Shown here one piece after another: positions 1-45,284 of a stretch of 45,284 nucleotides of DNA. A program made the translations under genes and the position numbers. Position 1 is the stretch's first letter. Each line of letters begins with the position of its first letter. This DNA is from Methanothermococcus sp. SCGC AD-155-E23 (lineage in GTDB: Archaea > AGJL01 > Methanococci > Methanococcales > Methanococcaceae): contig JAHEQA010000006.1 in NCBI GenBank assembly GCA_019561615.1, positions 1 through 45,284 on the forward strand. The letters are read 5' to 3'. Below the pieces are notes generated by a model. That model was not told the DNA's origin and did no database searches. It saw only the letters and a list, made by a program, of their open reading frames with translations.

Positions 1-624
1 TACTTCATCTCAGCAATAGGTGCTGGGATAGAGATATTCGGGAAATACAAAGAGATTCAAGACTACCAGGGTAACAAGATAGAGATATCCCAGATGCTGG
101 AGATCCTCCGAAATATAGTAACTGATTACGCCGTGAGAAGAATACTCCGGGATGGAATATCTCAGGAATTAACCCCTCTCACCAGGTTCTATATCCTCTG
201 GAGATGGAGCTATGGAGAGGCCAAGGTACACTACGACGATGCCCGGAAACTGGCACAGTCAGTGGGACTTTCTCTAGAGAAGGAATGGAATAAGGGATTC
301 ATAAAGAGGGAGAAGGAGTACATAAGGGTTCTAGGACCCCAGGATAGAAAGTTAGAGGAGATAAGGGTAAGAGACCTTATCGACGAGATACATAGAGCCC
401 TCCTCCTATGGAAAAACAATAGAAAAGAGGAGCTCCTGGAACTCCTGGAGAACAGTAGATACGTAAGCAGGGGAGTATTCTACCAGGTAGCCCAGGCCAT
501 CTCAGAGACACTACCTATAGAGAGCACGGAGAAGAAACTCCTAGACGGCTTCCTAAGCAGCATGGATAAACTAATAAGTGAGGTAGAGGATATCAGGAGA
601 CAGAAGAAACTCACGGAATACTAA
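1..624 (+). CDS. DUF1156-type adenine-specific DNA methylase, C-terminal part (partial)
   Basis: The reading frame is open from base 1, so the gene begins left of the window; about 207 C-terminal residues are visible. The segment with LTRFYILWRWSYG, then DDARKLAQSVG, GFIKREKEYIRVLGP and HRALLLWK resembles the C-terminal region of COG1743/DUF1156 proteins, large adenine-specific DNA methylases with a Zn ribbon. The catalytic DPPY-type motif would lie outside the window, so methylase activity is inferred from family resemblance only. The next gene starts 13 bases downstream and encodes a DUF499 ATPase, the usual genomic partner of DUF1156, which supports the call. The pair is associated with defence islands in surveys of prokaryotic genomes. 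Confidence 0.72.
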   Translation, partial: YFISAIGAGIEIFGKYKEIQDYQGNKIEISQMLEILRNIVTDYAVRRILRDGISQELTPLTRFYILWRWSYGEAKVHYDDARKLAQSVGLSLEKEWNKGFIKREKEYIRVLGPQDRKLEEIRVRDLIDEIHRALLLWKNNRKEELLELLENSRYVSRGVFYQVAQAISETLPIESTEKKLLDGFLSSMDKLISEVEDIRRQKKLTEY

Positions 625-637
625 AAAGGTGATTATT

Positions 638-3193
638 ATGAAGGCATTCAATCAGATAGCCATACCTCATGAGGATATAAGGGAAGGAAGATTAACAATG
701 GACATCTTTGCCGCCGATCTCTGGCAGGTGGTAAAGGGTACAGCACCTAGAGACTACCAAGACCCAGATGTCTTCTTCAGAAAAACTCACATTACAAAGG
801 GCTTAAAAAATATCCTTCAGGTTGCAGAATCTAGACTTAAGGGAAGGGGAGGAGATGCCGTTATCCAGTTACAAACACCCTTTGGAGGTGGTAAGACCCA
901 CACCTTAATAGCCCTCTATCACAAGGCCAGGGAGTGGGGGGCCAACGTAGTGGTATTTGAAGGTACTAATTTCGATGCAAAGGAGACTAGAATATGGGAG
1001 GAGTTGGAGAGACAGTTGACAGGAAAGGTTGAACTAACAAAGGGGGACACAGCCCCTGGGAAGGAGAAAATTATCAAACTCCTCTCAGAAAATGCACCGG
1101 TACTGATACTCATAGATGAACTCCTGGAGTATATAACAAAGGCTGCTGGAGTAAAGGTTGGAGATTCCAATTTAGCCTCCCAGACATACGCCTTTATCCA
1201 GGAGTTAACTGAAGCAGTACGTGCCGTTGGAAATGCCATGCTAGTTATAACCCTTACCTCAAGTACCCTGGAACAGTACGATGAAAAGGCAGAGGAGGCA
1301 CTTAACAGACTTCAGAAAATCCTTGGAAGAACTGAGAAGATATATACACCTGTAAGTGACGAGGATATAGTCCCTGTAGTGATAAAGAGATTATTTAGCA
1401 GGATAGATAAGAAGGAGGCTAAAAAGATAGTAGATGAATTTGTAGATTACATAGAACAGGAGGGGGTCCTATCCAAGGAGGAGGCTGCCCGCTACAGGGA
1501 GAAATTCTTAGAGAGCTATCCCTTTAAACCTGAGGTAATAGAGATACTCTACAAGAGATGGGGATCCTTTCCAAGTTTTCAGAGGACAAGGGGGGTCCTG
1601 AGACTTCTATCCCTGGTGGTCTACCATATGCTAGACAGGGGGGTACCCTTTATAAGACTTGGAGACTTCGACCTAAGTAACGAGGAGATTAGGAGGGAGT
1701 TGATAAAGCACATCGGTAATGAGTGGGACAGTATAATATACAGTGATATCACCGCCGAGGATTCTGGAGCTAAAATAGTAGATAAGATGGTAGGAAGTAC
1801 CTATAGACCTTACAAACTTGGAACAGTGGTAGCTACCACCATATTTATGACCTCTTTCTCTGGCAGGGGGGAGAGAGGAGTAACCATGAAGGAGTTGAAG
1901 CTCTATACCCCCCTTCCAGTATTCCCGGCAAGTATAATAGACACAGTACTTGGCTACCTCAGGGAGAGACTGTTCTACCTCTCAGATGAGGGTCTCTACT
2001 TTGTAACACAGCCCAATCTAAATAGGATAATCCTAACCTATGAGGAGAACATATCACCTGAAGAGTTGTACGAGGAGGAGCGCAGCCTACTGGAAAAGAA
2101 CATCTCATACAAACCTAAGTTTAAGGTATACATCCATCCAAAGTTTCCAAGGGATATAGCAGATGATCCAGAATTAAAACTCCTTATAATGAAAAATGAT
2201 CAGGTAGATAGGGAGTTTGTAGAGAAGTACGGGGAGAGTCCAAGGATATACAGGAACACCCTCATATTCCTATGTCCTGACGAGAACTACAGAATGGACT
2301 TCCAGAAGGATCTAAGGAAATACCTGGCACTGAGGAGGATTAAGGAAGAAAAGCTAGATGAACTGACAAAATCCCAGCAAGAGGAGGTTAAGAGGAAGTT
2401 TGGAGATATTAAAAATAGACTTTATTCAAGTCTAAGGGAGTTCTACAGAAGGATATTCCTACCAGAGAGAGAGGGATTCGAGATAGTGGAAATGGAACGT
2501 CCCCATCCAGGGTCAGAGGATAAGTTGGACGAGGCTGTCTACGATAAGTTGAAATCTGAGGGCTATATAGTAGATGAGATAAGCCCTCGGATAATAAAGG
2601 ATAGATATCTAAGGGACAGAGACTACCTAGAAATCAAAAAGCTTTATGAGTCCCTTTTGAAGATCCCTGGAGAGCTAAGAATAGCATCCAAGGAAGGTTT
2701 CATAAGATCTATAAAGGAGGGGGTAAAAGAGGGATACTTTGGATATGGGAAATTAATAGATGGAAGGATAGAGGTTATCACAATTGGAGAGACTCCAGAT
2801 ATCCAACTATCTGAGGAAGAGGTAATAGTAAAACCTGAACTATGTGTCAGAGAGGAGAAGGAGGAGAAACCTGTAGAAACACCTCCAGTAGAAAGTAAGG
2901 AAGAGATCACTGAAGAGGTAAAACACCCGCCTAGATCAAAGGCGGTGGAAGAGGGTGTTTATAGGGATATAACATTGAGGCTTGAAATCCCCCTGGACTC
3001 CCCTTCAAATGTATACAAGGTATTTTCAACTATACTTAATATCCTTAAATGTCTAAAAAGTAAGTTCAAAAACTGTGAAATGGAGGTTACCATCAGGGCT
3101 AAAGATGGGGAGATAAGTAAATCCGATTATGAGAATGTTATTGTAGAGGCTCTTAGACAGTGTAACATCTCCTTTAAAGTGGATAAAAAATAA
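638..3193 (+). CDS. DUF499 (COG1483) AAA+ family ATPase
   Basis: A protein of about 851 residues. A P-loop TPFGGGKTH lies near residues 80-88 and a Walker B strand VLILIDE near 155-161, followed by a conserved TLTSSTLEQYDEKA stretch, as in DUF499 ATPases. The C-terminal third is charged, and a Pro/Glu-rich linker near residues 740-775 leads to a small terminal domain. The family is often encoded next to DUF1156 methylases and is predicted to act in DNA modification or phage defence; its biochemistry is not established. An in-frame GTG at 629 lies inside the ribosome binding site GGTGAT, so I prefer the ATG at 638, five bases beyond GGTGA. It is probably co-transcribed with the methylase. Confidence 0.8.
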   Translation: MKAFNQIAIPHEDIREGRLTMDIFAADLWQVVKGTAPRDYQDPDVFFRKTHITKGLKNILQVAESRLKGRGGDAVIQLQTPFGGGKTHTLIALYHKAREWGANVVVFEGTNFDAKETRIWEELERQLTGKVELTKGDTAPGKEKIIKLLSENAPVLILIDELLEYITKAAGVKVGDSNLASQTYAFIQELTEAVRAVGNAMLVITLTSSTLEQYDEKAEEALNRLQKILGRTEKIYTPVSDEDIVPVVIKRLFSRIDKKEAKKIVDEFVDYIEQEGVLSKEEAARYREKFLESYPFKPEVIEILYKRWGSFPSFQRTRGVLRLLSLVVYHMLDRGVPFIRLGDFDLSNEEIRRELIKHIGNEWDSIIYSDITAEDSGAKIVDKMVGSTYRPYKLGTVVATTIFMTSFSGRGERGVTMKELKLYTPLPVFPASIIDTVLGYLRERLFYLSDEGLYFVTQPNLNRIILTYEENISPEELYEEERSLLEKNISYKPKFKVYIHPKFPRDIADDPELKLLIMKNDQVDREFVEKYGESPRIYRNTLIFLCPDENYRMDFQKDLRKYLALRRIKEEKLDELTKSQQEEVKRKFGDIKNRLYSSLREFYRRIFLPEREGFEIVEMERPHPGSEDKLDEAVYDKLKSEGYIVDEISPRIIKDRYLRDRDYLEIKKLYESLLKIPGELRIASKEGFIRSIKEGVKEGYFGYGKLIDGRIEVITIGETPDIQLSEEEVIVKPELCVREEKEEKPVETPPVESKEEITEEVKHPPRSKAVEEGVYRDITLRLEIPLDSPSNVYKVFSTILNILKCLKSKFKNCEMEVTIRAKDGEISKSDYENVIVEALRQCNISFKVDKK

Positions 3194-3220
3194 CTATTCC
3201 TATTTTTTTGGTGGTAAGAG

Positions 3221-4591
3221 ATGGATTTAGAGTACTACCTGGAGAAACTTGAGAACCTGTCCCTGGATGCCTACTGGGATATAAGGGTGATAAACAACAG
3301 GTCCAACAACATCATAGTGAAGGATGGGGAGATAGAGGAGATATCCTCAGGTAAAACCTCTGGAGTTGCAGTTAGAGTACTTTACAAAAATGGATGGGGG
3401 TATGGAAGTTCCCACAGGACAGACTTTGAAGAGGTAAAAACACTTTTGGAGAGGGCCTACAGGAGGGCTAAACTCTCCAATGAGCACTCAAAGAAGAGGG
3501 TAGTACTTAAGGATGTGAAGGTATACAGGGATAGGGTAAGGTGCCAGGGGAGGATAAACCCTGAGGATATAGGTATAGAGGAGAAGATGGAGTATATTTT
3601 GGAGACCCATAAAAACCTGTTAGATAGGGAGGGGAAGATAGTAAGTACCTCGGTGCTCTACTCAGATGTCCAGGGGGACTCCCTATTTCTAAGTAGTGAA
3701 GGAGCCCTGATAAGGGAGGAGACCAGTAGGGTATTTATGAGTATAAGTGCAGTTGCAAGGGATAACTCCAATATACAGTATGCCTCAGAGCGTATTGGAG
3801 GCTACGGCTTCGAGGTTGTAAAGGAGGGTAACATTGAGAATTTAGCCAGGAACACCAGGGAGAGGGCTATAAGGTTACTTGGGGCAAAACCATGTCCAAA
3901 GGGGGAGTTCAAGGTTGTACTAGATCCTGAACTTGCAGGAGTCTTTATCCACGAGGCTGTAGGTCACGCCTCAGAGGCTGACCTGGTACTCCAGAGGGAC
4001 AGTGTATTCAGGGACAAGATAGGTGAGAGGGTTGGCAGTGACTACGTAACTGTTATAGACAACCCCCTTATAGAGGGGGCCTTTGGATATTATAAATACG
4101 ACAGTGAAGGTGTGAAGGGCAGGGAGACTGTTATAATAGAGGAGGGTATCTTGAAAAGTTACCTTCACAGTAGGGAGACTGCAGGGCGGCTGAATATGGA
4201 GGTTACAGGGAATGGGAGGGCAGAGGGGTTAAATAGACCACTGGTTAGAATGAGTAACACCTATATAAAGCCTGGGGATTGGGGTTTTGAGGAGTTGATA
4301 GAGGATACAGGGAATGGTATCTTCCTCAGGGGTTCCCGTGGGGGACAGGTGGATACAGGTAAAGGTCTCTTCCAATTCAATGCAGTGGAGGCATTTTTAA
4401 TTGAGAATGGGGAACTTACAACACCCTTGAGGGATGCAGGTCTCAGTGGGGAGATAATGGAGATACTTCATAACGTAGATGGTGTTACAAGGGAGTTTAA
4501 ACTAAGTGTTGGATACTGTGGTAAAAATGGACAGAGTGTACCAGTGGGAGATGGGGGAGGGAGTATAAGAACTAAAACAGTAATAAGCTGA
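3221..4591 (+). CDS. tldD: TldD-family metalloprotease
   Basis: 456 residues, the usual TldD length. The metal-binding HExxxH motif is present as HEAVGHASEAD (H244, E245, H249), followed by GRETVIIEEGILKSYLHSRETA and NGRAEGLNRPLVRMSNTY, all typical of the TldD/PmbA family. In bacteria TldD and TldE form a heterodimeric protease that degrades unfolded peptides and matures some modified peptides; TldD carries the catalytic metal site. A TldE partner is not seen in this window. The gene sits 27 bases after the DUF499 gene, and the deaminase gene follows after 8 bases on the same strand, so the run may be co-transcribed. Confidence 0.9.
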   Translation: MDLEYYLEKLENLSLDAYWDIRVINNRSNNIIVKDGEIEEISSGKTSGVAVRVLYKNGWGYGSSHRTDFEEVKTLLERAYRRAKLSNEHSKKRVVLKDVKVYRDRVRCQGRINPEDIGIEEKMEYILETHKNLLDREGKIVSTSVLYSDVQGDSLFLSSEGALIREETSRVFMSISAVARDNSNIQYASERIGGYGFEVVKEGNIENLARNTRERAIRLLGAKPCPKGEFKVVLDPELAGVFIHEAVGHASEADLVLQRDSVFRDKIGERVGSDYVTVIDNPLIEGAFGYYKYDSEGVKGRETVIIEEGILKSYLHSRETAGRLNMEVTGNGRAEGLNRPLVRMSNTYIKPGDWGFEELIEDTGNGIFLRGSRGGQVDTGKGLFQFNAVEAFLIENGELTTPLRDAGLSGEIMEILHNVDGVTREFKLSVGYCGKNGQSVPVGDGGGSIRTKTVIS

Positions 4592-4599
4592 GGGATAGG

Positions 4600-5880
4600 A
4601 TGATACTTATAAGGGATGTTAGACTACTGGAGTGTAATGGCAACTGGGACATCCTTGTAGAGGGGAACAGGATAAAGAGGATAGGAAGGAACTTGATAGA
4701 GAAGGAGGGTATTGAGGACAGGGATATAGAGGTAATAGATGGAAGGAACATGGTGGCAATCCCAGGACTTGTAAACACCCATACCCACATACCTATGACC
4801 CTGTTCCGTGGAGTTGCAGATGACATCCCCCTAATGGAGTGGCTGAACAACTACATCTGGAAGATGGAGTCTAAGTTAAACGAGGAGCTGGTCTATATAG
4901 GCACACTCCTTGGAGCCATAGAGATGATAAAAAGTGGTACAACTACATTTAACGATATGTACTTCTATCTAGATGGGATAGTAAAGGGGGTACTTGAAAG
5001 TGGTATAAGGGCTGTCCTCTCCTACGGTATGATAGATCTGTTCCAGGAGGATAGAAGGGAGAGGGAGATAAAGAACAGTGAAAAAACAGTGAAGAAGATA
5101 ATGAAGCTGGACAATCCAAGGATAAAAGCTGCCATAGGTCCTCATGCACCCTACACCTGCTCCAGGGAACTTTTAACAGCTGCCCATGAGATGGCAAGAA
5201 AATACAGTATCCCCATCCACATACACATGAACGAGACTCTAGATGAGATAAAGATGATAAAGGAAAAGACAGGAATGAGACCCTTTGAGTATCTAGATTC
5301 CATAGGGTTCTTTGAGGGGGTAAGGGTAATTGCAGCCCACTGTGTCCATCTCTCAGATAGGGAGATAGGGATTATGGAAAAGAGGGATGTTGTAGTATCT
5401 CACAACCCTATAAGTAATTTAAAGTTGGCCTCAGGTATTGCACCTATTCCAAAACTTCTAGAGAGGGATATCCCTGTCACCCTTGGAACAGATGGCTGTG
5501 GCAGTAACAACAACCTGAACCTCTTTGAGGAGATAAAGATGGCCTCCCTTATACACAAGGGGGTATCCCTTGACCCCACCCTGGTACCTGGGGAGGTCTC
5601 CTTTAAATTCGCCACGTTAAATGGAGGAAGGGCCTTAAACTTGGAGGTTGGAGTGTTGAAGGAGGGGTATTTAGCAGATATAGTACTTATAGATCTTAGA
5701 AAACCCTATCTAATACCAGTTGAAAACTTAAAATCCCATTTAGTCTACGCCTTCAAGGGGGTTGTTGATACTGTACTGATAGATGGGAAGGTGGTTTTAA
5801 GGGATGGAAAGATGACCAGTATCCAGGAGCATAAGGTATATGAGATGGCTGAAAAGGCCTATAGGAAGTTAGTAGATTAA
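4600..5880 (+). CDS. dadD: 5'-deoxyadenosine deaminase (amidohydrolase family)
   Basis: 426 residues of the amidohydrolase superfamily (MtaD/SsnA group). The first metal pair is HTH (H61, H63) after GLVNT; later come HIHMNET, AHCVHLS and the GTDGCGSNNNLNLFEE active-site segment. The methanogen members deaminate 5'-deoxyadenosine, and also 5'-methylthioadenosine and S-adenosylhomocysteine, to inosine derivatives. They recycle the by-product of radical SAM enzymes, one of which (NifB) is encoded in this window. Substrate preference cannot be read from sequence alone. The stop codon overlaps the convergent hypD stop by four bases. Confidence 0.85.
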   Translation: MILIRDVRLLECNGNWDILVEGNRIKRIGRNLIEKEGIEDRDIEVIDGRNMVAIPGLVNTHTHIPMTLFRGVADDIPLMEWLNNYIWKMESKLNEELVYIGTLLGAIEMIKSGTTTFNDMYFYLDGIVKGVLESGIRAVLSYGMIDLFQEDRREREIKNSEKTVKKIMKLDNPRIKAAIGPHAPYTCSRELLTAAHEMARKYSIPIHIHMNETLDEIKMIKEKTGMRPFEYLDSIGFFEGVRVIAAHCVHLSDREIGIMEKRDVVVSHNPISNLKLASGIAPIPKLLERDIPVTLGTDGCGSNNNLNLFEEIKMASLIHKGVSLDPTLVPGEVSFKFATLNGGRALNLEVGVLKEGYLADIVLIDLRKPYLIPVENLKSHLVYAFKGVVDTVLIDGKVVLRDGKMTSIQEHKVYEMAEKAYRKLVD

Positions 5881-6953
5881 ATAAATCTCCCGTACTTGTA
5901 GAATATATTACAGGTGCCCTCCTCGGAGACCATACAACTTCCCACAGGGTTGAGAGGGGTGCAATACCTCCCAAACAACTTACAGTCTGTAGGTAACTTC
6001 TCACCCCTAAGTATCTCCCCACATATACAGTTACTGTTTACTACCTCCTTCATCTCAGGTATATCCTCCTGGTAGTAGATGTCAAACTCTCTATACTTTT
6101 CCCTAAGTTTTAGCCCCCCATTTTTTATCACTGGAAAACCTCTCCAAGGTATATCCACAGGTTCAAATACCTCCTTTATCAGTTTCTGGGCCATGGGGTT
6201 TCCCCCCTCCCTAACAGCCCTCCTGTACTCATTCTCCACCTTACACTCCCCTTCCACCAGTTGTCTCAGTATCATCACTATAGACATTAACACATCTACA
6301 GGTTCAAAACCTGCCACCACCATGGGAACTCTATACCTACTAGATAGTTCATAGTAGGGTTTTAACCCTGTAACAGTGGAGACGTGACCTGGACATATGA
6401 AACCCTGGATGTTACTACCCTCCTCAAGTAGGAACTCTACAACTGGTGGTATCTGCCTATGACAGTTTAACACGTAGAAGTTATCTATCCCCTTGGATTT
6501 AACACTGAGGACCTCGGCTGCAGTTGTTGGTGCTGTTGTTTCAAATCCAATAGCTATGAATACTACCTCCCTTCCCTCCCTCTCTGCTATCTTCACTGCA
6601 TCCCCTATTCCATAGACTATCCTTATATCTGCCCCCTCAGATTGTAACTCCATAAGGGACTTCTTACTACCAGGTACCCTGTACATATCCCCTAAAGTTG
6701 CCACCGTATACCCTTCCTCAGCAAGATATATGGCAGTATCTATCTCCCCCTGGGTAGTTACACATACTGGACATCCTGGACCTGGGACGACAGATATATT
6801 TTCAGGTAGTACATCCCTTATCCCGTATCTACATATGACATGTTCATGGGATCCACAGAGGTGCATTATTTTAATACTATCTAATTTACTGGAGAGTTTT
6901 TTTATTACTTCAATGGATCTTTTTATGACTCTTCTATCGTTGACATCTATCAT
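5877..6953 (-). CDS. hypD: [NiFe] hydrogenase maturation protein HypD
   Basis: 358 residues. It shows the HypD hallmarks: CGSHEH (33-38), GPGCPVC (58-64), GFETTAPTTA, CPGHVSTV and a C-terminal cysteine cluster (CICG, DCKLFGRYC, GSCMV, GTCNI) that binds a 4Fe-4S cluster. HypD works with HypC to assemble the Fe(CN)2CO unit of [NiFe] hydrogenases, which hydrogenotrophic methanogens need for F420-reducing, F420-non-reducing and energy-converting enzymes. In-frame TTG (7001) and ATG (6986) codons lie upstream. I chose the ATG at 6953 because a GTGA ribosome binding element precedes it at normal spacing and it gives the usual family N-terminus. No other hyp gene is present here. Confidence 0.95.
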   Translation of the reverse strand: MIDVNDRRVIKRSIEVIKKLSSKLDSIKIMHLCGSHEHVICRYGIRDVLPENISVVPGPGCPVCVTTQGEIDTAIYLAEEGYTVATLGDMYRVPGSKKSLMELQSEGADIRIVYGIGDAVKIAEREGREVVFIAIGFETTAPTTAAEVLSVKSKGIDNFYVLNCHRQIPPVVEFLLEEGSNIQGFICPGHVSTVTGLKPYYELSSRYRVPMVVAGFEPVDVLMSIVMILRQLVEGECKVENEYRRAVREGGNPMAQKLIKEVFEPVDIPWRGFPVIKNGGLKLREKYREFDIYYQEDIPEMKEVVNSNCICGEILRGEKLPTDCKLFGRYCTPLNPVGSCMVSEEGTCNIFYKYGRFI

Positions 6954-7084
6954 TCTTTCACGTTTAATACTGATTCGTATCTCCATCCTCTGTGGCGTCA
7001 ATTGCCCTTGAATTGTAGAGTAGTTATCAGGGACGTAGATAGTGTCTCCATATAGGGAAAAAATAGAATTAAGAGAAGTTTAAT

Positions 7085-8839
7085 TTAACAGTACCTCCTC
7101 CTCTTCTCCACCTCATCCATGTAGTCAACAACCTTCTTCCACTCCCTGTAAACCTTATATCCCTCAAGTATCCTATCCCACACCTCCTCAAATACCCTGT
7201 AGTGGGTACTCATTATAGACTTCTTCAGTACTATGAGATCTATAGCCTTATCTTCCAGCATACTTGAGAACTTCCCTAACCCAAAGTCTATAATATAGAC
7301 TTTATTCTTTTCCAGAAGTTCCCTATCAATCTTAAGACTGTCCTTATCCTCTTTACTATAGCCCAAATCCCCCTGATTAAGATCACTAGATAACCTATGG
7401 TCTTTACTGTCCTCAGTATCTTTCCCAATGCCATTGGTACCACTCTCCTTCACCACTATAAAGTTAGATGTTGTAAGGTCGTTATGGACTATATCCCTTT
7501 CATGGAGTTTCCCTACTATTACACCGATGTTGTAGCAACAGTCTAAGTTACCCCTCTCTATCTCCTCCTTTGCAAGGTTCCCAGGAATATAGCTCATAGT
7601 TAGGGTATATCTCTTCTTATCTATGTCCCATATATAGGGAGAGAGGATACCATAATCTTTAACGAGATATAGGAACCTCCCCTCCCTTACAGTTCTCCTC
7701 AACCTTATAATAGTGTCCAACTCCTCCAACCTATACCTCTTCTTCACCCTCTCCTTTACAACACACTCCCAGCCTAGGTAGGAGGCCCTCCTTATATCTG
7801 CCTCTGCCCCCTTCCCTATAAGATGCTCTGGTATTCTCCTCCTCTTCCCTTCATACTCCTTTTCATCTATCCAGGTCACCTCTACAGTGTCACTTCTATA
7901 GTTGGGGATAGGTTTTGTCTCCTCTATGGACATCCTCCTTCCACTGAGATACATCAACAGTCCTAGATGTGCTATCATTACCCCGTTGTCTCCACAGAGG
8001 TCCCTCCTAGGTACGTAGAAGTCCACACCCTGCTCCTCACACATGTCCTTTAACATCTCCCTAAGCCTCTGATTAACTGCCACCCCTCCAACTAACATAA
8101 CCTCCCCCTTCTCTGTATGTGCCAGTGCCCTCTCTGTAATCTCTGTAAGCATGGAGAAGGCTACCTCCTGAAGGGAGAAACATACATCCTCCAACCTCTC
8201 CCCCTGCTGATACTTCTTTATGGCGGCAGTTAGTAACCCTGAAAAGGTAATGTCCATCCCCTTAATGGTGTAGGGCAAATCTAACAACTTCCTGCCCTTC
8301 CTGGCAAGTTGCTCCACGTATGGTCCCCCAGGATGAGGAAGTCCACAGTTCCTTGCAAATTGATCTAGACAGTTACCTATGGCGATGTCCAAGGTCTCTC
8401 CAAATATCCTGTACCTCCCTCCAACGTAGGCCAGTATCTGGGTGTTCCCACCACTTACATAGAGTGTCAAGGGGTCCTGGGCATCTGTAACCAACTTCCC
8501 AATCTCAACATGTGCTATACAGTGGTTGACACCGATAATAGGTTTCCCTAGTGCAAGTGCCAAGGTCCTGGCAGCAGTTGCAGTAACCCTAAGACTTGGA
8601 CCTAGTCCTGGTCCCTGGGAGAAGGCTATTAGATCTATCTCCTCCTTAGGTACATGTTCAAAGGCCTCCTTAATCAACTTTGGGAAGGTTTCTGCATGGT
8701 GATCTGCAGCCTCCCTTGGATTTATACCCTGTACTGGAGGCTTATACATTACAGTCTTGTTAAAGAGTATATTGCCCTCAGAGTCTATGATTCCCACCCC
8801 AGTTTTTTCCGCAGTACCCTCTAGTCCCAGAGCTATCAT
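7085..8839 (-). CDS. Kae1-Bud32 fusion protein (KEOPS tRNA t6A synthase and kinase)
   Basis: 584 residues. Residues 1-325 are Kae1/TsaD: metal-binding H106 and H110 in NHCIAH, the [10 protein letters not shown] segment and the NCLDQFAR region. From about 340 comes Bud32, a small kinase-like ATPase with GKGAEADI (343-350), the catalytic loop [10 protein letters not shown] (451-460) and DFG (518-520). The same fusion is known from Methanocaldococcus jannaschii (MJ1130). KEOPS attaches threonylcarbamoyl to A37 of ANN-decoding tRNAs; Bud32 ATPase activity supports the complex. Unusually, about 45 polar residues (roughly 465-512) lie between the catalytic loop and DFG. Pcc1, another KEOPS subunit, is encoded at 41987-42220. 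The next leftward gene begins after the hypD intergenic gap. Confidence 0.95.
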
Positions 8840-8848
8840 ACTATCACC

Positions 8849-10228
8849 TCAACCCTCCAATACAGAGTAGTCGTATCTGTAGATCCCCCTTACCTTTACA
8901 ACCTCCTCCCTTATTAAACCTGAGAATATTAACTTCTGAAGTTCATTTAAAAACTCTGATTCCGATAACCCCCTCTCCTTTACAATACTTAGTAGTCTTC
9001 TCCTCCCCCTTATCCTGTCCTCCCTTCTAAGGATATCCAGGATTGGACTTTCCCTACACCTATCCCTGAATTGAAGGAGTATCTCCCGTAGATGGTTGAT
9101 ATCTATCTTCTCCCTTAACTCCTTACACCTATCTGGAGGACTGTACAACCTTACATCCCAGGATCTCATATAGGCCCATTTTAGATTCCTTGCAAGAGGG
9201 GATATCTCATCTAACCTATACCTCCTCTCACCTGAAAGTACTGTAATCCGATGTTCACTTATCTTGGGGTAAGGGGGTATGTCCAGGAATAGAGTTGTGT
9301 TAAACCTTTCCGAGAGCTCCTCCTCTATCTTCCTTATCTCCTCCTCTCCCAGGTTTATCAGTATCCACTTCTCGTAGGGTGATAACTGGTTGTACTTAGC
9401 TACAAGTACATTCTTAAACAACTCCCTCCTGTCAAGCATCCTGATCAATTTATTGCCCTCTCCCTCAGATCTTCTCAGGATACTTATTAGATCTATGTCG
9501 TCCATCTTAGAGAGGTCCTTCACCTGGAAGAGTCCCTCCTCTATTCCATAGATAACGGCATTCTTCAACATGGTCTCAGAGATCCTTGAGGTGGGATGCA
9601 TATACACAGAGGTGTACATCTGATACCTGGCTATGAGGAGGGACTCTGCCGCAACTACCCCCTTCTCCAGTATACCTAACTTAGGTTTACCCTCCTCGAA
9701 GAGGACTATACACCTAATCAGCCTGTTGTAGTCTATAGATCCATATGCCACTCCAGTGTGATAACTGTCCCTTAGAAGGTAGTCTATCCTGTCTATGTCT
9801 ATGTCCCCACCTATCAAGGATCCCTCAGGCCCCTTACACTGTAGTACCTCTATAACCTCCCTTGGGGAGTAGTTCTCAATTTCCAGATTTTTTATTATCC
9901 TCCTGGTATAGTACTCGTGGTTGTAGCCTCTAATCTCTAGGGAGTGGGAGAAGGGTGGATGACCTATGTCGTGAAGTAGGGCCGATATCCTTATTAAGTT
10001 ACAGTCCACACCCTCTAAACCCTTGGATACCTCCCCTGCAATATGCATGGCACCTAGGGAGTGTTCAAAACGGGTATGGGTTGCACTGGGGTATACCATA
10101 TAGGTTAATCCAGTTTGCTTTATATTCCTCAGCCTCTGGAACTCTTGGGTGTCTATCAAGGATATCTCACTACTACTAACATGGATGTCGTAGTATATTG
10201 GATCCCGAATTATCTTATCCCCTGTCAT
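8849..10228 (-). CDS. HD-superfamily phosphohydrolase (dGTPase-like, COG1078)
   Basis: About 459 residues. The HD metal site is clear: HTRFEHSLGAMHIA, then LLHDIGHPPFSH and a distal D in GGDIDIDRIDYLLRD. The N-terminus (DKIIRDPIYYDIHVS, then LIDTQEFQRLR) matches COG1078 proteins, which resemble dGTP triphosphohydrolases and SAMHD1; the nucleotide substrate is not known for this member. Two in-frame ATGs are possible (10243 and 10228). A TATA box centred near 10254 predicts transcription starting about at 10228, so I favour a leaderless start there; it also gives the family N-terminus. The kae1-bud32 start codon lies 9 bases after its stop, so the two probably form an operon. Confidence 0.85.
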   Translation of the reverse strand: MTGDKIIRDPIYYDIHVSSSEISLIDTQEFQRLRNIKQTGLTYMVYPSATHTRFEHSLGAMHIAGEVSKGLEGVDCNLIRISALLHDIGHPPFSHSLEIRGYNHEYYTRRIIKNLEIENYSPREVIEVLQCKGPEGSLIGGDIDIDRIDYLLRDSYHTGVAYGSIDYNRLIRCIVLFEEGKPKLGILEKGVVAAESLLIARYQMYTSVYMHPTSRISETMLKNAVIYGIEEGLFQVKDLSKMDDIDLISILRRSEGEGNKLIRMLDRRELFKNVLVAKYNQLSPYEKWILINLGEEEIRKIEEELSERFNTTLFLDIPPYPKISEHRITVLSGERRYRLDEISPLARNLKWAYMRSWDVRLYSPPDRCKELREKIDINHLREILLQFRDRCRESPILDILRREDRIRGRRRLLSIVKERGLSESEFLNELQKLIFSGLIREEVVKVRGIYRYDYSVLEG

Positions 10229-10248
10229 ATTAAATAGTCTCATATTTT

Positions 10249-10259
10249 AATATATAAAT
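10249..10259 (-). promoter_or_regulatory. TATA box for the HD phosphohydrolase gene
   Basis: Read leftward, ATTTATATATT is a good archaeal TATA element. About 25 bases downstream lies the ATG at 10228, with no ribosome binding site before it, which suggests a leaderless transcript. Confidence 0.5.
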
Positions 10260-10265
10260 ACATAA

Positions 10266-10283
10266 CCGAAAAGTATATATATG
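10266..10283 (+). promoter_or_regulatory. BRE and TATA promoter of tRNA-Thr
   Basis: CCGAAAAGTATATATATG is a near-ideal archaeal BRE (CCGAAA) plus TATA box. Transcription is expected near 10300, about 14 bases before the mature tRNA. The rpoH promoter in this window has the same CCGAAAAG element. Confidence 0.75.
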
Positions 10284-10313
10284 TGGTGGCGGATCTATAG
10301 ATATCGCTATTGA

Positions 10314-10390
10314 GCCTTGGTGGCTCAGCCTGGTAGAGCGTCTGCTTGGTAAGCAGAAGGTCGCGGGTTCAAATCCCGCCCAAGGCTCCA
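10314..10390 (+). tRNA. tRNA-Thr (anticodon GGT)
   Basis: A full cloverleaf can be drawn: acceptor GCCTTGG with CCAAGGC, D stem GCTC/GAGC, anticodon stem TCTGC/GCAGA with loop TTGGTAA (anticodon GGT at 10348-10350), and T stem GCGGG/CCCGC with loop TTCAAAT. The discriminator is T, as is usual for archaeal tRNA-Thr, and the 3' CCA is encoded (10388-10390). No intron is present. As an ANN-codon tRNA it is a target of the KEOPS enzyme encoded just downstream on the other strand. Confidence 0.97.
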
Positions 10391-10417
10391 TTTTTTATTT
10401 ATTTTCTTAATATCCAA

Positions 10418-10430
10418 TTATTTAAATATA
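10418..10430 (+). promoter_or_regulatory. TATA box for the diphthine synthase gene
   Basis: An A/T-rich element, ATTATTTAAATATA, lies about 45 bases before the ATG at 10467. It predicts a short leader carrying the GGAGTGA ribosome binding site. Confidence 0.45.
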
Positions 10431-10466
10431 TTGATATCTCCCTTATTAAAAGAGAGGGAGTGAACC

Positions 10467-11232
10467 ATGCTTATACTTGCAGGTCTTGGACTCTACGACG
10501 AAAAGGATATGACGTTAAAAACCTTAGAACATGCCAAGAGGGCAGATAAGATATATGCAGAATTCTATACCTCCCTATTAACTGGTACAACTGTGGAGAG
10601 GATAGAGAAGGTTATTGGGAAGAAGATAACCCTCCTCACCAGGGAAGATCTAGAGTACAGGGGTTATAAGTTAATTGAGGAGGGTAGGGATAAGGTGGTA
10701 ATGCTCCTAACAGCAGGAGATCCCATGGTGGCAACAACCCATGTAGATCTGGCTATAGAGGCTAAAAAGAGAGGTGTGGATGTTAGAATTATTAACGCCC
10801 CCTCTATATACTCTGCAGTGGGGATCACTGGATTGCAGATATACAAGTTTGGAAGAACAACCTCAATTCCCTGAACCTAATTACTTCCCAGAGACACCTT
10901 ACAATGTTATAAGGGATAACCTGAGGATGGGACTTCATACCCTATGTCTCCTAGATATACAAAGTGATAAAAATAGATTTATGAGTGCTAACGAGGGTCT
11001 AAGAATCCTCCTTGAGATAGAGGAGAGAAGGAAGGAGAATGTTTTAAGTGAGGATACTAAAGTTGTTGTACTAGCTAGGGCAGGGAGTTTAAAACCAAAA
11101 ATAGTGTATGGCAGGATTGGAGATCTCCTTGATTACGACTTTGGACCTCCACTTCACTCTATCATTATCCCTGGAAAACTACACTTTATGGAGGAGGAGG
11201 CTCTAAAGTATCTATGTGAGAATGTACCCTAG
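10467..11232 (+). pseudogene. dphB: Diphthine synthase, frameshifted
   Basis: Two overlapping frames together encode one diphthine synthase, the methyltransferase that makes the diphthine precursor on elongation factor 2. Frame one (10467-10874) has the N-terminal half: LILAGLGLYDEKDMTLKTLE, LLTAGDPMVATTH, INAPSIYSAVGITGLQIYKF. It ends at TTSI-Pro-stop. The protein continues one frame over with FPEPNYFPETPY to the end at 11232. Related proteins, as I recall them, read TTSIVFPEPNYFP, so about five bases appear to be missing after TCAATT near 10867. The breakpoint is CCC TGA, a sequence prone to +1 slippage, so frameshifted translation is conceivable. An assembly error or a true loss-of-function mutation are the other explanations. 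Start ATG is preceded by GGAGTGA. Confidence 0.85.
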
Positions 11233-11418
11233 TTAGGTAGAGGCCTTTATTCTTCTCAACCTCTCGTTTATCCTCTCCAACTCCTCCCTGGTTAACCTGG
11301 TGGACTGTTTAAGGTATTCCAACTCCTTCTTTAACTGGACTATTTTTATAAATAGTACAACGTTCAGTATAAGGCTGATAATCGCTACTATCATGGCTAC
11401 TGTGCCATAAAACGGCAT
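11233..11418 (-). CDS. Small membrane-anchored coiled-coil protein, copy 1
   Basis: 61 residues: a hydrophobic helix near 7-27 (VAMIVAIISLILNVVLFIKI), followed by a charged heptad-like coiled coil with the shared string QSTRLTREELERINERLRR. I recognise no named family. It is a paralogue of the protein at 11586-11768, which directly follows the MinD-like gene. The start ATG has GGGGAG upstream. The stop codon abuts the end of the convergent dphB gene (11232/11233). The expected topology is one membrane span with a cytoplasmic coiled coil. Possible roles as a MinD partner or scaffold are inference from gene order only. Confidence 0.75.
   Translation of the reverse strand: MPFYGTVAMIVAIISLILNVVLFIKIVQLKKELEYLKQSTRLTREELERINERLRRIKAST
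11261..11307. repeat. 47-base perfect direct repeat shared with 11611-11657
   Basis: These 47 bases are identical to 11611-11657, 350 bases away. They encode the shared ESTRLTREELERINER-like coiled-coil segment of copies 1 and 3. Flanking bases have diverged, which points to recent duplication or gene conversion limited to this part. Confidence 0.9.
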
Positions 11419-11435
11419 TTTCTCCCCTCATTTTT

Positions 11436-11577
11436 AAATTTTAAGGTTTTCCAGTCTCTCGTTTATCCTCGTAGACTGCTTCAACTGGTCCAACTCCCTT
11501 CTCAGTTGAAGTGCAGTTGTAAGTAGTAAAAGACATAGGGAGAGGCTAGAGAGGGAGAGTATAGATATTAAATTTTT
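11436..11577 (-). pseudogene. Decayed middle copy of the small coiled-coil protein
   Basis: Between the two intact copies, a leftward frame without internal stops encodes a hydrophobic stretch (NLISILSLSSLSLCLLLTTA) followed by LQLRRELDQLKQSTR-INERLENLKI, clearly homologous to the neighbours. Compared with them, 24 bases (eight codons, the LTREELE part) are deleted in frame. I find no ATG, GTG or TTG start in this frame upstream of the homology, so it looks like a relic. The preserved frame leaves open a non-standard start. Confidence 0.65.
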
Positions 11578-11585
11578 TCCCTTTA

Positions 11586-11768
11586 CTATGTTATCTTTAA
11601 TCTTCTCAGTCTCTCGTTTATCCTCTCCAACTCCTCCCTGGTTAACCTGGTGGACTGCTTCAACTGATCCAACTCTCTCTTCAACTGGATCAACTTTATG
11701 GAGAGTATAATATTCAGGGTAATGCTCAAGGTGGCTATAATTATAGCTATTGTGTCGTAGGATATCAT
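11586..11768 (-). CDS. Small membrane-anchored coiled-coil protein, copy 3
   Basis: 60 residues: a hydrophobic helix near 6-27 (TIAIIIATLSITLNIILSIKL) then the coiled coil LKRELDQLKQSTRLTREELE. It is a paralogue of the protein at 11233-11418. Its ATG overlaps the TGA stop of the MinD-like gene (ATGA), so translation is probably coupled. No named family is recognised. The coupling suggests a stable stoichiometric relation with the MinD-like ATPase, but a functional link is inference. Confidence 0.8.
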   Translation of the reverse strand: MISYDTIAIIIATLSITLNIILSIKLIQLKRELDQLKQSTRLTREELERINERLRRLKIT

Positions 11769-12553
11769 TTTCTACCCCCGAATATCCCTCTAAGGAATTT
11801 TTTAATGAAGGACTCTTTCTCCTTCTTCTTCTCAGGTATGTACTTCTTACCTATCAACTTGGCAGCTATCTCCATGATAGCCTGAGCTGCTGGTGAGTCT
11901 GGATACTTTAGTACAATAGGTTCTCCAAATGCGGCACACTTTCTTACATTTGGATCCTCTGGAACTACCCCTAGTATTGGAACCTCTAAGATAGTTGCAA
12001 TGGCCTTTGAACTTAATTCTGAATCCTCCTTCATCGTTCTGTTTATTATGGCACCTAGTACATTTGTACCTAATTTTTTTGCAATGGCTATAACCTTCAG
12101 GGCATCGGCTATGGAGGATATCTCTGGGTTAACTACCAGTATTAGATGTTCCGAAGCTGAGATTGCTGTCAAGGCCTCCTTTCCAATACCTGCTGGACAG
12201 TCTATGATGATAATCTCTGCCATGTCATGTAACTTCTTTAACACCTCCTCCAATTTTTCCGGTCTTGCCTTCCTAAAGGCGTCTAGGGAGATACCTGCAG
12301 GTATTACCTTTACCCCTGCAGGTCCCTCGTATATAGCCTCCTCTATACTTGCATTGCCGGCAAGAACGTCGTTTAAAGTTTTACCCTTCTTCCCCTCAAT
12401 CCCCAGTACCAACTCCAAATTAGCCATTGCTATATCTGCATCTAACACTATTACATCCTTCCCAAATTTTGCCAGGGCTACTGCCAGGTTTGCCGCGATG
12501 GTGGTCTTACCTGTACCCCCTTTACCTGATGCTATTGCAATGGATGTAGCCAT
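11765..12553 (-). CDS. MinD/ParA-family ATPase with membrane-targeting tail
   Basis: 262 residues. The deviant Walker A motif is GKGGTGKTT (10-18), with DADIAMANLELVLG and IIIIDCPAGIGKEA as the other MinD hallmarks. The C-terminus (FIKKFLRGIFGGRK) is amphipathic and resembles the membrane-targeting sequence of bacterial MinD, so ATP-dependent membrane binding is likely. Archaeal MinD-like proteins position cell structures; no MinE is known in archaea. An in-frame GTG at 12562 lies in the ribosome binding site AGGTGA, so I use the ATG at 12553. The preceding SepSecS stop codon (TGA) is part of that same site. The downstream small protein overlaps by four bases. Confidence 0.85.
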   Translation of the reverse strand: MATSIAIASGKGGTGKTTIAANLAVALAKFGKDVIVLDADIAMANLELVLGIEGKKGKTLNDVLAGNASIEEAIYEGPAGVKVIPAGISLDAFRKARPEKLEEVLKKLHDMAEIIIIDCPAGIGKEALTAISASEHLILVVNPEISSIADALKVIAIAKKLGTNVLGAIINRTMKEDSELSSKAIATILEVPILGVVPEDPNVRKCAAFGEPIVLKYPDSPAAQAIMEIAAKLIGKKYIPEKKKEKESFIKKFLRGIFGGRK

Positions 12554-12558
12554 CTTTT

Positions 12559-13875
12559 TCACCTACTTAGAAGAATATTTTCCAATTTTTCAACTACAGT
12601 AACTATATCTTCCTCTTTTACCCCTAGGGGTGCACTTATAACAAGGTAATCGTAGGGATACCTCTTGAGATAGCAGGTGCCAAATTTATCAGTGGATCTT
12701 ACCCCTCTTGGACCTGTGACCCTTAAATTGTAAAGCTTCCCTGCTATCTCAACAGGGTCTGAATGGACGGTGACAGATAGGGATATTGGATTATCTATAT
12801 TTAAAACTTTACCTCCTGTCTTTTCAGCTAGGTTATTCAAAAGTTCTTCCAGTAGATCTCTACATCTCCTCTGCTCCTCCATCAACTCCAGGTATCCCCT
12901 CATACCCAGGGATAGTAGGGAGACAAGTATATTTACAACAGGGGTTGCACAGGCCCTACCTGGATAACTTAGTGACACCTCCCTTAAGAAATCCCTATCC
13001 TTGGAGTATACAATGCCCCCTCCTATAGGTGTAAGTAGGTTCTTATCTGAGGAGCTTACTACAGCATCTAGACGGTACTTAAGAGCCCTCCTAATTCTCT
13101 CTATGTAGTATCTACTTTGAAGTGCATAGGCGCCATTTACAATATGAGGTATGTTGTACTCCTCGCATATCCTGGCGATCTCCTCTATATTATCACTCTC
13201 CCTAGGTGGAAAGAAGGTTAAGGTACTTAATACACAGGGGTTGTTACCCTCCCTTATCTCCTGGACTATGGCATCCTCTATATCCTCCACATCCACCTTC
13301 ACCTTATCCCCGTAAAGTTTAGTCTCCACCAACCTCATCCTAAACCCAGCTAGATAGACCCCTTTTATTGGGCTCTTATGGGCTGCATAGGGGTATATTA
13401 CCACGTTGGAGTTGTACATCCTCCTGGCGGCGTTGAGGCAGAGAGAGAGGGAGAGTCCAGTTGCCACAGGTAGTCCTATCCCATAAACCTTTAAGCCAAG
13501 ATTTCTCAGGAAACTTGTTAGTATATCGTTGGTTAACCTGTACATTGCACTTGCACCTGGGGCCTTAGGTTGGGGATCTACAAGGTTACCACTTCTACCT
13601 ATTCCATGACAGAATCCAGAGACTAGCTCCTCCTGGATCCTGGAGACACATCTACCCTCCCTCTCCCCTACCCTTACAACCTTGGGATCCTTGTCAGTAT
13701 CCATAAGTGAGAGGAACTTTAAAAGTAATCTTATCTTGTCCTCAGGTATCCCCTCCCTTGGAATCCTTCGATGATCCAGGATGTCCTCGATATACCTTAG
13801 GTTGTCCTTCAACACCAGGAGCCCTCTATCTTCCAGGTTTTTAGGGATCAATCCACTTATATTCATTCTTAACAT
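12559..13875 (-). CDS. spcS: O-phosphoseryl-tRNA(Sec) selenium transferase (SepSecS)
   Basis: 438 residues and PLP-dependent. The SepSecS signatures are intact: SGFCHGIGRSGNLVDPQPKA, STLTFFPPRESDNIEEIA, and the PLP lysine in SSSDKNLLTPIGGG (K278). The enzyme converts O-phosphoseryl-tRNA(Sec) to selenocysteinyl-tRNA using selenophosphate, which implies that this organism makes selenoproteins, as many Methanococcales do. In the ORF, an upstream ATG at 13905 is possible, but the ATG at 13875 has the ribosome binding site GGTGGA at correct spacing and matches the family N-terminus (NISGLIPKNLEDRG). It is the first gene of a leftward operon with the MinD-like gene. Confidence 0.96.
   Translation of the reverse strand: MLRMNISGLIPKNLEDRGLLVLKDNLRYIEDILDHRRIPREGIPEDKIRLLLKFLSLMDTDKDPKVVRVGEREGRCVSRIQEELVSGFCHGIGRSGNLVDPQPKAPGASAMYRLTNDILTSFLRNLGLKVYGIGLPVATGLSLSLCLNAARRMYNSNVVIYPYAAHKSPIKGVYLAGFRMRLVETKLYGDKVKVDVEDIEDAIVQEIREGNNPCVLSTLTFFPPRESDNIEEIARICEEYNIPHIVNGAYALQSRYYIERIRRALKYRLDAVVSSSDKNLLTPIGGGIVYSKDRDFLREVSLSYPGRACATPVVNILVSLLSLGMRGYLELMEEQRRCRDLLEELLNNLAEKTGGKVLNIDNPISLSVTVHSDPVEIAGKLYNLRVTGPRGVRSTDKFGTCYLKRYPYDYLVISAPLGVKEEDIVTVVEKLENILLSR
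13857..13864 (+). promoter_or_regulatory. TATA box for DGGGP synthase, inside spcS
   Basis: TTATATTC lies within the 5' coding part of the divergent spcS gene. A start about 25 bases on (near 13885) would give a leader of about 14 bases before the ATG at 13898. Confidence 0.45.
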
Positions 13876-13897
13876 ACTTCCACCTAATAGGGATACT

Positions 13898-14734
13898 ATG
13901 GGCATAAGGGATTACATGGACCTTATAAGGGTGAAGAACTGTTTAATCGCATCCCTTGGGGCCGCTATAGCTGGACTAATCGCCTCTAACTTTAACATCC
14001 ATATGCTAGATAGGATACTCCTCGCCTCCCTTGTAGTCTTCCTTATCTGTGGTTTTGGTAACGTTATAAACGACATCTACGATGTAGATATTGACAGGAT
14101 AAACAAACCTCACCGCCCCCTACCCTCTGGTAGGGTATCTCTAAAAGGTGCCAAAGTACTGGCCTGGATACTGGCTATATCTGGACTACTCCTTTCCCTT
14201 TTCAACTGGATATGTTTTGTTATAGCCCTACTTAACACCTTTATCCTCTACCTCTACGCCAGATTATTTAAAAGGGATAAGAGGATAGGTAACCTTCTAG
14301 TGGCATACCTTACAGGTTCTGTCTTTCTCTTCGGTGGTGCATCAGTGGGTAATATCCTTATTACATTTATACTCTTCCTCTGTGCCCTGTTAACTACCTG
14401 GGCCAGGGAGGTAGTTAAGGACTTTGAGGATATGGAGGGGGATAGGGAGAGGGGGGTAATCTCACTTCCAATAAAGTACGGTAAGAGGGCACTCTACCTT
14501 GCACTGGGACTACTGATTCTGGCAGTGATTCTAAGTCCATTGCCTTACCTCATGGGAATATTCAGCTATCTCTACCTTCTAGGTATAGCACTCTGTGATG
14601 TACTACTTCTCCACTCTATAGTAAAACTACTGAGGAACCCTACAAGGGAGGAGGCAGAGAGATGTGCCAGAGAGATAAAGATGATTATAAGTTTTATACT
14701 GATAGCCTTTATACTAGGGACAATCTCTGGATAA
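13898..14734 (+). CDS. Digeranylgeranylglyceryl phosphate synthase (UbiA family)
   Basis: 278 residues with about eight to nine membrane helices. The prenyl-diphosphate site NDIYDVDIDRINKPHRPLP (58-76) and the second Asp-rich site REVVKDFEDMEGDRERG identify a UbiA-type prenyltransferase; the latter matches archaeal DGGGP synthase. It adds the second geranylgeranyl chain to form the archaeal diether lipid precursor in the membrane. The reading frame extends upstream to 13781, but that part runs antisense through spcS; the ATG at 13898 follows an AGGGA element. Only 22 bases separate it from the spcS start. A geranylgeranyl reductase acting later in lipid synthesis lies at the right edge of the window. 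Confidence 0.9.
   Translation: MGIRDYMDLIRVKNCLIASLGAAIAGLIASNFNIHMLDRILLASLVVFLICGFGNVINDIYDVDIDRINKPHRPLPSGRVSLKGAKVLAWILAISGLLLSLFNWICFVIALLNTFILYLYARLFKRDKRIGNLLVAYLTGSVFLFGGASVGNILITFILFLCALLTTWAREVVKDFEDMEGDRERGVISLPIKYGKRALYLALGLLILAVILSPLPYLMGIFSYLYLLGIALCDVLLLHSIVKLLRNPTREEAERCAREIKMIISFILIAFILGTISG
13921..13930 (-). promoter_or_regulatory. TATA box for spcS, inside DGGGP synthase gene
   Basis: Read leftward, CCTTATAAGG lies in the first codons of the divergent synthase gene. It predicts a start near 13900 and a leader of about 24 bases carrying GGTGGA. Confidence 0.45.
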
Positions 14735-14751
14735 ATCTATAGGGGGAGATT

Positions 14752-15399
14752 ATGAGTGGATTAAAGGATATAGAAAAATTTAAAAGGTTTATCAAAGGGG
14801 AGGAGAGTGATAAACCTGAGGTTATAGTTACTGGAAGATCCAACGTGGGGAAGTCCACCCTAGTTAGGATGATAACAGGTAATAAAAATGTGAGAGTTGG
14901 AAAGAAACCAGGGGTCACCTTAAAGATAAACAAATACCCCATGAAAAACTACATCTTAGTGGATCTTCCAGGTTTTGGATATATGAGAGGTCTGGAGAAG
15001 AAGGTTGAGGAGTCTATAAAGGATAAGATAGTGTGGTATATAGAGGATAACTGTGACAAAATAGCCTGCTCAATCTTGGTGATAGATGGGAAGGCCTTTC
15101 CCGAGATAGTGGAGAGATGGGACAGTAGAAATGAGATACCTATAGACATCGAGATGTTCCAATTTTTAAAGGAGTTGGATTTAAACCCTATAGTACTTGT
15201 AAACAAGATGGACAAGATAAAGAGGGAGAGATGGGATGAGCAACTAGATAGGATAGTGGAGTTATTTGGATACTCCCCTCCCTGGAGACAGTGGTCTGAT
15301 ATCTTCGTAGTTGGTTCTTTGAAGAAAAATTTTGGATGGAGTAGGATTCTCAGTATGATCAACAGATACGTTGAGGAGTATAGGAGAAAAAAGAGATAA
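14752..15399 (+). CDS. engB: GTP-binding protein EngB
   Basis: 215 residues. GTPase motifs: G1 GRSNVGKST (28-36), G3 DLPGFG (71-76) and G4 NKMD, characteristic of the EngB/YihA TRAFAC GTPases. Bacterial members act in large ribosomal subunit assembly; the archaeal role is presumed similar. It follows the DGGGP synthase gene by 17 bases with a GGGGAG ribosome binding site, so co-transcription is likely. Its stop codon touches the stop codon of the convergent rpoA1 gene with no bases between. Confidence 0.92.
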
Positions 15400-18072
15400 T
15401 TAAGTCACCTCCCCTCTCCTTGAAAGTACCTTTGTGAATATCTTGTCTAAGTCTACAGCCTTTCCATGATCTGCCTTGGCAGGATCTACCCCATCCTCTC
15501 CATAGGTGAATTGGACTATAAGTCCCTTTGCATCCCTAACTGTACCGTCGTACTCTACCTTTAAATCCTGGAGGGCATTTATAAGTCTCCTCTGCATATA
15601 CCCTGACTGGGCAGTTCTAACTGCCTGATCTACTAAACCTTCCCTTCCTCCCATGGCGTGGAAGAAGAACTCAGTTGGAGATAACCCATCTTTGTAACAA
15701 CTTCTAACAAATCCATGGGATCTTGCAGATAGACTTCCCTTCTTGAAGTGTGGAAGTGTTCTACCCCTGTAACCTCTAAATATTCTACCCCCTCTTACAG
15801 ACTGCTGTCCTACACAGGCTGCCATCATGGTAATGTTTAGGAGAGATCCTCTGGCACCAGTTCTAGCCATAAGTGCAGCATGGTTATCCTCACTTAGATA
15901 CTTCTCTGCAATTTTACCTGCCTCATCCCTTGCCCTACCTAGTATCTGCATAATGTAGGTTTCCCTGGATTCCTCCAAACTTCTTCCAGGTAGGGGCTCA
16001 AGGGTTCCCTCCTCGTAGGCCTTGATAATCTTCTCTACCTCCTCCTCAGCCTTATCCAGTATCTTCCTAATCTCCTCCTTGGCCTCCTCTGGAATATCTA
16101 CGTCATCTATACCTGTGGTGAAACCCCTTATCATAAGGGTCTCAATGGCCATCCTAGTAGACCTATCTAGGAAGTCCCTTGCAACCTTAGATCCATACTC
16201 CTTCACTATGGTATTCAGGAGGACACCAGCCTCTGCACCGTATCCATTTTTATCAATAACCCCCTTTACAAGTTCCCCATCCTTTATAACTACCTTGGCG
16301 TCGTAGGGACACTCCTCCTTGCATACGTCACACTTCTTACAGATCTTTGCCTTGTACTTTAGATTGATTCCCTTTGGTATTACCTTACTAAAGAGTTTCT
16401 TTCCACTGTAGAGCTCTACACCATCCTTGACCATATCAGGTTCTCCCAACCCCTCCCTGATACCTCCAGCTCTCAGTATAAGGGCTGCCTCATCCTTTGT
16501 AAAGTAGGAACTTGTTAGTATATAGGCTCCAGAGATGTGATCATGGATGGCCCCTATAATAGGTCCTCCAAACCTTGGGGAGATGATATGTTTCTCCACC
16601 AACATGAGGACTTCAGCTTCAGCCCTTGCCTCCTCGTTTTGAGGGACGTGGAGGTTCATCTCGTCTCCATCGAAATCTGCGTTATAGGGTGGACATACAC
16701 AGAGGTTGTGTCTAAAGGTTCTGTAAGGTAGAACTTTAACTCTATGGGCCATGATGGACATCCTGTGGAGGGATGGCTGCCTGTTGTAAAGTACTATATC
16801 CCCATCCATGAGGTGCCTCTCAACTACCATTCCCTCCTCAACCTTTTCAGCCCACAGATCCTTGTTCTTCTCATTTATCTTAATCTTAACCTCCTCCTCC
16901 CTTCCATCTGCCAACCTTATCTTCTTTATTATATAGTTCACTCCAGGGTGCTTATTTGCACCGTTCTTTATCAACTTCCTTATTCTCTCTATGTTATGTT
17001 TTGTAACCTTCTCAGGTACTGTCAACTTCATGGCTATTTCAACAGGCACCCCTACCTCGTTTATACTAAGTCTTGGATCTGGGGAAATAACAGTTCTTGC
17101 AGAGAAGTTTACCCTCTTACCTGCAAGGTTGTGTCTAAATCTACCCTCCTTCCCCTTCAACCTCTGGGCCAGTGTTCTAAGGGGTCTTCCACTTCTATGT
17201 TTAGCAGGAGGTATACCTGGAGCCTCGTTGTCAAAGTAGGTATTTACATGGTACTGGAGAAGATCCCAGAGATCCTCGATAATTAGATGTGGAGCTCCTC
17301 CCTCAATATTCTCCTCCAACCTCTGGTTTATCCTTATAATATCCACTAACTTATGGGTTAGATCGTCCTCACTTCTCTCTCCACTCTCCAGTGTAATGGA
17401 GGGTCTTACAGTAACTGGAGGTACAGGTAGTACAGTTAGGACCATCCACTCTGGCCTTGTAGTCTCTGGATTTATCCCTAAAAGTGGACAGTCCTCATCA
17501 GGTATCTTCTCCAGTATCTCCCTAACCTCTGAAGGGGTCATCTGTTTCTCTGTTTTACCCTCTATCCTGTAGTAGGTTGTAGGTTTGGAGTACTTGATAG
17601 TGTACTTGGTCTCTCCACAGTAGGGACATACCTCCTTCCCTGCAGCATCCTTAAGTATCTCGTCTACAAGGTCCCACTTGTTCCCACCTTCCTCCTCCAA
17701 CTTCCTCATCTTCTCTAGATACTCCTCTCTCTTAGCCTCAGAGAGTGTTACCCTTCCACAGTGAGGACATACAGCCTTAAGAATCTTGTATATCTCCTTT
17801 GCAAATCCAATATGTATTACAGGCTTTGCAAGTTCAATATGTCCAAAGTGTCCTGGACAGGTTCCAATCCTTCCACCACATGTTTTACATATTAACCCAG
17901 GGTCTATAACACCTAACCTTGTATCCATTAAACCTCCTTCTATTGGATAACCGTCATCGTCGTAGGTATCAGGGGTTACAATTCTCGCTACAGATATCTT
18001 CCTGATGTAGTCAGGTGAGAGAAGTCCAAATACAATCTCTCCAATATCCTTTGGAATGTCGTACTTATCCAT
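15400..18072 (-). CDS. rpoA1: DNA-directed RNA polymerase subunit A'
   Basis: About 890 residues, the normal length for A'. The catalytic Mg site NADFDGDEMNLHVP lies near 464-477; the N-terminal clamp zinc sites CKTCGG...CPGHFGH and CPHCGR are present. It forms the N-terminal two thirds of the largest subunit, with A'' supplying the rest. No intein interrupts it, unlike the M. jannaschii gene. A cysteine motif CKKCDVCKEECPYD (578-591) resembles a ferredoxin cluster. In-frame GTG at 18081 lies within GGTGAGA, so the ATG at 18072 is the likely start. It is the last gene of the rpoH-B''-B'-A' operon; rpoA2, which normally follows, is absent. Confidence 0.97.
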   Translation of the reverse strand: MDKYDIPKDIGEIVFGLLSPDYIRKISVARIVTPDTYDDDGYPIEGGLMDTRLGVIDPGLICKTCGGRIGTCPGHFGHIELAKPVIHIGFAKEIYKILKAVCPHCGRVTLSEAKREEYLEKMRKLEEEGGNKWDLVDEILKDAAGKEVCPYCGETKYTIKYSKPTTYYRIEGKTEKQMTPSEVREILEKIPDEDCPLLGINPETTRPEWMVLTVLPVPPVTVRPSITLESGERSEDDLTHKLVDIIRINQRLEENIEGGAPHLIIEDLWDLLQYHVNTYFDNEAPGIPPAKHRSGRPLRTLAQRLKGKEGRFRHNLAGKRVNFSARTVISPDPRLSINEVGVPVEIAMKLTVPEKVTKHNIERIRKLIKNGANKHPGVNYIIKKIRLADGREEEVKIKINEKNKDLWAEKVEEGMVVERHLMDGDIVLYNRQPSLHRMSIMAHRVKVLPYRTFRHNLCVCPPYNADFDGDEMNLHVPQNEEARAEAEVLMLVEKHIISPRFGGPIIGAIHDHISGAYILTSSYFTKDEAALILRAGGIREGLGEPDMVKDGVELYSGKKLFSKVIPKGINLKYKAKICKKCDVCKEECPYDAKVVIKDGELVKGVIDKNGYGAEAGVLLNTIVKEYGSKVARDFLDRSTRMAIETLMIRGFTTGIDDVDIPEEAKEEIRKILDKAEEEVEKIIKAYEEGTLEPLPGRSLEESRETYIMQILGRARDEAGKIAEKYLSEDNHAALMARTGARGSLLNITMMAACVGQQSVRGGRIFRGYRGRTLPHFKKGSLSARSHGFVRSCYKDGLSPTEFFFHAMGGREGLVDQAVRTAQSGYMQRRLINALQDLKVEYDGTVRDAKGLIVQFTYGEDGVDPAKADHGKAVDLDKIFTKVLSRRGEVT

Positions 18073-18083
18073 AGATCTCACCG

Positions 18084-19919
18084 TTATACTCTATCTCTAA
18101 CCTTCAACTTTGGATTTATACACATACTCTTAAGTTCATCTAGGAGCAACTTAAAGGCATAGGGCATCTTAACCTTTGGTATCTTCTTGTTACTTTGGGC
18201 GTCCTCGATCTCTCCACATACCTGACAGTACTTAATACCCTTTCTATGGTCGTATATGGCAATCTCTCCACAGTTTGAACAGATGTAGCACTCGTAGGGG
18301 TCAGATTCATCAAACAACCTCTCCTTTAGAAGTAGGGCAGCACCATGCCCTATGAGTACATCCCTCTCCATCTCTCCAAATCTTAGACCACCTTCCCTTG
18401 CCCTACCCTCTGTAGGCTGTCTTGTAAGTACCTGTATTGGTCCCCTACTTCTTGCGTGGATCTTACCTGCAACAAGGTGGTGCAACTTCTGATAGTAGGC
18501 TATACCTATGAATATCTCGCACTCAAACTTCTCTCCAGTCTTCCCACTGTACATTACCTCCCTTCCATGGTGTTTAAAACCGTACATCTCAAGGGTCTTC
18601 CTTAGATCCCACTCCTTCTCTCCACTGAATATGGTACCATTTATCCTCCTACCCTCCAGGGCTCCAACCTTCCCCCCTATCATCTCTAGAAGTTGCCCTA
18701 TGGTCATCCTTGAGGGTATGGCGTGGGGATTTATTATGAGATCTGGTACTACTCCACTTTCAGTAAATGGCATGTCCTCCTGGGGAACAATAAGTCCAAT
18801 AACCCCTTTCTGTCCATGTCTTGAGGCAAATTTATCTCCCAACTCAGGTATTCTCAAATCCCTAACCTTTACCTTTACCAGTCTATTTCCCTCCTTAGTC
18901 TCTGTAAGTACTACAGTGTCTACTGTCCCCCTCTCCCCATGTCTCACTGTAACAGAGGTGTCCCTTCTCTGGGATTTGGTCCTAAGGGATATATCCTGCT
19001 CCTCTAGGAACCTTGGTGGAGATGTCTTTCCAATTATTACATCCCCAGACTCTACCTCTGCCTCAACCTCAGCTATACCATCCTCTCCAAGGGCTCTATA
19101 GGCCTCCTCAGATCTGTATCCTCTAACTCCCCTTTCAGGTATTTCAAATCTATCCATCTGTCCTCCTGGGTATCTCTTCTCGTAACCTTCATAACATCTA
19201 AAGAAGGTACTTCTACCTAGACCTCTCTCAATGGAGGCCTTGTTAAATATAAAGGCATCCTCCATGTTGTATCCTTCGTAACTCATAATAGCCACTACCA
19301 AGTTCTGCCCGGCAGGTCTCTTATCGAATCCTATTATGTCCTGATGTTTTGTCTTCACTATAGGTATCTGTGGGTAGTGGAGAAGGTGATCCTTGGTATC
19401 CATCCTCTGTCTAATGTTGGACATTGGGAAACCTATGGACTGCTTTGCCATGGCTGCTGCCATGGTAATTCTCGGTGCAGAGTTGTGCTCAGGGTAGGGG
19501 GCGACACCTGCACCTACCCCTAAGATAGTCATAGGATCTATCTCTAGATGGGTGTGCTCCTCAGTTAGCTCATTCTCATATACTGCAATATAGGCATTCT
19601 CCTCCTCTTCAGCATCTAGATATTCAATAACCCCCTCCTTAACTAGATCTGAGAATGAAATCTCTCCCCTCTTTAACTTCTCAATATGTTCCTTAGTTAA
19701 CTTAGGTTTCCCATTTTCTACTACGATAAGGGGTCTTACAATCCTACCACCATCTGTGGAGATATGTATGTCGTTACTCTCCTCGTTGTAGGATATAGAG
19801 GTGTAAGGTGGTAACTCCCCCTTCCTCCTCTTCTCCCTTAAATATTTAACAACCTCCTCTGGATTATCTACAGTCCCTATCAACTTTCCGTTGAGATAGA
19901 GGTTTGCCTCCTTTCTCAA
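18084..19919 (-). CDS. rpoB1: DNA-directed RNA polymerase subunit B'
   Basis: About 611 residues, the C-terminal half of the split archaeal B subunit. Clear motifs: [28 protein letters not shown], the [17 protein letters not shown] region and a C-terminal zinc site (CYICSNCG...YCQVCG). Methanogens split B into B'' and B' as here. The longest frame starts at a GTG (19928), but that GTG is the core of the ribosome binding site AGGTGA; a TTG at 19919 stands at the right spacing and is my preferred start. rpoA1 begins 11 bases after its stop. Confidence 0.96.
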
Positions 19920-19948
19920 GGGTTTCACCTTTAAGGTGTTTTCATATC

Positions 19949-21481
19949 TTAGGAACTAGGTGGAGTTAGAAACTCTTTTACAGGGTTTATAGGAAGATCT
20001 TTCAAAACTTCCAAAACCTTTTTCTCCCCTTCCTTATCCTCTGTGGTAATCTTACACATTATTGCAAGGTTCTTAACGAGACCACAGTTTGGACCCTCAG
20101 GGGTTTCAGAGGGACATATCTTACCCCACTGGGTAGGGTGAAGATCCCTGGCCTCGAAGTGTGGCTGGGACCTGGAAAGTGGAGATACTACCCTTCTCAG
20201 CTGGGAGAGGGTGGAGAGGTAACTTGTCCTATCTAGCAGCTGACTTACTCCAGTTCTACCTCCTACCCAGTTTCCTGTAGCCATGGCATGTCTTATCCTC
20301 TCAGTTAAAACGTCACTTCTAACTGCAGACTGGATAGATGGAGATCTATTTCTAAGGACCTGCCTCTCCAGCTGATACTTTATATCCTTGACCAACTGGT
20401 TGAAGGAGTATCTAAAGAGATCCTCCATTAACTCCCCTGCAGGTTTCAACCTCTTGTTTCCATAGTGGTCCTTGTCATCCTCAACCCTGAGACCTAGGTA
20501 TAACTCTATGGCATTTCTCGCCATCCTTCCCAGGAAGGCACACTTCTTAATAAAGTCCTCTCTTTTAACACCCATATGTGGTAGTAGATAGTTACAGAGT
20601 ATAGTCTCCGCCCTCTTCAGTCTGTAATCCCTAGGCTGTCCAGGTGCTACCTTCTTTCCAATATACTCCAGGGCATCCTCCTGGGTAGCTATGTTGTACT
20701 CCTCCCTAACCTCGAGAATATTTGTAATCAACTGCATAACCACTCTTTGATCGTCAGATATCATGTTTATTATATCACTGTCACTCTCTGCTCCAAGTGC
20801 CTTCATAACTATAACAAGGGGGATACTTCCAGAGAGACCTGGAAATGTTACATTTAACTTACCATCCTCCTGTCTCTCAACGGTACATAGGGCCCTAAAA
20901 CCATGTCTGGTGGAAAATACCTTGGCTACATAGATCATCTTGTTGTTCCTCTCGGTCTTCTCACATAGGATCCTGTTTTGGACTAGATCCTCCTGGGTTA
21001 CCAGTACCCTCTCAGAACCGTTTATTATAAAGTAGCCAAAGGGATCCCTGGGATCCTCTCCCATCTCTATTAACTCCTCTCTACTTTTACCGTAGAGATA
21101 GCAGGCCTTGGATCCAAGCATAATAGGTAGTTCTCCTATATACACCTCTACAGTTTCACCTACAACCTCCTCCTCTCCCTCTCCTCCAACAATAGGGGTC
21201 ATCTCAAGATAGAGTGGAGCGGAGTAGGAGAGGTCCCTTATTCTAGCCTCCATAGGGGTTATCTTTCTTATGGAACCATCTGCCTCCTTGTTTATAGGTT
21301 TTCCCACTCTGATCTTTCCAAGTTTTACCTTATAACCTCCTTTAATCTCTGTCTCTATAACTCCAACCTCATCTACAATCTTCTGTAACTTGTAATCTAA
21401 AAACCTGTTAAAGGAGTCTATCTGATGCTTAACTAAACTATTCTCTTTAAAAAAGGAATCAACTATAACTTGGCTTTCCAT
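19949..21481 (-). CDS. rpoB2: DNA-directed RNA polymerase subunit B''
   Basis: About 510 residues, the N-terminal half of the split B subunit, with typical segments [20 protein letters not shown], the fork-loop region [21 protein letters not shown]-like and [20 protein letters not shown] near the end. It assembles with B', A', A'' and H. An ATG at 21493 lies upstream in frame, but GGGGAGGGCT just before the ATG at 21481 marks the latter as the start. B' follows after a short gap of about 29 bases. Confidence 0.96.
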
Positions 21482-21514
21482 AGCCCTCCCCATAAAAGTA
21501 ATTTTGATTAAAAT

Positions 21515-21751
21515 TTAGACAGTCTTTTTAATTACCAATCTGTAATATACACTCCTCCCAGCAGTAGGACTCTCCCTGGTTATTCTAATAACATCCCCTG
21601 GCTTCGCCCCAATCTCCTCAACAACAGGATCTGTATCTAGTATCTTAGGTAACTGCTGTATCTTTATGTTATACTTCTTCAACAACTCCTCTACCTCTTC
21701 TTCAGACATAATTTCATGTTTAGGTACCAACACGTGGGAGGTTACCTTCAC
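21515..21751 (-). CDS. rpoH: DNA-directed RNA polymerase subunit H
   Basis: 78 residues, matching the H subunit: [19 protein letters not shown], then [24 protein letters not shown] and [14 protein letters not shown] (eukaryotic RPB5 C-terminal domain) binds the jaw of polymerase. Translation should begin at the GTG at 21751, which follows GGAGG by eight bases and yields the family N-terminus ([10 protein letters not shown]). A TTG further up (21766) overlaps the ribosome binding site. It is the first gene of the polymerase operon. Confidence 0.96.
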
Positions 21752-21809
21752 AATCTTAGCCTCCAAAAAAGTTAATTCCCTCGAGGTGCATCATACAGAA
21801 TATTTTCTA

Positions 21810-21829
21810 CTAATATATATCCTTTTCGG
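21810..21829 (-). promoter_or_regulatory. BRE and TATA promoter of the RNA polymerase operon
   Basis: Read leftward, CCGAAAAGGATATATATTAG is a consensus BRE plus TATA box, nearly the same as the tRNA-Thr promoter here. Start expected near 21792, about 40 bases before the rpoH GTG. Confidence 0.75.
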
Positions 21830-21837
21830 TGTAAAAA

Positions 21838-21850
21838 GTATTTAAATAAT
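21838..21850 (+). promoter_or_regulatory. TATA box for the marker 17-like gene
   Basis: AGTATTTAAATAAT about 45 bases before the ATG at 21892 is a plausible divergent TATA box, just beyond the rpoH promoter. Confidence 0.5.
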
Positions 21851-21891
21851 CCTGGTTAAAATATAGACAGTAAAAGTGTCGAGGAAGAAGT

Positions 21892-22440
21892 ATGGGTAAG
21901 ATATACGTAGACTGTGAGGATAAGGCAGGAGAGGAGATATACTACAAGGTGATACAGACAGCCCTACTAGATGTAGTTATTGGGAAGTCTTTAAACAAAG
22001 TAGTTATGATATGTAGGGAGAAGGATCCCTACTTTATTATAGGTGTACTGCCAAAATCCACCTCTAGACCTGTAAAACTTAGGGATGTTGTAAGTGTTGA
22101 GGAGAGTAAAAAAGAAGGGGATAAAATTATTACTAAGTTAAGGATAGTTGACGAGACCTACGCCCCCCAGGTGTTGGAGAAGTTAAATGTAATCGATCAA
22201 CCCTCAAGGTTTGAGATTATTACAGACACCCCAATAGACCTAGATATGGTTATATACGATGCAGAAGAGGAGTTTATAGCCAAGGTACTGGACTTTATGA
22301 ACAGGGTGTTTCCAGAGGGAATGAGGATAAGGAAGGCATTCTACGGCAAGAGTATTGTTATGATAGCCTCTGAGAGACCCTTTGAAGAGGAGTGGATAAA
22401 GAGAGCCCTTGAATTAAAGGAGGAGTTGGAAAGTGGATAA
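21892..22440 (+). CDS. Methanogenesis marker protein 17-like
   Basis: 182 residues. The protein (IYVDCEDKAGEEIYYKVIQT, then VVMICREKDPYFIIGVLPKS, and DFMNRVFPEGMRIRKAFYGK) resembles what I recall of methanogenesis marker 17, a protein found almost only in methanogens. Marker proteins of this group have been linked to activation of methyl-coenzyme M reductase; a role for this one is family-level inference. It has its own promoter divergent from the polymerase operon. Its stop is two bases from the end of the convergent ACT-domain gene. Confidence 0.65.
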   Translation: MGKIYVDCEDKAGEEIYYKVIQTALLDVVIGKSLNKVVMICREKDPYFIIGVLPKSTSRPVKLRDVVSVEESKKEGDKIITKLRIVDETYAPQVLEKLNVIDQPSRFEIITDTPIDLDMVIYDAEEEFIAKVLDFMNRVFPEGMRIRKAFYGKSIVMIASERPFEEEWIKRALELKEELESG

Positions 22441-22442
22441 TG

Positions 22443-22715
22443 TTATATCCTATGCATGTACTTAAATATATCCTCATGTTGTACTATCACCTTCACCCCT
22501 ATCTCCTCACCCACTCTATTCAACCTCTTCACCAACTCCTCAAATGCACACTTCGACTTAGATATATCTACTAGCATTATCATGGTAAAGAGATCCCCCA
22601 TAATAGACTGCCTTATATCCAGGATGTTTACGTTATTCTCTGCAAGTGTGGAGGCTATCCTTGCCACTATCCCAACCCTGTCCTTTCCAGTTACTGTAAT
22701 AACAACCCTCTCCAT
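22443..22715 (-). CDS. ACT-domain protein (UPF0237 type)
   Basis: 90 residues forming a single ACT domain: VVITVTGKDRVGIVARIAST, then NNVNILDIRQSIMGDLFTM. Stand-alone proteins of this type usually bind an amino acid or other small ligand and regulate partners; the ligand here is unknown. It lies 19 bases after the NifB gene on the same strand and is probably co-transcribed with enolase and nifB. Confidence 0.88.
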   Translation of the reverse strand: MERVVITVTGKDRVGIVARIASTLAENNVNILDIRQSIMGDLFTMIMLVDISKSKCAFEELVKRLNRVGEEIGVKVIVQHEDIFKYMHRI

Positions 22716-22734
22716 TCCATACCACCTAACTCTT

Positions 22735-23601
22735 CTAATGGGAGAAGTGTTTCAGGTTGTAGATATTCAACCTCTTTTCAGATAAGAGACCTACAGCATC
22801 TGATCTACACTGCCTACATGCCCTAAACTGGGGTAGATATTTTCCGCACATCTCCCTTACCTTCCTTATCTCCTCACATGTAGGAGGTCTTAGATCCTTC
22901 ATCTTGTAAAGGGGTATAAGTGGTATAATGTTCTGGAGATAGGCTATATCCTTAAAGGTTTTAGCCACCTCCACAAGGTGGTCCATGTTAATCTCAGGTA
23001 TCAGTACACTGTTTATCTTCACTACAAGTCCTTCATCATGGGCCCTTTTAACACCCTCTATCTGATTCTTTATAAGTATGGCTGCCCCCTCCTCTCCCCT
23101 GTACACCTCCCCGTCGTAGTATATCCACTCCACAATATCCTTAAGTATCTTTGGATCCACGGCATTTACAGTTACTGTTACAGTTTTTACATCTAGATCT
23201 GCAAGTTTCCTGGCATACCTTGGAAGTAGTAGGCCGTTGGTGGAGAGGCACTTTATCAACTCTGGAAACTTCTCCTTTAGTATCTCCAAGGTTTCAAAGG
23301 TCTCCCTGTTAAATAGACTGTCCCCTGGACCTGCTATACCTACAACCTTTAGGTTAGGTATCTTTTTAAGTAACTCCCTTAGATAGCCCTCAACCTCCTC
23401 AGGTTTCATAATACGCCTTGCCACTCCAGGCCTCTCCTCACAGCACTCCTTACCTATACTTCTCCTACAGAACTTACAGGTGATGTTACACCTAGGGGCA
23501 ACAGGTAGGTGGACCCTACCTATCTTGTCATGGAGTTTCTCGTTGTAACAGGGGTGTACCTTGAGTATGTGGGCAAATTTAGACATTTTTTTACTTGCCA
23601 T
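22735..23601 (-). CDS. nifB: Radical SAM protein NifB (nitrogenase cofactor precursor synthesis)
   Basis: 288 residues. HPCYNEKLHDKIGRVHLPVA precedes the radical SAM cysteines CNITCKFC (C38, C42, C45); VVGIAGPGDSLFN, LSTNGLLLPRYA, TVTVNAVDP and the terminal CRQCRSDAVGLL are NifB signatures. NifB fuses 4Fe-4S clusters and inserts carbide to make NifB-co. It lacks the NifX-like domain of bacterial NifB, as in archaeal short forms. The ORF can be extended to 23637, but GGTGA at normal spacing marks the ATG at 23601. No other nif gene is present. Its by-product 5'-deoxyadenosine could be recycled by the deaminase at 4600-5880. Confidence 0.93.
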   Translation of the reverse strand: MASKKMSKFAHILKVHPCYNEKLHDKIGRVHLPVAPRCNITCKFCRRSIGKECCEERPGVARRIMKPEEVEGYLRELLKKIPNLKVVGIAGPGDSLFNRETFETLEILKEKFPELIKCLSTNGLLLPRYARKLADLDVKTVTVTVNAVDPKILKDIVEWIYYDGEVYRGEEGAAILIKNQIEGVKRAHDEGLVVKINSVLIPEINMDHLVEVAKTFKDIAYLQNIIPLIPLYKMKDLRPPTCEEIRKVREMCGKYLPQFRACRQCRSDAVGLLSEKRLNIYNLKHFSH

Positions 23602-23624
23602 CCTTTCACCAAAAATAAAAAAAT

Positions 23625-24917
23625 TTAGAAGGGACATCTGAAATTCCTTCCTGCATACTTGGGATATCCAAGTTCCTCCTCGATTCTAATAAGTTGGTTG
23701 TACTTGGCAGTTCTCTCCCCCCTAGCAGGTGCCCCTGTTTTTATCTGACCGGTATTTAGGGCAACTGAGAGATCTGCAATGGTGGTATCCTCAGACTCCC
23801 CACTTCTATGGGATACTATAACTCCATAACTGTTTCTAAAGGCTAGATTTGCCGCATCTATGGCCTCTGTCAGAGTACCTATCTGATTCACCTTTAGAAG
23901 CAGTGCATTTGCAGCCCCCCTCTTAATACCCTCCCTTAACCTCTCGGTATTTGTTACAAAGAGGTCATCTCCCACTATCTGGATACCCTTCAACTCCTTT
24001 GTAATCATTGCAAAGCCTTCAAAGTCATCCTCATGGAAGGGGTCCTCGATGGAGACTATGTTGTACTCATCTACTATCTCCTTGTAGAGTGAGAGGAGAT
24101 CATCCCTAGATAACTCCTTACCCTGGAGGATGTAACAGTCCTTCTCCCTGTTATAGAACTCTGTAGCTGCACAGTCTATGGCGTAAACTATTTTGTCCTC
24201 ATAACCTGCCTGCTTTACAGCCTCATCCAGTAGATCTAAGGCCTCCCTAATCTCCCTTACAGGTGGGGCAAATCCTCCCTCATCCCCAACGTTTATTGCA
24301 TCCCTACCGTACTTGTCCAGGATTACCTTCTTCAAGGTGTGGTAGACCTCTGAAGAGATCCTTATAGCCTCGGCGATGGAGTCTGCACCTACAGGCATTA
24401 TCATAAACTCCTGAAACTCCAACTGATTACCTCCATGGATACCTCCGTTAAGTATGTTCATCATTGGGACAGGCATAACGTAGGAGTTGCAACCCCCAAT
24501 ATACTTGTAGAGGGGCATTGATGCAGTATCTGCCGCAGCCTTTGCAACTGCAAGGGATACTGCAAGTATGGCATTGGCGCCTAACTTACGTTTATCCTTG
24601 GTGGAGTCAAGTTCCTTCATAAGCATATCGATCTCTCTCTGCATACGGGAGTCAAACCCTACTAACTCAGGTTTTATAATGGAGTTTACATTCTCCACTG
24701 CCAGGAGCACACCCTTACCTCCAAATCTCATCTCCCTATCTCTAAGTTCCATAGCCTCGTGGGCACCTCTAGAGGCACCACTGGGAACTATTGCCCTACC
24801 GTATCCTCCACCCTTTGTTATAACCTCCACCTCTACAGTGGGATTTCCCCTGGAGTCTATAACCTCCCTACCTATCAAATCCTTTATCTCAAAGGACTCA
24901 TCTACGTTTTTCAGCAC
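23625..24917 (-). CDS. eno: Enolase
   Basis: 430 residues, standard enolase length. Motifs: REVIDSRGNPTVEVEV, PSGASRGAHEA, MNILNGGIHGGNQLEFQEFM, the metal-ligand region SIEDPFHEDD and VSHRSGESEDTTIADL. It interconverts 2-phosphoglycerate and phosphoenolpyruvate, used mainly for gluconeogenesis in methanogens. The start is a GTG directly after GGTGATAAG. nifB begins 23 bases after its stop, so a shared transcript is likely. Confidence 0.97.
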   Translation of the reverse strand: MLKNVDESFEIKDLIGREVIDSRGNPTVEVEVITKGGGYGRAIVPSGASRGAHEAMELRDREMRFGGKGVLLAVENVNSIIKPELVGFDSRMQREIDMLMKELDSTKDKRKLGANAILAVSLAVAKAAADTASMPLYKYIGGCNSYVMPVPMMNILNGGIHGGNQLEFQEFMIMPVGADSIAEAIRISSEVYHTLKKVILDKYGRDAINVGDEGGFAPPVREIREALDLLDEAVKQAGYEDKIVYAIDCAATEFYNREKDCYILQGKELSRDDLLSLYKEIVDEYNIVSIEDPFHEDDFEGFAMITKELKGIQIVGDDLFVTNTERLREGIKRGAANALLLKVNQIGTLTEAIDAANLAFRNSYGVIVSHRSGESEDTTIADLSVALNTGQIKTGAPARGERTAKYNQLIRIEEELGYPKYAGRNFRCPF

Positions 24918-24960
24918 CTTATCACCTTCTCTTTTGTTGAGAGTGTATTATAGCTCCCTC

Positions 24961-24978
24961 TTATTTTTTATATTTTTT
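24961..24978 (-). promoter_or_regulatory. A/T-rich promoter region for enolase (and possibly the DtxR gene)
   Basis: Read leftward, AAAAAATATAAAAAATAA is a TATA-like element about 45 bases from the eno GTG. On the other strand the same tract (TTTTTATATTTT) stands about 55 bases before the divergent DtxR-type gene, so the two may share it. Confidence 0.45.
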
Positions 24979-25024
24979 TAATAAAATTAAAACATAATAT
25001 CCTAGAGAGTTACATGGTGATTCA

Positions 25025-25420
25025 ATGTCTGAAAGTATTGAGGATTTCCTAGAAAAGGTTTATATCTTCACCAGGGATAAGAACAGACCTGTAAAAACTA
25101 CAGAGTTGGCAAAACTCCTGAATATAAAACCCCCAGCTATTACAAACATGGCTAAAAAACTTCATAAATTAGGTTATGTGGAGTATGAACCCTATATAGG
25201 CATAAGGTTAACGGAAAAGGGTATGGAAAAGGCAAAGGTTATCATGGAAAAACATAGAACCATAGAAAAATTCTTAGTGGAGTGTTTAGGGCTTGATAAA
25301 GAGGTGGCCTATAGGGAGGCCTGTAAGTTGGAACATGCCATGTCCGACATAGTATTTAAGAGATTTAAGGAGTTTGTGGAGAACTATAGAAAGTGTAAAA
25401 AGAGGCTAAACTCCCATTAA
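25025..25420 (+). CDS. DtxR/MntR-family metal-dependent transcriptional repressor
   Basis: 131 residues. An N-terminal winged helix (SIEDFLEKVYIF, VKTTELAKLLNIKPPAITNMAKKL, GYVEYEPYIGIRLTEKG) is followed by a dimerisation domain with metal-binding candidates (EKHRTIEKFLVECLG, EACKLEHAMS). There is no C-terminal SH3 domain, as in short MntR/IdeR-like archaeal forms. It likely responds to Fe2+ or Mn2+. Iron-related genes FeoA and VIT1/CCC1 lie elsewhere in the window and are possible targets. The last 15 bases overlap the end of the convergent DUF63 gene. Confidence 0.9.
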   Translation: MSESIEDFLEKVYIFTRDKNRPVKTTELAKLLNIKPPAITNMAKKLHKLGYVEYEPYIGIRLTEKGMEKAKVIMEKHRTIEKFLVECLGLDKEVAYREACKLEHAMSDIVFKRFKEFVENYRKCKKRLNSH

Positions 25421-26215
25421 AACTCTAAATAAATTCCTAAGTCCAGGGGCAAGACCTAGAGCCATAATTGCTATTTTCAAGATATTTTTAAGACCCCTGT
25501 CTTCCACCTCCCTGTTAAGTATATAGAGGACAGTTACAACTGCCACCAACTTCAGGGGTATCATTATATAGGGACCAAGGAGTTCTATGAAAAATCTTGG
25601 TAGGGGATGTTGCTCCCAGTATCCATACAATCCAACTCCAAGGGCGGTGGATGTCCCATCTATAAGTTGGGCCAGTATAACGTACTTATCCATAGGCTGA
25701 AATATGTGTCTTAAAGGTTCTACCCTCTCAAGGAGGTAGTGAAGGGCTGCATATATCAGGGCCACTATGAAGAAGAGGTAGAAGAGTACCTCCACATGGA
25801 CTATATTTTTTAAAAAGATAGGGAGGAGATAGAGGATAGGTATTACCGCCATAGATACTGCCAGTATATAGTACCTCTCTCTAAGTAACAGGGCAGATAT
25901 TACAGTTGCCACCATGTAATACATACCCACTACTACAACGATACCAGGGGTGACAGTGTAGTAGGTACGGGGGATATGTCCACCATCTACAAGGGCCCTT
26001 ATAAGTGATATAAGAAGGATGTAAAATACTGTAACCAGTACAAACCTTCTATCTATCTCTATCTGAAGTTTCTTACATATCCTGTAGAAGAGGTACACCA
26101 TGAAAAACAGTAAAATACCGTAGGTTATCTCCTGGATGTAGTTGTACCCTGACTGTTTTTCTATGGGCTCTATGTAGTACCTGTAGAGGAAGTTTTTGAT
26201 AGCTGAGAGATCCAT
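25406..26215 (-). CDS. DUF63 family integral membrane protein
   Basis: 269 residues with about seven hydrophobic helices. Conserved polar sites inside helices (RALVDGGHIPRTYYTVTPG, AQLIDGTSTALGV, YGYWEQHPLPRFF) match the DUF63 family, found in euryarchaea and of unknown function. The ATG follows AGGTGAATAG. The gene runs head to head with the transketolase N gene and tail to tail with the DtxR-type gene, overlapping its 3' end. Confidence 0.85.
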   Translation of the reverse strand: MDLSAIKNFLYRYYIEPIEKQSGYNYIQEITYGILLFFMVYLFYRICKKLQIEIDRRFVLVTVFYILLISLIRALVDGGHIPRTYYTVTPGIVVVVGMYYMVATVISALLLRERYYILAVSMAVIPILYLLPIFLKNIVHVEVLFYLFFIVALIYAALHYLLERVEPLRHIFQPMDKYVILAQLIDGTSTALGVGLYGYWEQHPLPRFFIELLGPYIMIPLKLVAVVTVLYILNREVEDRGLKNILKIAIMALGLAPGLRNLFRVLMGV

Positions 26216-26267
26216 CTATTCACCTGGGGATAAGATTTTTAAATGAATACTTATTCTCTAGATCATG

Positions 26268-26282
26268 GAAAAAATATATAAC
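26268..26282 (+). promoter_or_regulatory. TATA box for the transketolase operon
   Basis: AAAAAATATATAACC is about 60 bases before the ATG at 26334. Because TATATA is nearly symmetrical, it could also serve the divergent DUF63 gene. Confidence 0.5.
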
Positions 26283-26333
26283 CATGATAAAACCACTTTT
26301 CAGAGACAAAGTTATCAAAAGGGTGAAAACTCC

Positions 26334-27170
26334 ATGAGTAACACCTTTCCTATTAAAAACACGGAGATTGAGGAGTTGGAAAGAATAGCTAAGAGGATAA
26401 GGTACAATATTGTAAAGATGATAGGGTTGGCTAAATCTGGTCACCCAGGTGGATCCCTCTCTGCAACTGACATTATAGTTGCACTTTACTACAAGATAAT
26501 GAATCACGATCCTAAGAATCCCAACAAAAAAGACAGGGATATATTTGTACTAAGTAAGGGGCACGCCTGTCCTGCACTCTATGCAGTTCTTGCAGAGTTG
26601 GGATACTTCGATAAGGAGGAACTGTGGAGATTGAGGAAGGTTGGCGCCCTACTTCAGGGACATCCCTCTATAAGTATTCCAGGGGTTGAGGCCAGTACAG
26701 GATCCCTGGGGCAGGGTTTCTCTATTGCTGTAGGGATAGCCCTGGGATGTAGGCTAGATAAATTGAATAACTGGGTCTACGTCCTTCTGGGAGATGGGGA
26801 ATGCCAGGAGGGTCAGGTATGGGAGGCTGCCATGGCAGCTCATCACTACAAACTTGACAACTTAATAGGGTTTGTAGATAGAAACAGGCTCCAGATAGAT
26901 GGCTGTACTGAGGATGTGATGAGTTTAGGAGATTTGAAGGAGAAGTTTAGGGCCTTTGGATGGGATGTATTTGAGATAGATGGGCATAACTTCAGGGAGA
27001 TAATAGATACTGTCAACATGGCAAAGTCCTTAAAGAACGGCAAACCTAAGATGATCATAGCAAACACTGTCAAGGGTAAGGGAGTTTCCTTCATGGAGGG
27101 TAACGTTAGATTCCACGGTAAGGCTCCAAATGAGGAGCAGTTGGAGAGGGCACTTAAGGAACTCTCTTAA
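26334..27170 (+). CDS. Transketolase, N-terminal subunit
   Basis: 278 residues containing the thiamine diphosphate domain: [46 protein letters not shown] and the [17 protein letters not shown] cofactor motif. Archaeal transketolases are often split into two chains; the partner is at 27849-28802. Together they exchange two-carbon units among sugar phosphates to make pentoses and erythrose 4-phosphate. The frame opens at 26265, but GGTGA precedes the ATG at 26334. The epimerase gene follows after 19 bases. Confidence 0.94.
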
Positions 27171-27189
27171 AGTATAGGAAGGAGAGAGT

Positions 27190-27852
27190 ATGGTGAAGAT
27201 AGGAGCCTCTATACTCTCTGCGAACTATGGACATCTAGAGGAGGAGGTTAAAAGGGTAGAGAGAGCAGGTGTAGACTTTATCCATATAGATGTAATGGAT
27301 GGACACTTTGTACCTAACATAAGTATGGGTATAGGGATAGCCAACTATGTAAAAAGTATAACCTCTCTACCTACTGAGGTCCACCTCATGGTAGAGCATC
27401 CAGAGATGTTCATACCTATGCTGGAAGATATGGATATGATCACCTTCCATATAGAGAGTTGTAGATTCCCCTTTAGAACTATAAACCTCATAAGGGAGAG
27501 GGGCTCCAAAGCTGTAGTGGCTCTCAACCCCTCTACCCCCTTAAATACCCTAGAGTACATCCTAGAGGAGGTTTATGGAGTACTTGTAATGACTGTGGAA
27601 CCTGGGTTCTCAGGGCAGAGGTTTATACCCCAGATGCTAAGGAAGATAGAGAGGTTAAGGAGACTTATAGACAGGGAGGGGTATAACACCCAGATCTTTG
27701 TAGATGGGGGTATAAACCTAGAAAATGCTCCAAAGGTAGTAAAGGCAGGTGCAGATGGGCTAATCTCTGCCTCTGCAATATTCAATACTGGGGATATAGA
27801 GGAGGCTGTTAGAAAACTAAGGGAGGCTGTAAATTTAGAGGTGAATCTATGA
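27190..27852 (+). CDS. rpe: Ribulose-phosphate 3-epimerase
   Basis: 220 residues, TIM barrel. Active-site motifs: ASILSAN, HIDVMDGHFVPNIS, HLMVEHP, VALNPSTP, MTVEPGFSGQRF and FVDGGIN. It interconverts ribulose 5-phosphate and xylulose 5-phosphate, the substrate side of the transketolase encoded around it. Its stop codon overlaps the start of the transketolase C gene by four bases, so translation is coupled. Confidence 0.96.
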   Translation: MVKIGASILSANYGHLEEEVKRVERAGVDFIHIDVMDGHFVPNISMGIGIANYVKSITSLPTEVHLMVEHPEMFIPMLEDMDMITFHIESCRFPFRTINLIRERGSKAVVALNPSTPLNTLEYILEEVYGVLVMTVEPGFSGQRFIPQMLRKIERLRRLIDREGYNTQIFVDGGINLENAPKVVKAGADGLISASAIFNTGDIEEAVRKLREAVNLEVNL

Positions 27853-28802
27853 GGTATAAACTTGGTGAAAAGAAGGGTATGAGGGTTGCCTACGGAGAGA
27901 CCCTTGTTAAACTGGGAAAGGAACTTCCAAACCTTGTAGTCCTAGATGCAGATCTATCAGGATCTACAAAGACTTCCATGTTTGCAAAGGCCTTTCCAGA
28001 TAGGTTCTTCAACGTAGGTATTGCAGAGCAGAATATGATGGGCATGGCTGCTGGACTTGCCATAACTGGGAAGATAGTATTTGCCTCCTCCTTTGCCATG
28101 TTTGCAACTGGAAGGGCATGGGAACAGATTAGAAATTCCATAGCCTATCCAAATCTCGATGTAAAGATTGTGGCAACCCACAGTGGAATAACTGTGGGGG
28201 AGGATGGTGCAACCCATCAGATGACTGAGGACATTGCCATAATGAGATGTATTCCAAATATGAGGGTGATATCTCCAACGGACTACTACGAGACAAAGAG
28301 TATAATAGAGTGGTGTGCAAAGAATGAGGGGCCAGTTTATGTAAGGATGCCAAGGAGGGATACAGAGACTGTATTCTCCAGTGAGGAGGATGCAAAATTC
28401 CAATTTGGAAAGGGGAGGATACTGGAAGATGGCTCAGATCTTACCATTGTTGCCACTGGGGAGATGGTACCAGAGGCCATAAAGGCCCTAGAATTATTAA
28501 AAGAGGAGGGGATAGAGGCTCAACTTATAGCCATGGCAACAATTAAACCTATAGACGAAGATATTATAGTTAACTCCACCAACGACCTTATAGTGTCCAT
28601 AGAGGATCACAACATCGTAGGTGGGTTGGGAAGTGCCATAGGAGAGGTCATTGCAGAACATGGTCTAAACAAGAGACTCCTTAGGATGGGGATAAGGGAT
28701 GTATTTGGTATCTCTGGAAGTGCCACAGATCTACTGAGATACTATGGATTAGATGGGGAGAGTATATACAGAAGGATTTTAGAGGAAATTAAAAACAAGT
28801 GA
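27849..28802 (+). CDS. Transketolase, C-terminal subunit
   Basis: 317 residues with the pyrimidine-binding and C-terminal domains: VVLDADLSGSTKTSMFAKAF, FFNVGIAEQNMMGMAAGLA (catalytic Glu), SGITVGEDGATHQMTEDIA and PVYVRMPRRDT. It completes the split transketolase. The ATG overlaps the rpe stop (ATGA), and the next gene follows within six bases, so the three carbohydrate genes and the membrane protein after them are probably one operon. Confidence 0.95.
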   Translation: MRYKLGEKKGMRVAYGETLVKLGKELPNLVVLDADLSGSTKTSMFAKAFPDRFFNVGIAEQNMMGMAAGLAITGKIVFASSFAMFATGRAWEQIRNSIAYPNLDVKIVATHSGITVGEDGATHQMTEDIAIMRCIPNMRVISPTDYYETKSIIEWCAKNEGPVYVRMPRRDTETVFSSEEDAKFQFGKGRILEDGSDLTIVATGEMVPEAIKALELLKEEGIEAQLIAMATIKPIDEDIIVNSTNDLIVSIEDHNIVGGLGSAIGEVIAEHGLNKRLLRMGIRDVFGISGSATDLLRYYGLDGESIYRRILEEIKNK

Positions 28803-28807
28803 TTTTA

Positions 28808-29590
28808 ATGAGGCTAAAAATTGGCATCCTTGAAATTTTGGTGATACTCTCTATTCTAATATCCTCGGGAGCCCTAGTATATAAATTTCTTTTATCTGGG
28901 GATAACTATTACTTCGATGGAAACCAGATGTACAAGTGTGCATGGATCTCTGAAAAGATTCTATCTAAGGGTTTTCCACTCTATGCAGATGTTTACGGCA
29001 GATGGACCAATACTGGAGAGGAGTTTAACGGTACAGTACTCATAGTGGAGGCCCGTGGTGGAACCCTCTACGGCCTATACAACAGTCGGCCTGTAACTAT
29101 AGGGGGAAGGATGGCCTACAGGGAAGACATTGCTGCCGAGAGGATTGTCCTAAAACCCCTGGGAAATACTATAGTAGTCTATGAGATAGACCCTGTTAAG
29201 GGATACTCCTTCAAGGATGTGAAGAATAAGATAGAGAAGAGTATTAAGCCCTATAAAAAGTTGAATATTACTGTACTTGAGACCTATATCTCGGGGACCT
29301 TTGCAGTGGATTCAAAAACCTATACCCCCACTGAACAGCAATATATTAAAAATAAGATAGGAGATATAAACAACAGGGGGGAACGTATTAGAGTATACTT
29401 CCTAGACAGTGGACTGGTTATAGAGGGAAAGCAGAGGATAGATACTTTAGAGATTTACGACAACCTTACAACACCTGAGAGGATACTTACATCAAAGATA
29501 AGGGTATACCTTGTTGTAAATGAGACCTTAAAGGAGTTACCTAGGGATATTAGATCCTACAACATCACAAATCTAGTAACCTTAAAGTAA
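28808..29590 (+). CDS. Uncharacterised membrane-anchored extracellular protein (possibly DUF4330)
   Basis: 260 residues. A single N-terminal hydrophobic helix (about 6-27) is followed by a soluble, beta-rich domain containing five N-X-S/T sequons (NGT, NIT, NLT, NET, NIT), so the bulk is probably outside the cell and N-glycosylated. The N-terminus resembles DUF4330 proteins, but I am not sure of that family. An in-frame GTG at 28799 belongs to the ribosome binding site GTGAT; the ATG at 28808 is preferred. It is coupled to the transketolase C gene and followed by a glycan polymerase-like gene, which suggests a cell-envelope role; this is inference. Confidence 0.7.
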   Translation: MRLKIGILEILVILSILISSGALVYKFLLSGDNYYFDGNQMYKCAWISEKILSKGFPLYADVYGRWTNTGEEFNGTVLIVEARGGTLYGLYNSRPVTIGGRMAYREDIAAERIVLKPLGNTIVVYEIDPVKGYSFKDVKNKIEKSIKPYKKLNITVLETYISGTFAVDSKTYTPTEQQYIKNKIGDINNRGERIRVYFLDSGLVIEGKQRIDTLEIYDNLTTPERILTSKIRVYLVVNETLKELPRDIRSYNITNLVTLK

Positions 29591-29605
29591 TAACAACGGA
29601 TTGTC

Positions 29606-30700
29606 ATGGAGTGGATTAAAGTATATTGGGGAGAGAAGTTAGAGGGGCATCATCTATTTTTAATACTTACCTCCCTCTTTATAGTACTCACAGGAGTATC
29701 CTACTATACAGGTGTTTTAGTACTTCTCAGTGCCCTGGTATTCTACATCTCCTTCCTTGTAGGTAAGAGATTGTTTTACATCCTGGGATTAGAGGAGCTA
29801 GAGTGTAGGGAGGTAGATAGGAGAGGGTATATCTTGGGGTTAACCCTTATGACTGTAGGGTTACTCTTTTTAATCCTGGATCTTCTCTGGGCAGGGGGTA
29901 TACCCCTATTTGATCCAGCCTCCAAAAGGTTTTTAAGCCCTCTATATACAATGCTTTCCCGTCTCTTAATCCTGGGATGGGCCATAGTAATAGCCACTAA
30001 CCTCACCCTGGATAAAATAAGGGTGGTAGTATACGCCCTTATCTTCTCAGGTACTGTAATGCTTCTAGGATATAGAACAGGGGTAATGGTACTACTGATG
30101 TCCACCCTCTTTGTCCTCTACTATACCAACAGGATAAAAAATAGGGAGTTAATGTTACTAGCCTCTGGAGTGTTCCTCCTACTTCTCCTCCTCTCCCTGG
30201 TAAGGATGAAGATATTAGATAGTGGTGGTATCCCCCTACTCTCCAGGATGGATCTAACAATGAGTGTGCTAGATATAATAGTACATAACTTCAAGGGTGT
30301 ATTCAACGGCTATCTAACATACTGTGCCATATACTCCTACCTTGGAATGGCCCCAGGTCCAAGGACCGTTATAGCAAATACCTTAGGTATCTATGGTGTC
30401 ACAATAACTCCAACGATCTTTGGAGGGGTAATTGGAGATTACGGTATATTAGGTATTGTACCATACTTTGGTATACTGGGGTTATTTATGGGACTTCTAT
30501 CTAAAATAGCCCAAAGTTTTAAAGGGATATATTTAGGGGTTTACGCTGTAATGCTCTCCTATCTACTGGTAGGTATTGAAACAGGTATCCTGGACCTAGA
30601 TGTAATAATGTACTTTGTCCTAGGTTTTCTACTGTGTATCTACCTTGTAATTAGAAGTTTTATAAAGAGAAAAAAAGAGATTATTCAAATTTTACCTTAA
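29606..30700 (+). CDS. Oligosaccharide repeat unit polymerase-like membrane protein
   Basis: 364 residues with about ten membrane helices and a central extracytoplasmic segment (FNGYLTYCAIYSYLGMAPGP, TPTIFGGVIGDYG). The pattern GGIPLFDP...LSPLYTM...GYRTGVMVLL is that of archaeal and bacterial oligosaccharide repeat unit polymerases (Wzy/O-antigen polymerase-like). It may extend or transfer envelope glycans; the substrate is unknown. It lies 15 bases after the membrane-anchored protein gene. The last 20 bases overlap the 3' end of the convergent ferredoxin gene. Confidence 0.7.
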   Translation: MEWIKVYWGEKLEGHHLFLILTSLFIVLTGVSYYTGVLVLLSALVFYISFLVGKRLFYILGLEELECREVDRRGYILGLTLMTVGLLFLILDLLWAGGIPLFDPASKRFLSPLYTMLSRLLILGWAIVIATNLTLDKIRVVVYALIFSGTVMLLGYRTGVMVLLMSTLFVLYYTNRIKNRELMLLASGVFLLLLLLSLVRMKILDSGGIPLLSRMDLTMSVLDIIVHNFKGVFNGYLTYCAIYSYLGMAPGPRTVIANTLGIYGVTITPTIFGGVIGDYGILGIVPYFGILGLFMGLLSKIAQSFKGIYLGVYAVMLSYLLVGIETGILDLDVIMYFVLGFLLCIYLVIRSFIKRKKEIIQILP

Positions 30701-30875
30701 TGGCCTTTGTTGGACAGAGGTCTTCACAGACACCACAACCTGTACATAGCTCCTCCTGGGCTACAACAACCTTGTCCCCTTCAACGGCAAAAACCTCCAT
30801 GGGGCAGTTATGGTAACACTCTCCACACTCCTTTGCACCTCTGCATAACTGGTAGTCTATAGTTACAGTGGGCAT
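30681..30875 (-). CDS. Ferredoxin with two 4Fe-4S clusters
   Basis: 64 residues. The second cluster motif is standard (CTGCGVCEDLCP). The first is CRGAKECGECYHNCP, with five residues between the first two cysteines, a variant seen in some methanogen ferredoxins. It likely carries low-potential electrons in the cytoplasm; the partner is unknown. ATG follows GGTGAATAG. It has its own promoter right after the PhoU gene. Its 3' end overlaps the convergent polymerase-like gene by 20 bases. Confidence 0.93.
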   Translation of the reverse strand: MPTVTIDYQLCRGAKECGECYHNCPMEVFAVEGDKVVVAQEELCTGCGVCEDLCPTKAIKVKFE

Positions 30876-30913
30876 CTATTCACCGTTATAATCTTTTTTT
30901 CTTTTCTGAGAAA

Positions 30914-30930
30914 GCTTATAATATATAAAC
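30914..30930 (-). promoter_or_regulatory. TATA box for the ferredoxin gene
   Basis: Read leftward, GTTTATATATTATAAGC is a strong TATA region immediately after the PhoU-gene stop codon; start expected near 30897, with a leader of about 22 bases. Confidence 0.6.
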
Positions 30931-31767
30931 TTACCTATCTTTTGAGCCCTCCCCTACCACTCCATAGTGGAACTCCCTAGCTGTCTCAAATATCTTTATG
31001 CATCTATCCCCAAACCTTTCAACATCCTTCAGGAACATTCCAAATTGGATGTAGTAATTTATATCTGTGGTCTTACACTTCTCCTTCTCACAGAGAACCT
31101 TCAAGATCTTATCCAACTTTCTATGAAGCTCCTCCTCTAAATCGTATATTTCAAAGGAGACCTTCTTATCCCTAACCATATCCATGGCTATTGTGAACAT
31201 CCTCTTAATTATGCTAAATATCTCATCTATGTCCTCGTGGAGATACTCCTTTATATACAGCCCCTCTATAACCTCCTCTGCAATGTTGGAGAGGTAATCT
31301 CCACATCGCTCAATATTGGAGGCTATCTTGGAGAGAAGTGCCCTCTGTCTTGGAGGTAGGTATCTGAGGCTGTCCATCTTAAGGGTGATATCAACCTCTT
31401 CCTCCAATTTGTTAAGGGTGTAATCCTGAAATATTACACTTTTCGCATCCTCAATATTCCCTGTCTTCAGTGCATTGTGAACCTTATCCAAGTTCTGTAG
31501 TACCTTGTTACCCATCTTATCCAGAAGATCTATAATCTGGGATATTGGTTTCTCTATAATGTTGTATATCTCCAACTTTGACAACTTCTCTATATCTACA
31601 ACGTAGGGGTGTAGTACTATTTTCTCATCTATCAGGGGCTTTAACAACTTTGCAACGTATCTCCTACTTATGTTCAACTTCTTTGCTATCTCATCCTGGG
31701 TTTCAGGTTCCTCCCTTATTATGGTCTCTATAATGGCCGCCAATGTGGCGTCTTTGCCCCTTAACAT
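30931..31767 (-). CDS. HTH-PhoU domain regulator
   Basis: 278 residues. Residues 1-50 form a winged-helix-type DNA-binding segment (TQDEIAKKLNISRRYVAKLLKPL), and about 75-270 form two PhoU helical bundles (LSKIASNIERCGDYLSNIAEE and MFLKDVERFGDRCIKIFE repeats). PhoU proteins control phosphate uptake in bacteria; HTH-PhoU fusions occur in archaea. Here the gene overlaps the end of an Ssu/Tau-type ABC ATPase gene by seven bases and not a Pst system, so it may regulate that transporter. The ligand is unknown. Confidence 0.88.
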   Translation of the reverse strand: MLRGKDATLAAIIETIIREEPETQDEIAKKLNISRRYVAKLLKPLIDEKIVLHPYVVDIEKLSKLEIYNIIEKPISQIIDLLDKMGNKVLQNLDKVHNALKTGNIEDAKSVIFQDYTLNKLEEEVDITLKMDSLRYLPPRQRALLSKIASNIERCGDYLSNIAEEVIEGLYIKEYLHEDIDEIFSIIKRMFTIAMDMVRDKKVSFEIYDLEEELHRKLDKILKVLCEKEKCKTTDINYYIQFGMFLKDVERFGDRCIKIFETAREFHYGVVGEGSKDR

Positions 31768-32561
31768 CCTATCCCATTTTTGGCATATCTGTACATATTA
31801 TAGGATTTGAGCACCTCATCCTTTAATATATTTACTATCCTCTTCCTGTACTCTATAAACTCCAGGCTATCCCTTTTCCTAGGCCTTGGGAGATCTATGG
31901 GGATAATATCCTTTATCCTTCCAGGTCTTGCAGTCATTACTATAACCCTATCTGAGAGGTATACAGCCTCCTCTACACTATGGGTAACAAATACCACCGT
32001 CTTCTTCTCCTTCTCCCATATCTTTAGCAGTTCATGTTGAAGTATAGCCCTAGTCTGGACGTCCAGGGCTGCAAAGGGTTCATCCATAAGTACTACCTTG
32101 GGGTCGTTGGCCAAGGTCCTGGCAATAGCTACCCTCTGCTGCATACCTCCACTAAGTTCATAGGGGTAGGCCTCCTCAAATCCCTCCATCCCTATCATCT
32201 TTATAAACCTCCTGGCAATCTCATACCTCTCCTTCTTAGGTACACCTCTAATCTCCAGTCCAAAGGCAACGTTATCCAAGACGTTCCTCCAGGGTAGTAA
32301 GGTGTACTGCTGGAATACTAAACCCCTCTCTGCCCCAGGTCCCTCAATCCTCCTACCCTCCATAAGGATCTCCCCAGAGGTGGGCTTCTCAAGCCCTGCA
32401 ATCATCCTTAACACTGTAGATTTACCACATCCACTGGGACCTACTATGGAGAGAAATTCGTTGTACTTGACATCAAAGGTAAGATTATCCACAGCCAGGA
32501 TCTCCCTGTTATTACTGACAAACTTCTTACTTACATTCCTGATCTCCAGTATGTTCTCCAT
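31761..32561 (-). CDS. ABC transporter ATP-binding protein (SsuB/TauB type)
   Basis: About 266 residues. Walker A GPSGCGKST, signature ELSGGMQQRVAIART, Walker B VVLMDEPFAALD and the switch histidine FVTHSVEEAVYLSDR are intact. The family drives uptake of nitrate, sulfonates, taurine, pyrimidine precursors or similar anions; this sequence does not tell which. Two adjacent ATGs are possible (32564 and 32561); the second has better spacing from GGTG. The permease gene is directly upstream with a gap of about 10 bases, and the HTH-PhoU gene overlaps its end. Confidence 0.93.
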   Translation of the reverse strand: MENILEIRNVSKKFVSNNREILAVDNLTFDVKYNEFLSIVGPSGCGKSTVLRMIAGLEKPTSGEILMEGRRIEGPGAERGLVFQQYTLLPWRNVLDNVAFGLEIRGVPKKERYEIARRFIKMIGMEGFEEAYPYELSGGMQQRVAIARTLANDPKVVLMDEPFAALDVQTRAILQHELLKIWEKEKKTVVFVTHSVEEAVYLSDRVIVMTARPGRIKDIIPIDLPRPRKRDSLEFIEYRKRIVNILKDEVLKSYNMYRYAKNGIGC

Positions 32562-32571
32562 CATAGACACC

Positions 32572-33330
32572 TTACTTTATTAGATACCTCCATTTGAAGT
32601 ACCTGTCCTCTATGTACCTCAACCCCCTGTCTAGGATAAGCCCTATTATCCCTATAACTATCATACAGGCGATAACTACATCCATTCTACTTAGGGAGTA
32701 GGCGTACATGATGAGATAACCTAAACCTGCACTACTACCAGGGAGCATCTCTGCCGCTACAACACACATCCAGGCGATACCTGCCCCTATCCTCAACCCT
32801 GTAAGTATACTTGGAAGGGATGCAGGTATAACCACCTTTAGGAGGATGTCCTTCTCCTTGGCCCCAAGGGTTTGGGCAGTCTCTATAAGTATCTTAGGTA
32901 CTCCCTTTACCCCTGCAATGGTGTTAAGTAGTATGGGGAAGAATGCACCTATAAATATGATAAAGAGCATAGAGGTCTCTCCCATACCAAACCATGCCAG
33001 AGCCAGGGGCACCCATGCAAGAGGTGGAATAGGTCTCAGGAGCTCTATGATAATGTCAAATAGATCCATTACCAGGGGGTAGTAACCCATAAGTATTCCC
33101 AGGGGCACTCCAACGGCACCTGCCAGGATAAACCCTGAGAGTACCCTCTTTATACTTACCAGGGTGTTATCAAGTAGGGTACCTGTTCCCAGGATAGAGA
33201 TCTGGGGATTTATTAAGACCTTTATCACCTCCTCCACTGGAGGGAGTACCACTGGGTTATTTAACCATAGGGCTAAAAGTTCCCAGAGTGCAAGTCCAAG
33301 TAAAGGTGCTATAAACTTTCTGAGATTCAT
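32572..33330 (-). CDS. ABC transporter permease (SsuC/TauC type)
   Basis: 252 residues with six predicted membrane helices and the ATPase-coupling EAA loop (ETAQTLGAKEKDILLKVVIPASLPSILTGLRIG). PPVEEV near residue 30 is typical of SsuC/TauC permeases. No gene for a periplasmic-type binding protein lies nearby, so it must be encoded elsewhere. GGAGGT precedes the ATG. First gene of the permease-ATPase-HTH/PhoU operon. Confidence 0.93.
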   Translation of the reverse strand: MNLRKFIAPLLGLALWELLALWLNNPVVLPPVEEVIKVLINPQISILGTGTLLDNTLVSIKRVLSGFILAGAVGVPLGILMGYYPLVMDLFDIIIELLRPIPPLAWVPLALAWFGMGETSMLFIIFIGAFFPILLNTIAGVKGVPKILIETAQTLGAKEKDILLKVVIPASLPSILTGLRIGAGIAWMCVVAAEMLPGSSAGLGYLIMYAYSLSRMDVVIACMIVIGIIGLILDRGLRYIEDRYFKWRYLIK

Positions 33331-33370
33331 CCTACCTCCTCCCAGTACTTACCCTTTATAGTATAGTACT

Positions 33371-33386
33371 GTATTTTTATACTTTA
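33371..33386 (-). promoter_or_regulatory. TATA box for the ABC transporter operon
   Basis: Read leftward, AAAGTATAAAAATAC is a good TATA box; start expected near 33354, about 24 bases before the permease ATG. Confidence 0.55.
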
Positions 33387-33405
33387 AGATTAAATCTATG
33401 GGTGA

Positions 33406-33424
33406 TGTTATACAATAGTATAAT
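33406..33424 (+). promoter_or_regulatory. Probable TATA region for the NOG1 gene
   Basis: TTATACAATAGTATAATT precedes the ATG at 33454 by 30-48 bases; TTATACA is the better placed of the two A/T elements. A TTGGTGA ribosome binding site follows. Confidence 0.4.
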
Positions 33425-33453
33425 TCACATTAATTTTTATTGTTGGTGAAATT

Positions 33454-34506
33454 ATGAAAAAAAGAGAGGATAATCCATTTAAGAAGATCCCTACCATCCT
33501 CTTTCCAGAGGAACTTATGGACAAGGCCTACAACAGGGCAGAAAAGGCTGCAGATAAACTTAGAAAATCTACGATAGGTTTTAGCCTATACAAGTCCAGG
33601 ATTGTAGAGGACCAGAAGGTGAGAACAGCAGCTTCCGTTGTAGCAGATTACCTCTCCAACATCGTCAAGAGAACACCCTCTCTAGACAATCTCAGTCCCT
33701 TTTACAGGGAGATAGTGGAGATCCTCATAGATACCGATGAATTTAAGAAGTCCCTTGGAGCTATAAATTGGGCCTCCCAGTTGATAAGAAAACTTGGAAA
33801 CACCTACAGTAAAAGGGTAAGGAGGGCAAGAACTCCACAGGAGGCCTCTAAGATAAGGAGGGAGTTCTTCGGTAGGGTCTCCTCCATACTTAAACAGATA
33901 TATCCACATCTAGCCTGTGTTGCAGTGGCCAGGGAGAAGTTGAAGAATATCCCCACTGTCAAAGATATGCCAACAGTGGTGATAGCAGGGTATCCCAACG
34001 TTGGAAAGTCCTCACTTCTAAGAAGGTTGACAGATGCAGAACCTGAGGTTAACTCCTATCCCTTTACAACTAAGGGGCTCAACATAGGATACTCCCACTA
34101 CGGTATCCAGTTTATAGATACACCTGGAATACTTGATAGACCTATCTACGAGAGGAACGACATAGAGCTACATGCAGTGGTGGCCCTTAACTACCTTGCA
34201 GATGCAATAGTGTATGTAATAGATCCTACAGAGTACTGTGGTTACTCCATAGAGGAGCAGTTGAATCTACTGAAGGAGATCATAGAGACCTTTGACGTAC
34301 CTGTGATAGTTGCCATCAACAAGATAGACATAGATGAGAAGGAGTACAGGGAGAATTTAGAGAAGGTGGAGAAATTTTTAAAGGAGATGGGTATTAAAGA
34401 TGTTGTCAAGATATCCACTGAGAAGGGTATCAACCTGGACACCCTCAAGAAGAAGATAATTGAGGTATTGAGATCCTCCAAAAAACTTGATTCCCAGGAG
34501 GACTAA
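33454..34506 (+). CDS. NOG1-family GTPase
   Basis: 350 residues. An N-terminal helical NOG1 domain (about 1-165) is followed by a GTPase: G1 GYPNVGKSS (179-187), G3 DTPGILDRPIYERN and G4 NKID. Eukaryotic Nog1 acts in nucleolar 60S subunit assembly; archaeal members probably act in large ribosomal subunit maturation. It is the second ribosome-type GTPase in the window besides EngB. It ends six bases before the end of the convergent Trm-G10 gene. Confidence 0.94.
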   Translation: MKKREDNPFKKIPTILFPEELMDKAYNRAEKAADKLRKSTIGFSLYKSRIVEDQKVRTAASVVADYLSNIVKRTPSLDNLSPFYREIVEILIDTDEFKKSLGAINWASQLIRKLGNTYSKRVRRARTPQEASKIRREFFGRVSSILKQIYPHLACVAVAREKLKNIPTVKDMPTVVIAGYPNVGKSSLLRRLTDAEPEVNSYPFTTKGLNIGYSHYGIQFIDTPGILDRPIYERNDIELHAVVALNYLADAIVYVIDPTEYCGYSIEEQLNLLKEIIETFDVPVIVAINKIDIDEKEYRENLEKVEKFLKEMGIKDVVKISTEKGINLDTLKKKIIEVLRSSKKLDSQED

Positions 34507-34512
34507 TATTTC

Positions 34513-35580
34513 TTAAATCTTTTTATAGACGTGGATATGTCTAGTTAGGCCACCGTGGACGTACAACTTATGTACCTCCATCAACTCTAAATCCAACTTC
34601 ACCTCCCTGGGGAAGGCAAAAACCATATACCCTCCATCCTTTAGAATACCTCCAAGTTTTTTTAGAATAGCTGGTATGTCCCCCTTTACAGAGGTAAGTA
34701 TACCGTAAGGTGGGTCTGTAACGATGGCATCTACACTTTCAATGCCCCTGGATCTTAGATAGTCCACAAGGTCCTTGGCATCCATCCTCTTTATCTCCAC
34801 TATCCTATCCTCCAGGTTGTAGTGTTTTAAATTTAATAGGGTACCTCTTATCATCCTCTCATCGATGTCACAACCTATTAACCTACAACCTATCATCCCC
34901 CCCTCTATGAGAAATCCCCCTACTCCACAGAAGGGATCTAGAAGTATATCCCCCTCTCTCAACCTAGCCAGATTTATCATCCCTCTGGCAAGTTTTGGGA
35001 GGATACTTCCAGGATGGAAGTAGGCCCTTAGGTGGGGCCTGTTGTTGTAGAAGTACTTCCTATCCCTCTTTCTCACAAGTAGCCCAAGGTATATCCTGTT
35101 TTGAAGTATTACCACCTTTATAACCTTAGAGGGCTCCTCAAGGTTTACCCCTGCTCCAGTCTTCTCCTTTAGAATACCTCCAACTACCCTCTCCACGGTA
35201 GGGGAACTTACATCCCCATCCCCTATCTTCACAGCCCTAACTGCAAAGGTATCCCTAGAGGGATCCATCTGAAGGGTGGAGAGGATCTCCTCAGAGGGGA
35301 GTTCCCTTAACCTCTGGAGAAGTATTTCAAGGCCCTCCCTTAGAGATCCACTGTAATCCACCTTAGTAACTATGAGGTGCCCCTCCTCGTTATAGGCACC
35401 TCTCCAAATAATCCTATCTATGTAGTGAACAAGTGTGGATCTATCTAGGGAGGAGGATACCACCCCGTAGTTGTTGAGAACCTCCAACTTATCTCCCACT
35501 GGATAGACCTCCAGGAGGGCCTTTAACTCAGATAGTGGAAGTGTTTCATGCTCCTTTAGAAGGAGAAATCCAGCCTCCAT
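34513..35580 (-). CDS. tRNA (guanine10-N2)-dimethyltransferase (Trm-G10)
   Basis: About 355 residues. A THUMP-type RNA-binding half (1-170) precedes a class I methyltransferase: SAM site LLDPFCGVGGFLIEGG (214-228) and catalytic DPPYG (289-293), which is typical of N2-guanine methylation. Archaeal Trm-G10 makes m2G and m2,2G at tRNA position 10, helping tRNA folding in thermophiles. An in-frame GTG at 35584-35586 lies in the GGTGAT element; the ATG at 35580 is preferred. It follows the AMMECR1 gene closely on the same strand, so the two are likely co-transcribed. Confidence 0.92.
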   Translation of the reverse strand: MEAGFLLLKEHETLPLSELKALLEVYPVGDKLEVLNNYGVVSSSLDRSTLVHYIDRIIWRGAYNEEGHLIVTKVDYSGSLREGLEILLQRLRELPSEEILSTLQMDPSRDTFAVRAVKIGDGDVSSPTVERVVGGILKEKTGAGVNLEEPSKVIKVVILQNRIYLGLLVRKRDRKYFYNNRPHLRAYFHPGSILPKLARGMINLARLREGDILLDPFCGVGGFLIEGGMIGCRLIGCDIDERMIRGTLLNLKHYNLEDRIVEIKRMDAKDLVDYLRSRGIESVDAIVTDPPYGILTSVKGDIPAILKKLGGILKDGGYMVFAFPREVKLDLELMEVHKLYVHGGLTRHIHVYKKI

Positions 35581-35589
35581 GATCACCCC

Positions 35590-36198
35590 TTATCCCCTTA
35601 AACTCTTCTCGACTACTGGACCTCGAGGACTAACCTCCTCAAATATCTGGGCCTGGAAGGAGTATATCTTTACAGGGTATTTAAGCCAGGCATCTGGAGG
35701 TAGGGAGGCCTTGAGACATAGGTGGGAGAGATACTCTGCAACCTCCCATCCCTGCTCCACAGGGACCTGAGGTAGTAGTAACCCCCTGTACATACCATAC
35801 TCAATTATCAACCCATCTCTACCTATCTCTATCTTCTCTAGATACTCCAGGGGATCCTCCACCTCTATCAACTTAGGTGGTGTTAATACACTTACCTCTA
35901 CTACTATGTTATCCATCTCATCTAGGGTGACAGGGGGGAATCTAGGATCCTTAACTGCAGCACTTATTGCAGCCTCCTTGAGGGCCTTTATAAGGGGCAT
36001 GATAGGTTCAGGTATTCCAATACATCCCCTCAATTCACGCTCTGGATAGGTATGAAGGGTTACAAAAACACCCCTAGGTTCATCGAACTTTTTAGGGTAG
36101 TCTACTGCCTCTATATCTCTACCTGCCAGGTAATTTTCAATAACAGACCTGGCATATTTTACAGCAAATGTACCCTCTTCTAAGGTTAGTCTATCCAT
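35590..36198 (-). CDS. AMMECR1 family protein
   Basis: 202 residues with the AMMECR1 signatures LRGCIGIPEP, DPRFPPVT, LLLPQVPVEQGW and the terminal YSFQAQIFEE. The family is conserved from archaea to humans; its biochemical function is not established, although a role in RNA or small-molecule metabolism is often proposed. It precedes the Trm-G10 gene by 9 bases, which is mild support for an RNA link. The ATG follows AAGGAGATATC. Confidence 0.95.
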   Translation of the reverse strand: MDRLTLEEGTFAVKYARSVIENYLAGRDIEAVDYPKKFDEPRGVFVTLHTYPERELRGCIGIPEPIMPLIKALKEAAISAAVKDPRFPPVTLDEMDNIVVEVSVLTPPKLIEVEDPLEYLEKIEIGRDGLIIEYGMYRGLLLPQVPVEQGWEVAEYLSHLCLKASLPPDAWLKYPVKIYSFQAQIFEEVSPRGPVVEKSLRG

Positions 36199-36213
36199 GA
36201 TATCTCCTTAACC

Positions 36214-36221
36214 TTTATAAC
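36214..36221 (+). promoter_or_regulatory. TATA box for the LOR/SDH gene
   Basis: TTTATAAC about 50 bases before the ATG at 36267; it faces the AMMECR1 promoter TATA box, the two starts crossing in the 68-base gap. Confidence 0.5.
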
Positions 36222-36248
36222 TCAATAGTAAAAATTATTATCACTACT

Positions 36249-36256
36249 ATTTATAA
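36249..36256 (-). promoter_or_regulatory. TATA box for the AMMECR1 / Trm-G10 operon
   Basis: Read leftward, TTATAAAT; start expected near 36227, about 28 bases before the AMMECR1 ATG. Confidence 0.5.
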
Positions 36257-36266
36257 GGTGATCTCA

Positions 36267-37538
36267 ATGTTTGCAAGGGAGATAGAGTTAAAGGGGCATA
36301 TAATAGACAACCTTATCCTGCCAAAGGTATTTGACACTATACTGGAACTTGGAGGGGACTACAAGGTACTGGAGTTCAACATAGGTAAGAGGAAAACTGA
36401 CATCTCCTATGCAAGGATACTTGTAATAGGGAAGGATCAGGCACACCTAGATAAAATACTGGAGGAGTTACAGAATATTGGGGCGGAGATTCCAGAGATT
36501 GAAGATGTGGAGGTGAAGAGGGCTGAGAGGGACAAGGTACTACCAGATGGATTCTACTCCACAACTAACCATCCCACCTATATCAAGTATAAGGGTCAGT
36601 GGATAGAGGTGGAAAAACCTAAGATGGATGGAGTTATTGTAGTTTATCCAGAGGAGATGAGGGCAGAGACTAAGGTTATAAGGGAGGTTAAGAAGGGGGA
36701 TCTTGTAGTTGTAGGCCATAAGGGGATAAGGGTAATACCGCCAGAGAGGCCTAGGGAGAAGGGGCAGCTATTTGAATTTATGAAGTCTGAGGTCTCTGCG
36801 GAGAAACCAAAGGAGGCTATTATCAAGAGGATAGCTAAGGAGATGTATAGGATAAGGGAGGAGTACAGGAAAACTGGGAAGGGAGGTATAGTAGTGGTGG
36901 CAGGTCCTGCAGTGATACATACTGGAGGGGGTCCAGCACTTGCAAAGTTGATAAGGATGGGATACGTCCAGGCACTCTTTGCAGGTAATGCACTTGCAAC
37001 CCACGATATAGAGAGTGTCCTCTACGGCACCTCTTTAGGAGTAGATCTCTCAACGGGAAAACCTGTATTAGGAGGGCATAAACATCACATCTACGCCATA
37101 AATACTATTATGAAGGCTGGAAGTATTAAAGATGCCGTGGAGCAGGGGGTAATAAAAGAGGGTATAATGTACGAATGTGTAAAGAATAAGGTTCCCTATG
37201 TACTAGCTGGGAGTATAAGGGATGACGGCCCACTACCAGATGTTATAACTGACGTTGTAGAGGCCCAGGATAGGATGAGGGAACTACTCCTAGATAAGAA
37301 GATGGTCCTTATGATGTCCACCTTACTTCACTCCATAGCAACTGGGAATCTCATGCCCTCCTATATAAAAACTATCTGTGTAGATATTAACTCAGACGCT
37401 GTAACAAAGTTAATGGATAGAGGTACCTCCCAGGCTATAGGGGTTGTTACAGATGTTGGAGTATTTATAACTAGACTGGTGGAGGAGTTGGAGAAGTTGG
37501 AAGGGGAGAGGGGTAAGGAAGTGGATAGCAATCAGTGA
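36267..37538 (+). CDS. LOR/SDH-domain protein, archaeal ornithine cyclodeaminase type (TIGR00300)
   Basis: About 423 residues. The N-terminal LOR/SDH domain (REIELKGHIIDNLILPKVFD, VLPDGFYSTTNHPTYIKYKG) is followed by a nucleotide-binding domain (VVAGPAVIHTGGGPALAKLI, LFAGNALATHDIE, LGGHKHHIYAIN). This is the TIGR00300 family; a Methanococcus member has been described as ornithine cyclodeaminase, making proline from ornithine. Activity here is inferred. GGTGAT before the ATG at 36267 decides the start over the in-frame GTG at 36258. It overlaps or abuts the next gene (DUF2100). Confidence 0.88.
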   Translation: MFAREIELKGHIIDNLILPKVFDTILELGGDYKVLEFNIGKRKTDISYARILVIGKDQAHLDKILEELQNIGAEIPEIEDVEVKRAERDKVLPDGFYSTTNHPTYIKYKGQWIEVEKPKMDGVIVVYPEEMRAETKVIREVKKGDLVVVGHKGIRVIPPERPREKGQLFEFMKSEVSAEKPKEAIIKRIAKEMYRIREEYRKTGKGGIVVVAGPAVIHTGGGPALAKLIRMGYVQALFAGNALATHDIESVLYGTSLGVDLSTGKPVLGGHKHHIYAINTIMKAGSIKDAVEQGVIKEGIMYECVKNKVPYVLAGSIRDDGPLPDVITDVVEAQDRMRELLLDKKMVLMMSTLLHSIATGNLMPSYIKTICVDINSDAVTKLMDRGTSQAIGVVTDVGVFITRLVEELEKLEGERGKEVDSNQ

Positions 37539-37549
37539 AGTGTGATACT

Positions 37550-38209
37550 ATGGACAGGATGGAGGACTCAAAGGCCCTGATAAAGAAGGCCATCTCCACA
37601 ATACACACCCTAAGTACTCAGGGGAGGAATACTCAAGAGGTGAAATCCTCACTATCCTACAGGGATGCGAAAGGGGGAAGGATAGATGTAGGGGAATTTA
37701 AAAGTGCCATATATACCCTTATAGAGGCTGACGATTACCTCTACAGGAAGGCACCCCACCATAAACTAGATGAGGAGGAGGCTAAGGAGTTCTGTAGGCT
37801 GATATTCAAGTGTAAAAAACACCTGGACAAGGTGTTGGAGGGTTTTGGTTTTAAATTCCATGGGGAGGGGAAGTTAAGGGGGGATGTGTTGTACATAGTT
37901 AGTAGTAAAAAATTACTTAGAAGTTTAAAGAGTAAGATGCCCGAGATAAATGTAATCTCCACAGATGGTGTCTTACACCCAGAGGATATGAAGTTAATAA
38001 GACCAGATATAAGTGAAAAGGCCCTTAAAGGTATCTCCAAAAAGTGTGAAATTGTGAGAAGAGAGATAGAGAGATTGATAGATAAGTTGAAACCCTCTGA
38101 GGTGGTGGTTATAGTGGATGAGAAGAACAGGGGAGATCACCTGGTATACTTAAGGGCCAGGGAGTTATACGGGGCTAAAAAGATGGATATAGAGGAGTTA
38201 GATCTCTAA
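37550..38209 (+). CDS. DUF2100 family protein
   Basis: About 219 residues, soluble, Lys/Glu-rich, with no catalytic motif I recognise. Segments GRIDVGEFKSAIYTLIEADDYLYRKAPHH and EVVVIVDEKNRGDHLVYLRAREL fit DUF2100, a methanogen-restricted family of unknown function. A GTG at 37535 is in frame, but GTGAT before the ATG at 37550 favours the latter. It lies just after the LOR/SDH gene and before cbiH on the same strand. Confidence 0.72.
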   Translation: MDRMEDSKALIKKAISTIHTLSTQGRNTQEVKSSLSYRDAKGGRIDVGEFKSAIYTLIEADDYLYRKAPHHKLDEEEAKEFCRLIFKCKKHLDKVLEGFGFKFHGEGKLRGDVLYIVSSKKLLRSLKSKMPEINVISTDGVLHPEDMKLIRPDISEKALKGISKKCEIVRREIERLIDKLKPSEVVVIVDEKNRGDHLVYLRARELYGAKKMDIEELDL

Positions 38210-38217
38210 GGGATAGT

Positions 38218-38973
38218 ATGCTCTACGTGGTAGGTATAGGGCCAGGTGGAGAGAAGTACTTTACAAGGGAGGCTGAGGAGGTGTTGAATAGGGTTGACCT
38301 TATAGTGTGTTACAGTGGATATAGAAGGTATGTAGAGAGGTTTAAAAAAGAGATATACACCACAGGGATGAGGGGAGAGATAGAGCGTGTAAGGTATGCC
38401 CTGAAGGAGGGGGAGAGGAGGGATGTTGCACTGGTATCCAGTGGGGATGCCACCATATACGGTATGGCCTCCCTAGTTTACGAGTTAGCTGAGAGGGATG
38501 GATACAAGGTGCCTATAAAGGTGGTAAGTGGTGTCACTGCCGCCAGTGTATCCTCTGCCATATTGGGAGCCCCTCTGAACCACGACTTTGTAGTTGTCAG
38601 TCTAAGTGACCTACTTACACCTCTGGAAATAATACTTAGAAGGGTAAGGTGTGCCTTGGAGGGGGATTTTGTTTTGGTGATATACAACCCTCTAAGTAGA
38701 AGTAGAAAGAAACCCTTTTTAAAAACTCTGGAGATTATAAAAGAGTACTGGAAAAAGAGGGGGGTAAACTATATAGTAGGTATTGTTAAAAATGCTGGAA
38801 GGGAGGGGGAGGAATACAGGATTACAACCATAGAGGATATATGTGATCACTTAGAGGAATACCTGGAGTTTATAGATATGAATACCACCTTGATAGTGGG
38901 AAATACCAGCACCAGGATAATTCTTAACAAGATGGTTACACCTAGAGGGTATCTTAAAAAGTATAAGGTTTAA
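38218..38973 (+). CDS. cbiH: Precorrin-3B / cobalt-factor III C17-methyltransferase
   Basis: 251 residues of the tetrapyrrole methyltransferase family: GIGPGGEKYFTREAEEVL, VALVSSGDATIYGMASLVYE, VSGVTAASVSSAILGAPL and YNPLSRSR are CbiH/CobJ motifs. It methylates C17 and contracts the corrin ring in the anaerobic cobalamin pathway, needed for the corrinoid methyltransferase of methanogenesis. The start ATG lies 8 bases after the DUF2100 stop. Its stop overlaps the convergent TM2-like gene by four bases. Confidence 0.95.
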   Translation: MLYVVGIGPGGEKYFTREAEEVLNRVDLIVCYSGYRRYVERFKKEIYTTGMRGEIERVRYALKEGERRDVALVSSGDATIYGMASLVYELAERDGYKVPIKVVSGVTAASVSSAILGAPLNHDFVVVSLSDLLTPLEIILRRVRCALEGDFVLVIYNPLSRSRKKPFLKTLEIIKEYWKKRGVNYIVGIVKNAGREGEEYRITTIEDICDHLEEYLEFIDMNTTLIVGNTSTRIILNKMVTPRGYLKKYKV

Positions 38974-39362
38974 GATTCCTCCTCTCCACCCTCCTCAAAT
39001 AACACTTTAAATAATTTATCGTTGTAACTCTTCGCCAACTTACAGGCGTCGTAGATACTGAACGCTATTATTAGCGGAATAATAAGGAAACCGATAAGTA
39101 TTATACAGAATAACAGTGCAATAAAGTAGGTGCTAAATATAACTAGGCCTCTTATACCCTTCCCTATATAGAGATGTCCAACTCCAGGTGCTAAAAGGCT
39201 AAGAAGGGCTGCAATTCCTACATTCTTCTTCTTTAGCTCATAGTAAATAACCCTGTAATTTTTATCCATATCCTTAACCAGTTCCCTAACTGTATTCAAC
39301 TCCTTCTCCCAGTCCTCATCTATGGTGTCTATAAATTCCTTAATAAGATCTCTCTCCTCCAT
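38970..39362 (-). CDS. TM2-domain-like small membrane protein
   Basis: 130 residues. A charged N-terminal region (1-45) with coiled-coil character is followed by two hydrophobic helices, LLSLLAPGVGHLYIGKGIRGLVIF and a second near 85-105. The APGVGHLYIGK element resembles TM2/DUF5683 domains. Function is unknown. It is followed leftward in the order 39380 gene upstream, with an AGGTGAAAA-type ribosome binding site. Confidence 0.7.
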   Translation of the reverse strand: MEERDLIKEFIDTIDEDWEKELNTVRELVKDMDKNYRVIYYELKKKNVGIAALLSLLAPGVGHLYIGKGIRGLVIFSTYFIALLFCIILIGFLIIPLIIAFSIYDACKLAKSYNDKLFKVLFEEGGEEES

Positions 39363-39379
39363 ATTTTCACCTTTTTTAT

Positions 39380-39976
39380 TTAATCCTCCTTTTTGGAGGT
39401 AAGTACCCTATAACCTCCCTTCACAGTGACAGTTCTAACGTTGCCAAATACCTCCTCCATATACTTTGCAAGGGACTTTGCCCCATGCTTCCTCTGGACT
39501 ACCAACCATATACTACCTCCCTCCTCTAACAAATCCTTCCCCTCTCTCACTATCCTATGGATCACATCCTTCCCAGCCTTTATAGGGGGGTTGGAGATAA
39601 TCTTGGTAAATTTCCTATCCTTAACCTTCTCGTAGAGGTCACCTTGGAGTACCTCTATATTCCTATCCTCCAGGTTGTTTATCTTTACATTCTCCCTTGC
39701 AAGTTTCACAGCCCTCCTGTTTATATCTGTCATAACTACACTGTCCACCTCGTCACATATGCTTATACCTATAACTCCATATCCACAGCCAACATCTAAC
39801 ACCCTGTCTCCCCTCTCCAACTCCAAGGCCTCCACAAGTACCTTTGTACCCTTGTCAACCTTCTTAGGGGAGAATACACCACTGTCTGTTTTAAATACAA
39901 ACTTTTTACCCCTCAATACATCTTCAATTAACCTCTCCCTGTGGGCAGATGTGGGTTTCTCAGAGAAGTAGTGCAT
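39380..39976 (-). CDS. RsmC/MJ0882-type class I methyltransferase
   Basis: 198 residues. SAM-binding motif VLDVGCGYGVIG (59-70), acidic TDINRRAV, and catalytic SNPPIKAG (129-132 NPPI), as in the MJ0882 protein of known fold and related RsmC-like rRNA guanine-N2 methyltransferases. The substrate, likely rRNA, is not proven. Its ATG is 9 bases downstream of the glycosyltransferase stop, so the leftward genes 40678-38970 may form one transcript. Confidence 0.88.
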   Translation of the reverse strand: MHYFSEKPTSAHRERLIEDVLRGKKFVFKTDSGVFSPKKVDKGTKVLVEALELERGDRVLDVGCGYGVIGISICDEVDSVVMTDINRRAVKLARENVKINNLEDRNIEVLQGDLYEKVKDRKFTKIISNPPIKAGKDVIHRIVREGKDLLEEGGSIWLVVQRKHGAKSLAKYMEEVFGNVRTVTVKGGYRVLTSKKED

Positions 39977-39985
39977 ACTATCCCC

Positions 39986-40678
39986 CTACATCAACCTCTG
40001 GGTTATCAACTTAATAAGTATCTTTATACCTGTAATTATGTTTGTACCCCTTGACATGGAGTACTCCGTATATATGGTCTTTATAGGCACCTCCTTAAAT
40101 TTCAACCCCTCCCTCCTGGCAATTATTATAAATTCAGAGGAGACCTCGTATCTGTTACTCTTTAAGTTGGAGAGTATTACCTCTGCAGCCCTCCTGGAGA
40201 AGGCCCTTAAACCACTTTGACTGTCTGTAACGAGATAACCCCCAAGGAGGTAGGTTATAATATTAAGTATTCTATTTCCCACTCTCTTTACAAGGGGCAT
40301 ATTCTTTAACTCCTTCTTATCCATTAGCCTACTGCCCACTACCATATCGTAACCTTCGTAGAGTATAGGCTCTACCACCTTCTCTATATCCCTGGGATCG
40401 TGCTGTCCATCTGCATCGAAGGTTACTATTACCTTGGGGTTGTACTCCAGGGCACATCTTATGCCTGTACCTAGGGCTCCCCCTAAACCCCTGTTAATAA
40501 TATGTCTACAGAGTATAACCTCCTCCTCCTTAGCTATCTTGGAGGTGTTATCCCTACTACCGTCGTCAACTACGATAATGTTATGATAACCCTCATTCTT
40601 CAACTTCCTAAGGGTATCTCTAATTACCTTCTCCTCGTTGTAGGCAGGTACAACAACGTAGATGTCTCCCTTGTCCAT
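39986..40678 (-). CDS. Family 2 glycosyltransferase (dolichyl-phosphate mannose synthase-like)
   Basis: 230 residues, GT-A fold: VVPAYNEEKVI, VVDDGSRDNT, metal-binding DADGQHDPRD, then GSRLMDKKELKNMPLVKRVGN and SQSGLRAFSRRA. This is the DPM1-like group that transfers a sugar from a nucleotide to a polyprenyl phosphate on the cytoplasmic face of the membrane. Such enzymes feed archaeal N-glycosylation of S-layer proteins and archaellins. It lacks the C-terminal membrane domain of bacterial GtrB forms. Sugar specificity is unknown. Confidence 0.87.
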   Translation of the reverse strand: MDKGDIYVVVPAYNEEKVIRDTLRKLKNEGYHNIIVVDDGSRDNTSKIAKEEEVILCRHIINRGLGGALGTGIRCALEYNPKVIVTFDADGQHDPRDIEKVVEPILYEGYDMVVGSRLMDKKELKNMPLVKRVGNRILNIITYLLGGYLVTDSQSGLRAFSRRAAEVILSNLKSNRYEVSSEFIIIARREGLKFKEVPIKTIYTEYSMSRGTNIITGIKILIKLITQRLM

Positions 40679-40698
40679 GGTAATCCCAATTAAAAATT

Positions 40699-40902
40699 TT
40701 ACTTTACAATTATATACCTTGCCAAACCTCGCCCCAGGGCTATCTTACAGTTCCCTACCCGAGCTATAATTGGTCCCCTGTCGTTGGAGATTACCATTAT
40801 CTTTGAGCCTGGCACTATTCCTAACTGGTAGAACTTACTACAGGGTTTAGTTATCTTTACAACGGTGTAAATACCTGGACCTTTATCTGCAAGGGTATCC
40901 AC
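40699..40902 (-). CDS. feoA: FeoA-domain protein
   Basis: 67 residues forming one FeoA SH3-like domain: GIYTVVKIT, QLGIVPGSKIMVISND, GPIIARVGNCKIALGRGLA. FeoA stimulates the Fe2+ transporter FeoB, which is not in this window. The frame opens at a GTG (40911), but GGTGG at good spacing supports the GTG at 40902 as the start. It lies downstream of UPF0305 and VIT1/CCC1 genes, which together form an iron-related run. Confidence 0.85.
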   Translation of the reverse strand: MDTLADKGPGIYTVVKITKPCSKFYQLGIVPGSKIMVISNDRGPIIARVGNCKIALGRGLARYIIVK

Positions 40903-40924
40903 ATCTACCACCTACTTGAAAATT

Positions 40925-41407
40925 TTAGCAGAGTCCCTCACATACACAGAACTCACAGAGGGAGTACTCATTCTTCTGCTTATTCTTCACTGGACAGTAG
41001 TACCTCTCTCCTCTTTTTTCAATACACCTTCCTCCAGGAAACCTAGTTCCTACTGGATGTAGAGGTTTCCTCTCTATAAAGATTAGATAGGGCACCACTA
41101 TCTTGGAGAGTTTAATAAAGGCATCCTCCCCCTTAACCCCCCTTTTAAAACCCTCTATCCTCTTAAGAAGATCCCTTAATTTCCCCTCATCTACAGGGTA
41201 GTCCTCAATATCCTCCACCTTCCTCCTCTTTATCTCCTTGAGGGTATTTATAAAGTACATGATCTGATTTTTAAGGTAGTGCTCCCTGTAATCCTCAGGT
41301 AGATACTTCATATCCTCCTCCAGGAAGACCCTCACCTTCATAAGATCCTGGATGTTGAAATCCTTCGCCATCTCCTTAATTCTCTTAAATAACTCCCTAC
41401 TTCTCAT
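40925..41407 (-). CDS. UPF0305 (DUF2115) family protein
   Basis: About 160 residues. The conserved C-terminal part HPVGTRFPGGRCIEKRGERYYCPVKNK, followed by CEFCVCEGLC, is typical of DUF2115/UPF0305, a methanogen-enriched family of unknown function. Five clustered cysteines suggest metal or Fe-S binding; this is inference. The ATG at 41407 overlaps the end of the VIT1 gene by 11 bases; an alternative ATG at 41437 would overlap more. Confidence 0.82.
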   Translation of the reverse strand: MRSRELFKRIKEMAKDFNIQDLMKVRVFLEEDMKYLPEDYREHYLKNQIMYFINTLKEIKRRKVEDIEDYPVDEGKLRDLLKRIEGFKRGVKGEDAFIKLSKIVVPYLIFIERKPLHPVGTRFPGGRCIEKRGERYYCPVKNKQKNEYSLCEFCVCEGLC

Positions 41408-41972
41408 ACTTCCACTGCAACATACCCTCAATTGCAAAACTTATAAGGGCCACTAGCAAACCAGTTACAGCCATCTTGAACCCTGAGAGTACAATATTCT
41501 CCCTGGATATCCTACCTATATAGACCCCTAGGATAAAGAGTATAAGGGTAGTTATCACCACTGCAAGGAAGATGGCAACCTCCTTTGGAAAGAGGAAAAA
41601 GGGAGTTATAGGAATGATGGAACCAAAGGTTGTAGATAGCCCATCCCATATACCACTTATGGTTGTTCTATTTAGTGCCTCCCTGTAGGCTAGAGAGGAC
41701 TTTAGATATCCCTCCTCCTTTAGAAGTGCCTTCTCCTGGGACATCCTTACACTTTCCACTATTGCCCTCTCTGCAGTTAACGCCCCCAGGATATTGGAGA
41801 TACCATTTGCCACTCCCCCTCCTACACCCGCTGTAATTATTAGGGAGGTATCCCCTCCACTGGCCCCTATTATAACGCCCAGAGAGGAGAGGGATCCGTC
41901 GATGATCCCCCTTATCACATACCTTATATCGAAGTTTTCAAAGAGAAGCCTCTTAATATCTCCCAGGCTCAC
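41397..41972 (-). CDS. VIT1/CCC1 family iron/manganese transporter
   Basis: 191 residues with about five helices. GIIDGSLSSLGVIIGASGGD, GVANGISNILGALTAERA and the TISGIWDGLSTTFGSIIPITPF repeat match VIT1/CCC1 proteins, which store or export Fe2+/Mn2+. The longer metal-binding loop of plant VIT1 is short here. The start is the GTG at 41972 with a GGGGGAT element upstream. FeoA and a DtxR-type regulator in the same window fit an iron theme. Confidence 0.85.
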   Translation of the reverse strand: MSLGDIKRLLFENFDIRYVIRGIIDGSLSSLGVIIGASGGDTSLIITAGVGGGVANGISNILGALTAERAIVESVRMSQEKALLKEEGYLKSSLAYREALNRTTISGIWDGLSTTFGSIIPITPFFLFPKEVAIFLAVVITTLILFILGVYIGRISRENIVLSGFKMAVTGLLVALISFAIEGMLQWKYEK

Positions 41973-41986
41973 CTGCTATCCCCCAC

Positions 41987-42220
41987 CTATCCCTCTCTAA
42001 CAATCTCCAGGATCTTAAGGGACATCTCGTAGTTCTTAAAGTAGTCGTCTAATACATTCTTCAGGGAACCTATGGAGTCTGTCTCTACGTAGAGTTCCAG
42101 CATCTCCTTTTCCCCATTGTAGGAGGTCCTTATTATAAGTCCCTCGTTAACGTCATCTACCTTTAAACTCCTGTACACTATCTCGTTTCCAGGTATCCTC
42201 ATCCTGTATCTAACCCTCAC
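41987..42220 (-). CDS. KEOPS complex subunit Pcc1
   Basis: 77 residues fitting Pcc1: two strands, a short helix and a final long helix (SIGSLKNVLDDYFKNYEMSLKILEIV). Pcc1 dimerises the KEOPS complex and contacts Kae1, which is encoded at 7085-8839. GTG start follows GGTGATGCC, with the upstream aksF stop TGA overlapping (GTGA). It is the second gene of the aksF transcript, so its expression may be coupled to coenzyme B synthesis. Confidence 0.78.
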   Translation of the reverse strand: MRVRYRMRIPGNEIVYRSLKVDDVNEGLIIRTSYNGEKEMLELYVETDSIGSLKNVLDDYFKNYEMSLKILEIVREG

Positions 42221-43239
42221 GGCATCACCTCTAAATACCTCTTTACCTCCTCTATAACCTTATCTGTAACCTCTCTAGTTTTTAAATTTCCCCCTAGATC
42301 TGGGGTTGTATATCCCTTCTCAACTACAGATTTAACAGCCATTCTCAATATCCTACTTTCCCTCTCCATACCTAGGTATTGGAGCATCATGGCACCACTT
42401 AATATTGAGGCTAGTGGGTTTGCTATACCCTTTCCAGCGATGTCAGGTGCAGAGCCATGTACTGGCTCAAAGAGACCATATCTATCTCCAATGTTTGCAG
42501 AGGGTGCCAGACCAAGACCCCCAATTAATCCAGAGGCCTCGTCGGAGAGTATATCCCCAAAGAGATTTGTAGTAACTATGACATCAAAGAGTTGAGGATT
42601 CTTTACAATGTAGAGGGCTGTAGTATCTACGAGATAGTCGTCGGCCTCTATGTTGTACCTTTTATAGTGTTCACTGACCTCGTAGAAGGTCTTTAAAAAT
42701 AGTCCATCTGTTACCCTTAGGACGTTGGCCTTGTGAACACAGGACACCTTTCTCCTATGGTGCTCCAGTGCATACTCAAATGCAAACCTTACTATCCTGT
42801 AACATCCCCTCTTGCTAATCACCCTCTCTGCAACAGCCTCCTGGGTATGGGGGTTGTAGTACTCCCTACCTACGTAGAGGTCTTCCGTATTCTCCCTTAT
42901 TATTACAAAGTCTATGTCTTTGAAGTTGGATATTGGGCGGATATTTGCATAGAGATCTAACTCTCTCCTCAAGGTGATAATGGGACTCCTGTATCTCTTC
43001 CCCTCTAACTCATGGGGCTTTGGAGTGGTTACAGCTCCAAAGAGTATGGCGTCGCACTCCCTTGCAGTTTCTATGGTCTCCTCAGGTATAGGATCACCGT
43101 ATCTCTTGAAGCACTGGTAACCTGCATATCCCTTTATAAATTGAAAGTCTCCAAGGTTTTCAAGTACCCTTACAGTTTCAGGTATTACCTCCTTTCCTAT
43201 CCCGTCACCCTCTATAACACATATTTTATACCTCTTCAT
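42217..43239 (-). CDS. aksF: Homoisocitrate dehydrogenase (coenzyme B synthesis)
   Basis: 340 residues of the isocitrate/isopropylmalate dehydrogenase family: VIEGDGIGKEVIPE, RENTEDLYVGRE, CVHKANVLRVTDGLF, VTTNLFGDILSDEASGLIGGLG and EPVHGSAPDIAGKG. The segment LFGAVTTPKP followed by SPIITLRRELDLYANIRPI is closer to archaeal AksF than to LeuB. It oxidatively decarboxylates homoisocitrate and homologues in the 2-oxosuberate route to coenzyme B; a LeuB-type role cannot be excluded. GGTGAGTAG precedes the ATG. It overlaps pcc1 by four bases. Confidence 0.8.
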   Translation of the reverse strand: MKRYKICVIEGDGIGKEVIPETVRVLENLGDFQFIKGYAGYQCFKRYGDPIPEETIETARECDAILFGAVTTPKPHELEGKRYRSPIITLRRELDLYANIRPISNFKDIDFVIIRENTEDLYVGREYYNPHTQEAVAERVISKRGCYRIVRFAFEYALEHHRRKVSCVHKANVLRVTDGLFLKTFYEVSEHYKRYNIEADDYLVDTTALYIVKNPQLFDVIVTTNLFGDILSDEASGLIGGLGLAPSANIGDRYGLFEPVHGSAPDIAGKGIANPLASILSGAMMLQYLGMERESRILRMAVKSVVEKGYTTPDLGGNLKTREVTDKVIEEVKRYLEVMP

Positions 43240-43319
43240 CTACTCACCAGGTAGGTAATTATAATTTTTATAGTGACAATCTTTTTAATAGGTTATCTAA
43301 CAGTAAAGGGGGAAGTACT

Positions 43320-43558
43320 ATGAAGATCCTAGAAACCTCAGAGAAGGACATACTTAAGGTTATACCTGAAAATTTAGATGACCTCTGGCACCTCTACAAC
43401 ATCATAGAGAAGGACAACATAGTATGGGCAATGACAGAGAGAAGAATAGAGGATAAAGGTGATAAATTAAGGGCTGACAGAGGTGCCAAGAAGAAGATAG
43501 GATTATCCTCTTTGACAAGGAGAAGGAGATAGCCCTGGAATATTTGGATAAAGATTAA
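43320..43558 (+). pseudogene. pelA: Truncated pelota (archaeal Dom34) gene
   Basis: The first about 58 codons are a normal archaeal pelota N-terminus: VIPENLDDLWHLYNIIEKDN and TERRIEDKGDKLRADRGAKKK. After that the frame leaves the family, reaching a stop after 70 residues (43532). In another frame the DNA after the break reads RIILFDKEKEIALEYLDKD and a stop at 43556-43558, apparently the tail of an unrelated or deleted sequence. About 280-290 codons of the central and C-terminal domains are missing. Pelota rescues stalled ribosomes with aRF1-like partners. Ribosome binding site and start (AAGGGGGAAGTACT-ATG) are intact. Confidence 0.82.
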
Positions 43559-43573
43559 TTTTAGGGACCCTCT

Positions 43574-44512
43574 ATGATGGATATTTTTTTAAACTCCCTT
43601 AAAATTTCCCTGATTTGCACCCTAAAGATGTTGTTTATAATACTCCCCACTATCTTTCTTATGAACTACCTTATCAACTCCGGTGTTATGGAGAGGATAT
43701 TAGAGACCCTACTCCCCCTTGTAAAACATCTCAATATAAATCCCATCTCCCTCTCCTCTATACTGGCCTGTTTATTCAGCCCTACAGTGGGATACTCCAT
43801 CCTTGCAGAGGGTTTAAGGAGTGGGAAGATAAGTGAGGAGGAGGTAATTGCAACCTCCCTTGCAAATTCCTTCCCCTCTATACTCTCCCATACCCTTACC
43901 TTCTTCCTACCTGTGGTAATCCCTATACTAGGTTTAACTGGAGTAATCTTCTTAATAATAAGGCTAGGTGTGGCACTTGTAAAGAGTATACTGGGAATAC
44001 TCTACCTCTGGAGGATATCAAGGGGTGGAGATACTGAAAAAGAGTTGAAGATTAAAGGTTATAAAAAGAGGGATGTAAAGGCCTCCCTCTACAGTACCTT
44101 GAAGTTCTCAAAGAGAGTGGTACCTGTAATGTTTATTACCATGTTTCTAGTGGTACTTCTATCTAACTTAGGTGTCTTCCAGTACCTTAACAGTTTAATC
44201 ATGCCAGTAACTGAGAGGTTTCATCTAAATCCCAATATTGGTCTCCTGGCCTTAACAGAGGTGATAAACGTCTATGGAGCCGTGGTAATGGCTGGAGAGT
44301 TTTTAAGGGAGAATATACTAAGTCCTAAGGAGGTACTTATAGGACTTGTCATAGGAAATGTTGTAACCTTCTCCTCGAGATATGTGAAACACTCCCTCCC
44401 CCTCCATATCGCCCTCTTTGGACCAAGACTTGGAAGTAAGGTAGTAATGATAAATGGGATCATCACCCTACTTCTGGATATAATAGTAATAGGTCTTCTC
44501 CTTATTATCTAA
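43574..44512 (+). CDS. Nucleoside-recognition (Gate) domain membrane protein
   Basis: 312 residues with about eight to nine membrane helices and two repeated halves, each with a Gate/nucleoside recognition signature (ACLFSPTVGYSILAEGLRSGKIS; ALTEVINVYGAVVMAGEFLREN). Bacterial relatives include spore maturation proteins SpmA/B-like and CNT-associated domains. The transported or bound substrate is unknown. Two adjacent ATGs are possible starts. It overlaps the 3' end of the convergent geranylgeranyl reductase gene by eight bases. Confidence 0.78.
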   Translation: MMDIFLNSLKISLICTLKMLFIILPTIFLMNYLINSGVMERILETLLPLVKHLNINPISLSSILACLFSPTVGYSILAEGLRSGKISEEEVIATSLANSFPSILSHTLTFFLPVVIPILGLTGVIFLIIRLGVALVKSILGILYLWRISRGGDTEKELKIKGYKKRDVKASLYSTLKFSKRVVPVMFITMFLVVLLSNLGVFQYLNSLIMPVTERFHLNPNIGLLALTEVINVYGAVVMAGEFLRENILSPKEVLIGLVIGNVVTFSSRYVKHSLPLHIALFGPRLGSKVVMINGIITLLLDIIVIGLLLII

Positions 44513-45284
44513 AGCCAAAGAATTTTTTAAATATCCCTCCTACTATCTTGGAGGGACTGTCCATGTCCCCCTCCCTTACTATGTATTCTACAAGTCCCCT
44601 CTTTTCAATAAACTCTAAAAGTTTATCTATCATGCCATCGTCCATTCTCTTTATGATACCTATAAACTTAATTCCAAGGTCTATCTCCCTACCTATCTCC
44701 TTTCTCCACAGTGTATGGTATCTCTTTAAATACTCCAGGTCGTAGTCTACACTGAGATACTCCTCTATAATCCTTCCGCAGATCTTGGCACACTTTGCCC
44801 CGTAGTACAGTCCTCCTCCACTTAGGGGTTTTACCTGTCCTGCAGCATCTCCAACAAGGAGAAGGTTGTTTTTAACAGTCTCTTTTAAATAGCCTATAGG
44901 TAGGGCACCTACAGAGAACTCCACAGGTACACCCCCTCTTAACATCTGGGAGGCCAGTGGATGGTCCTCTATAAAGTTGATAAGCTTCCTGTAACTATCT
45001 GAGGAATCACATAGGCCAACCCTTACCCTGTCCTCTCCCATGGGGATTATCCAGGCAAAGAAATCCCTGGAATACCTCCTGTCTAAAAATATATAGACAA
45101 AGTCACTGTCAACATCTACATTTACCATCTCCAGCTGTGCCCCAGAGAGTATCTCCCTCTTCATAGGTATACCTGCAGCCCTTCCAATACTGGATTTTGC
45201 CCCATCTGCACCTACTACAACCTGAGGATTTAAATGGTAGTTGTCCCCCATGAAACTTATGAATAGGGAGTACCTGTCCTCCTG
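44505..45284 (-). CDS. Geranylgeranyl reductase-family flavoprotein (partial)
   Basis: The frame is open to the window edge, so only about 259 C-terminal residues are seen and the FAD-binding N-terminus is missing. GADGAKSSIGRAAG and VGDAAGQVKPLSGGGLYYG are the FAD-binding motifs of archaeal geranylgeranyl reductases, which saturate the isoprenoid chains of membrane lipids. This fits the DGGGP synthase at 13898. The C-terminus is a helical region ending FKKFFGFR. Confidence 0.88.
   Translation of the reverse strand, partial: QEDRYSLFISFMGDNYHLNPQVVVGADGAKSSIGRAAGIPMKREILSGAQLEMVNVDVDSDFVYIFLDRRYSRDFFAWIIPMGEDRVRVGLCDSSDSYRKLINFIEDHPLASQMLRGGVPVEFSVGALPIGYLKETVKNNLLLVGDAAGQVKPLSGGGLYYGAKCAKICGRIIEEYLSVDYDLEYLKRYHTLWRKEIGREIDLGIKFIGIIKRMDDGMIDKLLEFIEKRGLVEYIVREGDMDSPSKIVGGIFKKFFGFR

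Follow-up and report, generated by a model that had tools for sequence, protein, structure and literature searches.

A Type-1 BREX-related (Hma) operon in a Methanothermococcus genome with a methylase gene in three dispersed copies bearing signatures of sequence exchange

The window, i.e. the whole analysed stretch of 45,284 nucleotides, begins at the end of contig C6 of an archaeal genome (1.04 Mb, 51 contigs, 86% complete), which we take to belong to the Methanococcales. Its first base already lies inside the frame of a methylase gene, and the left edge carries the following features:

1..624, + strand: C-terminal 207 codons of HmaB, a DUF1156-type N6-adenine methylase (HmaB profile match 5e-8)
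625..637, + strand: spacer of 13 bases from the methylase stop to the ATPase ATG, read from the sequence
638..3193, + strand: HmaC, a DUF499 AAA+ ATPase of 851 aa (HmaC profile match 1.8e-124)
3221..4591, + strand: TldD/PmbA metallopeptidase, a housekeeping boundary with the same neighbour in the relative G005
4600..5880, + strand: amidohydrolase-family deaminase, a housekeeping boundary outside the system

The methylase stop codon occupies positions 622-624 and the spacer, of tight operon-like length, holds a candidate ribosome-binding sequence (AGGTGAT). An earlier sequence-only reading had described a DUF1156 methylase end followed 13 bases on by a DUF499 ATPase, and the frames and profile matches confirm it; its view of TldD and the deaminase as housekeeping genes is borne out by the same neighbours in G005, where they also stand outside the system.

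The methylase piece is matched by PADLOC HmaB at profile positions 770-874 of 973, which is the C-terminal end. A Pfam search of positions 1-624 gave no significant match; PF06634 (DUF1156) models the N-terminus and therefore cannot match inside the window. The DUF1156 identity is shown by a 96%-identical paralog of 816 codons and by three DUF1156 starts in the same genome, and the expected family match was obtained outside the window, at the methylase start on contig C15 (PF06634, 2e-24). The copy on contig C4 matches PADLOC HmaB at 5e-114 and is an intact frame of 816 codons with DPFxGGG, CxxC and DPPY motifs. The methylase model found no confident match among solved structures (all E > 0.02). 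DUF1156-type relatives are also carried by viruses: those of the Sulfolobus viruses STSV1 and STSV2 share 26% identity over 72% of the query, and an IMG/VR viral contig (L123) has a full-length methylase of 54% identity; neither a helicase nor an ATPase was detected within 4 kb of it. Such viral methylases are possible anti-restriction copies.

The ATPase is matched by the PADLOC profiles HmaC and DUF499 (2.9e-45). Pfam PF04465 had zero matches across the whole genome, with a working positive control in Thermotoga maritima, and NCBIfam NF042962 reached 186 bits against a cut-off of 1200 bits. Since Pfam fails and NCBIfam stays far under its cut-off, the protein is placed in a divergent, remote DUF499 branch. 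It has a Walker A motif (TPFGGGKTH, residues 80-88), invariant across 22 homologues, and a Walker B motif (LILIDE, 156-161). Its AlphaFold model (pLDDT 86) finds its best solved-structure match in the BREX ATPase BrxC (E 1.3e-6); ORC/Cdc6 is among the matches ranked after it. The C-terminal end, compared with the RRM/ferredoxin-like domain given for Type-1 BREX-related (BR) or Hma ATPases, is modelled as two helices (789-809 and 828-841) past a disordered linker, with strands left unassigned by the model.

The proposal that the system is cut and continues leftward was confirmed on another contig. Contig C15 ends with the gene of a 1092-aa SNF2 helicase, directly followed by the opening ~90 codons of a DUF1156 methylase. 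The helicase matches PADLOC HmaA at 2e-189 (the BrxHI and BrxHII models match too) and has a C-terminal PD-(D/E)XK domain, NOV_C (7.8e-24), in which the G, D and ExK residues (D-x13-15-ExK) are invariant in 11 homologues; the nuclease motif is apparently intact, as judged from these residues. Pfam searches gave no PLD nuclease match in this helicase and no match at its N-terminus, where Type-1 BR systems place a TUDOR domain. In G005 (complete, same genus) the gene row is NAC, helicase, methylase (900 aa), ATPase, TldD and deaminase, the NAC gene being named by eye. Contigs C15 and C6 carry the left and right flanks of this operon and are therefore regarded as one operon broken within the methylase, which is assembled in this genome at its two ends alone. 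Of the genes anticipated upstream, the helicase was thus found, whereas a PLD nuclease and a DUF3780 gene are absent from the locus, the nuclease being NOV_C instead. The G005 operon leaves no room for a DUF3780 gene; PglZ was not found at the locus, flanked by NAC and TldD in G005 and here, nor did either genome show an extra gene (e.g. EVE) where the operon meets its housekeeping neighbours.

On its gene content the locus is a Type-1 DUF499-centred BR system, the same as Hma in PADLOC and known in kind, and the earlier prediction of a defence pair fits this filing of the three-gene set. Type-1 BR systems are described in two reports (PMC12839542, PMC8565338) as a Snf2 helicase bearing a PD-(D/E)XK domain at its C-terminus, a DUF1156 N6-methylase and a DUF499 AAA+ ATPase, with archaeal BR/Hma members on record. 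The same three genes are found here, and Type-1 is preferred to Type-2 because the nuclease fused to the helicase is of the PD-(D/E)XK (NOV_C) type. Type-2 BR was rejected, there being neither a DUF3780 gene nor a PLD (HKD) nuclease on the helicase, and Type-3 BR and BREX were rejected for the lack of a PglZ gene at the locus. Two differences from Type-1 relatives can be named: about half of Type-1 ATPases carry a HEPN fusion and the window ATPase has none, and the methylase occurs here in three dispersed copies that exchange sequence. Type-3 BREX (BrxC, BrxXI, BrxHII) has homologous ATPase, methylase and helicase, however PglZ, BrxA and BrxF are missing at this locus and the helicase carries a nuclease. 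The archaeal COG1743-DUF499-SWI2/SNF2 operon with EVE (PMC7641849) shares the core genes, but no EVE-type gene is seen at the operon flanks here or in G005. In the BR passages of PMC12839542 the model of marking, assembly and cutting is a prediction, save for one cited antiphage result for HmaA, and neither multiple nor split methylases are mentioned; the earlier wording that the mechanism is not settled stays fair.

In this genome a single ATPase and a single helicase, which rules out a multi-copy ATPase, stand against three methylase N-termini and three C-termini. The DUF1156 starts lie at the ends of C15 (past the helicase), C28 (past pgi, glucose-6-phosphate isomerase) and C17 (past map, methionine aminopeptidase), and the C-termini at the ends of C6 (the window), C4 and C36. 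Two copies are solitary, adjoining pgi/connectase and map genes. These names, like pfkC below, were given by family resemblance, and the gene adjoining the C36 methylase end is one that we take to be connectase-like. On C4 the methylase is followed by an HTH gene and an MCM gene (TrmB-like HTH and MCM helicase gene, L011 2641-6059, ahead of leuC), and a second MCM begins at 11762 of L011; the HTH-MCM stretch is a possible remnant of an integrated element.

As every break falls at a contig end of a fragmented bin (51 contigs, 86% complete), the three copies could be an artefact of assembly or binning, i.e. one locus seen through chimeric contigs or a strain mixture. This is, however, highly improbable, given that separate bins repeat the junctions. 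G008 and G010, of the same genus as the window and matching by sequence the public MAGs SZUA-1453 and SZUA-1534, both labelled Methanothermococcus okinawensis, were compared: the former, with flanks of 86% DNA identity, has the same pgi-, map- and connectase-side junctions and at least parts of both solitary copies at the same sites, and the latter (98% identity) has the map and operon sites as in this genome. Moreover, C4 carries an orphan core, C-terminus and flank on one contig. Because G008 and G010 share these junctions, the three copies are considered real and older than the species split.

In G004, G005 and G006 the connectase gene lies next to pfkC (ADP-dependent phosphofructokinase). 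A search did not find pfkC in this genome (G000), G008 or G010, all of which bear orphan methylases; a methylase therefore occupies the former place of pfkC (loci compared: C36/C28 of G000 and C24/C42 of G008 against G004, G005 and G006, L053, L057 and L058). How the contig ends pair is indicated in two ways: C28 with C36 and C17 with C4 are favoured by G006 (pgi-pfkC-connectase) together with G004 (map-leuC), and the opposite pairing, C28 with C4 and C17 with C36, is favoured by G005 (map-pfkC-connectase). The replacement of pfkC next to connectase and the MCM helicase gene adjoining the methylase on C4 resemble scars of rearrangement or integration, as would be expected if the extra copies were neutral duplicates without a role, produced by recombination or a mobile element. 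Such neutrality is nevertheless improbable: the C4 frame has kept its 816 codons and all three motifs, the same sites are maintained across two species with 14% divergence between their flanks, and spread by a mobile element was discarded, as no transposase is seen beside the orphan copies.

Several lines of evidence show that the copies exchange sequence. The pgi-site and map-site starts are identical at 145 of 145 bases within this genome and match the start of its operon copy at 99.3% (first 145 comparable bases), although contigs break where copies are identical, which somewhat favours identity at the very contig ends. The same pgi and map sites in G008 are 90.5% and 91.7% identical to those of this genome (Fisher p 9e-5), so copies within the genome are more alike than their G008 counterparts are to them; the bases just ahead of and at the start codon are, in turn, site-specific and common to both genomes. 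In the pgi copy, 17 bases (GGGATAGTTATGGACAG) are identical to the helicase-methylase junction, helicase stop included, and its start looks as if it had been copied from an operon. Independent of the contig-end effect is a patchwork in the 524 C-terminal bases that C6 (window 1-621 in this comparison), C4 and C36 share: 64 variable sites are clustered, with 13 consecutive sites grouping C6 and C36 against C4 and other groupings on either side, and 20,000 shuffles produced no arrangement as clustered (permutation test, p < 5e-5). Finally, the last 621 bases of C4 are 92% identical to the G010 operon copy (54 of 69 4-fold sites identical), against 75% (18 of 44) in the preceding 432 bases, the core, which stands about as far from G010 as from the G005 operon copy (19 of 42 4-fold sites). 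In C4, then, a divergent core of older date is flanked by ends that were homogenised recently, and the exchange patterns bear the signatures of gene conversion between the copies.

The divergence of C4 is not spread evenly. Its methylase agrees with that of G005 at ~85-90% over most of the length and at ~53-63% in two blocks, located as follows:

A1 alignment columns ~385-405 and ~463-540: low-agreement blocks between the C4 and G005 methylases, with a further dip at 601-630

The family-wide conservation minimum lies at residues 421-440 and 461-500 of L068, in whose numbering the two blocks cover about 345-362 and 421-500. Three Thermocrinis N-halves (L097, L100, L101) are 92-100% identical in most of their DNA and 52-70% identical in the same two blocks. 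L075 (Thermodesulfovibrio) and L072 (archaeal), from one metagenome, share 94-98% DNA identity over the last 220 codons and 35-52% protein identity over residues 401-518, and L099 and L116 are further near-identical methylases differing almost solely in two blocks ahead of DPPY. We infer from these comparisons that the two blocks may be exchangeable target-recognition cassettes on a constant backbone.

The same part of the protein is where the gene is divided in some relatives. Among 56 relatives 29 are intact through this region and about ten have the gene broken at a single site:

P0011 residues ~487-494, just ahead of the strand leading to DPPY: split point of the methylase
L088, L089, L095, L097, L098, L099, L100, L116 and L104: split HmaB loci

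The N-half has ~490-510 aa and is closed by a stop codon, and a separate start opens the C-half (~411 aa); an intein or intron at the site was rejected on these grounds. Where the contig allows, the order is helicase, N-half, cargo, C-half and ATPase. The cargo is of toxin-antitoxin type (DarT with a macro domain, a nucleotidyltransferase with HepT/HEPN, AAA_15 ATPases, coiled-coil genes) and also includes an IS110-like transposase (called by eye). In the Thermocrinis locus L100 (1806-3719), the space between the methylase halves holds three or four tandem, diverging small coiled-coil genes (MARAIDLELLQLLEDKLGKE...), encoded on the opposite strand. The split lineages include Aquificaceae, Campylobacteraceae (L089), Deltaproteobacteria, Archaeoglobus and Methanosarcinales; the window's own methylase family is unsplit at this point, as seen in the intact C4 copy. 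The word "split" does not appear in the main text of either the BR paper (PMC12839542) or the HEPN paper (PMC3710099).

In BREX, the methylase PglX/BrxX is the specificity factor for modification and restriction alike, with its TRD inside the methylase, and its flanking domains have been implicated in the control of modification and restriction (PMC12707154, PMC11341690). By analogy with the BREX and BR literature, HmaB would methylate adenine in a host target sequence and serve as the specificity subunit, HmaC would assemble the complex on DNA, and HmaA would translocate on unmodified DNA and cut it. On the BREX specificity model, copies joining constant ends to different cores (as judged from the orphan C4 against the operon copies of G010, over the C-terminal 351 aa, and G005) would be alternative specificity subunits. 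The shared N- and C-terminal parts of the solitary copies might then be docking surfaces, their own recognition cores might offer the single HmaA/HmaC pair alternative specificities, and the copies might act as donors for recombinational change of specificity; these roles are suggested with more caution than those of the operon proteins. A Type-1 BR (Hma) defence operon with solitary HmaB copies as alternative specificity subunits and recombination donors is considered probable.

A different role for the solitary methylases beside the same Type-1 BR operon deserves serious weight, though we do not think it probable: they could be a host back-up with the same target or left-over antidotes. Solitary methylases without partners are common (PMC12707154), homogenised ends are consistent with redundancy, and G008 (~96% complete) has orphan copies with no ATPase or helicase found, an observation that fits specificity partners equally well. 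A pure back-up would, however, be expected to preserve the recognition part, whereas the C4 core is as diverged from the G010 operon copy (18/44) as from that of G005 (19/42), and C4 and G005 differ in the very two blocks that swap elsewhere.

What is new here, at the level of sequence, is the methylase as a dispersed three-copy gene. The alternative-specificity reading recalls the pneumococcal hsdS inversions (PMC4948785), with constant and exchangeable recognition parts in several copies per genome, although the copies here are dispersed among housekeeping genes with no recombinase gene seen beside them, and the likeness extends to gene sequences, not to switching within a population. The arrangement suggests a system that may be able to change or widen its target sites. 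The fuller picture, of one ATPase and one helicase-nuclease served by interchangeable, recombining methylases, and of a thermophile HmaB with two exchangeable blocks beside a fixed split point open to toxin-antitoxin cargo, is put forward tentatively and with more doubt than confidence.

These findings bear on how BREX-related systems choose and change their targets: a small archaeal genome seems to combine one restriction machine with three methylases sharing their ends. The split genes of other thermophiles suggest that breakage at this point within a defence enzyme recurs and has been selected, and the homologues indicate two sharply bounded blocks as the recognition part, which would make specificity directly testable.
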